From a virus: a stretch of DNA of 28,874 bases. Location: positions 1 through 28,874 of the IMG/VR virus record IMGVR_UViG_3300017756_000072; one strand, 5' to 3'. This document shows, one piece after another, positions 1 through 28,874 of the stretch; positions within the stretch are counted from its first letter, which is position 1; each line of letters begins with the position of its first letter. Under the pieces are notes generated by a model. The model had not been told where the DNA came from, made no database searches, and worked only from the letters and a program-made list of their open reading frames with translations. Position numbers and translations under genes: made by a program.

Positions 1-1
1 G

Positions 2-478
2 AAGATTTTTGATAAACTTACCGAAGCAATGCAACCCGCATTTGCTGATGAGACCCCTATCAACCCATTCGATTTTTGGAAGGGTGCTGACTTCAAGGTG
101 AAGATCAGAAAGGTAGAAGGTTATTGGAACTATGACAAGTCTGAGTTTGCTGAACCAAGCACACTAAAAGGATTTGATGATTCAGAGTTAGAGACACTAT
201 GGTCACAACAGTACAGTCTAACTGACTTCACTGCTGCTGATAAGTTCAAAACTTTTGAAGAGTTAGAGACTCGTTTACAGACAGTTCTTAGTGCTACTCA
301 ACCAACTCGTAGAGTCCCAGACGCAGAGTTGGAAGATGAGTCAGAAGGAAAGTATAGAGAGGTCAAAGGTGCTACTGAGATAGCAGCATCCGCAGCTCCA
401 TCCTTCAAGTCGGCATCTGCTCCAAACGAAGAAGAAGATGACGCATTATCCTACTTTGCTAAACTTGCTAACGAATAA
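2..478 (+). CDS. 32: Single-stranded DNA-binding protein gp32, C-terminal part (5' end outside window)
   Basis: The frame is already open at base 2, so the gene starts upstream; an internal ATG at 29 is unlikely to be the true start. The visible 158 residues match the C-terminal half of T4 gp32: a segment containing INPFDFWKGADFKVKIRKVE followed by NYDKSEF aligns with the end of the T4 DNA-binding core, and DKFKTFEELETRL matches the T4 segment DKFKSFEELNTKF. The tail is acidic (EEEDD), as in T4, where that tail recruits replication and recombination partners. gp32 coats ssDNA at phage replication forks. The stop is followed two bases later by the talC start, so both probably share a transcript. 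The zinc-binding core lies outside the window and cannot be checked. Confidence 0.93.
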   Translation, partial: KIFDKLTEAMQPAFADETPINPFDFWKGADFKVKIRKVEGYWNYDKSEFAEPSTLKGFDDSELETLWSQQYSLTDFTAADKFKTFEELETRLQTVLSATQPTRRVPDAELEDESEGKYREVKGATEIAASAAPSFKSASAPNEEEDDALSYFAKLANE

Positions 479-480
479 CT

Positions 481-1260
481 ATGAAGATTTTCATTGACTC
501 CGCTGACGTATGGGCAATTAAAGACGCATACGAAACAGGTCTTATTGATGGTGTAACAACCAACCCTACCCTTATAATGAAGAGTGGCAGACACCCAGAA
601 CAGGTGTATCAAAAACTCAAAGACATAGGAATCAGTGATATCTCTATGGAAGTCGTAGGCAATGCCGAAGCTATGATCTCTGAAGGTCGTAGACTAAAAG
701 CAAAGTTTGGTGACTGTGCTACAATCAAGGTTCCGTGTACACCAGACGGACTCCTTGCTTGTAACATTCTTTCAAAAGAATTAATTAGAGTTAACGTAAC
801 ATTAATATTCAGTACAGCACAAGCAATCCTAGCAGCAAAGGCAGGGGCAGCATATGTCTCACCTTTTGTTGGTCGACTAGAAGACAACTCTCACTCAGGT
901 GTAGAAGTTGTTCGTTCTATAGTTGATATCTACAAGAAACATGGTATCCATACTGAGGTATTGGCAGCATCTATTCGTGACGTTGCTAAGGTTACACTCG
1001 CATTCTGGAACGGTGCTCATATTTGTACCATACCACCAAGTGTATTCGAGAAGATGTACAACCATGTGTTAACAGACGCAGGATTAAAAATCTTCGATGA
1101 AGACCACAAAACCACCTTCTCTAACGAAAGAGTCGGTGGCGATATGGATGCTCTAGGTGATGCTCTGGGTTATGATTTTCCATCATTCACGGACGATGGA
1201 TTTACTTATACTATTGATCCAGGCGATTTACCTGACACAGGAATAGGATTTGTTCCTTAG
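481..1260 (+). CDS. talC: Transaldolase, small TalC/FSA-like type, with C-terminal extension
   Basis: This is a 259-residue class I aldolase-type TIM barrel of the short transaldolase (TalC, fructose-6-phosphate aldolase-like) family found in many cyanophages. Visible landmarks are FIDSADVWAI at the N terminus, GVTTNPTL at 24-31, the Schiff-base lysine K83 in TIKVPCT, AGAAYVSPFVGRLED and EVLAASIRD. In the family, transaldolase moves a three-carbon dihydroxyacetone unit in the pentose phosphate pathway; in infected cyanobacteria it is thought to steer carbon toward NADPH and ribose for phage DNA. The barrel appears to end near residue 212 (GLKIFDEDHK). The last 45 or so residues are an extra tail not expected in TalC (usually about 215-220 aa). 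The gene sits two bases after gene 32, and its stop overlaps the stop of the convergent gene 53. Confidence 0.92.
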   Translation: MKIFIDSADVWAIKDAYETGLIDGVTTNPTLIMKSGRHPEQVYQKLKDIGISDISMEVVGNAEAMISEGRRLKAKFGDCATIKVPCTPDGLLACNILSKELIRVNVTLIFSTAQAILAAKAGAAYVSPFVGRLEDNSHSGVEVVRSIVDIYKKHGIHTEVLAASIRDVAKVTLAFWNGAHICTIPPSVFEKMYNHVLTDAGLKIFDEDHKTTFSNERVGGDMDALGDALGYDFPSFTDDGFTYTIDPGDLPDTGIGFVP

Positions 1261-1886
1261 TCTATTTTAATTTCAGTCTTAGACTGACCTACAACTAAAG
1301 ACCCACCTTGATGAAGGGAGGCTACGTATATATTTACGAACTCTTGGATATAGGTGGGTTTTATTAATTGTATCTTCTCCTTCTCATTATTCAATCTCTG
1401 TTCATATTCAAAGTATGTCACTGGTGACACTGGATTTACAGTTACACCCGCAGATGCTGTACCATCATAGTATGTCACCTGATAGTTAGAAGGCACTCTT
1501 AATCCTTCTTTCACGATCTGACGACCTAAAGCATCTACAACATTTGTTGTCTCATACATCATCACATAGTCAGGATTATCATACTTATTGTACACATACT
1601 CTTTTAATGCTGTTGCTGACCTTGGCCACTGCTCATGGAAGTTAGTGATGTCATTTACTATTAGAATAGTCCATCCAAAATCTGCTCTCTCATAATAATT
1701 AAATGCTATAGACTCTGGTGTTTCGCCAGGATTGATAAAGAAGTCATCAAATAGTACGACGTTTGATAGATAGTCGTCTCTGATGTCATTTCTTCTCCAT
1801 AAATTTTTCGCAGTATAAATTTTCGGATCTAAAATTTGATCGGTATAGTTGTATACTACATTGGGTGCGTTTTCAAATAAACTCAT
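1257..1886 (-). CDS. 53: Baseplate wedge subunit gp53
   Basis: The 209 residues resemble T4 gp53 (196 aa), the wedge protein that links baseplate wedges to the central hub. The best signature is the LysM-like middle (residues 52-104), with NYYERADFGWTILIVNDI followed by WPRSATALKEYVYNKYDNP. It corresponds to the T4 region in which a short domain ends in LYWVLLMCNDNYDP. A C-terminal helix with NNEKEKIQLIKP also fits. The start ATG overlaps the gene 48 stop by one base (TAATG), indicating translational coupling and late co-expression with genes 48 and 4. Its TAA overlaps the talC TAG on the other strand, leaving no intergenic space. Confidence 0.85.
   Translation of the reverse strand: MSLFENAPNVVYNYTDQILDPKIYTAKNLWRRNDIRDDYLSNVVLFDDFFINPGETPESIAFNYYERADFGWTILIVNDITNFHEQWPRSATALKEYVYNKYDNPDYVMMYETTNVVDALGRQIVKEGLRVPSNYQVTYYDGTASAGVTVNPVSPVTYFEYEQRLNNEKEKIQLIKPTYIQEFVNIYVASLHQGGSLVVGQSKTEIKID
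1273..1287. other. Small inverted repeat just past talC, inside the gene 53 3' end
   Basis: TCAGTC and GACTGA form a perfect 6-bp stem with a 3-base loop, 13 bases after the talC stop. Neither strand has a run of U after the stem, so it is not a textbook intrinsic terminator. It could weakly terminate or stabilise the 3' end of the talC message, where the two convergent transcription units collide. It may equally be chance within coding sequence. Confidence 0.25.
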
Positions 1887-3097
1887 TAGAATTTTCCTGT
1901 ATCTAGATCTGAACGTGTGAGTGCTGTTGTCTCTGAGAAGTTCATAATAACAGTCTGTAGTGGTAACTTACCATCTTTTGTAGTTACAAAATTGTTAGAT
2001 GGTGAAGAGTTAACTGAAAGACTTGTGAGAGCACACATCTTAGAACGTGGCATCATTGGGTGTGGACTACCACCGTCTTTAACATTACCATCTTCATCAG
2101 TTAGACCGAACCATGGTTCCAATAGGAACACATCTGGGAACCCCAGTACACCTCCCGTTGCGTTGGTGTTTGCTGTTGGGTGCATACCCGTCTTGAATCC
2201 GTTAATGATTCTATCAACGTCGTTCGCTTCATTCTCGTCACGTGAGAAGAACTCAAACGATAGACTAAAATCTCTCATAGTCATTTTACTAAACAACATG
2301 ATAGCATTCTCATTAGGTGCTAACCCTGCTAGACCTAACACGTTAACTGGATTTGCAATATTTCCGTTCTGCCCTAATGGATCTGCTGCTGATTTAAATG
2401 CAGAACCAAGAAGTTGAGATATATCTCCACCTGCTCCTTCCAAAGCTTCAGAACCCAGTTGTGAGAGAGCATTACCCGCTGCACCCACTGCACCTGTGGC
2501 AGCCATTTGACCTACAGCTCCAGCTGGATCATCAAGTAATCTTGCCATGGTGCCCAACTTGAATGTATTTCCCCACTCTGCTCCATATGAATATTGAAAC
2601 TCATTAGGCATGGGTAAGAAATATATTGAAGATGTGCTATTGGCAACTTCTATTGCTTTATTCTTTATTGATGCTAACTCAGCACTGGTTTCTACTTCTG
2701 TTCCATCTTGTAATTTGATGGGGAATGATATATTGCTATAGTCTCCTTCCTTAATCTTCTTAAGAGATCCGTCTCTTTTCTTCTTATCTGCCCCTTTGGA
2801 CATCTGACTCCTAGCTATTGCTGAAATCTCTGCTTGAAATCTATTCAGCTCACCAGACTGCTTGTCTAGTCCACCAAACGTGAATGCTGCTGCACCTCTT
2901 GTTGAATCGACGATCTTCTGGGTTGCTTCATTACCTAGAGCACCAAAAGCACCCTGTTCTCCACCAGCTCTTGCTTTCTTGATACCTTCATTATACTGAT
3001 ACCTTGTAATTTTTAAATACGAAGCAAAAGGTATATCCTTTATTCCTTTAGGATACTCCTTATAATCTCCATATAATACTTTATTTCCAGATGTCAT
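1886..3097 (-). CDS. 48: Tail tube cap / baseplate protein gp48
   Basis: The 403-residue protein matches cyanophage gp48 (T4 gp48 is about 364 aa), which caps the baseplate hub and, with gp54, starts tail tube polymerisation. Signatures are FLPMPNEFQYSYGAEWG around residues 155-175, MTMRDFSLSFEFFSRDENEA followed by a linker, and GFPDVFLLEPWFG near the C terminus. Between them lies a Gly/Ala-rich insert, roughly residues 185-240. The ATG overlaps the TGA of the upstream 164-aa gene (ATGA), and its own stop overlaps the gene 53 start, so the four minus-strand genes form one coupled operon. In T4, gene 48 is adjacent to gene 54 on one strand; here the gp54-like gene is divergent across the late promoter region. 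Confidence 0.82.
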   Translation of the reverse strand: MTSGNKVLYGDYKEYPKGIKDIPFASYLKITRYQYNEGIKKARAGGEQGAFGALGNEATQKIVDSTRGAAAFTFGGLDKQSGELNRFQAEISAIARSQMSKGADKKKRDGSLKKIKEGDYSNISFPIKLQDGTEVETSAELASIKNKAIEVANSTSSIYFLPMPNEFQYSYGAEWGNTFKLGTMARLLDDPAGAVGQMAATGAVGAAGNALSQLGSEALEGAGGDISQLLGSAFKSAADPLGQNGNIANPVNVLGLAGLAPNENAIMLFSKMTMRDFSLSFEFFSRDENEANDVDRIINGFKTGMHPTANTNATGGVLGFPDVFLLEPWFGLTDEDGNVKDGGSPHPMMPRSKMCALTSLSVNSSPSNNFVTTKDGKLPLQTVIMNFSETTALTRSDLDTGKF

Positions 3098-3588
3098 CTA
3101 TTTGTGTGGAATTGTTCTAGTGGTAGTTGACTCATTGCCTGCATGTCTTCCTCTGGTATCTCGAAGAACAAGTTATCGGCATTCTTAGGTATGTAGTAGC
3201 GAAGCGTCGACATAGGTGCTTCCTCTTTATTTAGTGCCCCAAGTCTAGCTTTTGGTCTGAGGAAGTGAATATTCATTCCTAACATCATATTCTTCTTAAT
3301 TTCCATGAGTTTTATTAGTGGGTACTCATCCCATTTCTTTAAACTATCTCTAAACTTCGGGTCATACTCAAAGAAGTAGAACTTACCTACCTCTGGTTGC
3401 TCAGTAGCATTATCATAGAGTGCTTCAAATATTTTTTCTCTTAGTTGAGCTTTGCTTAGCTTGCTTCCCCTTAGACTTTGGAGCAGAGTAGTTAATTCTG
3501 AGCTCTCGTTCTGTGATGATTCTGAACTCGATTCCTCTGTCGAGGCAGTATTCCTTAGCTGCCCTCCACTTTGCATCGTTTTTAGCAT
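3094..3588 (-). CDS. Conserved virion/assembly protein of T4-like cyanophages, start nested in gene 4
   Basis: The 164-residue product has a Ser/Glu-rich N terminus (about residues 17-33) and a folded part beginning near residue 60 with VGKFYFFEYDPKFRDSLKKW, then EYPLIKL, MMLGMNIHFLRPKARL and a Tyr/Asn-rich tail. I recognise the YDPK, FPL-like and GLN/GMNIHxLxP pattern from small conserved proteins of cyanophages, but I do not know a firm function; a DNA-end or head-tail role would fit its place beside gene 4. The start is supported by a perfect GGAGGT eight bases upstream of ATG, both lying inside the gene 4 coding region. The 164-base overlap is in a different frame. No ATG, GTG or TTG start is seen nearer to the gene 4 stop. 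Confidence 0.72.
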   Translation of the reverse strand: MLKTMQSGGQLRNTASTEESSSESSQNESSELTTLLQSLRGSKLSKAQLREKIFEALYDNATEQPEVGKFYFFEYDPKFRDSLKKWDEYPLIKLMEIKKNMMLGMNIHFLRPKARLGALNKEEAPMSTLRYYIPKNADNLFFEIPEEDMQAMSQLPLEQFHTNR

Positions 3589-3925
3589 AGGTCAACACCT
3601 CCGTGATGTATCGTTTGGTTTGACGTTTCTGTGGTTTTGGTTCCATTGTTTGTTTCAATGGTTTCACCTCCACTAGGTACTCTTTGGTTCCTTTGGGTTC
3701 TTTGACTCTGACCCAGAAGTCTGGGAAATACCTATGCACCCTGTTATCTGTAGGGCACTTGTATGGGATAACTATCTCTTCTGATGACCAACTAACAACT
3801 TTACTATCCATATCGCACCAGTTCATGAACTTAAGTTCCCATCCTGACCTATAAAATATGTCAGTGGGATCTCCATTGTACTTCTTATAGTACTTTGGTT
3901 TGAACTTTCCTTGTTTTAGAGACAT
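3425..3925 (-). CDS. 4: Head completion protein gp4 (T4 gene 50/65)
   Basis: The 166-residue protein matches T4 gp4 (150 aa), needed to finish the filled head before tail joining. Signatures are GKFKPKYYKKYNGDPTDIFY, RSGWELKFMNW, the RYFPDFWV strand, and YLVEVKP followed by a basic KPQKRQTKRYI segment. The residues E30, D69 and E86-x-K88 form a PD-(D/E)xK nuclease-like arrangement, consistent with proposals that gp4 is nuclease related. The ATG at 3925 was chosen because homology begins there; a longer frame reaches 4153 but would run through the promoter region and the opposite gene. The last residues are basic and Ser/Lys-rich, and their DNA is shared with the start of the downstream 164-aa gene. 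Confidence 0.9.
   Translation of the reverse strand: MSLKQGKFKPKYYKKYNGDPTDIFYRSGWELKFMNWCDMDSKVVSWSSEEIVIPYKCPTDNRVHRYFPDFWVRVKEPKGTKEYLVEVKPLKQTMEPKPQKRQTKRYITEVLTYAKNDAKWRAAKEYCLDRGIEFRIITERELRINYSAPKSKGKQAKQSSTKRKNI
3597..3602 (-). promoter_or_regulatory. Internal Shine-Dalgarno (GGAGGT) for the 164-aa gene
   Basis: On the minus strand GGAGGT is followed by eight bases and then ATG at 3588. It is the strongest ribosome binding site in the window and lies within gene 4 codons for Thr-Glu-Val. It decides the start of the overlapping downstream gene. Confidence 0.7.
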
Positions 3926-3930
3926 AAATA
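3923..3930 (+). promoter_or_regulatory. T4-type late promoter core (CATAAATA) for the gp54-gp26 hub block
   Basis: CATAAATA differs from the T4 late consensus TATAAATA only at the first base. It lies 26 bases upstream of the gp54-like ATG at 3957. Its first three bases are the complement of the gene 4 start codon. Late promoters in this family are read by host RNA polymerase with the phage gp55 sigma factor and the gp33/gp45 co-activators. Confidence 0.72.
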
Positions 3931-3940
3931 AAAATACCAC

Positions 3941-3950
3941 CCCATATGGG
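3941..3950. other. Ten-base perfect palindrome CCCATATGGG between divergent late promoters
   Basis: CCCATATGGG is its own reverse complement and lies between the two late promoter cores. It falls in the expected 5' leader of the plus-strand transcript. It could be an operator, a leader hairpin or chance. Confidence 0.35.
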
Positions 3951-3951
3951 T

Positions 3952-3959
3952 TATTTATG
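3952..3959 (-). promoter_or_regulatory. T4-type late promoter core (CATAAATA) for the gene 4-48-53 operon
   Basis: The minus strand reads CATAAATA here, 26 bases upstream of the gene 4 ATG at 3925. Its first three bases complement the ATG of the gp54-like gene on the plus strand. With the plus copy at 3923-3930 it forms a divergent pair with perfect 9-bp arms (3923-3931 and 3951-3959). Confidence 0.7.
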
Positions 3960-4613
3960 ACTCTCAAAAGCGTTACATCATTCTTAGCAGATCTACAAAA
4001 CAGTGGAGGACCTAGTTCTACCAACCAATATGATCTGGAGTTTGGTGGTGTCAGTAATTTATTAAAGACACGATTAGTAGAGTATGGTATAGAGCAACTC
4101 TCTTTCAACAAACTTATGGTTGATCTCGCAAACGAGATCCAGATACCTGGCACCTCATTAACAAGTCAGGATGTCAAGTCAGTACATAAAGGAATTAATA
4201 TGAAGCCAGCAATGGCAAAGGTATATAATGAGATGGATCTGTCATTCATACTTGATGTCACATCTGAAGCATATAGATTTTTTAGAGGATGGCAAGACTT
4301 CATACAAGGTGCTGAACAAGGCAACTTCGGTAAGTTACAGAGAGCATTGACACAGAACTATTACTCTGACTATGTTGCTGATACTATCATCAAGAAGTAT
4401 GAGAAGTATCCTGCTGCAGGTAGTAACTCATACAAGGATGACCAGTACCACGTGTTCACCATCAAACTAATCAACTCATATCCTTATATGATGTCATCTG
4501 TACCTTACAGTTCATCTGGATCTGGAGTTGTGAAGTTGAGTATAGGAATGTACTATGAGTATGCTGAGTATGTACCGTTCGCTGTACCTAAAGTAATCCC
4601 TGTAGAAGGCTGA
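3957..4613 (+). CDS. 54: Baseplate-tail tube initiator, gp54-like
   Basis: The 218-residue protein has the tail tube fold pattern shared by T4 gp54 and gp19. A strand MDLSFILDVTSEAYRFFRGW leads into a helix and extended linker, and it ends with HVFTIKLINSYPYMMSSVPY plus the closing strands VVKLSIGMYYEYAEY. gp54 sits on the gp48 cap and nucleates the tail tube. I prefer gp54 over the tube monomer gp19 because it neighbours genes 48, 4 and 26 and is longer than gp19 (163 aa), although shorter than T4 gp54 (320 aa). The ATG at 3957 fits the late promoter spacing; an earlier in-frame ATG at 3900 would put the start upstream of that promoter, inside gene 4. Confidence 0.68.
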   Translation: MTLKSVTSFLADLQNSGGPSSTNQYDLEFGGVSNLLKTRLVEYGIEQLSFNKLMVDLANEIQIPGTSLTSQDVKSVHKGINMKPAMAKVYNEMDLSFILDVTSEAYRFFRGWQDFIQGAEQGNFGKLQRALTQNYYSDYVADTIIKKYEKYPAAGSNSYKDDQYHVFTIKLINSYPYMMSSVPYSSSGSGVVKLSIGMYYEYAEYVPFAVPKVIPVEG

Positions 4614-4640
4614 TATATAATATATACGGACTAATTTATT

Positions 4641-5339
4641 ATGCCATTACCTGATATAATCACTCCAACCTATGAGTTGGTTGTACCTTCGTCTAAGAAG
4701 AAACTAAAATATCGTCCCTTCCTTGTTAAAGAACAGAAGATTCTGATCCTAGCATTGGAAGAGAACGACAGTGCTCAGATACTAGAAGCAATCAAAGATA
4801 TATTCAAAAGCTGTATCACCAGTAGATTTAAGATGGACGACCTTGCCATCTTTGATGTTGAATATATTTTCCTACAACTACGTGGTAGATCTATCCAAGA
4901 AACTATTGAGGTAGAGGTGCCATGTGATGACGACAAAGAAACTAAAGTCCCCGTGACTTTCCCCGTCGATGCAGTCAAGGTTAAGTTCCCAGAGGGACAT
5001 GCCAAGGAGATTAAACTCAATGATGACATCGTAGTCGTCATGAAGTATCCTAACCTAGACTACTTCACTAAGGTCAATTTTACTGAAGAGGAAGTGGATC
5101 CCTACGAACTGGTATCCTCATGCATCGACAGAGTATTTAATAAAGGAGAAGATTGTGGATCATTTACACCTAAAGAAGCTCAGTCGTGGCTTGAGAAGCT
5201 TACTAACGATCAGTTTGAAAGTGTCCAAAACTTCTTTGACACTATGCCTACTCTTCGCCATGATATTACAGTTACAAATCCTAACACAGGGGTTAAAACT
5301 AGTGCAAGTATCGAAGGACTGATTAATTTTTTCGGGTAG
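4641..5339 (+). CDS. 26: Baseplate hub subunit gp26 (T4 baseplate protein family)
   Basis: The 232-residue protein matches the T4 gp26 family (T4 gp26 is 208 aa): it opens with a beta-rich PLPDIITPTYELVVPSSKKK, then YRPFLVKEQKILILALEEND and a helix IKDIFKSCI. The strand pair VEVPC/KVPVTFPVDAVKV is followed by LRHDITVTNPNTG at the C terminus. It works in hub assembly with gp51, gp27 and gp29. The zero-frame product ends EGLINFFG-stop. Just before that stop, FF is encoded by the slippery run TTTTTTC, and the -1 frame from there stays open for 64 more codons. So this gene probably makes two products: the 232-aa protein and a 295-aa fusion (4641-5333 joined to 5333-5527). Confidence 0.85.
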   Translation: MPLPDIITPTYELVVPSSKKKLKYRPFLVKEQKILILALEENDSAQILEAIKDIFKSCITSRFKMDDLAIFDVEYIFLQLRGRSIQETIEVEVPCDDDKETKVPVTFPVDAVKVKFPEGHAKEIKLNDDIVVVMKYPNLDYFTKVNFTEEEVDPYELVSSCIDRVFNKGEDCGSFTPKEAQSWLEKLTNDQFESVQNFFDTMPTLRHDITVTNPNTGVKTSASIEGLINFFG

Positions 5340-5359
5340 CCCTATTCCAAGAGGGGTTA
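5314..5359 (+). other. Predicted -1 programmed ribosomal frameshift signal
   Basis: Three elements line up. An internal Shine-Dalgarno-like AAGGA (5314-5318) lies eight bases upstream of the heptamer T-TTT-TTC (5327-5333) in the zero frame of gene 26, which fits the X-XXY-YYZ rule. A predicted stem follows three bases later (5337-5343 with 5353-5359, 7 bp including two G-U pairs, 9-base loop). The zero-frame stop lies inside the stem at 5337-5339. After slippage the next codon begins at 5333. This layout resembles the known bacterial dnaX frameshift cassette, with internal Shine-Dalgarno, slippery site and stem. Folding energy was not calculated. Confidence 0.75.
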
Positions 5360-5527
5360 GCAAGATTCTATCAAACGAATTTCGCCTTGGTGCAACACCA
5401 TAAATATACTCTGAGTGACATAGAAAATATGATCCCTTGGGAGCGTGACATTTACGTCAATATGCTTGCTAAGTGGTTAAAGGATGAGAGAGATCGTATA
5501 GAAAAGGAACGTCAAAAACGTAAGTAA
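5333..5527 (+). CDS. 51: gp51-like tail hub assembly segment, translated as -1 frameshift extension of gp26
   Basis: The 64 codons carry a convincing protein segment: FQEGLARFYQTNFALVQHH, then KYTLSDIENMIPWERDIYV, then a charged helix rich in Lys, Glu and Arg. The pattern (short helix, 'tL.dIe.m.pwErd.y' motif, charged helix) is typical of small gp51-like or tail-assembly-chaperone ORFs beside gp26 in T4-like phages. There is no ATG before the middle of the motif, and the frame is closed upstream by a stop at 5324-5326, so it cannot start independently in a normal way. The TTG at 5387 or GTG at 5390 would lose the first helix and have no ribosome binding site nearby. The stop TAA overlaps the next ATG by one base (TAATG). 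T4 gp51 is larger and separate. Confidence 0.78.
   Translation, partial: RVALFQEGLARFYQTNFALVQHHKYTLSDIENMIPWERDIYVNMLAKWLKDERDRIEKERQKRK
5399..5406 (+). promoter_or_regulatory. Possible late promoter core CATAAATA inside the gp51-like segment
   Basis: This eight-base core is identical to the two divergent late promoters and lies 120 bases upstream of the tape-measure-like gene. It also encodes His-Lys-Tyr of the gp51-like motif, so it may be coincidental. Confidence 0.3.
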
Positions 5528-7560
5528 TGAACACTCGTCTATCTAAAATCTTTGGGGTTAAGATCTTACCTGTTGCGGGTAAGGTAACTTCTACAGCCAA
5601 GGAGATGTTAGATACTGAGATGGAGTACATCGAGTATCTCAGGAATAGAAGGAAGTTCTTCTTTATGACTCAGGTACAACAGACCAGAGTTACAGTAAGA
5701 GGTAAGTCACAGAAGGAAGAGGAGAAGAAAAAGAAGAAACGTAGAGGTGGTGGTGTATTAGACACCTTAAACAAGGCAAGGAAGATAAAGAGGGCACTTG
5801 GTAATAAGAAATTAAATAAGAAGACTAAACTTGGTAGGTTTAGGCGTAACCTGAGAGCTGGTGGTCTTAAACTAAACAGGAAGGTGCAGCGTTCTCCATT
5901 TGGTAGAGCAAAGAAATTTGTCGGTGGAATAGGTAAAAAGATTGGCGGTAAGGTCAAGGGTGTAAAGAAAGCAGCTCTTGATAAGGTAGTAACAGCACCT
6001 GCAGCATTAAAGAAGAATATAAGTAACCTGATACCTAAGTCTGCTAAGAAGAAGGTAGCCCAGAAATTAGTAAAGACAGCAACGAAGAAGGGACTACAGA
6101 AGGCGGGTGCTAAGGTAGGAGCGAAACTTGCTGCCAAGACAGCAGTCAAGATAGGATTGAAGAAGATACCAGTTATAGGTCTCATAGCTGGACTAGGGTT
6201 TGGAGCACAAAGATTACTGGCAGGGGATGTCCAAGGTGCCCTTATGGAAGCGGGATCAGGTATAGCATCTACAATACCAGGTCCAGGTACTGCTATATCA
6301 GCAGGAATAGATGCTGCTCTGATCGCTAAAGATGTCACGGGTATGAAAGACGGGGGTGAAGTTAGTTCACCTACACAAGCACTGATCGCTGAGGGTGGTG
6401 AACCTGAACTCGTTGTACCACACTCTAAGTTAGGTCCTGTTTTCCGAAGTCTATTAAGTAATGTTGGTAACATACTAACAGATGTCACTACAGGGTTCTT
6501 GTCTACATTACCTGTACCAACATCAGAATCCTCAAGGATATTGGGTGAGACAGCAAAGATAGCAGCAGTGTTTGGACAGAAAGGCAAACCTATATCAGTG
6601 TTCAAGGGTGGTAAGATAGCAAAACTGGCAGGAGGATTCCTGAAGAAGATGGCTGGTGGTGCCATGGGTCTTGCTAAGGGAGCATTCGGGATGACACCCA
6701 TAGGCATGGCAATGGGTATGCTTAGTAGACCAGCTAGGGCAGATGGTAAAAAATTAAAATTTAGAAAAAGAACAGTAAAGAATACGATATCTGATGTCAA
6801 TGGTGTGATGACTTCATCATCATGGGATTCAGACACTGCTACGTCAATAGCAAACTTCCCAATTACTGATAAGTATGGATCAACAGAAGGAAGACAAAGA
6901 CCTCATGGTGGTGTGGACATAGGAACTCCCGTAGGCACACCCGTAGGATTTACTGAGCCAGGTGAGATATTAGCAGCTGGTGAGTATGGTGGATATGGAA
7001 ACATGATGGATGTCTGGTTACCAGCTGCCAAAATACAGATGCGTATAGCACACTTAAGTAAGTTTGTTAAGAAAACTGGTGAGTTTATGGCAGGAGAGAA
7101 ACTTGCTGAAACTGGTGGAGCAGTCGGTGATCCTGGCTCAGGTAGTTCTACAGGACCACACCTTCACTTTGAGGCAGATAACAAGAAAGACTCAACTAGA
7201 TATGGTGGGGCAGGAGACCCATTGCCTTATGCACCACTGATCAACTTGAGTGCAGTCGAACCACCATCAGGAGGTGCGACAGGTAAAGGCGGTGCATCCT
7301 ATGGGTTCCCACTAACTAACACAGTCAAGTGGCCAACCAGTGGTGGTTCTATGGGAGGTCCTGGTCTTCTATCTGGCATAGGTAACATGGTGGGATCTAT
7401 CCTTGGTGGTAGGACAAAGATTGAATATGTTCCTTTCCCTGTACCTGTGGTAAAACCTTTCCCAGTTCCCGTCACTAAAATTGTGACAGTAACGGAGAAG
7501 GATGTGAAAGCATACGGTATAGATCCTTTCTCTGGTAAATATGGTGTACTAAATGGATAA
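5527..7560 (+). CDS. Tape-measure-like tail/hub protein with M23 peptidase domain
   Basis: The protein is 677 residues long. The first ~180 residues are very Lys/Arg-rich. A Gly/Ala-rich hydrophobic stretch follows (about 215-275). Around 276-300 is GGEVSSPTQALIAEGGEPEL then VVPHS, a motif common near the ends of tape measure proteins. Residues ~445-560 form an M23 (LytM-like) metallopeptidase domain with H460-x3-D464, H509 and the H545-L-H547 pair, all expected zinc or catalytic residues. A C-terminal Pro/Val repeat (about 635-650) ends it. It directly follows the gp26/gp51 unit, where lambda-like phages keep the tape measure. It probably sets tail length and may cut host peptidoglycan during DNA injection; equivalence to T4 gp29 is inferred. 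Confidence 0.72.
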   Translation: MNTRLSKIFGVKILPVAGKVTSTAKEMLDTEMEYIEYLRNRRKFFFMTQVQQTRVTVRGKSQKEEEKKKKKRRGGGVLDTLNKARKIKRALGNKKLNKKTKLGRFRRNLRAGGLKLNRKVQRSPFGRAKKFVGGIGKKIGGKVKGVKKAALDKVVTAPAALKKNISNLIPKSAKKKVAQKLVKTATKKGLQKAGAKVGAKLAAKTAVKIGLKKIPVIGLIAGLGFGAQRLLAGDVQGALMEAGSGIASTIPGPGTAISAGIDAALIAKDVTGMKDGGEVSSPTQALIAEGGEPELVVPHSKLGPVFRSLLSNVGNILTDVTTGFLSTLPVPTSESSRILGETAKIAAVFGQKGKPISVFKGGKIAKLAGGFLKKMAGGAMGLAKGAFGMTPIGMAMGMLSRPARADGKKLKFRKRTVKNTISDVNGVMTSSSWDSDTATSIANFPITDKYGSTEGRQRPHGGVDIGTPVGTPVGFTEPGEILAAGEYGGYGNMMDVWLPAAKIQMRIAHLSKFVKKTGEFMAGEKLAETGGAVGDPGSGSSTGPHLHFEADNKKDSTRYGGAGDPLPYAPLINLSAVEPPSGGATGKGGASYGFPLTNTVKWPTSGGSMGGPGLLSGIGNMVGSILGGRTKIEYVPFPVPVVKPFPVPVTKIVTVTEKDVKAYGIDPFSGKYGVLNG

Positions 7561-9127
7561 ATTTCCTTCAATAGACAATGTACATGAGGTACTAAGTGAT
7601 CTTAATGGGTTGTTCGAGGATCGTAACGCCCTGTTGAACGCTATGTTCAAAGAGGATAAGTACAAAGAATTTTTATTGGCAGAAAATATACAGAGTCTTG
7701 TTGAAGCAGATAAGAGAGATGACTCAGCTGGTGGAAAAATTAAGAGAGACCTAGCAGATGGATATGAGGTATTAAAAGCACAGACTACCATGAGGAAGTT
7801 TGCTAACTTTATCTCACCTGGTTCACTACAAACACTTGACTTAAGTGATTCTAGTGACTTTGAGGAACCTGAAGTAGACGAGGAAGAAGAAGAAGTTGTA
7901 GAGGAAAAAGAAGAGAAGCAAGAACCAGAGAAGGGAGAGAAAGGTGACAAGGGTGATCCTGGCGAAACAACTCTTAAGGTGGATGCACCAAAGACGACAT
8001 CTCCATTCCCATTCATAGCTGACGGTGGTGCTACATCACAGAAAGCTAGGATGGCACTGAAAGAGGGTGGTGCTGTTACACCGTCTCCTATGCAGAACTT
8101 CCTGAACAAGGGAGCACAGAGACCTGAAACAAAATCAGGTGTCAAGTCACTAGAGAGCTTAGGACTGGTAGGTAAGAAGAACGTTGCCAGTGAACTGACT
8201 AAAGATTTAGGACTAGATGAGTATAAAAAAGCACTAGCAGATGCGATGGCACTACCACTCAAGGCAGTGGCAGCAGGATTAGCAGGATTGTTGGACAACC
8301 TTGATGTACCAGGTGGTGAGGGTGCAGCGGTTGAAGGACAGGTAGCTAAGGTAGGAAAGACATTTGGTGTAAAAACTAAGAAGAAGAAGAAAAAGAAAGA
8401 AAGTGGATTTGGAAACTTTGTACAGGGTGGTGGTATAGTCGGTGCCTTGGGTAGAATGTTTGGTGGTGGTAAGAAGAAGAAAAAGAAGCAGCAGACAGAA
8501 GAAGGATTTATGGCAGAAGCAGATGCGTACGAAGCTGAGGTTCAGAGGATGGTTGATCCCTATGGTTCAGATGAAACCATGGAAGATTATGCTCCACAGG
8601 GAGGTCCATCACTTGTAAGGAGTGCACCTGGTTACTTAGGTATTGGTGGTGCTTCACATCCAAAACTAGCACCTGACACGTTGTCAACTCGTGGTGATAC
8701 TAAGATTGATGCTATGAAGAATTCTATTCGCAATATCACACAGGGTGCGAAGAATATGTTTATGAACTCTAAAGCAGTTACTCAGGTTAAAGCTGCTACG
8801 GGATTTGTAAGTAAACTTCTAGGTGGAATACAACCAGCTAGTAAGGGTAGTCAATACAACAACCAAAATATTAATGAACTTACTGAGAAGGTCACCCTTG
8901 TAAATGAATCAAGAATGGCTCAGAAAACTAAGTTTCCTATGGGTTATAATCCTAGCGAACCTGATACAACAGAAGCTATGTTGAGGGAGATGGCAGCGAT
9001 TAGAATCAATGGCATGGGTATTGATGAATCAGATTCATTACCTCCTGCACCACTCAAGGTTAGTAAGTACTTAGTCGCTAGTATAACCTCAACACATGGA
9101 GGGGAGACACCTCAAGACATATTATGA
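7553..9127 (+). CDS. Low-complexity baseplate hub / tail structural protein
   Basis: I do not recognise a definite family for this 524-residue protein. It starts with a helical region (1-90). Then come an acidic stretch rich in Glu (about 104-127), a short collagen-like GEKGDKGDPGET (about 129-140), a GG-rich segment with ADGGATSQKARMALKEGGAV, two poly-lysine runs (about 275 and 305) and a more ordered C terminus with NNQNINELTEKVTLV. Its ATG lies in the last eight bases of the M23 gene and its stop overlaps the gene 27 start (ATGA), placing it firmly in the hub operon. By position (between the tape-measure-like gene and gene 27) it could replace T4 gp28 or part of gp29. Disorder suggests a flexible protein packed inside the tube or hub. 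Confidence 0.6.
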   Translation: MDKFPSIDNVHEVLSDLNGLFEDRNALLNAMFKEDKYKEFLLAENIQSLVEADKRDDSAGGKIKRDLADGYEVLKAQTTMRKFANFISPGSLQTLDLSDSSDFEEPEVDEEEEEVVEEKEEKQEPEKGEKGDKGDPGETTLKVDAPKTTSPFPFIADGGATSQKARMALKEGGAVTPSPMQNFLNKGAQRPETKSGVKSLESLGLVGKKNVASELTKDLGLDEYKKALADAMALPLKAVAAGLAGLLDNLDVPGGEGAAVEGQVAKVGKTFGVKTKKKKKKKESGFGNFVQGGGIVGALGRMFGGGKKKKKKQQTEEGFMAEADAYEAEVQRMVDPYGSDETMEDYAPQGGPSLVRSAPGYLGIGGASHPKLAPDTLSTRGDTKIDAMKNSIRNITQGAKNMFMNSKAVTQVKAATGFVSKLLGGIQPASKGSQYNNQNINELTEKVTLVNESRMAQKTKFPMGYNPSEPDTTEAMLREMAAIRINGMGIDESDSLPPAPLKVSKYLVASITSTHGGETPQDIL

Positions 9128-10380
9128 CAGAAGAAGTAAAAGGAAACTTTAGACTACTAGACCTCAAGATCGGAATCTCAGTATATGACAAAGAGACTGA
9201 TCAGGATGGAATGATAGTACAACCTTTTAGTAGCAATCATCTACTAGAGTTGCATTACATTGAGGACATCACAAAATCAAATGTAGTACTCATACTCAAG
9301 ATGAATGATTCTGGTACAGGAATGCTATCAAATTTGATGGGTATGGAACCGATTGATATAAGTTGGACAGATAATGATGATAGTGTCATTACATATAGCA
9401 TGGTGGTCTATGATGTTAAAGATCGTATGATTATTGATGGTAATAAGTCACAGGCAACCCTATATTGTGTCAGTCCAGATGCTGTAAAGAATGGTGCGAC
9501 AAAGATATCAAGAAGATTTGGTAAAGGTGGTGGTAAGTTTACACATGACATAGTAACAGAACTGATTACAGAGGAATTAAAGTCAGACAAGCAAATTGAT
9601 GTTGACATATCATCAACTCAGTTATCTTTCGTCAGCCCATACTGGGATCCATATACTATTATTTCATGGTTAGCATGGAGATCCATCCTAGAGTCAACAA
9701 GTGGTAAGGCTAGTGCGGGATACTTATTCTATGAAGATAGAAATGGATATCATTTCAAAGCAATGGATGCCCTAGTGCTACAGGAGACTGACAGAATAAT
9801 TAACGTAAACTTAGATAGTGAAGACGAGACTGAAATAGATGTACAGGGATTCTCATTGACAGGTACGAGTGATATATTTCGTGGTTTAAATCTTGGAAGT
9901 TATGCTAGCACCACGTTTACACTGGACATGAAAGACTTTAAGTATGAGGAGGTACCATTCTTTGTTACTGATTTCTACGATGAGATGAAGAAACTCAACC
10001 CAACTTCAGAACTACCAGAGTTCTATAAAAGATTTGGTAGCACAGAGACTGGTGGTGCACCCACAAGGATTATGTCTAAGGTGATGGACACAGCCATGTA
10101 CACAGAGGGTACATACACACAGGACTTGACACGACAGTTAAGTCAGTCTATGATAAGGAATCAATTCTTCTTCAATCAATCAGCTAGTTTCGACTATAAA
10201 GGGAAACAAGATTTATATATTGGAAGTGTTGTACGTATCAATAAGTATAATGCTAGGTCAGGAGAACTAGATGCCGAAGCAAGTGGTAGATACATAGTAG
10301 GCAAGATCTATCGTCAGTTTCTGACAGAGACAGATACTATGACCACACGAGTGACATTATACAGAGATAGTTTAGGATGA
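9124..10380 (+). CDS. 27: Baseplate central hub protein gp27
   Basis: The 418-residue protein fits gp27 (391 aa in T4), which forms a trimeric torus at the hub and carries gp5. It begins with FRLLDLKIGISVYDKETDQD, then beta-rich segments LLELHYIEDITKSNVVLILK and SMVVYDVKDRMIIDGNKSQ. The middle contains a long insert with SPYWDPYTIISWLAWRS, resembling the gp27/VgrG-like hub fold. It ends with GRYIVGKIYRQFLTETDTMT plus the closing strand VTLYRDSLG, the usual end of the second tube-like domain. Stop-start overlaps with both neighbours (ATGA upstream, ATGA downstream into gene 5) point to coupled translation, fitting the equimolar gp27-gp5 complex. Confidence 0.83.
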   Translation: MTEEVKGNFRLLDLKIGISVYDKETDQDGMIVQPFSSNHLLELHYIEDITKSNVVLILKMNDSGTGMLSNLMGMEPIDISWTDNDDSVITYSMVVYDVKDRMIIDGNKSQATLYCVSPDAVKNGATKISRRFGKGGGKFTHDIVTELITEELKSDKQIDVDISSTQLSFVSPYWDPYTIISWLAWRSILESTSGKASAGYLFYEDRNGYHFKAMDALVLQETDRIINVNLDSEDETEIDVQGFSLTGTSDIFRGLNLGSYASTTFTLDMKDFKYEEVPFFVTDFYDEMKKLNPTSELPEFYKRFGSTETGGAPTRIMSKVMDTAMYTEGTYTQDLTRQLSQSMIRNQFFFNQSASFDYKGKQDLYIGSVVRINKYNARSGELDAEASGRYIVGKIYRQFLTETDTMTTRVTLYRDSLG

Positions 10381-12896
10381 ATTTAGAAAGTGCTGCCCAT
10401 GCCATCGGTAAAGATGGATTTAACTGGTGGATCGGACAAGTCGAGAACGACGGGTCTGACCCAGAGTATACGGGTGCCAACGCAGAATCTAAAGACTACG
10501 ACTATACAGGTAAGGTCAAGGTCAGAATCGTAGGGTATCATAACCCAGACAAAGAGATACTACCAACTAGAGACTTACCATGGGCATCATGTGTTATGCC
10601 AGTAGTCTATGCTATGAAGAGTGGTATGGGTTCTATTCAACAGTTACAGGTTAACAGTTGGGTGGTTGGATTCTTCATGGATGGATCCAGTGCACAGATA
10701 CCAGTCATTATGGGTAGTATCAGTGACCAGAACCCAAAGGATGTATACACTAAACTACCACTAGAAAGTAGTAAAGGATATCAACAGGTACATGCACCTG
10801 ATTATAAACCAGAGAAGCATGGTGATGGTGGTGGTGTCGTAGGTGGTACAGCTGACACAGCAGAGTCAGATGTAAAGACAGGAACTAACAAGAAGAAAGA
10901 GGAGACAGTAACAGAGGAGAATACAGTATCAACTGTCAACCCACGTGGTGAAGCATCAGCTGCGACAAAGGCAATGAAAGCAGCAGATGACAGAAAGAGA
11001 TATACTATACATGTAGGTAATGGTAAGTGTGGTACACCATCTGACGTTAAGATCAAGGGTGCTACTGCTGAGTTCCTAAAGTTTGCTAGAGGTATAGAGA
11101 AGAATGATATAGGTGAGTTTATCAACAAACAGACTGGTAAGATTGAGGACGTAGCAGAAGAGATTGAGAAGATACAGAGTAGAATACAAGGTTTTATGGG
11201 TGGTGTGCTCTCCAACGTCAAGGGTACAGTAATGAAGGAGGCACAGAAAGAGATCCAGAAGGTCATCAATGACATCAAGATCCCTGACCCTTCACTATTG
11301 GATCCTGCTGTTGATCAACTCAAGAACATAGGAGATCTTGTTAACTGTCTCTTCAAACAAATCTTCAATGAGTTAGCTGACGTAATCGGTGGTCTATTGA
11401 AAGATCTTCTCTCACAAGCATTAGACGCTGCATTATGCTTGGCAAAGGATATCTTCCAAGACCTATTCGGTGGCATCATGGACAAACTGATGGCTGGTAT
11501 TGATGCTGCTCTCGGTATTCTAAACGGTGCACTTGGTGCTATCAAGAACAACGCTGCTATCATTCAGGGCATTGCTAGTAAAGTTCTTGATCTAATCGAC
11601 ATGGTTTGCGAAGGCGATCTATCTTGTGCTCTTGGACTATCAACATTCGAGACAGGATCAGGTGCTAAGGAAAGTGAAGCAGATAAGCAGATGAAGCAGA
11701 TGAGTCAGTATGCTGATGCAGCAAAGGGTGCTCTCAAAGATGGTAAGACCACTCTTGTTGGCACAGCGATACCTAACTCACGTGGTTGGGTTCCAGTTAC
11801 AAAACTAATAGGTGGTAAGTTTGTTAAGAAAGCATTCAACACTAAGAACGGTGAGTTCGCAGAGGTTGGGGCAGCGGGAACAGGTGTCACATCTAGAACA
11901 TTCGAGAGTGGTAAGAGTTTAGTAGAGAAGTTTGATAGTGTCTATCCTATCCGTGACTCAGAGGGTAAGATCAACTATGATACTGTCAACTGCTCACCAG
12001 AAAACACACGTAAGAAACCATGCTTCCCAGAATTAATTTTTGACAATGCACAGAGCACCAGTCTTTTGAAAGCATTACCTATCATTGATGACATAGGTGC
12101 TATGGTTGGTGTGCTAATGAGAAGGAAGGGATCTAACATCAACACCACTGCTAGAGTGAGAGCAATGTTCACATGTAATGATCCAGAAGGATCAGGTGCT
12201 GACCTCACACCTATCATCAAAGATGGTAAGGTAGAGAAAGTCAGAGTCAACAAGCCTGGTGTTGGTTATGGTCTAGACCCAGACAATACATACTGCCCGA
12301 AAGAACAGAAGCACTTCCTTGTAGATGCTCAGGGACTGGGTGACTATGCTGACACAGGAGATGTACTCTTCTACCAAGAGGAGGACGGTGATCCTAACGA
12401 AGCAATATTACAAATAATAGACTATGATTATGATAACACTGGATTTGCTGCTCTAGCAACACTAGAGAAGACTTCTTATGTTCCACCTGGTTTAAAACTA
12501 CAGACACTTGGTGGCACATATAAATTTACACTTAACCCACTTACGGAGTTCTATGACCTCGCTATTCCTGCTAATGCTACAGCATTATATGCTAACTGTG
12601 ATGACATACTACCAGTGCTCGACACCATCGACATCACCAACGTAGGTGAAGGGTATAAAAAACCTAAGATCTATGTGGGTCAGGATGAGATAGGTGATAT
12701 CTCAACTGATGACAAGGGTAGACTCTTGACACCTACTATCACGACCAAGACTCTTGGTTTTGTTAAACCTCGCATTGTAGACTCAGAAGGTTTCGGTGCT
12801 GAGATAGTACCTACATATCAGTACGTAGGACCTACTAAATTTACTGAGATATTTGAATCTCAATCATACATCGACTGCGTAGGACACAATGGCTAG
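10377..12896 (+). CDS. 5: Baseplate hub protein gp5 (OB-fold; no lysozyme domain visible)
   Basis: The protein is 839 residues long. Residues 1-125 match the gp5 N-terminal OB-fold that docks on gp27: NWWIGQVEND, GKVKVRIVGYHN, LPWASCVMPV, VNSWVVGFFMDG and QIPVIMGSISDQ. A polar linker follows, then a long helical segment (about 225-420, with repeated amphipathic helices and several Cys). The C-terminal half has beta-rich units with PGVGYG (about 627-632) and GEGYKKPKIYVG (about 757), a motif type that recurs in cyanophage virion proteins. T4 gp5 is 575 aa with a central T4-lysozyme domain and a C-terminal beta-helix; here I see no lysozyme catalytic pattern, and the beta-helix is a separate downstream gene. 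The role of the added helical region is unknown. Confidence 0.8.
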   Translation: MNLESAAHAIGKDGFNWWIGQVENDGSDPEYTGANAESKDYDYTGKVKVRIVGYHNPDKEILPTRDLPWASCVMPVVYAMKSGMGSIQQLQVNSWVVGFFMDGSSAQIPVIMGSISDQNPKDVYTKLPLESSKGYQQVHAPDYKPEKHGDGGGVVGGTADTAESDVKTGTNKKKEETVTEENTVSTVNPRGEASAATKAMKAADDRKRYTIHVGNGKCGTPSDVKIKGATAEFLKFARGIEKNDIGEFINKQTGKIEDVAEEIEKIQSRIQGFMGGVLSNVKGTVMKEAQKEIQKVINDIKIPDPSLLDPAVDQLKNIGDLVNCLFKQIFNELADVIGGLLKDLLSQALDAALCLAKDIFQDLFGGIMDKLMAGIDAALGILNGALGAIKNNAAIIQGIASKVLDLIDMVCEGDLSCALGLSTFETGSGAKESEADKQMKQMSQYADAAKGALKDGKTTLVGTAIPNSRGWVPVTKLIGGKFVKKAFNTKNGEFAEVGAAGTGVTSRTFESGKSLVEKFDSVYPIRDSEGKINYDTVNCSPENTRKKPCFPELIFDNAQSTSLLKALPIIDDIGAMVGVLMRRKGSNINTTARVRAMFTCNDPEGSGADLTPIIKDGKVEKVRVNKPGVGYGLDPDNTYCPKEQKHFLVDAQGLGDYADTGDVLFYQEEDGDPNEAILQIIDYDYDNTGFAALATLEKTSYVPPGLKLQTLGGTYKFTLNPLTEFYDLAIPANATALYANCDDILPVLDTIDITNVGEGYKKPKIYVGQDEIGDISTDDKGRLLTPTITTKTLGFVKPRIVDSEGFGAEIVPTYQYVGPTKFTEIFESQSYIDCVGHNG

Positions 12897-13803
12897 ACAG
12901 GACACATCTAATACAGAACTATTTGATGGTAGTAGTGAAGAGAATGAAAATCCTCAACACATTACGAACTATCCAAAGAACTGGGTAACAGTGACCTCAG
13001 CGGGTCATGTACTGGAGTTTGACAACACAGAGGATGGTGAAAGGATACGTATTATCAATGGTAAGACTGGTTCTATCGTTGAAATGGACGAAGAAGAAGA
13101 CACATATATCATCAGTGCAAGAGATTTACACCTAAATAGTGACGCAACGACCACCCTCAAGGTCGGTAAAAACAAAAAAGAGGACAAACTTATCATTCAA
13201 GTGATCGGTGATGCTCACCTCAACGTGGAAGGAAACTTACACACAGAGGTAGAGGGTGACAGATTTGATAAGGTTAACGGTAGATATGAATTAAAGTGTG
13301 GCGACATCGCCATAGATTCAGCATCTGGAATAGGTGTCAATGCCGATAACGAAATCAGATTCATTGCCAACTCTATTAACGAACGATGCACCTTTAAACG
13401 CCTAGACATGGCAGCTGGTGGTCAGTTAACAGAGGTTATCAACGGTAACCGTGTGATTAGAATGGATAAAGAAGGAGGAACGTTCGCTTTAGAATCAGCG
13501 GGTGATCTCCGATTCAACGTCAAAGGTTGTCAGTACGACAACGTTGGTAGAAACAGTTTTACAGAAGTCCAAGGCAGTGCTAAGACAGTGACCCATGGCA
13601 AAAATATTGAATGTATCGAGGGTGGTGCACCCGATGGTATGGAAGTATCAAAGAGTTCAGGAACAGGATGGGAACTCGATACAAAAGGATCAGACGCAAA
13701 GATAAACACAAATGATTTTACAATGAGTGCTTCAGGCTCTGCGAGTATGTCTGCAAATTCCGAATATAGAATTACATGTAATAACGGTATATACCTTAAT
13801 TGA
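12889..13803 (+). CDS. gp5 C-terminal-type beta-helix needle protein
   Basis: The 304-residue protein resembles the C-terminal part of T4 gp5 and VgrG-type spikes. Residues about 100-140 show regular octads with glycine every eighth position (VIGDAHLNVEGNLHTEVEGD continuing DRFDKVNGRY), the hallmark of the triple-stranded beta-helix membrane-piercing needle. The N-terminal 35 residues are polar, followed by WVTVTSAGHVLEFDNTEDGE, a typical spike-base segment. The ATG lies eight bases inside the end of gene 5, so the OB-fold and needle are made as two polypeptides from a coupled message rather than one protein cleaved as in T4. Its stop TGA is part of the TTGACA box that begins the next transcription unit. 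Confidence 0.78.
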   Translation: MARQDTSNTELFDGSSEENENPQHITNYPKNWVTVTSAGHVLEFDNTEDGERIRIINGKTGSIVEMDEEEDTYIISARDLHLNSDATTTLKVGKNKKEDKLIIQVIGDAHLNVEGNLHTEVEGDRFDKVNGRYELKCGDIAIDSASGIGVNADNEIRFIANSINERCTFKRLDMAAGGQLTEVINGNRVIRMDKEGGTFALESAGDLRFNVKGCQYDNVGRNSFTEVQGSAKTVTHGKNIECIEGGAPDGMEVSKSSGTGWELDTKGSDAKINTNDFTMSASGSASMSANSEYRITCNNGIYLN

Positions 13804-13828
13804 CATTCTGACGTGAATGTACTATAGT
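13800..13828 (+). promoter_or_regulatory. Sigma70-type promoter opening the accessory cassette
   Basis: A perfect -35 TTGACA (13800-13805) is followed by exactly 17 bases and a -10 TATAGT (13823-13828), 5 of 6 matches to consensus. Transcription would start near 13835, just before the ATG at 13844. Host-sigma promoters of this type drive early phage genes, so the cassette 13844-17385 may be expressed before the late tail genes on either side. Confidence 0.65.
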
Positions 13829-13843
13829 AAAGGAACAGACCAA

Positions 13844-14134
13844 ATGTTTGGTATGACCATATCTTCTAGTCAAGCTAAAACTCTCGTTGATTTTATTGAC
13901 GCTGAGAAAGCAAACTACATAGAGGAGAAAGTTAAAGGAGTGCCCAACCAGAAGAATGCTATGGAGATCTATAAGGAGATCCATGCTAATCTGGAGGACA
14001 TCAAGCACTATGCCAATGACATCATTAAGTATGCCAGATGTCATAGTGGCACAATGTCCACTCCGAATGCGTACCCACTACCCTATACTAAGGATAGTGA
14101 TTTATATGATGACCCATGGAAACAGACTTTCTAA
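13844..14134 (+). CDS. Small conserved phage protein of unknown function
   Basis: I do not recognise a family for this 96-residue protein. It is largely helical, with SSSQAKTLVDFIDAEKANYI and AMEIYKEIHANLEDIKHYAN, and ends in a Pro/Tyr-rich tail. An upstream in-frame ATG at 13817 would give 105 residues, but that start would lie between the -35 and -10 boxes and so could only be translated from read-through message. The ATG at 13844 has AAAGGAA nine bases upstream. It is the first gene after the sigma70-type promoter, a position often used for host-directed early proteins. Its last codons overlap the next small gene. Confidence 0.68.
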   Translation: MFGMTISSSQAKTLVDFIDAEKANYIEEKVKGVPNQKNAMEIYKEIHANLEDIKHYANDIIKYARCHSGTMSTPNAYPLPYTKDSDLYDDPWKQTF

Positions 14135-14292
14135 AACAATGCGTAGTGGACATCCCCGCACGTACCTTCACACTCATTAGTGATACCTCAGAGGTTAAAA
14201 CTCTTGTATGTGATGACTCAGAGGAATTTCAAAATGTATTGGGATTCGTCAGAGCAACGTGCCAAGTAAATGAAGTAACTTACAAGTATTAA
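14116..14292 (+). CDS. 58-residue hypothetical protein
   Basis: An ATG at 14116 opens a 58-codon frame that begins METDFLKQCVVDIPARTFTL and ends VNEVTYKY. It fills the gap between the preceding gene (19-base overlap) and the acyl carrier protein gene (two bases later). The tight spacing and lack of alternative coding support a real gene. It looks like a small alpha/beta protein with repeated Asp/Glu and three Cys. No function is suggested. Confidence 0.6.
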   Translation: METDFLKQCVVDIPARTFTLISDTSEVKTLVCDDSEEFQNVLGFVRATCQVNEVTYKY

Positions 14293-14294
14293 TT

Positions 14295-14729
14295 ATGTCA
14301 CATTCGGCAACGTATCACAAGATCAAAGACATCTTACGTAGTGCCCCTAAACCAGTGACAGACGAAGTGCTATTAAATGTAGCAGCACTCGCTATTGCTG
14401 AGACTTTAGGTGAAAGGGTGGAAGAACTAGACACTGAAATTAAGTGGGATAGTGACATCCAGAACGACCTCATGCTCGACTCACTTGACATGGTTGAGTT
14501 AGTCATGTTCCTCGAAGAATGCTTCAGTGTAGAGATTCGAGACGAACAGGCAGGAGAGATTGCCACGGTTGGTGATGCTATTACTATCATCAAGGAGAAC
14601 AAGGCAGGAAAACCACGTAAGGTGGACAAACGTAAGGTCAGCAAGTCATTCGCTCAACAAACAGAAGCGAGAGCATCCAAGCAAGAACAACTTGATGCTG
14701 ACCTCGACAAAGCGTTAGATGAAGACTAA
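14295..14729 (+). CDS. Acyl carrier protein (phosphopantetheine-carrier domain)
   Basis: Residues about 23-100 of 144 match the acyl carrier protein fold closely: a helix with ALAIAETLGERVEELD, then DIQNDLMLDSLDMVELVMFL with the phosphopantetheine attachment serine S63 in the DSLD motif, then EECFSVEIRDEQAGEIATVG and the closing helix DAITIIKENK. In cells this serine receives 4'-phosphopantetheine and then carries acyl or aminoacyl groups as thioesters. The domain is flanked by about 22 extra N-terminal residues and a 43-residue charged C-terminal tail that free bacterial ACPs (about 80 aa) lack. No synthase or holo-ACP synthase is seen nearby, so it presumably uses host enzymes. The downstream gene overlaps it by 11 bases. 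Confidence 0.88.
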   Translation: MSHSATYHKIKDILRSAPKPVTDEVLLNVAALAIAETLGERVEELDTEIKWDSDIQNDLMLDSLDMVELVMFLEECFSVEIRDEQAGEIATVGDAITIIKENKAGKPRKVDKRKVSKSFAQQTEARASKQEQLDADLDKALDED

Positions 14730-15459
14730 AAAAATATTTTACAACTATGTGATGGGTGGAAGTGAAGAGAGTTTCCTTGATGAAGGGGAACTCGATTTCT
14801 TTCCAGAGGATTATTTTGAGGAACCAACTCCTGCTCTCAAAGAATACGACCCTGACTATAGACACTCCAAGTGCCCTGCTTTCAAAGAATATTATAAGAA
14901 TACATGGGTCATGAAGCAATGCTTCCCACTTGGTATCATATATAAATCTACTGAGAAACTTTTAGAAACTAATCTTGGACAAGATGTGTTCGATGAGTAT
15001 TTCATGTTAGGTGATGGTTGGTTGGACGGTACACACCCAGAGGTACAGTTCAAACAAGGTTACTGTTTTTGGACAGAGGACAGTGACGTATGGATTGAAC
15101 AGTTTCAACACCCCGATATGACAAGGAAGGGTCTAGACGTAGTGTCTGGTACATTTCCTATATCTGTTTGGCAACGACCTATCAACTTAGGATTCACGGT
15201 AAAGAACTATGACTCAAACATCTGGATCGAAAAAGGATCCCCGCTTTGCTATGTTAGATTCTCTAGCCAAAGAACAAGAGATGTCAAATTCACTCTTGAA
15301 AAGCGATCCATCCCTAAAGAAGTGCTTAAGCGACAACTACAAAGCTTGTGGCTCAAAGACTGGCACAAAAACTTCTCATGGAACCTCATCAAACAAAGAT
15401 TGAGGAAGGAAGAGGAGACAGAGAACAAATGCCCTTTTGATTTTTTATGGAAGAGATAA
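14719..15459 (+). CDS. Conserved hypothetical protein (246 aa)
   Basis: I do not recognise a firm family. The product is aromatic and rich in Trp, Phe and Tyr. After an acidic N terminus come a CPAFKEYYKNTWVMKQCFPL block at about 52-71, QPINLGF-like strands in SVWQRPINLGFTV and SNIWIEKGSPLCYVRF at about 189-204. A charged helical C terminus (KRQLQSLWLKDWHKNFSW) follows. The pattern of a 'CPA..kNTf' motif followed by beta strands and 'i.kG.Pl...f' is one I associate with uncharacterised cyanophage proteins. It is translationally coupled to the acyl carrier protein (11-base overlap) and to the next small gene (13-base overlap). Confidence 0.62.
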   Translation: MKTKKIFYNYVMGGSEESFLDEGELDFFPEDYFEEPTPALKEYDPDYRHSKCPAFKEYYKNTWVMKQCFPLGIIYKSTEKLLETNLGQDVFDEYFMLGDGWLDGTHPEVQFKQGYCFWTEDSDVWIEQFQHPDMTRKGLDVVSGTFPISVWQRPINLGFTVKNYDSNIWIEKGSPLCYVRFSSQRTRDVKFTLEKRSIPKEVLKRQLQSLWLKDWHKNFSWNLIKQRLRKEEETENKCPFDFLWKR

Positions 15460-15746
15460 CACAACTACACAAAGAGTTTCGTACACTTGACGGAGTGGGT
15501 GTATGTAAAGTATACTTTATAAATGGCATACCCTTTTCATTTGATGAAGAGGAAGTTCCTAACAACCTTGCTGACGTAGTGAAAGCAGAAGAGAAACCTC
15601 ATTTTACCAACGAGGATCTATATAGAGGTAGCAGTTACCTCATAGAAGAAGGATTTGAACTTGATGTACTCCTTGAGGAAATCAATGACGATCTATTCAA
15701 TGATGGTGATGACTCACCATATCACAAAATACCAAAACGATACTAG
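15447..15746 (+). CDS. Small acidic hypothetical protein (99 aa)
   Basis: The 99-residue protein is strongly acidic, with VGVCKVYFINGIPFSFDEEE near the start and a Asp/Glu-rich end (LLEEINDDLFNDGDD). It starts 13 bases inside the preceding gene. No domain is recognised. The compact overlap and clean codon use support it as a real gene in the accessory operon. Confidence 0.55.
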   Translation: MEEITQLHKEFRTLDGVGVCKVYFINGIPFSFDEEEVPNNLADVVKAEEKPHFTNEDLYRGSSYLIEEGFELDVLLEEINDDLFNDGDDSPYHKIPKRY

Positions 15747-15751
15747 AATAC

Positions 15752-15877
15752 ATGGAAAATTCGGAATCAATCCGAAAGACCGCCAAAAAACTTATTAAGA
15801 ATAAAAAGCAATGGACACCCGCAGAGGTTGCCTATGCGAAAATGATACGTAAAAGATTGAAAAAGACTACAGAATGA
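15752..15877 (+). CDS. 41-residue basic hypothetical protein
   Basis: ATG at 15752 opens a 41-codon frame beginning MENSESIRKTAKKLIKNKKQ and continuing WTPAEVAYAKMIRKRLKK. The 'W(T/D)xAEVxYAKxxRKRL' pattern resembles tiny basic proteins seen in cyanophage genomes. Its TGA overlaps the ATG of the following oxygenase gene (ATGA), which supports real translation. Basic helical character suggests nucleic acid or acidic-surface binding, but this is a guess. Confidence 0.6.
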   Translation: MENSESIRKTAKKLIKNKKQWTPAEVAYAKMIRKRLKKTTE

Positions 15878-16440
15878 TTGTTTCGTTATTTCCGACACCA
15901 CTGTTATTCAGTGACTTTGATGTAAAACCTGAACTAATTGATTGGGTTAAACAATATCATGAGCACAGTACCACACATGAAGGTAACTCATCCTCAGCAG
16001 GATGGCACTCGGAATATAACTTACACGAACAGCAATCATTTCTTGAATATTCTCTACTGATATATGCTCACATAGCACACTCAATGAAAAATCTGAGTAG
16101 TGCTCCATTCTATATTAATAGCATGTGGGCGAGTGTTAATAAAACTGGCGATTACAATTACTCACACACTCATTTGGGTGTGGACTTTTCTGGTGTCTTG
16201 TATTTACAGACTCCATTTAAATGTGGTGACATAGTATTTGAAGACGAGAACGCAAGATTTAGATATAACTGGAAGTTAGACACAGAGGTAAAGGAGGAGA
16301 ATGGATACCACGAATCAATGTGGGTTCATCCTACAGTTGGTAGGTGCTTGATCTTTCCTGCTCATGTGAGACATCATGTAGAAAAGAATGAGTCAGAGAC
16401 AGATCGTATTAGTATTGGATTCAATTTAAAATTTCGATGA
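15874..16440 (+). CDS. Fe(II)/2-oxoglutarate-dependent oxygenase-like protein (cyanophage type)
   Basis: The 188-residue protein matches the family of 2OG-Fe(II) oxygenase-like proteins common in cyanophages. It has SLFPTPLLFSDFD at the start, then INSMWASVNKTGDYNYSHTH, SGVLYLQTPFKCGDIVFED and CLIFPAHVRHHVEKN, and ends DRISIGFNLKF. Likely metal ligands are H98 or H100 of the HTH segment and a His in the 164-168 cluster; R178 would bind 2-oxoglutarate. Such enzymes hydroxylate proteins, nucleic acids or small molecules; the substrate here is unknown. ATGA overlaps join it to the genes on both sides, including a second oxygenase of a different subtype. Confidence 0.8.
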   Translation: MIVSLFPTPLLFSDFDVKPELIDWVKQYHEHSTTHEGNSSSAGWHSEYNLHEQQSFLEYSLLIYAHIAHSMKNLSSAPFYINSMWASVNKTGDYNYSHTHLGVDFSGVLYLQTPFKCGDIVFEDENARFRYNWKLDTEVKEENGYHESMWVHPTVGRCLIFPAHVRHHVEKNESETDRISIGFNLKFR

Positions 16441-16967
16441 AACTATCTAATGGTGAGGTGACCATCATTGATGACCTCATACCCACACAGCAACAGATCA
16501 GATTATATGTTGAAGCATGTACACTGCCATATCAGTTGGCAGGTAGTAATAAGTTTGACGTACAGGATATAAAGACACAGAAACCAATATCATATGTGGA
16601 TCAGAAATGGGTGGTAGAGAACTTCTTTACTGATGGTATCGCAGGGTTCCTTGACGACTATGTACCTCCTAATGTAGAGAAAGCATATGTCAACTGCGGT
16701 ATCCACAGTGAGAGTCCTGATGTACATTGTGATAGTTCACGCAAAGGTGACAAGACATTGCTATACTATATGAATAGAGAGTGGAAGCATGAGTGGGGTG
16801 GTGAGACTATACTACTAGGTGATGACGCACAAGAAATAGAATACTGCTGCCCATATAAACCTGGCAGAATAATTATATTTGACAGCACCATACCACACTC
16901 AGCACGACAGCAGTCGTTTGCTGCTCCAATGTATAGGTTCACGTTAGCGATCAAGTTCAATGCTTGA
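16437..16967 (+). CDS. Fe(II)/2-oxoglutarate-dependent oxygenase, prolyl-4-hydroxylase-like
   Basis: The 176-residue protein shows the double-stranded beta-helix oxygenase pattern. H97-x-D99 lies in VHCDSS, GGETILL follows at about 121-127, the second ligand H154 lies in PGRIIIFDSTIPHSARQ, and R167 in YRFTLAIKF would bind 2-oxoglutarate. This is the standard HxD...H...R set of prolyl-4-hydroxylase-like enzymes, all intact. The substrate is not evident; phage proteins, nucleobases and carrier-bound amino acids are all possible. Its start overlaps the preceding oxygenase stop (ATGA), and its end overlaps the CpeT-like gene by eight bases. Confidence 0.85.
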   Translation: MKLSNGEVTIIDDLIPTQQQIRLYVEACTLPYQLAGSNKFDVQDIKTQKPISYVDQKWVVENFFTDGIAGFLDDYVPPNVEKAYVNCGIHSESPDVHCDSSRKGDKTLLYYMNREWKHEWGGETILLGDDAQEIEYCCPYKPGRIIIFDSTIPHSARQQSFAAPMYRFTLAIKFNA

Positions 16968-17385
16968 AGAATTTTTAGAGTGGTTTGAAGGAGACTTTAA
17001 CAACTGGGGACAGGCATCCAGTTGGCCATCTTACTATGCTCATGTACTGTTGACACATGAGAGGACAGAGGGTAATAAGTTCCTATCACACCAGAGATAT
17101 AAGTATAATAATAAAGAGTATAGACGTAAGGAGATAGAGATAGTAGAGAGAAATGGAGAGATCATAGCACTCAACCCAGTAGCAGATATACACTTCCTCA
17201 AGGACGGTGACATGTATGTTGGACGTAACTTTAAAAAGGTGTGGGTTAACGAAGGATACCTCAGATCTGAGGCAATATTGGAGAAAGATAAGTACACAGT
17301 GGTGGACAGAGGATACGATGAAGAGGGAAAACAGACATGGGGCAGTCGTTACGGACCATTTGTCTTCGATAAGACGTATAAATAA
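16960..17385 (+). CDS. cpeT: CpeT-like phycobiliprotein lyase
   Basis: The 141-residue protein resembles cyanophage CpeT-like proteins: EEFLEWFEGDFNNWGQASSW followed by YAHVLLTHERTEG, then FLSHQRYKY and YRRKEIEIVERNGEIIAL. The C terminus, VVDRGYDEEGKQTWGSRYGP followed by FVF, matches the closing strands of the lipocalin-like CpcT/CpeT barrel. In cyanobacteria these lyases attach bilins to phycobiliproteins; phage versions may bind or handle bilins to alter light harvesting during infection. It is shorter than host CpeT (about 200 aa), as phage copies often are. Its last codons overlap the late promoter TATAAATA, so it closes the accessory cassette. Confidence 0.72.
   Translation: MLEEFLEWFEGDFNNWGQASSWPSYYAHVLLTHERTEGNKFLSHQRYKYNNKEYRRKEIEIVERNGEIIALNPVADIHFLKDGDMYVGRNFKKVWVNEGYLRSEAILEKDKYTVVDRGYDEEGKQTWGSRYGPFVFDKTYK
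17377..17384 (+). promoter_or_regulatory. Perfect T4-type late promoter TATAAATA for the tail fibre block
   Basis: The eight-base sequence equals the T4 late consensus. It overlaps the end of the CpeT-like gene and lies 27 bases upstream of the GTG start of the first fibre gene, similar to the spacing seen at the other late promoters in the window (26 bases). Confidence 0.8.
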
Positions 17386-17411
17386 ATGGAGAACTTAATG
17401 TAGGGATACGT

Positions 17412-19175
17412 GTGGCAACTCGTAAGATATCAGACCTAACTCTACTGACAACAGTATCACCTTCAGATACCCTTCTGTTACTTGATAACTCAGACCCAGT
17501 AGATACTAATAAAAAGACGGAAGTAGGATCCATATTCAAGGCTGTGCCTGGTGGATCACAGAACCAGCCTGGTCTAGCATTTGACCAGAAGACAGCGACT
17601 GGTTTATATTCAACAACTCAAGGTGAACTGGGCATATCACTCGGTGACTCCAAACTATTACTTGAGAAGCAATCTACTTCACTTGTATTATCTGCTAGAG
17701 ACTCAGCAGACTCTAACTTAGACCTGACACTACAGGCACTAGGTACTGGTCTGATTAGATTCAACTCTACCATTGCTATCAATGACTCTGTATTTACTGT
17801 ACCTAACAGTTCAGACAACAGTAAGATAATAAAATTTTCTGCCACACAACTACCCACAGGGACAACTAGGACATTTGTTTTCCCTGACGCAGGAGTTGAG
17901 ACTGATACTCTCGTAACTGTATCATCAACGCAGACACTTACCAGTAAGACACTTGTATCACCTATATTCACAGGTGACTTGACAGGTGTTAACCTTACAT
18001 TATCTGGTAACTTACAGGTTGATGGTAACAGCACACTAGGATCAGACAATAACGATACAGTTACAGTCGCAGCGGTATCTACGTTCAACGCTAACCTTAC
18101 AGCAAACAACCCAGTAACAATAAACGCAGCGACAACCTCGACTGATGACATAACTATCAATCAGACGAGTGGTACTGGGACATATAAAAAGTTAAAGTTT
18201 TTTGATACAAGTCAGGACACCAACGCAGGAAGAGACGTAGCAGACCTAGCAGTCTCTACTGATTCAGCGTCAAGAGTTCTTGACTTACAGTATTATGATA
18301 GAGATACAGACTACGCATCTACCAATTACACATATGGTATTAGAGTAGCGAGTATCGCATATACTATGCCTGATGTAACAGTCAACATCGTTAACGGTGC
18401 TGTAGATAGTTTCACTATCACAAATGCAGGTGCCAATATATCACAGGGAATGACAGCAGTCATACTTGGTGATGGTTCCGATGCTGTCGTAACTCCTGTA
18501 GTAATCAATGGTGCTCTAGCATCTGTTACTATCAACGCAGGGGGACAAGACTACACTGCTGCTACTATTCAGTTCACAACCTCTGGTGGTGGACTACAGT
18601 ACAGGACATATGACCATGCTAATACCACACAGACAAGTAACGAGATTATCCACACAGGTAACCTTAACTTGATCAGTGAGATTGGTTCAGTCAGTAACTT
18701 AATTACAACTGGATCAGTCAACTTTGATAACGGTACATTCATATTGGATGATACAAATGATCGTGTAGGTATAGGTATCACTCCTAGTGCATATAAGCTC
18801 GAAGTCGGAGGAGATATATACTTTACAGGTGGTCAATTAATTGGTGGTGACTCATCATCATTTGTACTTCAGAGGAGACTAGATGCTACTCCAATGAGGT
18901 TCAACAAATTTGATGGTACCACTGAGATGATTATTGACTCAGATGGTCAGGTGGGTATCAACAAGACTCCTGCTAAACGATTTGATGTCTCAGGTGATAG
19001 TAATGTAGATGGAGACTTCTATGTTACTGAAACAGATTCAGTCAACCAGATCGGTGGTGCAGTGTATGCTAAACGATTAAAGTTAACTGACCTCAATGGT
19101 GCAGTCCAAACAATTACTGCTGACACAATCTCTGCTACTAGCAGAACAAAAGTTATTTTCCACGCTTACTCTTAA
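17412..19175 (+). CDS. Tail fibre-like virion structural protein (587 aa)
   Basis: The start is GTG, with AGGGA five bases upstream; the protein opens ATRKISDLTLLTTVSPSDTL, a common first segment of phage fibre proteins. Short beta repeats follow, including TLTSKTLVSPIFTGDLTGVN (about 176-195) and a sequence rich in Thr, Ser and Asn typical of fibrous shafts. Residues about 331-386 contain a paired 'itnaG...vtInaGGqDYt' unit like the GxGY repeats in gp5. The C-terminal part has FDNGTFILDDTNDRVGIGIT and VGINKTPAKRFDVSGDSN, resembling intramolecular-chaperone-adjacent fibre repeats ('VGIGTtpp..LdV.Gd'). It is the first gene after the late promoter. It is probably a fibre or baseplate decoration; exact T4 equivalence is not clear. 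Confidence 0.7.
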   Translation: MATRKISDLTLLTTVSPSDTLLLLDNSDPVDTNKKTEVGSIFKAVPGGSQNQPGLAFDQKTATGLYSTTQGELGISLGDSKLLLEKQSTSLVLSARDSADSNLDLTLQALGTGLIRFNSTIAINDSVFTVPNSSDNSKIIKFSATQLPTGTTRTFVFPDAGVETDTLVTVSSTQTLTSKTLVSPIFTGDLTGVNLTLSGNLQVDGNSTLGSDNNDTVTVAAVSTFNANLTANNPVTINAATTSTDDITINQTSGTGTYKKLKFFDTSQDTNAGRDVADLAVSTDSASRVLDLQYYDRDTDYASTNYTYGIRVASIAYTMPDVTVNIVNGAVDSFTITNAGANISQGMTAVILGDGSDAVVTPVVINGALASVTINAGGQDYTAATIQFTTSGGGLQYRTYDHANTTQTSNEIIHTGNLNLISEIGSVSNLITTGSVNFDNGTFILDDTNDRVGIGITPSAYKLEVGGDIYFTGGQLIGGDSSSFVLQRRLDATPMRFNKFDGTTEMIIDSDGQVGINKTPAKRFDVSGDSNVDGDFYVTETDSVNQIGGAVYAKRLKLTDLNGAVQTITADTISATSRTKVIFHAYS

Positions 19176-19181
19176 AATTCA

Positions 19182-20171
19182 ATGGCAAATGGTGTACTAG
19201 CGTCATATCAGTCCGCTACAACAAAATATACTAATGCATATGTGGAACCCGCTACTAATCCTAACGGGCTAGTACGTGCTGATTTCCCTATGTACACAAC
19301 TCCTAGTGCTACACTCACAAGTGGTTCACTCAGGATGATGAATACGACTGGTGCTACAGCAACCGTAGACGTTGCTATTCAAGATTATACAGAACAGATT
19401 GAGTTTGCTGTTCCTGGCTCACAGAGTCCTACAGTATCAAACTTCTCGGAGTTTAGTTTTGTACCTAACTCAAAGGTAACATCTTCATATGTTATTATCT
19501 CAGGTCACAACGGTACAGCATATGTACCTGGCGAAGTGTTGACTGTTACTGGTGGACCTGCGGGTACACAGACAGCAAAGTGCATCGCATGGGACGCTGC
19601 TAACCTCAAGGTGTGGTATGAACAACCCGCAGGGTCATGGCCAACAACTATTGCTTCAATGACACTAGCAGGAGCTGGTGGTGGAAGTGGTACTATTACT
19701 GATTCATATGTAGGAACCAGTGGTAGAGTCATATTCTATGACAGACTACAGGGTCAGTTATTGATACAGAATGATACTGTAATCAATAATCTCAAGTCAT
19801 TATATTATACAGAACCAGCTAACCAAATGGTATCTGGTATCGGTGGAGCAGGACAACTATCAATCTCATCAAGAGGTTATGAGTGGTTACCTTCACTAGC
19901 AACAGTGAAATTATATAATAGTGGGCAAAATGGTGCCACTGTGACTGCTGAGTGGAAGCAGAACGAGGGTAGTCAACCAGAGGTTATTATCTCAGGTGTA
20001 TCCTATAGTAATGATCAGAACAAGATCTTAAAATCATATCCAATTCCAAACAATTCTGAAGTGAGTTTGACAGGTCTGGTACTTGAACAGTGGCAGAATC
20101 TATATGTAAGTGCGTCAGCTGGCGTAGCATTTAATTTTATAGGATTTGAAGAAAGCGTAACTATTAGTTAA
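19182..20171 (+). CDS. Virion structural protein (329 aa), fibre block
   Basis: This beta-rich, Ser/Thr/Gly-rich protein begins ANGVLASYQSATTKYTNAYV. It contains TATVDVAIQDYTEQIEFAVP, a GHNGTAYVPGEVLTVTGGPA unit resembling the GxGY virion repeats, and YEWLPSLATVKLYNSGQNGA. The C terminus is compact (VSLTGLVLEQWQNLYVSASA followed by GVAFNFIGFEE), typical of a beta-sandwich that sits on a fibre or sheath. I know no specific function. It lies six bases after the preceding fibre gene and four before the giant fibre gene, clearly in one late transcript. Confidence 0.62.
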   Translation: MANGVLASYQSATTKYTNAYVEPATNPNGLVRADFPMYTTPSATLTSGSLRMMNTTGATATVDVAIQDYTEQIEFAVPGSQSPTVSNFSEFSFVPNSKVTSSYVIISGHNGTAYVPGEVLTVTGGPAGTQTAKCIAWDAANLKVWYEQPAGSWPTTIASMTLAGAGGGSGTITDSYVGTSGRVIFYDRLQGQLLIQNDTVINNLKSLYYTEPANQMVSGIGGAGQLSISSRGYEWLPSLATVKLYNSGQNGATVTAEWKQNEGSQPEVIISGVSYSNDQNKILKSYPIPNNSEVSLTGLVLEQWQNLYVSASAGVAFNFIGFEESVTIS

Positions 20172-20175
20172 TTAA

Positions 20176-23100
20176 ATGGCACTAACAAGACTAAAGAATG
20201 TCTTTACCTCGAAGACAGGCCGTTGTATCTACGTCAACCCAGACGATTTTGATGCATCGGATTCTTTTGATAATAGAGGTAATAGTCCTAACAGACCATT
20301 CAAGTCAATACAAAGAGCACTGGTTGAGTCAGCACGATTCTCATATCGTACTGGACAGTTCAACGATGCTTTCGAGTCATTTACTATAGTATTATATCCC
20401 TCTGAATATGTACTGGACAACAGACCAGGCACAAATACCACAGGGCAAGCATTTATAGACGACGATATACCCATATTAAACTCTAGTTCTGATTTAGATT
20501 TACAGAACTCAGATGGTACACCTAACCCAGACAACTTACTCTATAAGTTCAACTCAGTAGAAGGTGGTATCATCATCCCAAGAGGTACATCCCTCGTGGG
20601 TATGGATCTTAGAAAGACCAAACTAAAACCATTATATATTCCTGATCCAGAATCAGGATCAATCGAAAGATCAGCAATATTCAGAGTTACTGGTGGATGT
20701 TATTTCTGGCAGTTCTCATTCTTTGATGGTCCTAAAACTGGTGTGTACACAGACCCAGCTCAACCAACAGCATCTACACCTCCAACTTACTCTCACCACA
20801 AATTGTGTTGCTTTGAGTATGCTGATGGTAAAAATGTTTTGAGCAGTGTTAATGACACATCTGGTAACGCTCTTACTATCACTGACCTAGATCTATACTA
20901 TCAGAAAGTAGCAAGAGCATTTGATGATATCCCTGACACTACTGGTGTAACCTCAGCAGATGAGTTCCAGAAGAGAGTCGAGGAGAACAGAATTGTAGGT
21001 CCTAATACCTCAGGTCCTATTACTATCAGTAGTATAGTCACTGACTATATCAACAGTGGTGTGTATACTACAACAGCAGAGGTAACAACAACAACCCCTC
21101 ATGGATTTTCTAACGGAACCCCAGTTCAAATCGAAGGTGTCTCAGGGTCTGTGGCTAGTAGATTTAACGGTTCATATTTTATTACAGAAGTACCAACCAC
21201 AACGACCTTCCGATACATAATAAAGAACCCTAATCAGGCTGCTCCTGCTAACAACCCAACTGCTACTGGTTCTACAGTACGAGTTGAGATTGATAACGTT
21301 GACTCAGCGTCACCATACATATTCAACATATCCCTACGTTCAACATGGGGTACATGTGGTATGCATGCTGATGGTGCTAAGGCAACTGGATTCAAATCTA
21401 TGGTTGTTGCTCAGTTCACTGGAGTATCACTGCAGAAGGATGACAACGCATTCATCAAATGGGATGGATCAACTTATATTCAAGGTAATCATACAGATGG
21501 CGACAGTATATACAGACCGACGTACCGAAACTTCCACGTTAAGTGCTCTAACGATGCAGTTATTCAGGCAGTTTCTGTTTTCGCTGTTGGTTTTGCTGAT
21601 CATTTCGTTGCCCTTAGCGGTGGCGACCAGTCAATTACAAACTCTAACTCTAACTTCGGATCGTGCTCTCTAAGAGCGAAGGGATTTAAGAACCTACCGT
21701 TCACACAGGATAAGGCTGGTAAGGTCACACATATCATTCCTCCTAAGAAACTAACGAGGACATATGCATTAATAAATGGATACACATTCACTACTCAGCT
21801 GAACAATAGGACAGTCACGTCCTCTCCTGCTAACAACACTCATGGACTGGTTGCTGATCAATTCATACGTATTGGTGCTGAGGATGCAGTAGAATCATAT
21901 CAGATTTCAAGCGTAGCAAGTGATGGCACACTGACACTCAACAGAGGATATCGTGGTACAGCTGGTTCATACTCAGTGTATGGCGGTACGATTGATGAGA
22001 TACCAGTTGGTTACATAGCACTTGACGTACAGAAGATAAAATATAATAGTAGTAGAACAGTGGGTACAGGTAAACCCACATGGAACACCTCAACAACAAT
22101 TCCAGCTAACACAAGTGTAGTATATGGTGGTAAAGCGTATTATACTGTTAATGGTGGTACTACTGGCTCTACTCCTCCCACATGGAGCACCGCACCTCTT
22201 GCCAGATCTGACGGTGGAGTCACATGGTCATACATTGGAGATGTAGACACAAGATTATATCTCTATGGATATAACTCAGAAGCAACTAAACCTCCATACA
22301 AACTACAGGGTTATAACCTTGGTGCACGTATCAATGACGTATTATATGTTTCATTGATCAATGGTTCTACACCTCAGACATACTATGCTAATATCACACC
22401 AACAGGATCACAGACTGTAGCTGATGTACATTTCACTAACATCACTACACAGCAGTTCGTACCTGGTGACCCTAATCACCCACTACAGTACGATAGCGAA
22501 CTCAACTGTTGGTATGTAAGAATTACTTCAGCAACAAGTAGCAACACAAGTTATGGTGTACACTATCACTTAGGTAACGAAGCATTCTACGATACATCAC
22601 TATTCACTGGTGCATCATATATGATGAGGATACCTGACAACAGGTCATCTAGAGACAGAACATATCGTATGAGATATGTGGTAGACAGCTCAGTTCTATC
22701 AAGAGACCCAATCAACGGTTATATTATTCAACCACGTAACGTTGCTACTGGTCAGTCATACGAAAAAGTATATTATATCTACGATATTGAGAAGGTACAG
22801 ACACTACAGTCAGGTGCACAGAATGGTATTTACTATCTAACCATGTTAAATGGTAAGATCAGTCCATCCAACGGTAACCTCAGTAACTTTGCGTTCTCTC
22901 AGAATATCAACAACCTATATCCTCAGTTAGATAAGGATAACCCAACTGAAGATCCACTCAAGGCAACATCAATAGCATCTAATACTATTGTTGGACTTGT
23001 TACTACCAGTGATGATACTGGAGCTGAAGCACTTGATCGCTCAATCACACGTGAGGTTGTATCTGACTACATCCTAGAGCAGAAGAATAACTACACAAAC

Positions 23101-24699
23101 TATGCATCAGCTGACCCAGCCAGTGCTAACTTCATCACACTAGAAGCACGTGATGGTGATGCAGAGGAAATAAACCTAGCACTAAGGATGATACCACTGA
23201 ACAGTACAGGTGGTACAGACCTAGAGGTTAGACGACCTAGTATCTTAAGATCAGGTAACCACACATTTGAATACGTTGGTTTCGGACCAGGTAACTATTC
23301 AACTGGTCTACCTTCAGTACAGAACAGAGTTCTTACAAGTGATGAGATACTACTAGCACAGTCACAGAAGGAAGAAGGTGGTATCGCATTCTACTCTGGA
23401 TTGAACAGTAACGGTGACCTATTCATAGGTAACACCAAGATCAGTTCAGTTACAGGTGAGGAAGAATCACTAGACACTCCAGTGTTATCAGTTGTTGGTG
23501 AGACAGCAAACTTACGTCCTACATTTGATGAGATAATCGTCAGGGATAAGATAACTATTGAGAGTAATACTCTAACAACAGAATTTAAAGGTAAGTTCCT
23601 TGTACAGGGTGAGACTACAGTTAATGATAGAATCACGTGTGCTGACATCACAGTCGGTAAAACAGGTGAGTCAAGTAAAAACATTGACGTTGTAGGATCA
23701 TCGCCTGGTTCTGGATCAGCAAACGATGGTGACTGGAAACTATTAGAACTACCTACACGTGGTACCTATCTAGGATGGTACTGGGATGGTAACTATTGGG
23801 TCAAGCAAGGATTAACAGACACAGGTAATATTAGAATTACAGGTGGAGCAGGTAACTCTGACGCAACAGGTGACATTCAACTCGTGAATGGGTTAGGCAT
23901 TGACATACAGTCAACTGGTACACTGACAGTGGGCACAGGTGCTACAACACTAGGTGGTACACTAGCAGTAACCAATCAGGCTACATTCTCGAATGACGTG
24001 GCAGTATATGGTGGTGACATCACAACTAACCAGAGTACATTCAACCTAATCAATACTACAGCAACCACACTACGCATAGGTGGAGCAGCAACCAACGTAT
24101 CAATCGGTGCTAGCAGTGGTACTACAACCATTAACAATGAACTATCATTGAGTGGTGACTTTACTATTGGTGGTGGTGACCTCACAGTCGGATCAACAAA
24201 TGTTATTTCAGACAGTGGTGGTACATGTTCATTAAAAGGTATTGATAGTATAGACTCTACGACTGAAGCGACTATCGAGAGTGCTATAGATACATTAAGC
24301 AACTTGACATCAGCCAGTTCTTTGAGTACAGTAGGTACTATTGGAACAGGTTCATGGCAAGGTAGTATAATTAACAGGACATATGGTGGTACAGGTCTAA
24401 ACACCTCATCCATATCTAATGGTCAGTTACTTATAGGTTCATCAAGTGGATTCGCACTAGCAAATATTAGTGCGGGTAATGGTATCAGTGTTACTAATGG
24501 TACAAATAGTATACAAATAGCAAACACTGGTGTAAGATCACTAGCAGTCAGCAACCAAGGTTCAAGTATCAGTCTTAACGCAAGCACAGGTACATTGACA
24601 CTAACAATAGGATCAGGATCCAACGCATACGGATCAAGAACAGTCTCTACTAACAACCCTAGTGGTGGTAGTAACGGAGACGTATGGTACAGATATTAA
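20176..24699 (+). CDS. Large tail fibre-like protein with beta-helix regions (1507 aa)
   Basis: This is the longest gene in the window. The N terminus (ALTRLKNVFTSKTGRCIYVN, then GNSPNRPFKSIQRALVESAR) resembles the start of pectate-lyase-type right-handed beta-helix proteins ('DGs..NPF.tIq.Al'), followed by IIPRGTSLVGMDLRKTKLKP and a long beta-rich body. From about residue 1250 to 1340 come short fibre repeats (TTLGGTLAVTNQATFSND, NTTATTLRIGGAATNVSIGA). YGGTGLNTSS and NGISVTNGTNSIQIANTG follow, and the end motif is GGSNGDVWYRY. These features match the large fibre/structural proteins of cyanomyoviruses. It probably forms a receptor-facing fibre or collar. The adhesin-like gene three bases downstream may sit on its tip. 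Confidence 0.75.
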   Translation: MALTRLKNVFTSKTGRCIYVNPDDFDASDSFDNRGNSPNRPFKSIQRALVESARFSYRTGQFNDAFESFTIVLYPSEYVLDNRPGTNTTGQAFIDDDIPILNSSSDLDLQNSDGTPNPDNLLYKFNSVEGGIIIPRGTSLVGMDLRKTKLKPLYIPDPESGSIERSAIFRVTGGCYFWQFSFFDGPKTGVYTDPAQPTASTPPTYSHHKLCCFEYADGKNVLSSVNDTSGNALTITDLDLYYQKVARAFDDIPDTTGVTSADEFQKRVEENRIVGPNTSGPITISSIVTDYINSGVYTTTAEVTTTTPHGFSNGTPVQIEGVSGSVASRFNGSYFITEVPTTTTFRYIIKNPNQAAPANNPTATGSTVRVEIDNVDSASPYIFNISLRSTWGTCGMHADGAKATGFKSMVVAQFTGVSLQKDDNAFIKWDGSTYIQGNHTDGDSIYRPTYRNFHVKCSNDAVIQAVSVFAVGFADHFVALSGGDQSITNSNSNFGSCSLRAKGFKNLPFTQDKAGKVTHIIPPKKLTRTYALINGYTFTTQLNNRTVTSSPANNTHGLVADQFIRIGAEDAVESYQISSVASDGTLTLNRGYRGTAGSYSVYGGTIDEIPVGYIALDVQKIKYNSSRTVGTGKPTWNTSTTIPANTSVVYGGKAYYTVNGGTTGSTPPTWSTAPLARSDGGVTWSYIGDVDTRLYLYGYNSEATKPPYKLQGYNLGARINDVLYVSLINGSTPQTYYANITPTGSQTVADVHFTNITTQQFVPGDPNHPLQYDSELNCWYVRITSATSSNTSYGVHYHLGNEAFYDTSLFTGASYMMRIPDNRSSRDRTYRMRYVVDSSVLSRDPINGYIIQPRNVATGQSYEKVYYIYDIEKVQTLQSGAQNGIYYLTMLNGKISPSNGNLSNFAFSQNINNLYPQLDKDNPTEDPLKATSIASNTIVGLVTTSDDTGAEALDRSITREVVSDYILEQKNNYTNYASADPASANFITLEARDGDAEEINLALRMIPLNSTGGTDLEVRRPSILRSGNHTFEYVGFGPGNYSTGLPSVQNRVLTSDEILLAQSQKEEGGIAFYSGLNSNGDLFIGNTKISSVTGEEESLDTPVLSVVGETANLRPTFDEIIVRDKITIESNTLTTEFKGKFLVQGETTVNDRITCADITVGKTGESSKNIDVVGSSPGSGSANDGDWKLLELPTRGTYLGWYWDGNYWVKQGLTDTGNIRITGGAGNSDATGDIQLVNGLGIDIQSTGTLTVGTGATTLGGTLAVTNQATFSNDVAVYGGDITTNQSTFNLINTTATTLRIGGAATNVSIGASSGTTTINNELSLSGDFTIGGGDLTVGSTNVISDSGGTCSLKGIDSIDSTTEATIESAIDTLSNLTSASSLSTVGTIGTGSWQGSIINRTYGGTGLNTSSISNGQLLIGSSSGFALANISAGNGISVTNGTNSIQIANTGVRSLAVSNQGSSISLNASTGTLTLTIGSGSNAYGSRTVSTNNPSGGSNGDVWYRY

Positions 24700-24702
24700 A
24701 TT

Positions 24703-25623
24703 ATGGCATTACCTTATGATGCAGGGATAGCGAACTACCTCAGTCCTACTCTGCACTCACGTACAAAATCTGGTGGCACATGGCGATGGGTCGACCAACT
24801 ATCGGTCAGACACAGTGGTTCATGGCGTACAGTCAAACAAGCATATGTTAAATCTGGTGGTTCATGGCGTAAGTATCATGATGCAGAGAATGTATTTACA
24901 TTCTATGTCACTCTAGATGGTACACGTACCTCCACATTTAATTTAAACACATGGTTAACTACCAGTGGGTATCAGTCACCATCACTCAGTCGTACATATA
25001 ATAATGGCGATAGAATACGTGGTGTGATACACGTCACAGGTAAACAGGGTGGTAATCCTGGCATTAACATAGGTAACTTTGGTAGTGACTCACGTGTGTA
25101 TATCAAAGTCAACAGTAATTGTAGAATCGCAGGATATGGTGGTAATGGTGGTAACATAGGTAGTGGTGGACAGTCAGCTGGCACAGCATTATATACTCGC
25201 ACAGGTGTGTTCATTGAGAACAATGGACAGATGTGGGGAGGCGGTGGAGGTGGCCGTGGTGGTAACAATGGACAGTGTGTAGGAACATATTATTACAACT
25301 ATAACTGCGGTAAGAACTGCTACAGACAGGGAACTGGTTACAACTACAACCCTGCATCAGGTGGTGGAGGTGGCGGTGGAGCTGGTATCCCTGCTGGCTC
25401 TGGCAGACAGCGTGGTAACAATGGTAGTTACAACTCAGGTGGTAACGGTGGATCAGGAAATGGATGCGGATCCAATGCAGGTGGTAAGGGTGGAAATCCT
25501 GGTCAGAATGCATCAGGTGGTAACTCAGGTTCCAACGGTAACAGTGGGAACTATATAGATGGAGCGTCCTATGTATACTCATGGGTCAGCACAGGAGACC
25601 GTAGGGGTCGTTCATCAGGATAA
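24703..25623 (+). CDS. Glycine-rich tail fibre tip adhesin, gp38-like
   Basis: The 306-residue protein starts with three SG(G/S)(T/S)WR units (W at 27, 41 and 55, exactly 14 apart), a repeat I associate with cyanophage fibre-tip proteins. A beta region then leads to VYIKVNSNCRIAGYGGNGGN (about 132-151) and VFIENNGQMWGGGGGGRGG (about 169-187). Several glycine runs follow to about residue 283. This order ('v.g..m.GyGGnGG', then 'i.NnG.m.GGGGGGgG') matches T2/S16-type gp38 adhesins, in which glycine-rich motifs fold into a polyglycine-II sandwich and the loops between them contact the receptor. Loops with paired Cys (NCGKNC, GNGCGSN) may be disulphide-linked. It is likely a main host-range determinant. 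Confidence 0.78.
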   Translation: MALPYDAGIANYLSPTLHSRTKSGGTWRWVDQLSVRHSGSWRTVKQAYVKSGGSWRKYHDAENVFTFYVTLDGTRTSTFNLNTWLTTSGYQSPSLSRTYNNGDRIRGVIHVTGKQGGNPGINIGNFGSDSRVYIKVNSNCRIAGYGGNGGNIGSGGQSAGTALYTRTGVFIENNGQMWGGGGGGRGGNNGQCVGTYYYNYNCGKNCYRQGTGYNYNPASGGGGGGGAGIPAGSGRQRGNNGSYNSGGNGGSGNGCGSNAGGKGGNPGQNASGGNSGSNGNSGNYIDGASYVYSWVSTGDRRGRSSG

Positions 25624-25625
25624 CA

Positions 25626-26087
25626 ATGGCACAATCAGAACTAACACAAGAACCTCAGTTTAAAGTATACGGTGCAGACTCTGTAAAGTTTACTGTCACT
25701 GAGGTAGACGACACAACAAAACAGATCATAGTATCAGTTAACTGCAGTGAGCTCACAACTCAACCAGATGATATTATTATTGATGCATGGAATCTCAATG
25801 CTACTGAACCAGTGAGGTTACAGATAGCAAAACTTGTATTCGATGCAGTATTATTACAGAAGAATCTAGAGTCAGACAGCTCAACACAGATGACATCATG
25901 TAATACTATCAGGTCACAGGAACAGACAGTCACTGCAACCGAGTTAGAGTCACATCTAACAGAGATGCACAAACAGACTGCTAATCATTTTGATCCACTA
26001 CTCACAGAGACTAGGATCACAACTATATTCCACGAAGATGACTTCGACTTCCAATTTGAAAACTTAATGAAAGAGTTGAATAGCTAA
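25626..26087 (+). CDS. Hypothetical protein (153 aa), fibre block
   Basis: I do not recognise this protein. The N-terminal half is beta-rich (FKVYGADSVKFTVTEVDDTT, IIVSVNCSELTTQ); the C-terminal half is helical and polar (QEQTVTATELESHLTEMHKQ) and ends in an acidic segment DDFDFQFENLMKELNS. It starts two bases after the gp38-like adhesin, and its stop overlaps the next ATG (TAATG). Position suggests a fibre-related or chaperone role, but nothing in the sequence proves it. Confidence 0.58.
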   Translation: MAQSELTQEPQFKVYGADSVKFTVTEVDDTTKQIIVSVNCSELTTQPDDIIIDAWNLNATEPVRLQIAKLVFDAVLLQKNLESDSSTQMTSCNTIRSQEQTVTATELESHLTEMHKQTANHFDPLLTETRITTIFHEDDFDFQFENLMKELNS

Positions 26088-26848
26088 TGTATGATATCAG
26101 TGAGAACAAATCATATGACATAGCAGCCTATGGGTTCGGTAAGAAGACTGAGCAGCATGGGTTTGAGATATTGTCATGTGTCTCAGCACGTGAAGGTAAG
26201 AAAATATTTGGTAATGACCCTGATATTACAGAGGTGAAACCAGACTTTGACTTGTTAGCTGACTGGATAACCAAGAACCCTAGTGGTAAGGTGGCAGCAG
26301 CAGAGACATTGCTACGTAAGTATGGTTATGATGAGGCTACAGTGCATCACAGGACAGTATTATTCACATCACAGTGGAGAACAGATGCATTAAATATGCC
26401 TGACCATAGTCTGTTATATCATGCAGGAGCATACTCACAGTTTAAAATGCCAGGTGTATGTAGACTGACCTCAGTCGTGAAGGATGGATCCTCAGTGTGC
26501 GTCGGACCTATGGATGCTAAGAATTATCAGAGGAAAGTATATAAGTTTGAGACAAGTGGTAGATTTAAACCAGAGACAGAAGGAAGTATCATAGTACCAA
26601 CAGAGGACTGTTATGTTCAAGGGTTCCTACTCAAGAGACACATGGCATTCAAGTGCACTGTGACTGACTGGCAATCATTCAATGTAACTAAACCAACATG
26701 GTTGATAGAGTTCACAACTACTGAAGTTGATCCCGTTGCTACGGGCAGACAGTGGTTACAACAGTTCGAGGATGGGCTCATTGAGTTTGTAGATAGAGTA
26801 CCTAAAGAGTATAAGTACAGTAACGACAAAGGATTATATGTTGAGTGA
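26087..26848 (+). CDS. Hypothetical protein, upstream member of tandem paralogous pair (253 aa)
   Basis: The function is not recognised. Residues 88-141, HRTVLFTSQWRTDALN followed by LLYHAGAYSQFKMPGVCRLT and then SVCVGP, clearly parallel residues 74-127 of the next gene. The shared core is 'hR.lLF.S..........LlY.AGAY..FKM.G..RLT.......S.(V/I)C(V/I)GP', followed by a segment 'R.V.k......' and 'I(I)VPTEDCYVQG' versus 'VLVATQDMWYDG'. The protein looks beta-rich and could be a small virion decoration or receptor-binding module. Translation is coupled to both neighbours (TAATG upstream, 11-base overlap downstream). Confidence 0.6.
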   Translation: MYDISENKSYDIAAYGFGKKTEQHGFEILSCVSAREGKKIFGNDPDITEVKPDFDLLADWITKNPSGKVAAAETLLRKYGYDEATVHHRTVLFTSQWRTDALNMPDHSLLYHAGAYSQFKMPGVCRLTSVVKDGSSVCVGPMDAKNYQRKVYKFETSGRFKPETEGSIIVPTEDCYVQGFLLKRHMAFKCTVTDWQSFNVTKPTWLIEFTTTEVDPVATGRQWLQQFEDGLIEFVDRVPKEYKYSNDKGLYVE

Positions 26849-27521
26849 CGCAGTGATCCAAGACTTCGGTCATGGTATTACAGTTTTATATTATAACAAC
26901 GTAAAGAAAGGATTCAAGTTCATCGGTGATGACCCTGAAGGTAAGGTCATACCTATTTCTGAGGATGTAAGAGAGAAAGTATATACAAAGACAGGCATAA
27001 CAGGATCAGATCCCAACGTACCAGCTAGAGCATACTTAGATAAGTTCTACCTACACAACAGGTGTCTGTTGTTTCCTAGTGGCATGTGGATGAGTGAGAC
27101 AGCAGGAGTACCACACACTCTCATGTATAAAGCAGGAGCATACTGTAACTTTAAGATGGCAGGGATGACTAGACTCACAGCACTGACAGATAATGCCAGT
27201 GCTATTTGTATAGGACCTGATCCTGGTCATGAGACCATAGGATACTATGCTCGGACAGTACACAAGATAGATGGAGATATATTATTTGACCGTACTGACA
27301 GAGTACTTGTCGCAACACAGGATATGTGGTATGATGGTGATATCATTACAGCAGGAAGACCATATCTAACTAAGCGTAAGGGTAAACTAAAGTTGCTAAA
27401 CGCAGGATATATGGTAGAATTCTGGTTAGATGATGTGAATATTGAGGAGTCAGTCACTGACTATATCAATATGTGGATCAACCATAACATAATATTAAAA
27501 GAACGACGTGCCAAGAATTAA
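26838..27521 (+). CDS. Hypothetical protein, downstream member of tandem paralogous pair (227 aa)
   Basis: It is homologous to the preceding gene through residues about 74-175: NRCLLFPSGMWMSETAG, LMYKAGAYCNFKMAGMTRLT, AICIGP and VLVATQDMWYDG. Its N terminus (DFGHGITVLYYNNVKKGFKF) is also roughly alignable with the N terminus of its partner (YGFGKKTEQHGFEIL). An old tandem duplication followed by strong divergence explains both genes. No known domain is recognised. The end overlaps the start of the next small gene by 14 bases. Confidence 0.6.
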   Translation: MLSDAVIQDFGHGITVLYYNNVKKGFKFIGDDPEGKVIPISEDVREKVYTKTGITGSDPNVPARAYLDKFYLHNRCLLFPSGMWMSETAGVPHTLMYKAGAYCNFKMAGMTRLTALTDNASAICIGPDPGHETIGYYARTVHKIDGDILFDRTDRVLVATQDMWYDGDIITAGRPYLTKRKGKLKLLNAGYMVEFWLDDVNIEESVTDYINMWINHNIILKERRAKN

Positions 27522-27762
27522 ACATAAGCACCTAAGCCGTGCTCAGTTTGAATTTTTACTAGATCATATGATGGAGACACTCCCTGAGCATGAACTCACA
27601 GAGTGGTTACAGTGGGTGTGGTCTATGAATGATGGAGACAGTAGTATCAGGGCTGGATCTGAGCAGGGATATCGTATGATGCAGTACGACAAGTCAAAGT
27701 TTGATGAGGAAGATGAAGAGTGCTACAGGTACACATGGACAGACGAGGATGAGATATGGTAG
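27508..27762 (+). CDS. Small acidic hypothetical protein (84 aa)
   Basis: The frame opens with GTG at 27508; a later ATG at residue 21 is possible, but the GTG retains the basic N-terminal segment PRIKHKHLSRAQFEFLLDHM. A helix (LPEHELTEWLQWVWSM) follows, and the C terminus is strongly acidic and aromatic (DKSKFDEEDEECYRYTWTDE). No family is recognised. It overlaps the methyltransferase start by seven bases, so it may be co-translated with it. Confidence 0.55.
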   Translation: MPRIKHKHLSRAQFEFLLDHMMETLPEHELTEWLQWVWSMNDGDSSIRAGSEQGYRMMQYDKSKFDEEDEECYRYTWTDEDEIW

Positions 27763-28688
27763 ATCTTATATTATTTGGTGACTGTAAGCAAACACTCAAA
27801 CAGTTCCCACGTGGCAGTGCTCAAATGTGTGTGACATCACCTCCTTACTATGGTCTACGTGACTATGGTGGTGAGGACGCACAGATAGGACAGGAGGACA
27901 CACCAGATGAGTTTGTTAACAACCTAGTAGAAGTATTTCGTGAGGTACGTGATGTACTCGCAGATGATGGTGTACTATGGTTAAACATAGGAGACTCATA
28001 CTATAACTACAGACCTGGCAGTGGTGGACTACCTAAGCAAACAGTAAGCAAGACTAATCAAGACCTACCTACACAGTGTAACAGGAGAGCAAACAAGTTA
28101 GAAGGACTGAAAGAGAAAGACCTGATAGGTATACCATGGATGCTCGCGTTCGCATTGCGAGCAGATGGATGGTATCTACGTCAGGATATTATATGGCATA
28201 AACCTAATCCAATGCCAGAGTCAGTCAAGGACAGGTGTACCAAATCACATGAGTATATCTTTCTACTATCAAAGAACAAAAAGTATTATTATGACAACGA
28301 AGCAATCAAAGAACCAGTCAAGCAAGACTGGGGTAAACGAGATAGGACAAGCGGTAAGTACCATAATCCTGGCACTGGCCTTCAACCTCATAGTGGTCTT
28401 ACCAAGTCTTATGAACGGAAAAATAAACGAGATGTTTGGTCAGTAACAAATAAACCATACAAGGGAGCACACTTTGCTTGTTTCCCTCCTGATTTGATTG
28501 AACCATGTATACTAGCAGGGAGTAAGAAAGGAGATATAATACTGGATCCATTCATGGGATCAGGCACCACAGCAAGTGTGGCACTGAAACATGACAGACA
28601 CTACTATGGATGTGAACTACATGAAGACTATGGATCACTGATCCAAAAGAGAATTAAATCTGTACCTACCAAACTACCAATGCTGTGA
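27756..28688 (+). CDS. Site-specific DNA methyltransferase (N6-adenine or N4-cytosine type)
   Basis: The 310-residue enzyme has the amino-methyltransferase motif order with the catalytic TSPPY at 27-31 first, followed by YGLRDYGG. The SAM-binding motif DPFMGSGTT comes late, at 264-272. Between them are DVLADDGVLWLNIGDSYYNY, DIIWHKPNPMPESVKDR and YIFLLSKNKKYYYD, typical of this class. The order TSPPY then DPF..GsGT marks a beta-type (permuted) enzyme that methylates the exocyclic amine of adenine or cytosine. No restriction endonuclease lies next to it, so it is probably an orphan that protects phage DNA from host or phage nucleases. The recognition sequence cannot be read from the protein. 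Confidence 0.92.
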   Translation: MVDLILFGDCKQTLKQFPRGSAQMCVTSPPYYGLRDYGGEDAQIGQEDTPDEFVNNLVEVFREVRDVLADDGVLWLNIGDSYYNYRPGSGGLPKQTVSKTNQDLPTQCNRRANKLEGLKEKDLIGIPWMLAFALRADGWYLRQDIIWHKPNPMPESVKDRCTKSHEYIFLLSKNKKYYYDNEAIKEPVKQDWGKRDRTSGKYHNPGTGLQPHSGLTKSYERKNKRDVWSVTNKPYKGAHFACFPPDLIEPCILAGSKKGDIILDPFMGSGTTASVALKHDRHYYGCELHEDYGSLIQKRIKSVPTKLPML

Positions 28689-28719
28689 CAGTGAACAAAG
28701 TGCACACTCACATGTCACA
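28684..28719 (+). other. Stable inverted repeat at the methyltransferase 3' end
   Basis: TGTGACA (28684-28690) pairs with TGTCACA (28713-28719), and the stem continues inward with GTGA/TCAC past one bulged A, giving about 11 bp. The methyltransferase stop lies in the left arm. No U-run follows, so it is not a standard intrinsic terminator; it may protect or process the 3' end, or be an operator overlapping the next promoter. Confidence 0.5.
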
Positions 28720-28742
28720 AGTACCAGATGAGATACTATAAT
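28714..28742 (+). promoter_or_regulatory. Sigma70-type promoter for the last, partial gene
   Basis: A perfect -10 TATAAT (28737-28742) has a weak -35 GTCACA (28714-28719, 4 of 6 matches) exactly 17 bases upstream. The -10 lies within an inverted repeat ATACTAT/ATAGTAT (28733-28739 and 28744-28750, 4-base loop), which may be an operator. Transcription would start near 28749, before the ribosome binding site at 28757. Confidence 0.5.
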
Positions 28743-28766
28743 AATAGTATACAAACAAAGGAGCAC

Positions 28767-28874
28767 ATGATCAAACTCGGTACTCAAGTTCAACACAAAC
28801 TACATGACGACATCAATGGTGATGTAGTTCAATTAAACAGACGTAGCAACACTGCTACTGTTAAATTCTGGAAC
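28767..28874 (+). CDS. Unknown protein, 5' part only (gene runs off the window)
   Basis: ATG at 28767 is preceded by a strong ribosome binding site AAAGGAG (28757-28763), although the spacing to the start is short (three bases). The visible 36 residues begin MIKLGTQVQHKLHDDINGDV and end VKFWN without a stop. The first line suggests a small beta-rich protein. A sigma70-type promoter and the hairpin upstream make this the first gene of a new, probably early, transcription unit. No family can be named from this fragment. Confidence 0.65.
   Translation, partial: MIKLGTQVQHKLHDDINGDVVQLNRRSNTATVKFWN

Follow-up and report, generated by a model that had tools for sequence, protein, structure and literature searches.

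A conserved -1 frameshift in the tail genes of dsDNA phages is exemplified by lambda gpG/gpGT (Xu, Hendrix & Duda 2004, as reviewed in PMC5009743). In lambda the short form attaches to the tape measure, and the domain present only in the long form brings in the tube protein (PMC5009743); that 2016 review still lists T4 as the exception. T4-like tail assembly chaperones were identified by Vladimirov et al. 2022 (Virology 566:9-15), as cited in PMC10885494 and PMC12846349. The former cites that study for short and long genes that are separate in some T4-like phages, and the latter for T4-like chaperone genes that carry poly-T slippery signals. A further described case is the Vandenendeviridae/Andersonviridae chaperone locus, represented by Pseudomonas phage Adele (PMC12846349).

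The locus considered here is the end of gene 26 in the window, a 28,874-nucleotide stretch of marine cyanophage DNA most closely related, among isolates, to Prochlorococcus phages P-HM2, P-HM1 and MED4-213. It shares with the T4-like chaperones of Vladimirov et al. 2022, as the citing papers describe them, a gp26-type short form, a gp51-type long form and a poly-T signal ending the short gene. T4 itself encodes the two forms in separate genes, 26 and 51, whereas here there is one gene plus a -1 frame. Lambda gpG/gpGT uses a slippery sequence other than T TTT TTC and a protein family other than PF12322. The Adele locus resembles this one in its poly-T motif, its unannotated -1 extension and the comparative argument made for it, but its motif is GTTTTT and it belongs to other phage families (PMC12846349). 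The mechanism is not new in kind, being well known in tailed phages and reported for T4 relatives. An initial reading of the window from sequence only had suggested that it might be new, which was too strong, because T4-like chaperones and poly-T frameshift signals had already been published (Vladimirov et al. 2022, as cited above). The literature search, in which that study was represented by the papers citing it, found no paper describing the cyanophage case. What remains is a correction, made with confidence, to cyanophage genome annotations, in which the frameshift is unmarked.

Layout of the gene 26 end

The zero frame at 5325-5339 reads AAT TTT TTC GGG TAG, with the heptamer in the X XXY YYZ register (Table 1). 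A TAA at 5324-5326 closes the -1 frame, which is then open at 5327-5524 and stopped by TAA at 5525-5527; it contributes 64 residues beyond gp26 residue 231, for a fusion of 295 aa in total. Its earliest start-like codons are TTG 5387, GTG 5390 and ATG 5429, the last being its first ATG and lying within the ..ENM-IPWER.. motif, and no Shine-Dalgarno sequence was found in the window before any of the three. The sequence-only reading had placed the heptamer, the -1 frame limits and the end of gene 26 correctly, and its observation that no ATG precedes the middle of the motif holds. The junction peptide that it named needs correction: the proper tryptic form, cleaved at the junction Arg, is TSASIEGLINFFR, in contrast to the unshifted gp26 C-terminus, TSASIEGLINFFG. 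A sequencing error is unlikely, since the same sequence occurs in three independent IMG/VR contigs (L004-L006).

Table 1. Features at and around the end of gene 26 (positions in the window).
Feature	Positions	Strand	Basis or comment
Gene 26 zero frame: putative short tail assembly chaperone (TAC-N)	4641..5339	+	232 aa; PF12322, phrog_150, T4 gp26 match
Slippery heptamer T TTT TTC	5327..5333	+	in phase; 80/80 relatives
Zero-frame stop TAG, end of short product	5337..5339	+	sequence
-1 frame: C-terminal (gp51 / TAC-C) domain and stop TAA	5327..5527	+	phrog matches, selection, helical model
AAGGA, proposed upstream stimulator; unsupported	5314..5318	+	from conserved Glu-Gly, codons unconstrained
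Predicted downstream stem-loop; unsupported as conserved	5337..5359	+	z -1.3, without compensatory change in 27 relatives
Next gene, tape-measure-like, M23 peptidase domain	5527..7560	+	PF01551; ATG overlaps -1-frame stop (TAATG)

Gene 26 and the -1 frame that follows it would very probably constitute a single gene that encodes two forms of a tail assembly chaperone. Most ribosomes would halt at TAG 5337 to give the 232-aa short form, while a minority would slip one base back on T TTT TTC, with the Phe tRNAs re-pairing with TTT TTT, and would read on to TAA 5525 to give the 295-aa long form. The extra helical domain of the long form would be what other genomes annotate as gp51. On the lambda G/GT model, the short form may coat the tape measure protein, and the extra domain may recruit tail tube subunits. 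The putative chaperone identity of the gp26/gp51 product draws on homology and the literature, and we infer both slippage and its efficiency, together with the chaperone role, at gene 26.

Conservation of the slip site and of the -1 frame

The comparative evidence for programmed -1 frameshifting at this gene end is very strong. Among 80 relatives with a complete gene end (mostly from IMG/VR), every one carries the in-phase heptamer 10 nt ahead of the stop, as TTTTTTC (57) or TTTTTTA (23). Elsewhere in gp26 the T TTT TTN form is found in only 2 of 94 Phe-Phe or Phe-Leu(TTA) codon pairs (95%-non-redundant set); against these figures, its occurrence at 80/80 gene ends is more than chance. Within the window's own clade both Phe codons are fixed (30/30 each), as against 0/119 other conserved degenerate columns, and among relatives outside that clade the Phe codon is likewise fixed (23/23), with 1/76 of the other columns fixed. 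The codons neighbouring the heptamer vary; the Phe codons do not. The heptamer recurs in P-HM2, S-ShM2, S-RSM4, S-N03 and S-CRM01, and the same gene-end site is present in Sinorhizobium phiM12 (as a T7 run), Stenotrophomonas Moby, Variovorax V45v66, Vibrio D479, Va3/ValKK3 and Bakedbeans, and Aeromonas 65 and phiWae14. The core of the earlier proposal, a -1 shift that fuses gp26 to a gp51 domain by lambda G/GT logic, is strongly supported: the heptamer, its phase, the fusion architecture and the -1-frame protein are all conserved.

A homopolymer run, which nearly all relatives have at this position, might instead act on RNA polymerase, which would add an extra U to some transcripts in place of slippage by the ribosome. 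Typical bacterial transcript-slippage runs are longer than six T, however, and the run here has just six (seven in phiM12). Moreover, none of the 80 loci has TTT as the second codon, only TTC or TTA; this makes the run shorter yet preserves the X XXY YYZ heptamer, whose phase does not change from locus to locus. Polymerase slippage is accordingly a highly improbable source of the long form, and ribosomal frameshifting is preferred.

The -1 frame is itself under selection. Over the 55 codons past the gp26 stop, it contains no stop in any locus of the non-redundant set (53/53), as against about six stops in each of the other frames. The -1 frame gives a pooled pN/pS of 0.15-0.17 within the window's clade and of 0.29 when all loci are taken together, with similar values ahead of the motif ATG, compared with 1.0-2.4 for the other frames. 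The extension thus combines conservation and purifying selection with the lack of any consistent start codon, as expected of the G/GT type.

These results bear directly on the possibility that gp51 is a separate short gene, as GenBank annotates it in relatives, with a start of its own at TTG 5387, GTG 5390 or ATG 5429. The relatives do carry separately annotated gp51 CDSs, and in some, such as S-ShM2 and ValKK3, an ATG lies on or close to the gp26 stop. Nevertheless, the annotated lengths range from 30 to 62 aa in cyanophages (30, 60 and 44 aa in the first three annotated records inspected), the candidate starts in the window have no Shine-Dalgarno sequence, and a separate gene leaves the fixed heptamer unexplained. 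Residues are conserved from the heptamer onward (FFRIALF) and remain under purifying selection upstream of a first ATG that wanders among loci (+5, +20, +23, +50, +53 or +92), a pattern consistent with read-in from gp26 rather than with independent initiation. An exception is Vibrio phage D495, which has no T6 run and in which the gp26 stop overlaps a -1-frame ATG as TAATG (L095:2640-2700); this overlap, which also counts in favour of separate initiation, suggests that frameshifting may there have been replaced by reinitiation. For the window, independent initiation has very little probability. Where the cyanophage records examined annotate a small gp51 gene of its own, with starts that differ among records, the more likely reading is the C-terminal portion of a gp26 fusion. 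Correction of these entries would provide cyanophages with the standard tail assembly chaperone pair.

The frameshift of dnaX is stimulated by an upstream Shine-Dalgarno sequence and a downstream stem, and neither is conserved at the gene 26 site, although the sequence-only reading had proposed both. The 7-bp stem (5337-5343/5353-5359) is predicted in the window but is weak, with 22/200 shuffles equally good. Some members of the clade have it as GCCCTC/GAGGGC, inside codons for conserved Ala-Leu-Phe-x-Glu-Gly; no covariation was found in the 27 relatives, and the stem is missing from most relatives outside the clade. The AAGGA, 8 nt upstream of the heptamer, encodes the conserved Glu-Gly, for which codon usage is unconstrained, and S-RSM4 and several other relatives lack it. 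What selection preserves, as judged from these alignments, is the slip site rather than a structure.

The window has another in-phase T TTT TTA, at 15441-15447, which lies 16 nt ahead of the stop codon of gene 14719-15459. Gene 15447-15746 lies in the -1 frame relative to that gene but begins at its own ATG. This heptamer is unsupported as another shift site: it is invariant in 22 relatives of the window's clade, yet almost nothing varies across that entire gene end, and the heptamer's conservation is therefore not diagnostic.

Protein families and the link to T4

The gp26 product belongs to PF12322 (E 3e-61) and covers columns 5-232 of the 282 in phrog_150, the -1-frame peptide matching columns 231-282 (E 1e-9). 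The same peptide matches phrog_634 ('baseplate hub assembly catalyst') at E 2e-26; a Pfam and NCBIfam search with the -1 domain gave no real match, and a PDB sequence search with both alignments gave nothing meaningful. Searches with gp26 and with the -1 domain returned the same cyanophage record counts: Synechococcus 377, Cyanophage 61 and Prochlorococcus 24. A confident model of gp26 (pLDDT 85) matches viral baseplate hub proteins and has no significant match among solved structures; those of highest probability, all at E > 2, were the HK97 tail assembly chaperone 2ob9 (prob 0.33, E 2.3) and the uncharacterised 3fgx (prob 0.54). The -1 domain is modelled, at lower confidence than gp26, as two long helices.

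A profile built from virtual fusions of 16 phages matches gp26 of T4 (E 1.8e-26) and JD18 over the unshifted part, and also the single-frame gp51 of T4, JD18 and Aes012, the Aes012 alignment crossing the junction unbroken. The short form is thus a member of the T4 gp26/gp51 family (PF12322, phrog_150), and the long form is colinear with gp51. These matches indicate that in T4-type phages the short and long forms each have a gene, and that in the phages studied here one gene encodes both. No second PF12322 copy was found in the window record, a 28.9-kb genome fragment. Frameshifting is reportedly retained in several T4-like groups, T4 being said to use genes 26 and 51.

Frameshift, duplication and possible reinitiation among the relatives form a natural series, in which two protein forms are kept while their encoding changes. 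It is conceivable, but rather doubtful, that the -1 frameshift is the ancestral, near-universal route to the long chaperone in cyanophages (Kyanoviridae, Eurybiavirus) and several proteobacterial T4-like lineages, that gene duplication in the T4-even phages and start-codon takeover in some Vibrio phages are derived replacements, and that tape measure translation is frameshift-coupled.

The gene downstream

Gene 5527-7560 encodes 677 aa, with its M23 domain (PF01551, E 9e-13) at residues 459-555, to which its tape measure family matches are confined. It is likely a tape measure gene, and its product contains a GGEPELVVP stretch, which resembles a motif common in tape measure proteins. Its ATG overlaps the -1-frame stop at 5525-5529. 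Such a stop/start overlap between the -1 frame and the next gene is found in most loci (33 of 52 in the non-redundant set), so translation of the tape measure may be coupled to the frameshift.

Follow-up and report, generated by a model that had tools for sequence, protein, structure and literature searches.

A tandem pair of paralogous genes with a predicted bicupin fold in the tail fibre block of a T4-like cyanophage fragment

Described relatives and layout of the fibre block

The closest described relatives of the two genes examined in this study, A and B, are found in Eurybiavirus, where the T4-GC 463 and 464 clusters (PHM1_034/035 in P-HM1, PHM2_037/038 in P-HM2 and CPMG_00080/00079 in MED4-213) hold orthologues with identities of 40-41% to A and 35-36% to B, in the same gene order and with an upstream p153 orthologue and the adhesin. 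These records name hypothetical proteins only and state neither paralogy nor fold, a search of open-licence papers for five locus tags returned no mention, and in the fibre block of the P-HM lineage only the fibre and the adhesin carry a functional annotation. A Gly-rich tip protein that has a partner protein of its own, as proposed here, is described for Pam3 gp24-gp25 and S16 gp38 in PMC9608196; Pam3 has one partner made of a beta-sandwich and a helical domain, whereas here there are two paralogous proteins, both predicted to be bicupins. Searches of open-licence papers yielded no earlier description of a bicupin fold in a fibre-tip complex or of paired bicupins within a fibre block. A cyanophage cupin report (PMC7824862) was considered as a precedent for fibre-block bicupins and set aside, as its accessible text concerns a different context. 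The cyanophage virion proteomes named in the accessible text of PMC3037559 are those of S-SM1, S-PM2 and Syn9, which lie outside this lineage, and neither Syn9 nor S-SM1, both represented in the phage collection, gave a match to A or B.

The DNA analysed, IMGVR_UViG_3300017756_000072 (the window, at its full length), is a 28,874-base IMG/VR virus fragment from a T4-like cyanophage whose kin are the Prochlorococcus phages P-HM1, P-HM2 and MED4-213. Its fibre gene shows 64-67% identity to those of P-HM1 and P-HM2, and the remaining genes include those for baseplate wedge, tube-cap, hub/lysozyme and tail proteins and a transaldolase. The block of interest (Table 1) has the fixed order fibre, Gly-rich adhesin, p153, A, B and p84, with intergenic gaps of +3 to -14 bases from the fibre through p84; the final base of p153 is also the first base of A. 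The Gly-rich protein matches its PHROG family, annotated 'tail fiber protein; host specificity', at 1.6e-8. An earlier reading made from the sequence alone (the sequence-only reading) had placed A and B next to the adhesin in the late block; the association with the fibre and adhesin block stands, but p153 separates the adhesin from A. Beyond p84 lies an N6/N4 DNA methyltransferase gene (Pfam PF01555, window 27756-28688) that overlaps p84 by 7 nt; in many relatives this gene is more distant or was not found within the sequence covered. The constant block stops at p84.

Table 1. Features of the gene run in the window
Feature	Position	Strand	Description
Late-promoter-like TATAAATA	17377..17384	+	resembles the T4-type late-promoter motif; ahead of the gene run
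587-aa protein	17412..19175	+	opens the gene run; PHROG 23851 'unknown function'; PHROG 692 'virion structural protein'
329-aa protein	19182..20171	+	PHROG 26421; upstream, within the same gene run
Tail fibre protein	20176..24699	+	1507 aa; PHROG 529
Gly-rich adhesin-like protein	24703..25623	+	306 aa; PHROG 2056
p153	25626..26087	+	153 aa; PHROG 27733; P-HM1 orthologue is T4-GC 462
Gene A	26087..26848	+	253 aa, predicted bicupin; orthologue PHM2_037/PHM1_034, T4-GC 463
Gene B	26838..27521	+	227 aa, predicted bicupin, paralogue of A; orthologue PHM2_038/PHM1_035, T4-GC 464
p84	27508..27762	+	84 aa, closes the block; PHROG 25880

Ahead of the gene run, the octamer TATAAATA at 17377, which we take to be a T4-type late-promoter motif, lies 35 bases 5' of the first gene. 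Of 81 loci (L001 and L020-L099), 20 include the start of this first gene, some of them near-copies, and all 20 carry the same motif at -35 to -37. Within the ensuing ~10.4 kb, NATAAATA is absent from 15 of these loci and occurs once in five. As approximately 3.5 matches to NATAAATA per window are expected by chance and 3 were seen, the evidence lies in the conserved position of the motif, and it is this position, kept in all 20 loci, that suggests one long late operon of eight genes. A and B are predicted to be expressed late; late genes of P-HM2 peak at 4.5 h, according to the accessible text of PMC5082946. When loci were collapsed into 91 distinct groups by comparing a portion of the A and B DNA, the first ATG or GTG of B overlapped the stop codon of A in 79 of them (by 4 nt in 69), and the translation of B is probably coupled to that of A. 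In the other 12 groups B starts 2 to 153 nt past the stop of A, two of them reaching 138 and 153 nt, which means that not all groups have tight coupling.

Paralogy, predicted fold and conserved residues

Both open reading frames were recovered where the sequence-only reading had placed them, as was the core it had described as shared (HHRTVLFTS..SLLYHAGAYSQFKMPGVCRLTSVVKDGSSVCVGP in A and HNRCLLFPS..TLMYKAGAYCNFKMAGMTRLTALTDNASAICIGP in B). A single blastp comparison gave 29% identity over 164 aa (E 2e-20), and the Smith-Waterman score of 184 compares with a mean of 31.5 and a maximum of 58 among 1000 shuffles. Profile-profile alignment with hhalign (41 A rows against 40 B rows) gave a probability of 99.85% and an E value of 1.2e-30 over 210 columns, spanning residues 24-240 of A and 12-226 of B. 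Both proteins match PHROG 16242 ('unknown function'), A at 2.3e-55 over positions 1-237 and B at 1.7e-38 over positions 12-218. The profile alignment and the PHROG 16242 matches together extend the homology beyond the core to approximately the whole protein. A and B are true paralogues, and the tandem duplication with divergence proposed earlier is borne out by blastp, hhalign and Smith-Waterman alike.

In a tree built from 41 sequences of A and 40 of B the two families fall on opposite sides of a 100/100 branch, at which, as the tree program warned, long branches meet; the family label changes once in 100% of 200 bootstrap trees. Identity between A and B is 25.6% within a locus (35 loci) and 25.8% between loci (1190 comparisons), and this equality gives no sign of gene conversion or homogenisation. 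A and B are the products of one ancient duplication, which, given this equality and the split in the tree, appears to predate the sampled lineage. A third paralogue was sought in the window and none was found, and no sequence repeat was detectable between the two cupin halves of A or B.

Single-chain AlphaFold2 models built from family-only alignments reached a mean pLDDT of 89.7 and a pTM of 0.85 for A, and 87.6 and 0.86 for B. In BFVD, the model of A matched one P-HM1 protein about as long as A (TMq 0.85) and one 221-aa P-HM2 protein about as long as B (TMq 0.75, 23% identity); the corresponding values for the model of B were 0.81 and 0.88, and the two viral proteins are taken as orthologues of A and B on the basis of length and identity. 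Some BFVD matches from rank 13 downward are named cupin or pirin. Among solved structures, the 50 PDB re-alignment rows listed for each model are, judging by their names, presumably all cupin-fold proteins. The top structural matches are PA5104 (1yll) and HutD (5fcc, 5v00), with Z 8.1-8.7 and rmsd 3.7-4.2 A over 151-156 residues, at an identity to A and B of only 9-13%; the scores (maximum 8.7, rmsd ~4 A) lie barely above the VIA-align background of Z = 7-8. PA5104 aligned with A at Z 8.7 (rmsd 3.8 A, 156 residues) and with B at Z 8.4 (rmsd 4.2 A, 155 residues), followed by HutD (8.1-8.2), YhhW (8.1) and BacB (8.0 with A, 7.8 with B). Foldseek returned 14 PDB matches for A at E <= 0.001, eight of them cupins and six cyclic-nucleotide-dependent kinases, with TM-scores of at most 0.37 among the matches listed. 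No solved structure was found by sequence with the A and B profiles at E <= 1. The bicupin assignment draws its support from two separate models returning the same list of cupin-fold proteins, and A and B are accordingly predicted to share one bicupin (double-barrel cupin) fold. Unrelated folds would have spoken against the duplication; the predicted folds are the same.

The pirin-like YhhW and BacB have the two-barrel cupin topology seen in the models of A and B (Z 7.8-8.1). Both bind metal, whereas strict canonical cupin motifs 1 (H-x-H...E...G) and 2 (P-x-G..H...N) occur in none of the 41 A rows and none of the 40 B rows. The H-x-H element alone is present in 11 A rows and nine B rows, with a following E in four B rows. 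Cupins without canonical metal motifs exist, so the absence of the motifs speaks against a classical metallo-cupin and not against the fold. At least 90% of members retain, among other residues, D44, D46, H87, R89, D100, R126, C138, R149, E208 and R237 in A, and the equivalent D32, E34, H73, R75, E87, R112, C124, R139, E194 and R223 in B. This polar set fits a site for binding or docking better than it fits a classical metal enzyme, and a non-classical metal site may be present.

Searches of family databases placed neither protein in a virion or tail family (PHROG, Pfam), and Pfam returned nothing convincing. The Pfam matches of the A members (41) and B members (40) included neither cupin models nor tail-assembly models of the Tfa/gp38 type, in searches where the HMMER filters drop most matches with E above ~0.1. 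Membership in the HutD/Ves family was rejected on sequence: the window has no PF05962 match at E <= 10, and hhalign against 38 HutD sequences gave probabilities of 1.2% for A and 0.2% for B. Against E. coli Ves alone, the two profiles align at the (F)PGxxR stretch with probabilities of 1.5% and 0.2%. In the fold comparison HutD is among the top structural matches (Z 8.1-8.7), tied with YhhW and BacB.

Constancy and divergence of the pair across loci

Five IMG/VR scans and three isolate records yielded 225 overlapping loci, several of which share a contig, with three of the scans covering the best 80 of 92, 80 of 97 and 80 of 100 relatives. A directly precedes B within the fetched stretch in 223 of the 225 loci, four of which hold one gene in part. 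The fetched stretches of the other two, L276 and L284, start 81 and 103 nt ahead of the frame of B; in their whole records A does precede B, nearly whole in one and as its last 33 codons, standing at the contig end, in the other. A, whole or partial, is thus immediately upstream of B in 225 of 225 loci. Homologues with only one of the two genes would have counted against a tandem pair, and no single-gene locus was found among the 225. The neighbouring genes are as constant. Every distinct group that extends far enough keeps them, which makes 78 groups for p153, 61 for the adhesin, 37 for the fibre and 88 for p84; the remaining 13, 30, 54 and 3 of the 91 groups, respectively, are too short to count. 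Both p153, which comes right after the adhesin, and p84 are small proteins of no known function, and neither is missing from any distinct group long enough to hold it.

In the phage collection, which may omit records very close to the window, the pair occurs in six records representing only three isolates (P-HM1, P-HM2 and MED4-213), and queries from the most divergent locus added matches only at E >= 0.5. All relatives found for A and B come from these three Prochlorococcus phage isolates or from IMG/VR contigs. The adhesin is found in the same three isolates as the pair, with three further weak matches in Rhizobium and Burkholderia phages; the fibre matches 461 records of the collection. One short peptide pattern searched against bacterial and archaeal species genomes gave 108 matches, of which none was a relative, and relatives without the pattern would escape this search. 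The fibre regions of Syn9, S-SM1 and P-SSM4 hold no above-chance relatives of A, B, p153, p84 or the adhesin, the best E value there being 0.014 on a 75-aa antisense frame.

Selection was estimated as pairwise, gene-wide Nei-Gojobori dN/dS for 11 pairs picked from the 18 rows of the distance analysis. Values range from 0.07 to 0.22 for A (10 of the 11 pairs, dS being saturated in one), from 0.07 to 0.38 for B (11 pairs) and from 0.10 to 0.52 for the adhesin (11 pairs). Purifying selection dominates in A and B. Against the close relatives L022-L024, the window shows 75-78% identity for B, 83-92% for A and 82-91% for the other genes of the block; in this clade B evolves faster than A, mostly through variable stretches around residues 35-64, 130-149 and 199-224.

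Across the 18 rows the protein distances of A and B correlate at r=0.96, and those of A and B with p153 or the 587-aa protein at r 0.94-0.96 (0.96 for A with the 587-aa protein); the A-B correlation is largely shared phylogeny. Correlations of A and B are lower with the adhesin (0.72-0.74), the fibre (0.73-0.75) and p84 (0.72-0.73), and the lower value for the fibre is a reason not to treat such correlations as proving that the pair partners the fibre. The adhesin has 43-45% identity (53% in a MAFFT alignment) in L025 and L026, where A has 74-76% and B 68-69%, whereas L027, L029 and L030 show 69-72% for the adhesin, 57-59% for A and 49-58% for B. These opposite patterns indicate that change in A and B is not tied to change in the adhesin. 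Around ~8455-9550 of L025 and L026 the adhesin is strongly diverged while the flanking fibre and A and B remain similar, which suggests that the tip protein was exchanged or changed rapidly in these loci.

Possible roles of the pair

There are several potential explanations for a conserved pair of this kind. Membership of the block alone is no proof of a tail role. The constant pairing of A and B beside the fibre genes, together with their shared predicted bicupin fold, points to what is probably a partnered fibre accessory, serving either as part of the virion or in its assembly, and we infer a tail-fibre location and a binding role for the two proteins. Adjacency, translational coupling and co-inheritance argue indirectly for an A-B complex that is probably heteromeric. 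The 'heteromeric pair' option of the sequence-only reading thus gained support (the genes are always adjacent, the start of B overlaps the stop of A in 79 of 91 groups, and their distances correlate at r=0.96); the fibre-tip or decoration role it also raised is possible. The explanation we tentatively prefer, while rating it at somewhat less than an even chance, is a late-made hetero-oligomer that serves the distal tail fibre and is likely a virion component at the tip or adhesin. The two paralogues would be made late from the tail-fibre operon and would assemble as subunits of a fixed hetero-oligomer serving the distal fibre; its most likely form would be a non-fibrous part of the virion that holds or caps the fibre tip or adhesin. 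A more specific proposal, that in T4-like cyanophages of the P-HM lineage the fibre-tip accessory is an obligate two-bicupin heteromer, lacking the classical metal motifs, capping or holding the Gly-rich adhesin together with p153 and p84, is more doubtful.

The virion accessory is favoured over two other roles, the nearer of which would make A and B chaperones that help to assemble the tail fibre or adhesin and do not stay in the finished virion, in the manner of T4 gp38 and Pam3 gp25. Their position just downstream of the fibre and adhesin genes, in the same late gene run, would suit such a role, and the cyanophage Pam3 offers a parallel in gp25, the chaperone of the Gly-rich fibre gp24, which went undetected in virions (accessible text of PMC9608196). 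However, the gp25 described in that text combines a beta-sandwich with a helical trimerisation domain and has no bicupin, tail-assembly models are absent from the Pfam matches of all 41 A and 40 B members, and p153, being nearer the adhesin, is by position the better candidate for a fibre chaperone. We therefore regard a chaperone role for A and B as rather unlikely. Slightly less likely again is that they are enzymes or binding proteins for a small molecule or sugar that merely ride in the late operon. The folds closest to the models belong to metabolic bicupins (HutD/PA5104, pirin, BacB and AerE), the polar residues H87, R89, D100 and E208 of A and H73, R75, E87 and E194 of B are kept in both families, and cupin sugar isomerases are described in cyanophage gene clusters in the accessible text of PMC7824862; yet A and B lack the strict canonical cupin metal motif and are conserved within the fibre block, not beside metabolic genes. 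The sequence-only reading had also suggested that the pair might be fibre-tip or decoration proteins that contact the receptor and diversify under receptor-driven selection. B is indeed the least conserved gene of the block against L022-L024 and has variable stretches, but dN/dS does not exceed 0.22 in A or 0.38 in B, so that selection of this kind is not supported at the gene level (the estimates are gene-wide, and selection may still act on a few sites), and change in A and B is not tied to that in the adhesin, as the contrast between L025/L026 and L027, L029 and L030 indicates. This last explanation is considered very improbable.

Prochlorococcus myoviruses are abundant, and p153, A, B and p84 form a four-protein set for tests of fibre assembly and host recognition, for which P-HM2 on MED4 provides a ready laboratory system for the block.

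Three further genes of the window lie in or near its baseplate region. A 524-aa open reading frame (window 7553-9127) in this region has no PHROG match at 1e-5, and a 677-aa open reading frame (window 5527-7560) near the baseplate hub genes matches endolysin and peptidase families. The transaldolase, an auxiliary metabolic gene, lies on the opposite strand (window 481-1260) and adjoins the baseplate genes.
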